DNA of 11,623 nt, taken from assembly GCA_030622125.1 (NCBI GenBank), contig JAUXGM010000070.1, positions 1 through 11,623 on the forward strand. Direction: 5' to 3'. The notes beneath the pieces were generated by a model that did not search any database, was not told the DNA's origin, and was given only the letters and a program-made list of their open reading frames with translations. Each line of letters starts with the position of its first letter. The stretch's first letter is position 1. Shown here piece after piece: positions 1 to 11,623 of this stretch. Made by a program: the position numbers and the translations under genes. The DNA comes from a bacterium (GTDB lineage Bacteria > AUK180).

Positions 1-3
1 AAT

Positions 4-9
4 TCCTCC
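4..9 (-). promoter_or_regulatory. Ribosome binding site of a leftward gene outside the window
   Basis: Read on the minus strand, the window ends in GGGAGGAATT, which contains a strong GGAGG Shine-Dalgarno core about four bases before the edge. The start codon would fall just outside the window to the left. It implies a leftward gene divergent from nrdR; its identity cannot be seen. The core match is clear, but that it serves a gene is inference. Confidence 0.55.
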
Positions 10-82
10 CTATTCTATAATCATTCCCTTTCCCTGCACATATTTAAGTTTTCAGAATACTTATTTTCATTTTTCATACTCT

Positions 83-112
83 ATTATAATATATTTTTAA
101 CCGATATGTCAA
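83..112 (-). promoter_or_regulatory. Leftward sigma-70-type promoter
   Basis: The minus strand carries TTGACA (112 down to 107), an 18-base spacer and TATAAT (88 down to 83). Both hexamers match the housekeeping consensus exactly. Transcription would start near position 76 and run left toward the ribosome binding site at the edge. Its -35 box faces that of the nrdR promoter across only four bases, so the two promoters probably compete for polymerase or share a regulator. It is assigned from sequence match only. Confidence 0.6.
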
Positions 113-122
113 TTATTTGACA
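107..122. promoter_or_regulatory. Palindrome formed by two facing -35 boxes
   Basis: TGTCAATTATTTGACA is a perfect six-base inverted repeat with a four-base centre. Each arm is the -35 hexamer of one of the two divergent promoters. A dimeric regulator binding here would block both directions. The palindrome may simply result from two consensus -35 boxes placed back to back. It does not resemble the AT-rich NrdR box as that motif is usually described. Confidence 0.4.
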
Positions 123-145
123 AAAAATGAGTTTTAAATTATAAT
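117..145 (+). promoter_or_regulatory. Promoter of nrdR, leaderless geometry
   Basis: TTGACA (117-122), a 17-base spacer and TATAAT (140-145) form a perfect sigma-70-type promoter. Only five bases separate the -10 box from the nrdR ATG at 151. Transcription normally starts about seven bases after the -10 box, so the mRNA should begin at or next to the start codon. No Shine-Dalgarno sequence precedes the ATG, as expected for a leaderless transcript. The winged-helix gene at 1508 shows the same arrangement. Confidence 0.75.
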
Positions 146-150
146 CAAAT

Positions 151-621
151 ATGAAATGTCCATACTGCGGTTCAAATGACTTAAAGGTTACCGACACAAG
201 AACAAAGGGAAACTATATTAAAAGAAAAAGGCAATGTGTTAAATGCAAAGGGACTTTTTATACCATTGAGGTGATTGATTTGAGTGAGGTAATGGTCCAA
301 AAGAGAAATGGAAGTTTGCAAGCGTTTAATAAAATAAGTATATTAAGGGGCTTAAAAAGAGCATTTAACAAGATCAATATAAGTGAGGAAGAGATAGAAA
401 ATATACTTGACAATATTGAAATGGAGATATACAGCAAAAAAACTAATATAGTAAAATCCGAAGAAATTGGTAATATCGTCTGTAAATACTTAAAAAAAGT
501 TAATGATATTGCATATCTTCGATTTTTATCCGTTTATAAAAAATATAATACACTCGACGAATTCAATGAAGAGATATCAAAATGTATAAACGAAAGAAAA
601 AAAAATCAAGAAAACAATTGA
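151..621 (+). CDS. nrdR: NrdR, transcriptional repressor of ribonucleotide reductase genes
   Basis: This 156-residue protein has the normal length and layout of NrdR, a cytoplasmic repressor that senses ATP and dATP and switches off ribonucleotide reductase genes. The N-terminal zinc ribbon has cysteines at 3, 6, 29 and 32, in the family pattern CPYCGS near the start and a second C-x-x-C. The basic stretch around residues 23-28 (YIKRKRQC) matches the conserved arginine-rich segment. An ATP-cone domain follows from about 47 to 137, with the family signatures KRNGSLQAFNK, the LRGL-KRAF helix and AYLRFLSVYK. No ribonucleotide reductase gene is visible here; one could lie left of the edge. The start fits a leaderless message. 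The last 16 bp overlap the 3' end of the convergent kinase gene, and a run of nine A (597-605) lies in the final codons. Identification is firm; its targets are unknown. Confidence 0.95.
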   Translation: MKCPYCGSNDLKVTDTRTKGNYIKRKRQCVKCKGTFYTIEVIDLSEVMVQKRNGSLQAFNKISILRGLKRAFNKINISEEEIENILDNIEMEIYSKKTNIVKSEEIGNIVCKYLKKVNDIAYLRFLSVYKKYNTLDEFNEEISKCINERKKNQENN

Positions 622-1427
622 GCAATTTTTTTTAGGTTATGATATTTAAAGTAGTTTGAAAGAAGTTCAAGAATAGTATTTGTAATTTTAAGGGAAACAT
701 TTCCCCTTTCAAGATTTTTTATATAGTAATTTAAGTGGTTTTTTGAAAGTTTCCATTTAATTATTTTCTCTCTATTGTAAAGAAATTCCTTAGGAACAGG
801 TGGTTTTCCGGTAAAAATTCTAAAAAGAATTATTCCCACAGCAAAGTAATCGAGCCCTTTTTTTGGATTTATATTTAAAAAAGCCCTTGGTGGCATATAG
901 TACTGTGAACTGAAAAGGGAATAACGATAACTTTTTGTAAAGATCCGCTTAAATATATTGATCTTCTCAGGAAACTTGACATAGTTAAAGAAAAAATCGG
1001 TTATTTTTGGAGTAAGAGATGGTTCTTCTATTATGATATTCGCCGGCTTGAGATCTCCATGAATAATATTATTTGAATGCAGATCATTGATTCCGAAAAG
1101 AATGGTCGCAGCAAAATGATTGGCAAGCTCTAATGATATATGCCTTCCGTATTTCTTTAATTGGATGAAATCATTAAGTGGAATTCCCTGAACAAATTCA
1201 GTGAGGATGTTTATTATGTCTTTTTCATAAGTAATATTAAGAACCTTTGTAAGGTAAGTGGAATTTAGAGAAATCAATTTTTCTTGTATTACTCTTTTTT
1301 CCATTTTTTTTATTACTTTCAGATATGAAGAATGTATTTGTTTAAGAAAAAATATCTTTCCATCATTTATGACCTTGTATGACTCACTGCTTATTGAGGA
1401 TCTTATTCTTATTCTTTCCATATACAA
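606..1427 (-). CDS. Hanks-type protein kinase with degenerate motifs
   Basis: This 273-residue protein (from the TTG at 1427) is a single kinase domain with no visible membrane segment or sensor domain, so it is probably cytoplasmic. Recognisable elements are a candidate ATP-binding lysine K29 (FFLKQ), a candidate alpha-C glutamate near 43-49, the catalytic loop HGDLKPAN (D125, N130), the metal-binding aspartate D144, and the later helix DYFAVGIILFRIFTGKPP. Several motifs are altered: the glycine-rich loop is missing (serine-rich RSSISSESY instead), HRD is HGD, DFG is DFF, and APE is replaced by MPPRAF. The core catalytic residues remain, so ATP binding and weak activity are possible; it could also be a pseudokinase scaffold. 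Two starts compete: TTG 1427 lies five bases after an AAGGA site, and ATG 1421 lies eleven bases after it. It is divergent from the winged-helix gene and converges on nrdR with a 16-bp overlap. Its substrate is unknown. Confidence 0.85.
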   Translation of the reverse strand: MYMERIRIRSSISSESYKVINDGKIFFLKQIHSSYLKVIKKMEKRVIQEKLISLNSTYLTKVLNITYEKDIINILTEFVQGIPLNDFIQLKKYGRHISLELANHFAATILFGINDLHSNNIIHGDLKPANIIIEEPSLTPKITDFFFNYVKFPEKINIFKRIFTKSYRYSLFSSQYYMPPRAFLNINPKKGLDYFAVGIILFRIFTGKPPVPKEFLYNREKIIKWKLSKNHLNYYIKNLERGNVSLKITNTILELLSNYFKYHNLKKIAQLFS

Positions 1428-1473
1428 CCATATCCTTATAATTTCGTTAAAAAAAAATCTAATAGATATCGTA

Positions 1474-1502
1474 TTGATTTTTTTTATACAATATAGTATA
1501 AT
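1474..1502 (+). promoter_or_regulatory. Promoter of the wHTH-sppA-clpC-tamB unit, leaderless geometry
   Basis: TTGATT (1474-1479), a 17-base spacer and TATAAT (1497-1502) form a strong promoter. The -10 box ends five bases before the ATG at 1508, exactly as at nrdR, and no Shine-Dalgarno sequence precedes that ATG. It lies in the 80-bp spacer shared with the divergent kinase gene. For the kinase only a weak candidate is seen on the other strand (TATAAG at 1440-1435, with a poor -35). Confidence 0.72.
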
Positions 1503-1507
1503 ACATT

Positions 1508-2260
1508 ATGAAGATTTTGTCAACAGCGAATATTAAAAAAACAATTTTAAATGGGGATATAACCTATATCTTTAAAAACCCTTACTTTTTAGGTTTGGAT
1601 CTCAAATTATTTTCCAATGATTTTCAGGTTGAGAATTTTGATATCTTCAATAAATTCGGATTTAATTATAACAATATCGAATTAAAGAAAAAGAATCTGA
1701 TACTTAACAGCAATGGCGGAATAGAACCATTCATCAACTATATGAATATAGATTACCTTTTTGAATTGATGGATTATTTAAGGAATAATTATGAACATAT
1801 CGGTATGATTTTATCGGGAAAAGAAAAAAGAATTATTGCCCCGAACGATGATTATTTCTTTATTGATTTAAAGGATGAAGATAAAATTATGGAACCGTTT
1901 TCCCAACTTGATGATATCTATATTCAGTTTTTTCAATCGGTTACTTCCGGAATATCAAATGGTCGATTTTCTATTAACAGTATTTTGGAGATACTATCGA
2001 ATGGTGAACCGAAACGGTTATTTGAGATAGCAGCATTATTAAATAAAAAGCCGGGTGTTGTCAATGTTTACCTCCTGCGTCTGCTTGAACGAAATTTTAT
2101 TTTAAAGAACAAAGAAAAAAGATATTTTATACCATCACACCATTTTTGTAAAAAGATGACGGGTTGCCATTTAAAGGTAGATAAAATTGAATTAAATGAG
2201 GAGGTGGAGAAAGAGCGATATGAAAAAAAGAAAAAAAGCGATTTTGATTATCTTAATTAG
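1508..2260 (+). CDS. Unrecognised protein with C-terminal winged helix-turn-helix
   Basis: This 250-residue protein is not recognised as a whole. Residues about 155-210 look like a winged helix: a helix (INSILEILSNG), a helix-turn-helix (RLFEIAALLNKKPGVVNVYLLRLLERN, about 170-196) and a short wing (ILKNKEKRYFIP). This resembles the DNA-binding end of MarR/ArsR-like regulators and of the C-terminal domain of some archaeal-type ATPases. The first 150 residues show no known motif; they are mixed alpha/beta with many aromatic and acidic residues and could be a ligand or protein-binding domain. No membrane segment is evident. The C-terminus is highly charged (EEVEKERYEKKKKSDFDY) and is coded where the gene overlaps the start of sppA by 41 bp. 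As first gene of the operon, divergent from a kinase gene, it may be a local regulator and a kinase target; that is inference. Confidence 0.7.
   Translation: MKILSTANIKKTILNGDITYIFKNPYFLGLDLKLFSNDFQVENFDIFNKFGFNYNNIELKKKNLILNSNGGIEPFINYMNIDYLFELMDYLRNNYEHIGMILSGKEKRIIAPNDDYFFIDLKDEDKIMEPFSQLDDIYIQFFQSVTSGISNGRFSINSILEILSNGEPKRLFEIAALLNKKPGVVNVYLLRLLERNFILKNKEKRYFIPSHHFCKKMTGCHLKVDKIELNEEVEKERYEKKKKSDFDYLN
2199..2210 (+). promoter_or_regulatory. Ribosome binding site deciding the sppA start
   Basis: AGGAGGTGGAGA lies inside the end of the preceding gene. Its GGAG at 2206-2209 is ten bases before the ATG at 2220. An upstream in-frame ATG at 2196 has no such site, and starting there would place eight extra charged residues before the signal peptide, so 2220 is preferred. 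Confidence 0.65.
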
Positions 2261-4499
2261 TATGATTTTGTCGCCTTTGTGGTGTCAAAATCTTTCCTTT
2301 GTGGATGATTTTAGGGTAAATTCACTGGATAAAAATCCTGCGAACTTATTTTATAATAAATTTTATGATCTTTTTTTATTTATTGAGAGTGATGGGAATA
2401 CACACACACGATTTATTTATAACACGGGATTTTTAAAATTTTCAGGATTTTCTTATATCTTTGATAGTGGAATTAAAAAAAACACAGGACTCTTTAAATA
2501 TCAAATCCCATTTTTTTACGGTAAGAATTTTGCAATAGCCGGCTCTCTTAATTTTCATTCATTTACAAATAACTGGAAATTCGATCTTTGGGGATCAATT
2601 GGTTTTACCTATCATATCAATGATTGTGTCGGTATAAGCGGAGTATACGACAATATTGGAAATGTAAAGAATCCTTATGAAGAGGAAAAGATATCTTCTT
2701 TTTTAACACTGCGATTAAATAATATTTTTTCATTACAAGGCGAACTTATCGGGTTTGATGAGATAAGAGAATATGGTGCTTCATTAAACATAAGACCGAT
2801 AAAAGGTTTGGAAATGTCCATTGTCTATAAAAATAAAGATGACAACGAATACGCAGGTTTTAATCTTTCACTTGGATTTGATATGACATCTGCATACATA
2901 GGATATTCTAATGGAATAGATGATGAAAGTAATTATTATAAAATAGGAATGGCAATGGGAGTTTCAACCGGTCCTATTATAAAATTGAAAAAGAAGATCG
3001 CAAAACTTATTATTAAGGGGAAATATAATTTTTTCAGTTCATCAATCTTTTCTAAAAAAGAATCATTATATCAAACTGTAAAGTTATTAGAGAAGATATA
3101 TGCGGATAAGAAGATAGAGACACTCTACATTTTGATCTATCAGAATAACCTAACACTTTCCCAAATGTATCAACTTTCATCCATTATAGAAAAGATACGA
3201 GATAGTGGAAAAAAAGTTGTTACATATCTTGCCGATAACCCAATCACATTTAAGAATTATTTTCTTGCAGTTCAAGGTGATAAGGTCTATGCTCAACCGG
3301 ATGCAACATTTATGTTGACGGGTATTTATTCGCAAACTCTTTACTATAAAGGTTTTCTCAATTTTATTCGCATTGATCCTGAGGTCGTGCGGCCTGATGA
3401 ATGTGTTTATAAAAGTGCAGTTGAACCGATGACAAACAAGAAACCGAGTAAAAAAGCCACGGAAAATAGAGAAAGCATATTAAGATCCATATTTGATAAT
3501 TGCACGGATATCATTAGCAAAAGAAGAATTATGAATCTTAGTTCTCTTATGCTTTTGATAAATAATTTTCCGATAATGACAATAAGTGAAGCAATAAAAT
3601 TCAATTTAATAGATGAAAAATACTATGAAGAAGATTTTAAGGACAAATTTTTAAAAAAAGCACAAAAAATAAAATCGGAGTATAGGGACGATTTTTACAA
3701 GCCGTTACCAAAGATCGCTATCATTCCAATGAAAGGAACGATCCTTCAGGGTGGGATCTTTTCTCCGCTTTTGGGAAATACGATCACAAATAAGAAGTAT
3801 AAAAATATATTCAGGTATATTGAAAAAAATAAAACCATTAAAGCAGTTATTATTTATGTTGATTCCCCCGGCGGATCTGCGTTTGAATCGGAAAAGATAT
3901 ATCATTCGTTAAAAAGATTGGAGGCAAAAGGCAAAAAGATCTATGTTTATATGGATAATGTAGCAGCTTCCGGAGGGTATTATATATCGGTGGCTGCTGG
4001 AAAAATTTATGCTACACCTTATACTATTACAGGGTCCATAGGTATCTTTTTTGCAAAATATTATATCGGCAGATTTTTTAAATTATTTAAAATCAACAAT
4101 GATACTATAAAAATCGGTGATAGATCCGATTTTTTCAGCCCTTTTTATAAGTGGGAAAAAGGGGACTATGAGATTATGAAAAACCATTTGGATATATTGT
4201 ATAAGCGTTTTAAAATGAAAGTAGCAGATGGAAGACAATTAGAATACAACAGAGTTGGTAATTACGCAAGAGGAAAGATCTATACAGGCGATCAGGCATT
4301 AAAAATAAATTTAATAGATAGCATCCTGCCATTTCAAGATATGGTAAAAGAGGTGTGCAGTGAAAATAATATTAAGTATGACGAAAGAAGGGTCAAGGTA
4401 TATGATTTTAAATGGAATATAATATTGGGATTAAGGTATTTTACCAAAATGCCTAATATTTCCAATTATAACCTCTGGATGTTATACTTAGGAGATTAA
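2220..4499 (+). CDS. sppA: SppA-type signal peptide peptidase (S49) with N-terminal barrel-like domain
   Basis: This 759-residue protein is a double-domain (67K-type) S49 serine protease, the family that degrades cleaved signal peptides and other membrane-associated peptides. Residues 1-22 (MKKRKKAILIILISMILS then PLWC) form a signal peptide; the residue before Cys22 is Trp, so this is not a lipobox. Residues about 23-250 are extra to the family: roughly twelve to fourteen short amphipathic strands with Gly/aromatic alternation and an NPA motif at 39-41, as in PorV/FadL-like outer-membrane proteins. The first S49 repeat (about 255-470) holds the general-base lysine K398 in YKSAVEP. The second (about 495-700) holds DSPGGSAFESE, the nucleophile S584 in VAASGGYY, and TGSIGIFF. 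The Lys/Ser pair split across the two repeats matches E. coli SppA, so it should be active. It overlaps the upstream gene by 41 bp and ends one base before clpC. The barrel assignment is by eye; a non-barrel beta domain is possible. Confidence 0.9.
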   Translation: MKKRKKAILIILISMILSPLWCQNLSFVDDFRVNSLDKNPANLFYNKFYDLFLFIESDGNTHTRFIYNTGFLKFSGFSYIFDSGIKKNTGLFKYQIPFFYGKNFAIAGSLNFHSFTNNWKFDLWGSIGFTYHINDCVGISGVYDNIGNVKNPYEEEKISSFLTLRLNNIFSLQGELIGFDEIREYGASLNIRPIKGLEMSIVYKNKDDNEYAGFNLSLGFDMTSAYIGYSNGIDDESNYYKIGMAMGVSTGPIIKLKKKIAKLIIKGKYNFFSSSIFSKKESLYQTVKLLEKIYADKKIETLYILIYQNNLTLSQMYQLSSIIEKIRDSGKKVVTYLADNPITFKNYFLAVQGDKVYAQPDATFMLTGIYSQTLYYKGFLNFIRIDPEVVRPDECVYKSAVEPMTNKKPSKKATENRESILRSIFDNCTDIISKRRIMNLSSLMLLINNFPIMTISEAIKFNLIDEKYYEEDFKDKFLKKAQKIKSEYRDDFYKPLPKIAIIPMKGTILQGGIFSPLLGNTITNKKYKNIFRYIEKNKTIKAVIIYVDSPGGSAFESEKIYHSLKRLEAKGKKIYVYMDNVAASGGYYISVAAGKIYATPYTITGSIGIFFAKYYIGRFFKLFKINNDTIKIGDRSDFFSPFYKWEKGDYEIMKNHLDILYKRFKMKVADGRQLEYNRVGNYARGKIYTGDQALKINLIDSILPFQDMVKEVCSENNIKYDERRVKVYDFKWNIILGLRYFTKMPNISNYNLWMLYLGD
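4490..4495 (+). promoter_or_regulatory. Ribosome binding site of clpC
   Basis: AGGAGA lies in the last codons of sppA, five bases before the clpC ATG. With only one base between the sppA stop and the clpC start, translation of the two is probably coupled. Confidence 0.75.
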
Positions 4500-4500
4500 T

Positions 4501-6957
4501 ATGGAAAATTTTTCAGAAGAATCAAAAAGAGTATTAAAACAGGCAAGCGAATATGCATTAAATTTAAATAGTGAATTGTTAGCGCCCGAACATGTTTTTT
4601 TAGCTCTTTATGATTTGGGAGAGAATGATCTTGCAACTACATTCCTTGTCAAGAAAGGGATAGAAAAAAAATCGGTAATAAAAAATATCAAGATGATTGA
4701 AAGTCCGAAGCTTCTTTTTCCTTTTATACAAATATCGCTTTCTCCGAACACCAAAACACTACTTGATATAGCGAAAAATGAAGCAATGACCTTAGCAGAA
4801 GAACTTGTTCAACCGAAACATCTTTTGCTCGCATTGTTGAAAATAGAGGATAGTTGGGCATATAAAATAATTCAAAATCTTGGTTACTCTCCAAAGGATC
4901 TCTATAAGGAATTTTTTATGATAGTTTCAAGAAGGACGGGGAAAGGGAAACCGCTTTTTCGCGAAAAAATAGTAAATAAGGAAATTAGTAATATATCCAC
5001 TACCTCGACTTTGGATGAATTTTCTCGTGATTTGACTAAACAAGCTGCAAACGGTAAACTTGATCCTATAATCGGGAGGGAGAAAGAAATAGAGCGACTT
5101 ATAATGATATTGATGAGACGGAAAAAAAATAACCCTGTTCTAATAGGTGAACCCGGAGTCGGAAAAACTGCGATAGTAGAAGGACTGGCACAAAATATTA
5201 TTAAAGGCGATGTTCCGGAGAATTTAAAGAATAGAAAGATAAAAATGCTTGATCTTGCAGCAATTGTAGCAGGAACCAAGTATAGAGGGCAGTTTGAAAG
5301 TAGAATGAAGAAACTTCTTAATGAAATCCAGAATGCCAATGATATTATTCTTTTTCTTGATGAATTGCATCTTCTTGTTGGAGCAGGTGCAGCGGAAGGC
5401 TCATTGGATGCCTCATCAATGCTCAAACCGGCACTTGCAAGAGGAGAGATACATTGTATCGGTGCTACGACATTGGATGAATTTAGAAAACATATTGAAA
5501 AGGATCGTGCACTTGACCGAAGGTTTCAAAAGATACTTGTTAAAGAACCCGGAATGGAAGAATCAATAAAAATACTTGAGGGAATAAAAGATAAATATGA
5601 ATCATTTCATAAAGTTATTTACACAGCGGAGGCTATAAGAGCAGCAGTTACCTTATCAAAAAGATACATTACCGATCGGTTTTTGCCTGATGAGGCAATT
5701 GATCTCATAGATGAAGCAGGTGCCAATGTCAGAATAAATGCGATGACACTTACACCCGAACTTCTATCTTTTGAAAAAAATATAGAAAAACTAAATAAAG
5801 AATTTAAAATGTATCTATCAAATCAAAATTTTCTAAAAGCTCAGGAAAAAAATAATGAACTTGATGATTTGAAACAGGAATATCAAGAGAAAAAGGAAAA
5901 GTGGATAACAAAAAAATTAAATGAGATAAAAGTTGTAGATGAAAATATCATTGCCGAGGTAGTTTCCGATACTACCGGAATTCCCGTATATAGGATAGCT
6001 GAAGCGGAAAGTAAAAAACTTCTGAGAATGGAGGATGAACTCCACAAACGGATCATCGGGCAATCGGAAGCGGTTACGGTTCTTTCAAAGGCGATAAGAA
6101 GAGCTCGTTCGGGGATGAAAGATCCGAAAAGACCGATCGGTTCATTTATATTTCTCGGACCAACCGGTGTCGGAAAAACAGAACTTGCAAAAGCCCTTGC
6201 AGAATTCTTATTTGATACGGAAGATTCCTTAATTAGAATAGATATGTCGGAGTTTATGGAGGAATATACTGTTTCAAAACTTATCGGTGCTCCTCCGGGG
6301 TATGTTGGATATGATGAAGGTGGGCTTCTTTCCGAACAGGTAAGAAGAAGACCATACTCGGTAATTCTATTTGATGAAATGGAGAAAGCACATCCGGATG
6401 TGTTCAATATATTGCTGCAAATATTGGATGACGGTAGATTGACGGACGGAACAGGCAGGGTTGTTGATTTTAAGAATTCCGTTATTATATTTACCTCCAA
6501 TATTGCTGCTATGGAAATTGCGGGTACAAAGAAAATGGGATTTGAATTGAAATATTCGGAAGAAGATGACTATGATCAAATGAAGGCAAAGGTGCTTGAA
6601 TATCTTAAAAGGAGTGCTCGTCCTGAGTTTTTGAATAGAATTGATGAGATCATTGTTTTTAAAACACTTTCAAAAGACGAACTCTATCAGATCATTGATA
6701 TAATGCTTGATCAATTGAGAGAACGCCTTGTTACCAGAAACCTGAAACTAAAGGTCCCCAAAGCCGTAAAAGATGAAATATTGGAAATGGGATACAATCC
6801 ACAATATGGTGCAAGACCGTTAAGAAGAGCAGTTCAATCACTAATTGAAGATATGCTGGCAGAAGCACTGCTGAGAAATCAAAAGATGAATGATGGTGTG
6901 ATAAAATTAAAGAAAAAACAGGATAAAGTAGGATTTACATTTGAAAAAAAATCATAA
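4501..6957 (+). CDS. clpC: ClpC-type AAA+ unfoldase, ClpP partner
   Basis: This 818-residue Hsp100 ATPase unfolds proteins and feeds them to the ClpP protease in the cytoplasm. In order it has two Clp_N repeats (about 1-140), AAA+ domain D1 with Walker A GEPGVGKT (216-223) and Walker B LFLDELH (D287, E288), a short coiled-coil middle domain (about 420-470), AAA+ domain D2 with Walker A GPTGVGKT (553-560) and Walker B ILFDEMEKAH (D625, E626), and the D2 small domain to the end. The short middle domain marks ClpC rather than ClpB (longer coiled coil) or ClpA (none). The loop tripeptide MGF at 679-681 sits where ClpP-binding members carry LGF, VGF or IGL, so ClpP partnership is expected; clpP itself is not in the window. 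No UVR motif is obvious in the middle domain. It is the third gene of the operon, one base after sppA, and its last 17 bp overlap the inferred tamB start. Confidence 0.95.
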   Translation: MENFSEESKRVLKQASEYALNLNSELLAPEHVFLALYDLGENDLATTFLVKKGIEKKSVIKNIKMIESPKLLFPFIQISLSPNTKTLLDIAKNEAMTLAEELVQPKHLLLALLKIEDSWAYKIIQNLGYSPKDLYKEFFMIVSRRTGKGKPLFREKIVNKEISNISTTSTLDEFSRDLTKQAANGKLDPIIGREKEIERLIMILMRRKKNNPVLIGEPGVGKTAIVEGLAQNIIKGDVPENLKNRKIKMLDLAAIVAGTKYRGQFESRMKKLLNEIQNANDIILFLDELHLLVGAGAAEGSLDASSMLKPALARGEIHCIGATTLDEFRKHIEKDRALDRRFQKILVKEPGMEESIKILEGIKDKYESFHKVIYTAEAIRAAVTLSKRYITDRFLPDEAIDLIDEAGANVRINAMTLTPELLSFEKNIEKLNKEFKMYLSNQNFLKAQEKNNELDDLKQEYQEKKEKWITKKLNEIKVVDENIIAEVVSDTTGIPVYRIAEAESKKLLRMEDELHKRIIGQSEAVTVLSKAIRRARSGMKDPKRPIGSFIFLGPTGVGKTELAKALAEFLFDTEDSLIRIDMSEFMEEYTVSKLIGAPPGYVGYDEGGLLSEQVRRRPYSVILFDEMEKAHPDVFNILLQILDDGRLTDGTGRVVDFKNSVIIFTSNIAAMEIAGTKKMGFELKYSEEDDYDQMKAKVLEYLKRSARPEFLNRIDEIIVFKTLSKDELYQIIDIMLDQLRERLVTRNLKLKVPKAVKDEILEMGYNPQYGARPLRRAVQSLIEDMLAEALLRNQKMNDGVIKLKKKQDKVGFTFEKKS
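6929..6943 (+). promoter_or_regulatory. Ribosome binding site and TTG start of tamB
   Basis: TAGGA (6929-6933) is followed after seven bases by TTG (6941-6943), an ideal spacing. The codons that follow read MKKNHKIFLIFF, a typical basic then hydrophobic signal-anchor start. The frame then stops at TAA 6983-6985 unless a shift occurs in the T run. This start fits far better than the TTG at 7024, which has no ribosome binding site and would remove the membrane anchor. Confidence 0.7.
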
Positions 6958-9900
6958 AATATTTCTGATTTTTTTTTTGTTTTAATATTATTCATATCAA
7001 TCAAACTGTTTATACCGATTTTTTTGAGAAATAATTTTGATTTCAGATATAAAAAACTTGGAATCAAAAGCGGTAAATTAACATTTTTTGATGGAAAGAT
7101 CAATATATATGGAATAGATACCGAAATAAGATCACTTTCCATAAGGAAAATTTCTCCAAAGGGCATTTTCTTAGAGATCAATTCTCCAAAATTTTATCTT
7201 GAAGATATGGATTTTTTAAAAAAGATAAAAACAACGGACAGTAAAGCAAAATTATTTGTAAAAATAAAAAATGGGATACTTTTTTACAAGGAAAAAAATA
7301 TCGGTTCTTTTAATATTACAATTGATAAAAAAGGTATGATCGGAAATTTTCATAATTATATTTTGAAATGTCTATTTACATACTCAATGGATAATTTTTC
7401 TATTAGGTTTTCAAAAATTCCGTTCCTAAAAGAATTTAGTTTAGATTATGATCTCAATAATAAAAAGGGCGGTTTTAACAGTGCTCTCTTTTCAGGAGAA
7501 ATAACCAAACAAAAAAATAACTATCTCATTAATGGCAAAAATATTTCAGTTTACATTCAAAAAGGCAACATTGATATTAAAAAATTAGTCTATAAGGACT
7601 TTCAATTTAAAGGAAATATTAATCGTGAGAAAGGAATTTTGCTCGGAACAATTACAAGAGAATCTATGAAAAAAATCAATTTGCAGATAAGTAAAAAAAA
7701 TGCAAATATAATAGCATCGGATGGTACAAAACTTTTAACGATCCTTCCAAACGGCAACATCAACGGTTCCTTATTCTTAAATGATATTATAGGTTCTTCC
7801 CTCGACGGTAACCTTACAATTAATGGTAACATCAAAAAAACAGCAAAGATCGGATTTCAAAATATATCGTTGAACGGGCAATACATTGATTCTCTTTCCG
7901 GCTTAATTGATTTTGAAAAGAAAACATTACTTTTAAAAAATACGGGGCAAAAGATCACCATCTTTGTAAAAAATAACTTTTCTCTGTTTGAATGTTCAAT
8001 ATTCGATTATGATTTTTCATTTATCGCCGATCAAATAAGATCTATTACAAAAATTCCTATATCAACGGGGAAATTTGAAAATCTTGTCTGGTATATAAAG
8101 AGCGTAAATAATATGTACGGACACGGAAAAATAGTGAATATATCCAATAAATACATAAAAAAAGGAGCATTATTTTTTAAGAGGGAAGAATATCGGGATT
8201 TTTATACCTTTAAATTTAATTTTAATGACTATGCCTTATCGGGTAAATATGAAAAAGGTGAAATATTCGGTGATGGCGGAGGAACTATTTCGTTTAATGA
8301 TCTTCTTATATTTAAAGGATGCAGTTCATTCTCATATAAAAAAGATTTTACTTTTATCGATATAAAAAGCGGAAATTTAATTTTGGCAGAAAAGGAACTT
8401 CCAATCTCAGGTCGTATGGAATTTGAAAAAAACAAATTATACTTTAAGAAATTCAAATTACTGAACGGCAACATTAACGGAAGTATCGATCTAAAAAATA
8501 ATTCTTCTATCTCTACTATTGTGGATCTTAGTGAAATTGATGCACGACTTCCTGCAAAGAATGCAGTGGAATTCGGCAGAAGGAATAAAAACTTCTATCT
8601 GATAATTGATGGCAGCAATTTTTATTCTAATCTTATCTTTAGAAAATCGGATGTAATGATAAATAAGGTAAGATTCGAGTATGAAAAATTCAAACTTTAT
8701 TTTTCCGGTGATTATACAAAAAATATTCTTAATGGTTTTATGGAAGTAAATTATAATGAAATTTCAACAACAGGCAATGTTGCTTTTAATGGGAAAAGAG
8801 CATCCGGTTTATATCTGATCGATTCTCTAAAATATAGAAAAAATGAATTAAAAAACGGGTATGTAGAATTTAAACTTGGAGGTAAAATATATTTTGAAGG
8901 TAATTTTTCCGACCGATTAAGTTTTGACGGTCTATATACCGAGGAAGATCTTTCATTGTGTTTAAGATTGAACAATGTTGCATTAAGAGATATTTTTATT
9001 GATATGATCTATATTTCGGGAGACCTAAAATTGAATATAAAGGATGGAAATTTTGAAATATTAGGCGATGTTAACGGTACGGGAGATAGTATAAAAACGA
9101 AATTGTGGAATAGCGGACCTTTTAATTATTCAACTATCTTTGATTATAAGGATAAAAAATTAAATCTTGACTTTCTATTCATGAAGGGAAATAATCTTTG
9201 GATCATAGCTAAAGGCAATATTTCTTCTCAAAGGAACTATTGTCTAAGTTTCAATAAACTTATTTTAAAAAATGGTGAAAGGATACTTAATACTTCAGGG
9301 AATATCACAAGGATAAATGACTATTATCTTTTAGAACTTAATAGTTCAAAATTTAATTATGGTATAGATCTTTCTTTTTCAAGATTAAAATGGAATACAA
9401 TTACCGGAAATGTTTTTAAACTGGACAACCTTGTAGTTGATCTTGGGGTTGAAAAAATTTCAATGAAAGATATAAATGGAAAGATTGCTTCAAGCAAAAT
9501 AACGGGCAAATTTTCAGATGTGAATTTATTCGGTAAGATCATTGAAAATGGTAGGATTAGAATTGATATTTCGGAAAAAAACAGAATAATATTCGGCTTA
9601 TTTGAGCAGCTGAAAAAAAGAGAAACTGAATTTCTTAATGGTGATATAAGATATAGGGATCAAAAGTTTTACATAGACGATCTTCATTATTTTGGAGATG
9701 GCGGGAAACTTTCATTAAGGGGGACAATATCGGAGCACTATGCACTAACTTTGTATCTACGATCTTTTCTATTGGACAAAAAATTTGCCGATTTTCATAT
9801 TAAAAATAGATTTTCAGGTGAAATAAGTTTGGGCGGCTTGCTATCTAAACCGGAAGTATTTATGACCATAAATAGTAAAGATGGTAAAATCAACAAATTA

Positions 9901-11253
9901 AAATATAAGAAATTTACTCTCTCCTGCTATCTTGACAGAAATCTTTTGAGAATAAATCATTTTATATTTGAAACAAGGCTTTCACGGTTTCAGGTAAGTA
10001 ACGATACAAAAATATATTTGAAAAATATATATGCACATAAAGATTACCACTTAGGACTTTCAGGATATCTTTATATTGAGGATCTAAAAAAGATCTTTCC
10101 GAATATCATTTCATCGGGAAAAGGTATTATAAATATTGATGCTGCTTATCAGCCGGCGGGAAAAGTTCCTCTTACCGGTAAGGTCATTATTGATGGTAAA
10201 ATGAGATTAAGGCAGACATTTGAAAGGATCGAAGCAAAGGATCTGCTTTTACATTTTAGAAAAGACGGTATTTTTGAAAAGAAGGGGACTTTCTATGTTG
10301 ATGGTTATCCCGTTACAATAAAAAATGATGAGCAAAAAAATAATTTAAATTTTATTTTTAATAGACAATTCAGATTTAATCTTCCTTCTCTCGGTTTATC
10401 TATTCTTTGTAAAGGTACGGTTGGCATAAAATTTGACGAAAATATTGAAATTTTTTCTAATGATCTTTCCATAGCAGAAGGAAGTTTTCATTATAATCCA
10501 TTTGAATCCATAAAAAAAAGTAAAAAAGAATTGCCGATAAAACTAAATTTAGCGATCATTTTTAAATCGGTAAGATTTTATAACTTTTTCTATGACGGAG
10601 AAATTTATGGAAATATTGAACTTACCGGAAATTTGAATGCTCCTACACTAAGAGGAAATATAAACGGTTCTGCCGGTACTATTAAATTTTATGGGCGAAC
10701 ATTCAACATTGAAACCGGTAAGTTAACAATAGATCGTCATAGTTTTTTAAATTTAGTTGCTTCAAATGATTTTTTTATTGACAGAAAATATTTCGTTACA
10801 ATAAATCTTAGCGGGCAGTTGAAAAAACCAAATCTGGTAATTTCATCCATTCCCGAAAAAGATATAAAGACATTAAAGTCGGCTCTTTTTTCAAAAGGTT
10901 CTGTTGTAACCGGTTTGGATCTTCTCATTTCAAAATTGGAAACCCCGGATGATTTTTCCGGTTCAATCTTATTCAATGTTCAAAAATATGTGCAATTTAC
11001 CAACCTTAAAGTAGATATCAAATCTCCGATCTTAAAAAATTCTCCGACTGATAATGTGACATTTTCACTGATGAGCCACATAAAAAAATTTTCTATTGGA
11101 ACAAGATTTTCATTTATAAGAGAAGATGATGATAGTATTAGATTCTCTCCGGAATTTAATTTGAGTTTTAGGTATAACAGATTACTACAATTTAATTTTT
11201 TTATCGGTGGCGAAAAAAGGAGTATGCTTTTTGCTCCTGCAATTACTTTTTGA
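6941..11253 (+). CDS. tamB: TamB/AsmA-like intermembrane protein, frame broken at a T10 run
   Basis: This is a giant beta-rich protein of the TamB (DUF490) family, which bridges inner and outer membranes and takes part in outer-membrane assembly and lipid transport. From the TTG at 6941 with one extra T, it is 1437 residues. The restored N-terminus is MKKNHKIFLIFF followed by FVLILFISIKLFIPIFL, a clear inner-membrane anchor. Long AsmA-like repeats of short beta strands then fill about 35-1100, and a C-terminal DUF490 region follows to the end, with the hallmark NAPTLRGNINGSAGTIKFYG (near 1230), LTIDRHSFLNLVAS and the phrase LSGQLKKPNLVISSIPEKD. It ends in APAITF, with a terminal Phe as in outer-membrane targets and E. 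coli TamB. The uninterrupted frame only begins after the clpC stop (6958) and has no usual start before the TTG at 7024; see the T run at 6969-6978. No TamA/BamA partner is in the window. Family assignment is firm; the N-terminal structure needs the frameshift. Confidence 0.85.
6969..6978 (+). other. T10 homopolymer at the tamB frame break
   Basis: Ten consecutive T lie in the codons for the tamB membrane anchor. With ten T, the frame opened by the TTG at 6941 ends after 14 codons (TAA 6983-6985). With eleven T it joins the 1400-codon tamB frame and gives an unbroken membrane helix. The run ends in T TTT TTG, which also fits the X XXY YYZ pattern for -1 ribosomal slippage and would lead into the same frame. 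Error, phase variation, polymerase slippage and ribosomal frameshifting all fit. Confidence 0.75.
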
Positions 11254-11261
11254 AGGAAGAA

Positions 11262-11272
11262 TCCGGGACACA
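11262..11272 (+). repeat. Direct repeat TCCGGGACACA, copy 1
   Basis: An exact 11-base match to 11514-11524. It lies nine bases after the tamB stop, just before the heptad tract. The two copies bracket the low-complexity segment and may mark the ends of an inserted or duplicated element. Confidence 0.55.
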
Positions 11273-11283
11273 CCTAAAAATAC

Positions 11284-11365
11284 AAGTCAAAAGTCAAAGG
11301 TCGAAGGTTCAAGGTCAAAAAGGTCGAAGGTTCAAGGTCAAAAAGTTCAAGGTTCAAGGTTAAAA
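11284..11365 (+). repeat. Purine-rich tandem repeat, period 23 built from heptads
   Basis: The tract is built from variants of a seven-base word: AAGTCAA, AGGTCGA, AGGTTCA and AGGTCAA. Two copies of a 23-base unit (11296-11318 and 11319-11341) are identical, and a third (11342-11363) is degenerate with GTTC for GTCG. Array growth by slippage or unequal exchange is the simplest explanation. It is not a CRISPR: there are no unique spacers. Confidence 0.85.
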
Positions 11366-11400
11366 ATCAAGAAAAAATATTATACATGCTCTTGCATTTC

Positions 11401-11435
11401 AACTCGAAACTCTCAATTCTCAACTCTCAACTATC
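11401..11435 (+). repeat. Heptad tandem repeat AACTCTC
   Basis: Five consecutive heptads read AACTCGA, AACTCTC, AATTCTC, AACTCTC and AACTATC. The period equals that of the purine-rich tract 40 bp upstream, but the words are different and the strand composition is pyrimidine-rich, so it is not its reverse complement. Confidence 0.75.
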
Positions 11436-11513
11436 TACTGCCTCTAACCTCTGTATTTCCTTATTGCTTTGTTTATATTGTTTTCGGGAGGTCTATCGTT
11501 GTCTAATGTAGAG

Positions 11514-11524
11514 TCCGGGACACA
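11514..11524 (+). repeat. Direct repeat TCCGGGACACA, copy 2
   Basis: An exact second copy of the 11-base word at 11262-11272. It lies five bases before the 51-nt hairpin, whose arm begins with the related GGGACGCAC. Confidence 0.55.
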
Positions 11525-11529
11525 GTCTT

Positions 11530-11580
11530 GGGACGCACCTTCGGAGTTTATCCCGTATCTGATACGGGAAGGTACGTCCC
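11530..11580. repeat. 51-nt imperfect palindrome, REP/MITE-like hairpin
   Basis: An outer 12-bp stem pairs GGGACGCACCTT (11530-11541) with AAGGTACGTCCC (11569-11580), with one C-A mismatch. An inner 7-bp stem pairs CCCGTAT (11552-11558) with ATACGGG (11562-11568) around a CTG loop. A ten-base one-sided bulge (11542-11551) separates them on the left. Such bulged GC-rich palindromes in AT-rich genomes resemble REP elements mobilised by single-strand (Y1/RAYT) transposases. The T-rich DNA after it is not immediate, so a terminator role is less likely. No transposase is in the window. Confidence 0.7.
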
Positions 11581-11623
11581 GCCTGTTTTCTGAGTTTGTA
11601 TTTGTCTTTTTTTCATTGTCAAT

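Follow-up and report, generated by a model that had tools for sequence, protein, structure and literature searches.

Homopolymer recoding in a chromosomal gene is known from dnaX, where the agent differs between species (PMC3711429): in some it is the ribosome, as in the -1 frameshift of E. coli, and in others polymerase slippage, as on the poly-A run of Thermus. In the transposases of IS elements two overlapping frames are fused by slippage, either at a run of nine A or by -1 frameshifting, and homologs keep the layout; by Baranov's criterion such conservation marks a functional site (PMC1088944, PMC4066793). The stable chromosomal gene prfB likewise yields its full-length protein only by recoding early in the gene (PMC12421855). 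Most known cases of obligatory recoding that is conserved belong to mobile elements; among chromosomal genes there are few, such as dnaX and prfB. In Buchnera and Blochmannia, whose genomes are AT-rich, polymerase slippage at long runs can rescue broken frames. Rescue by poly(A) slippage in these bacteria is mentioned in PMC5009743.

The locus described here is the start of tamB, an envelope-biogenesis gene that would depend on recoding across genera of a barely known candidate phylum. Like dnaX, it is a chromosomal gene with a homopolymer-based site. However, the dnaX site is internal, consists of A and gives rise to a second, shorter product, whereas the tamB run consists of T and falls within the membrane anchor, near codons 10-16, and any full-length product would need the shift. 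Two overlapping frames to be fused by slippage, in a layout conserved among homologs, are shared with the IS elements, but these are mobile, while the present cases are a long envelope gene and a kinase-like gene. The prfB site differs in being +1 and of another kind, and no stop-codon autoregulation is evident in tamB. The lesions of Buchnera and Blochmannia are recent and belong to endosymbionts, whereas the tamB break is common to several genera and in two genomes (G001 and G004, below) lies at a short run of six T (T6). From sequence comparison, we consider it quite probable that tamB, a chromosomal housekeeping gene, can be expressed in full only by -1 recoding, through ribosomal frameshifting, polymerase slippage or both. 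The kind of mechanism is already known (dnaX, IS elements), and the gene and lineage appear to be new; in the literature collection searched, no paper joined tamB with programmed frameshifting, nor HPr kinase with a programmed frameshift. Recoding of tamB would be unusual for its gene, for its place in a membrane anchor and for its age.

The clpC-tamB junction

The DNA analysed (the window) is a stretch of 11,623 nucleotides and forms the entire contig C23 of assembly G000 (2.08 Mb, 192 contigs). Its organism very probably belongs to Candidatus Uvuciota, the phylum for which AUK180 is a placeholder and whose three listed genomes come from deep-sea and from marine hydrothermal sediments (PMC11382960). 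Our comparison set comprised seven genomes of the phylum, five of them in the family of the window: G000, surveyed by sampled stretches, and four relatives with the tentative names JAGLWT (G001), JAGGYO isolate AUK180 (G002), CALMGJ (G003) and JAGLGN (G004). A scan of the genome contigs identified these four family relatives and none further. The features of the junction are as follows.

4501-6957, plus strand: clpC-like gene, Clp ATPase of 818 aa (Pfam AAA_2, AAA_lid_9, ClpB_D2-small, Clp_N)
6929-6933, plus strand: Shine-Dalgarno-like TAGGA in the sequence, 7 nt before TTG 6941
6941-6985, plus strand: zero-frame ORF from TTG to TAA, MKKNHKIFLIFFLF and stop, putatively coding for the basic n-region of the TamB signal anchor and the start of its helix
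6958-11253, plus strand: tamB frame, 1431 codons after the clpC stop, plus stop (Pfam TamB PF04357, E 1.5e-13)
6959-7023, plus strand: predicted signal-anchor helix spanning the junction (IFLIFF / FVLILFISIKLFIPIFL), from the translation of the -1 product
6969-6978, plus strand: T10 run, candidate slippage site; at the homologous place T10 in G002 and T6 in G001 and G004
6973-6979, plus strand: T_TTT_TTG heptamer in zero-frame phase; T_TTT_TTA in equal phase in G002 tamB and in the HprK-like gene
7024-7026, plus strand: TTG, first canonical start in the tamB frame, after the helix, without a ribosome binding site and without a counterpart in the relatives

The 3' end of clpC overlaps the start of tamB. 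The long tamB frame shares its register with clpC and runs without interruption from the TAA that ends clpC (6955-6957) to its own stop codon at 11251-11253; its first 22 codons hold no canonical start. A sequence-only reading had claimed that the frame lacks a credible start, and the bare TTG at 7024 bore this out. The TAGGA motif, the seven bases and the TTG at 6941 that it had proposed instead were all present, as was the T_TTT_TTG heptamer in the right phase. The frame opened by this TTG stops at TAA 6983-6985. From TTG 6941 to the end of the tamB stop we counted 4313 nt, 1 nt short of 1438 codons, in agreement with the earlier proposal that a -1 shift or one added T joins the n-region to the helix. 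The two frames unite in no other way; a -1 shift within T10 yields MKKNHKIFLIFFFVLILFISIKLFIPIFLRNNFDF, and only this joined product would carry an N-terminal signal anchor in the window. Its junction helix resembles the unbroken N-terminus of G003, MKRHKALGILILAVLVVVFLWLVLC. A point against recoding is that the ClpC C-terminus in part determines both the TTG and the Shine-Dalgarno-like bases, the TAGGA bases doubling as codons for its VGF. The C-terminal TamB domain scored 51.3 bits against a curated cut-off of 22.4 (PF04357), and the protein fell under the NCBIfam equivalog cut-off; on these scores we regard the product as a distant TamB. Full-length homologs were found in all four relatives, and a second TamB paralog lies elsewhere in each family genome.

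The break across the family

The gene order clpC-tamB is conserved in five of five family genomes. The sequence-only reading had called for comparing N-termini and run lengths in sister genomes, and this comparison placed the break at the same position, always -1, in G000, G001, G004 and G002, which represent three genera. TamB identity for the three relatives sharing the break is 27-33%. In each of them the tamB frame opens right after the clpC stop and is start-less, as in the window. A TTG within the clpC FEK codons opens a short basic frame that leads through the T's to a stop in all four genomes, and in the three relatives this homologous TTG is the sole canonical start of the zero frame. 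The N-termini, joined by a -1 shift except in G003, read:

Window: MKKNHKIFLIFFFVLILFISIKLFIPIFLRNN
G001: MRKRLKISLFLLIPAAAIVIFSAAGFLYIKKS
G004: MRKRLKIALFLLIPAAAIVIFSAAGFLYIKKY
G002: MRKIRKKNKHLLVFFFIFILLIGGYFLLKTYF
G003, unbroken: MKRHKALGILILAVLVVVFLWLVLCALVPVHLKKK

All four shifted products would display a basic n-region followed by a helix, as at the intact N-terminus of G003. A canonical start first appears in the tamB frame at codon 23 in the window, 100 in G001 and G004, and 103 in G002, and the roughly 100 start-less codons of these relatives fall in sequence that aligns family-wide. No sampled ORF of 250 codons or more was a stronger start-less outlier than tamB, either in G001/G004 or in G002. 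Differences between G001 and G004 tamB are distributed 26/29/81 over codon positions 1/2/3, indicating that the frame evolves as a protein, under purifying selection.

As G001 and G004 diverge by about 3%, we counted the broken genomes as three independent lineages among five genomes, a small number on which to base the recoding reading. In the ClpC tree G002 is outermost, followed by G000 and then by G003 with G001/G004 (supports 88/90 and 97/95). The unbroken G003 is therefore nested among broken genomes, which suggests that the break is probably ancestral and was lost in G003. Parsimony counts two changes for an ancestral break with loss in G003 and three for independent breaks; this difference is small, and the shared position and direction favour a single origin. 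An intact N-terminus without the T run, which the earlier reading thought would weaken a programmed mechanism, was thus found in one relative of four, G003, and the other three are broken.

Runs of at least ten T are rare in the window's genome, with about 36 in 2.08 Mb. We rejected this rarity as a main argument: with a helix this rich in Phe and the codon usage of the genome, a T10 is expected by chance with P of about 0.27 in the window and 0.21 in G002. Long runs are also not by themselves programmed, since intact coding T9-T11 runs occur in these genomes too. What stands above chance in our alignments is that four genomes share a -1 break at one position and that three of them have some 100 start-less codons.

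A base-calling or assembly error, with a true run of T11 and an intact frame, was the sober alternative of the earlier reading. Long homopolymers are error-prone, one extra T joins the tamB frames, and a gene at the lptC position of G002 is likewise one T short at a T10 while its orthologs are intact. However, the tamB break recurs in three separately assembled MAGs, in two of them at a T6 where miscalling is implausible, and an HprK-like gene (see below) carries an identical T9 in four genomes. General under-calling can be set aside, because most other coding runs of 9-11 A or T in these assemblies keep the frame, and long genes nearby are intact. We therefore consider an error improbable, and read the break as old and preserved rather than as a sequencing mistake.

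Phase variation, in which run length would differ between cells with T11 turning TamB on and T10 off, strikes us as equally improbable. Replication slippage is expected at a T10, and the lptC-position gene, broken only in G002, could be a phase-off allele. Yet the assembled state is off in all three lineages, the direction is always the same, and the T6 of G001/G004 is too short to vary readily. Of the mechanisms proposed by the sequence-only reading, frameshifting and slippage thus gain from conservation across genomes, whereas phase variation fits a same-direction break in three genera, once at T6, less well than recoding does.

Other broken genes and possible translation without a shift

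A systematic scan for other broken genes, with hits judged by eye, returned mostly 5' extensions or antisense frames, which were discarded; only tamB, the HprK-like gene and the G002 lptC-position gene stood. The second of these was located as follows.

L178:8504-9474 (G004); L253, minus strand (G001); L252, minus strand (G003); L254:3425-4398 (G000): HprK-related kinase-like gene with a -1 break at T9, TTTTTTTTTAARAAAC

This gene scores below family cut-offs. It is broken by -1 at a conserved T9 in four of the five family genomes (G000, G001, G003 and G004), and in G002 only its C-terminal part is present, at a contig end. G001 as a whole contains the motif T9-AAR at only two sites, and so does G004; one of the two is the HprK-like site. 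Downstream of the run no significant structure was found in G000, G001 or G004; in G003 two stems follow it, a small one after about 8 nt and a strong one after about 39 nt. The T9 is probably a second programmed recoding site. The third gene, for a lipoprotein after kdsC at the lptC position (G002, L115 ~2001, minus strand, G002:C133:12749-12758), carries its -1 break at a T10 in the signal peptide. It is without family match and unbroken in the other four genomes, and the G002 break may stem from a local mutation, represent a phase-off allele or reflect an error.

The HprK-like gene bears on two further explanations of tamB, both of which dispense with a shift. In the first, tamB would start at a non-canonical AUU, AUC or CUG in its own frame or be re-initiated after the short ORF. 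An AUU at 6961 in the window, a CTG overlapping the zero-frame TGA (CTGA) in G001 and G002 and a possible AUA start in another gene of the lineage speak for it. However, no non-canonical start codon is common to all four genomes and none has a Shine-Dalgarno sequence; such a start would also leave out the basic n-region, and in G002 half of the helix with it. The HprK-like gene would be left unexplained, as a stop just before the run closes its -1 frame in G001, G003 and G004, so that neither an alternative start nor readthrough from an upstream gene can serve there. We find this explanation slightly less credible still than error or phase variation. Readthrough of the clpC stop into a ClpC-TamB fusion is hardly credible: although tamB follows that stop directly in the clpC frame in four of four broken genomes, this coincidence follows from the TTG position and the -1 shift, the stop is TAA every time, and the fusion would put the anchor behind an 818-aa cytosolic ATPase.

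Candidate slippage sites and the putative recoding mechanism

Recoding of tamB would begin with translation from TTG 6941, within the last clpC codons, and proceed through the basic n-region to the U10 tract. There, part of the events would move to the -1 frame and continue for about 1425 codons to make the protein, and the remaining events would terminate at UAA 6983, releasing a 14-residue peptide. The slip would unite the n-region with the hydrophobic helix, and only the shifted product would be an anchored TamB. The agent would be either the ribosome, moving by -1 on T_TTT_TTN, or RNA polymerase, inserting an extra U. TamB output would be set by the proportion of shifted events and would likely be low relative to ClpC.

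Polymerase slippage is linked to runs of more than eight T, and slippage of the ribosome to heptamers like those seen here (PMC3711429, PMC4066793). The tamB runs of the window and G002 (T10) and that of the HprK-like gene (T9) exceed this length, and the two tamB runs contain T_TTT_TTT and T_TTT_TTG/A in zero-frame phase. No downstream structure was detected near the window T10 (z +0.4), and that of G002 is weak and distant. In G001 and G004 the run is only T6 (CTT TTT TAC), offering just the weaker U_UUU/T_TTT tetramer and permitting clean re-pairing of the P-site tRNA only. E. coli slippery motifs including U_UUU are generally weak without a stimulator, and stimulatory structures lie 5-8 nt downstream of the slip site (PMC4066793). 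A GC-rich hairpin (-20.1 kcal/mol, z -3.9) falls within this spacing in G001/G004, about 7 nt after the slip codon, and by analogy T6 and hairpin have the layout of a stimulated ribosomal -1 frameshift signal. Identity of the hairpin region between the two genomes was discarded as evidence, 71 nt at 3% divergence being uninformative. The same stem (G001, L133; G004, L134) lies in the tamB anchor codons, some 13-50 nt from where the T6 run begins; it is followed by TTTTT and may be an intrinsic terminator or attenuator between clpC and tamB; its loop is above the limit of the simple terminator scan.

Conserved shift direction in orthologs is the GeneTack criterion for ribosomal frameshifting (PMC3711429). 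Because the tamB orthologs keep their direction, and because of the T6 and stem layout in G001/G004, we lean slightly towards the ribosome over the polymerase in the window organism, where both may contribute. In G001/G004 the ribosome is the likelier agent; at the T10 of the window and G002 it could be either or both. With the unbroken G003, the family provides a natural series (T10, T10, T6 with hairpin, unbroken) for how recoding sites may arise, switch mechanism and vanish. More speculatively, and in our view less likely than not, tamB, the HprK-like kinase and the lptC-position gene of one genome may reflect a lineage-wide habit of expression only via -1 T-run slippage since the common ancestor, with tamB switching between bare T10 and T6 with hairpin and the slip rate setting envelope-protein output. 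There is also a warning here, as automated annotation truncates or discards such genes.

Starts of other genes in the lineage drew attention as well. A gene of about 930 aa after an AMMECR1-type-looking gene (L152 in G000, L153 in G002, L156 in G003) has no ATG, GTG or TTG near its expected start in G000 and G002. An AUA that overlaps the upstream stop (ATAG/ATAA), 6-7 nt after GAGGA, AAGGA or GAGG, is common to all three genomes and may be a non-canonical start; in G003 an in-frame GTG and ATG also lie nearby. Within the window, an SppA-type S49 peptidase gene (2196-4499) has a long N-terminal part without a Pfam match at the threshold used, and a protein-kinase-like gene (606-1427, minus strand; Pkinase, E 2e-25) has a frame that stays open for about 26 codons further upstream without a canonical start and with a T9 run therein.
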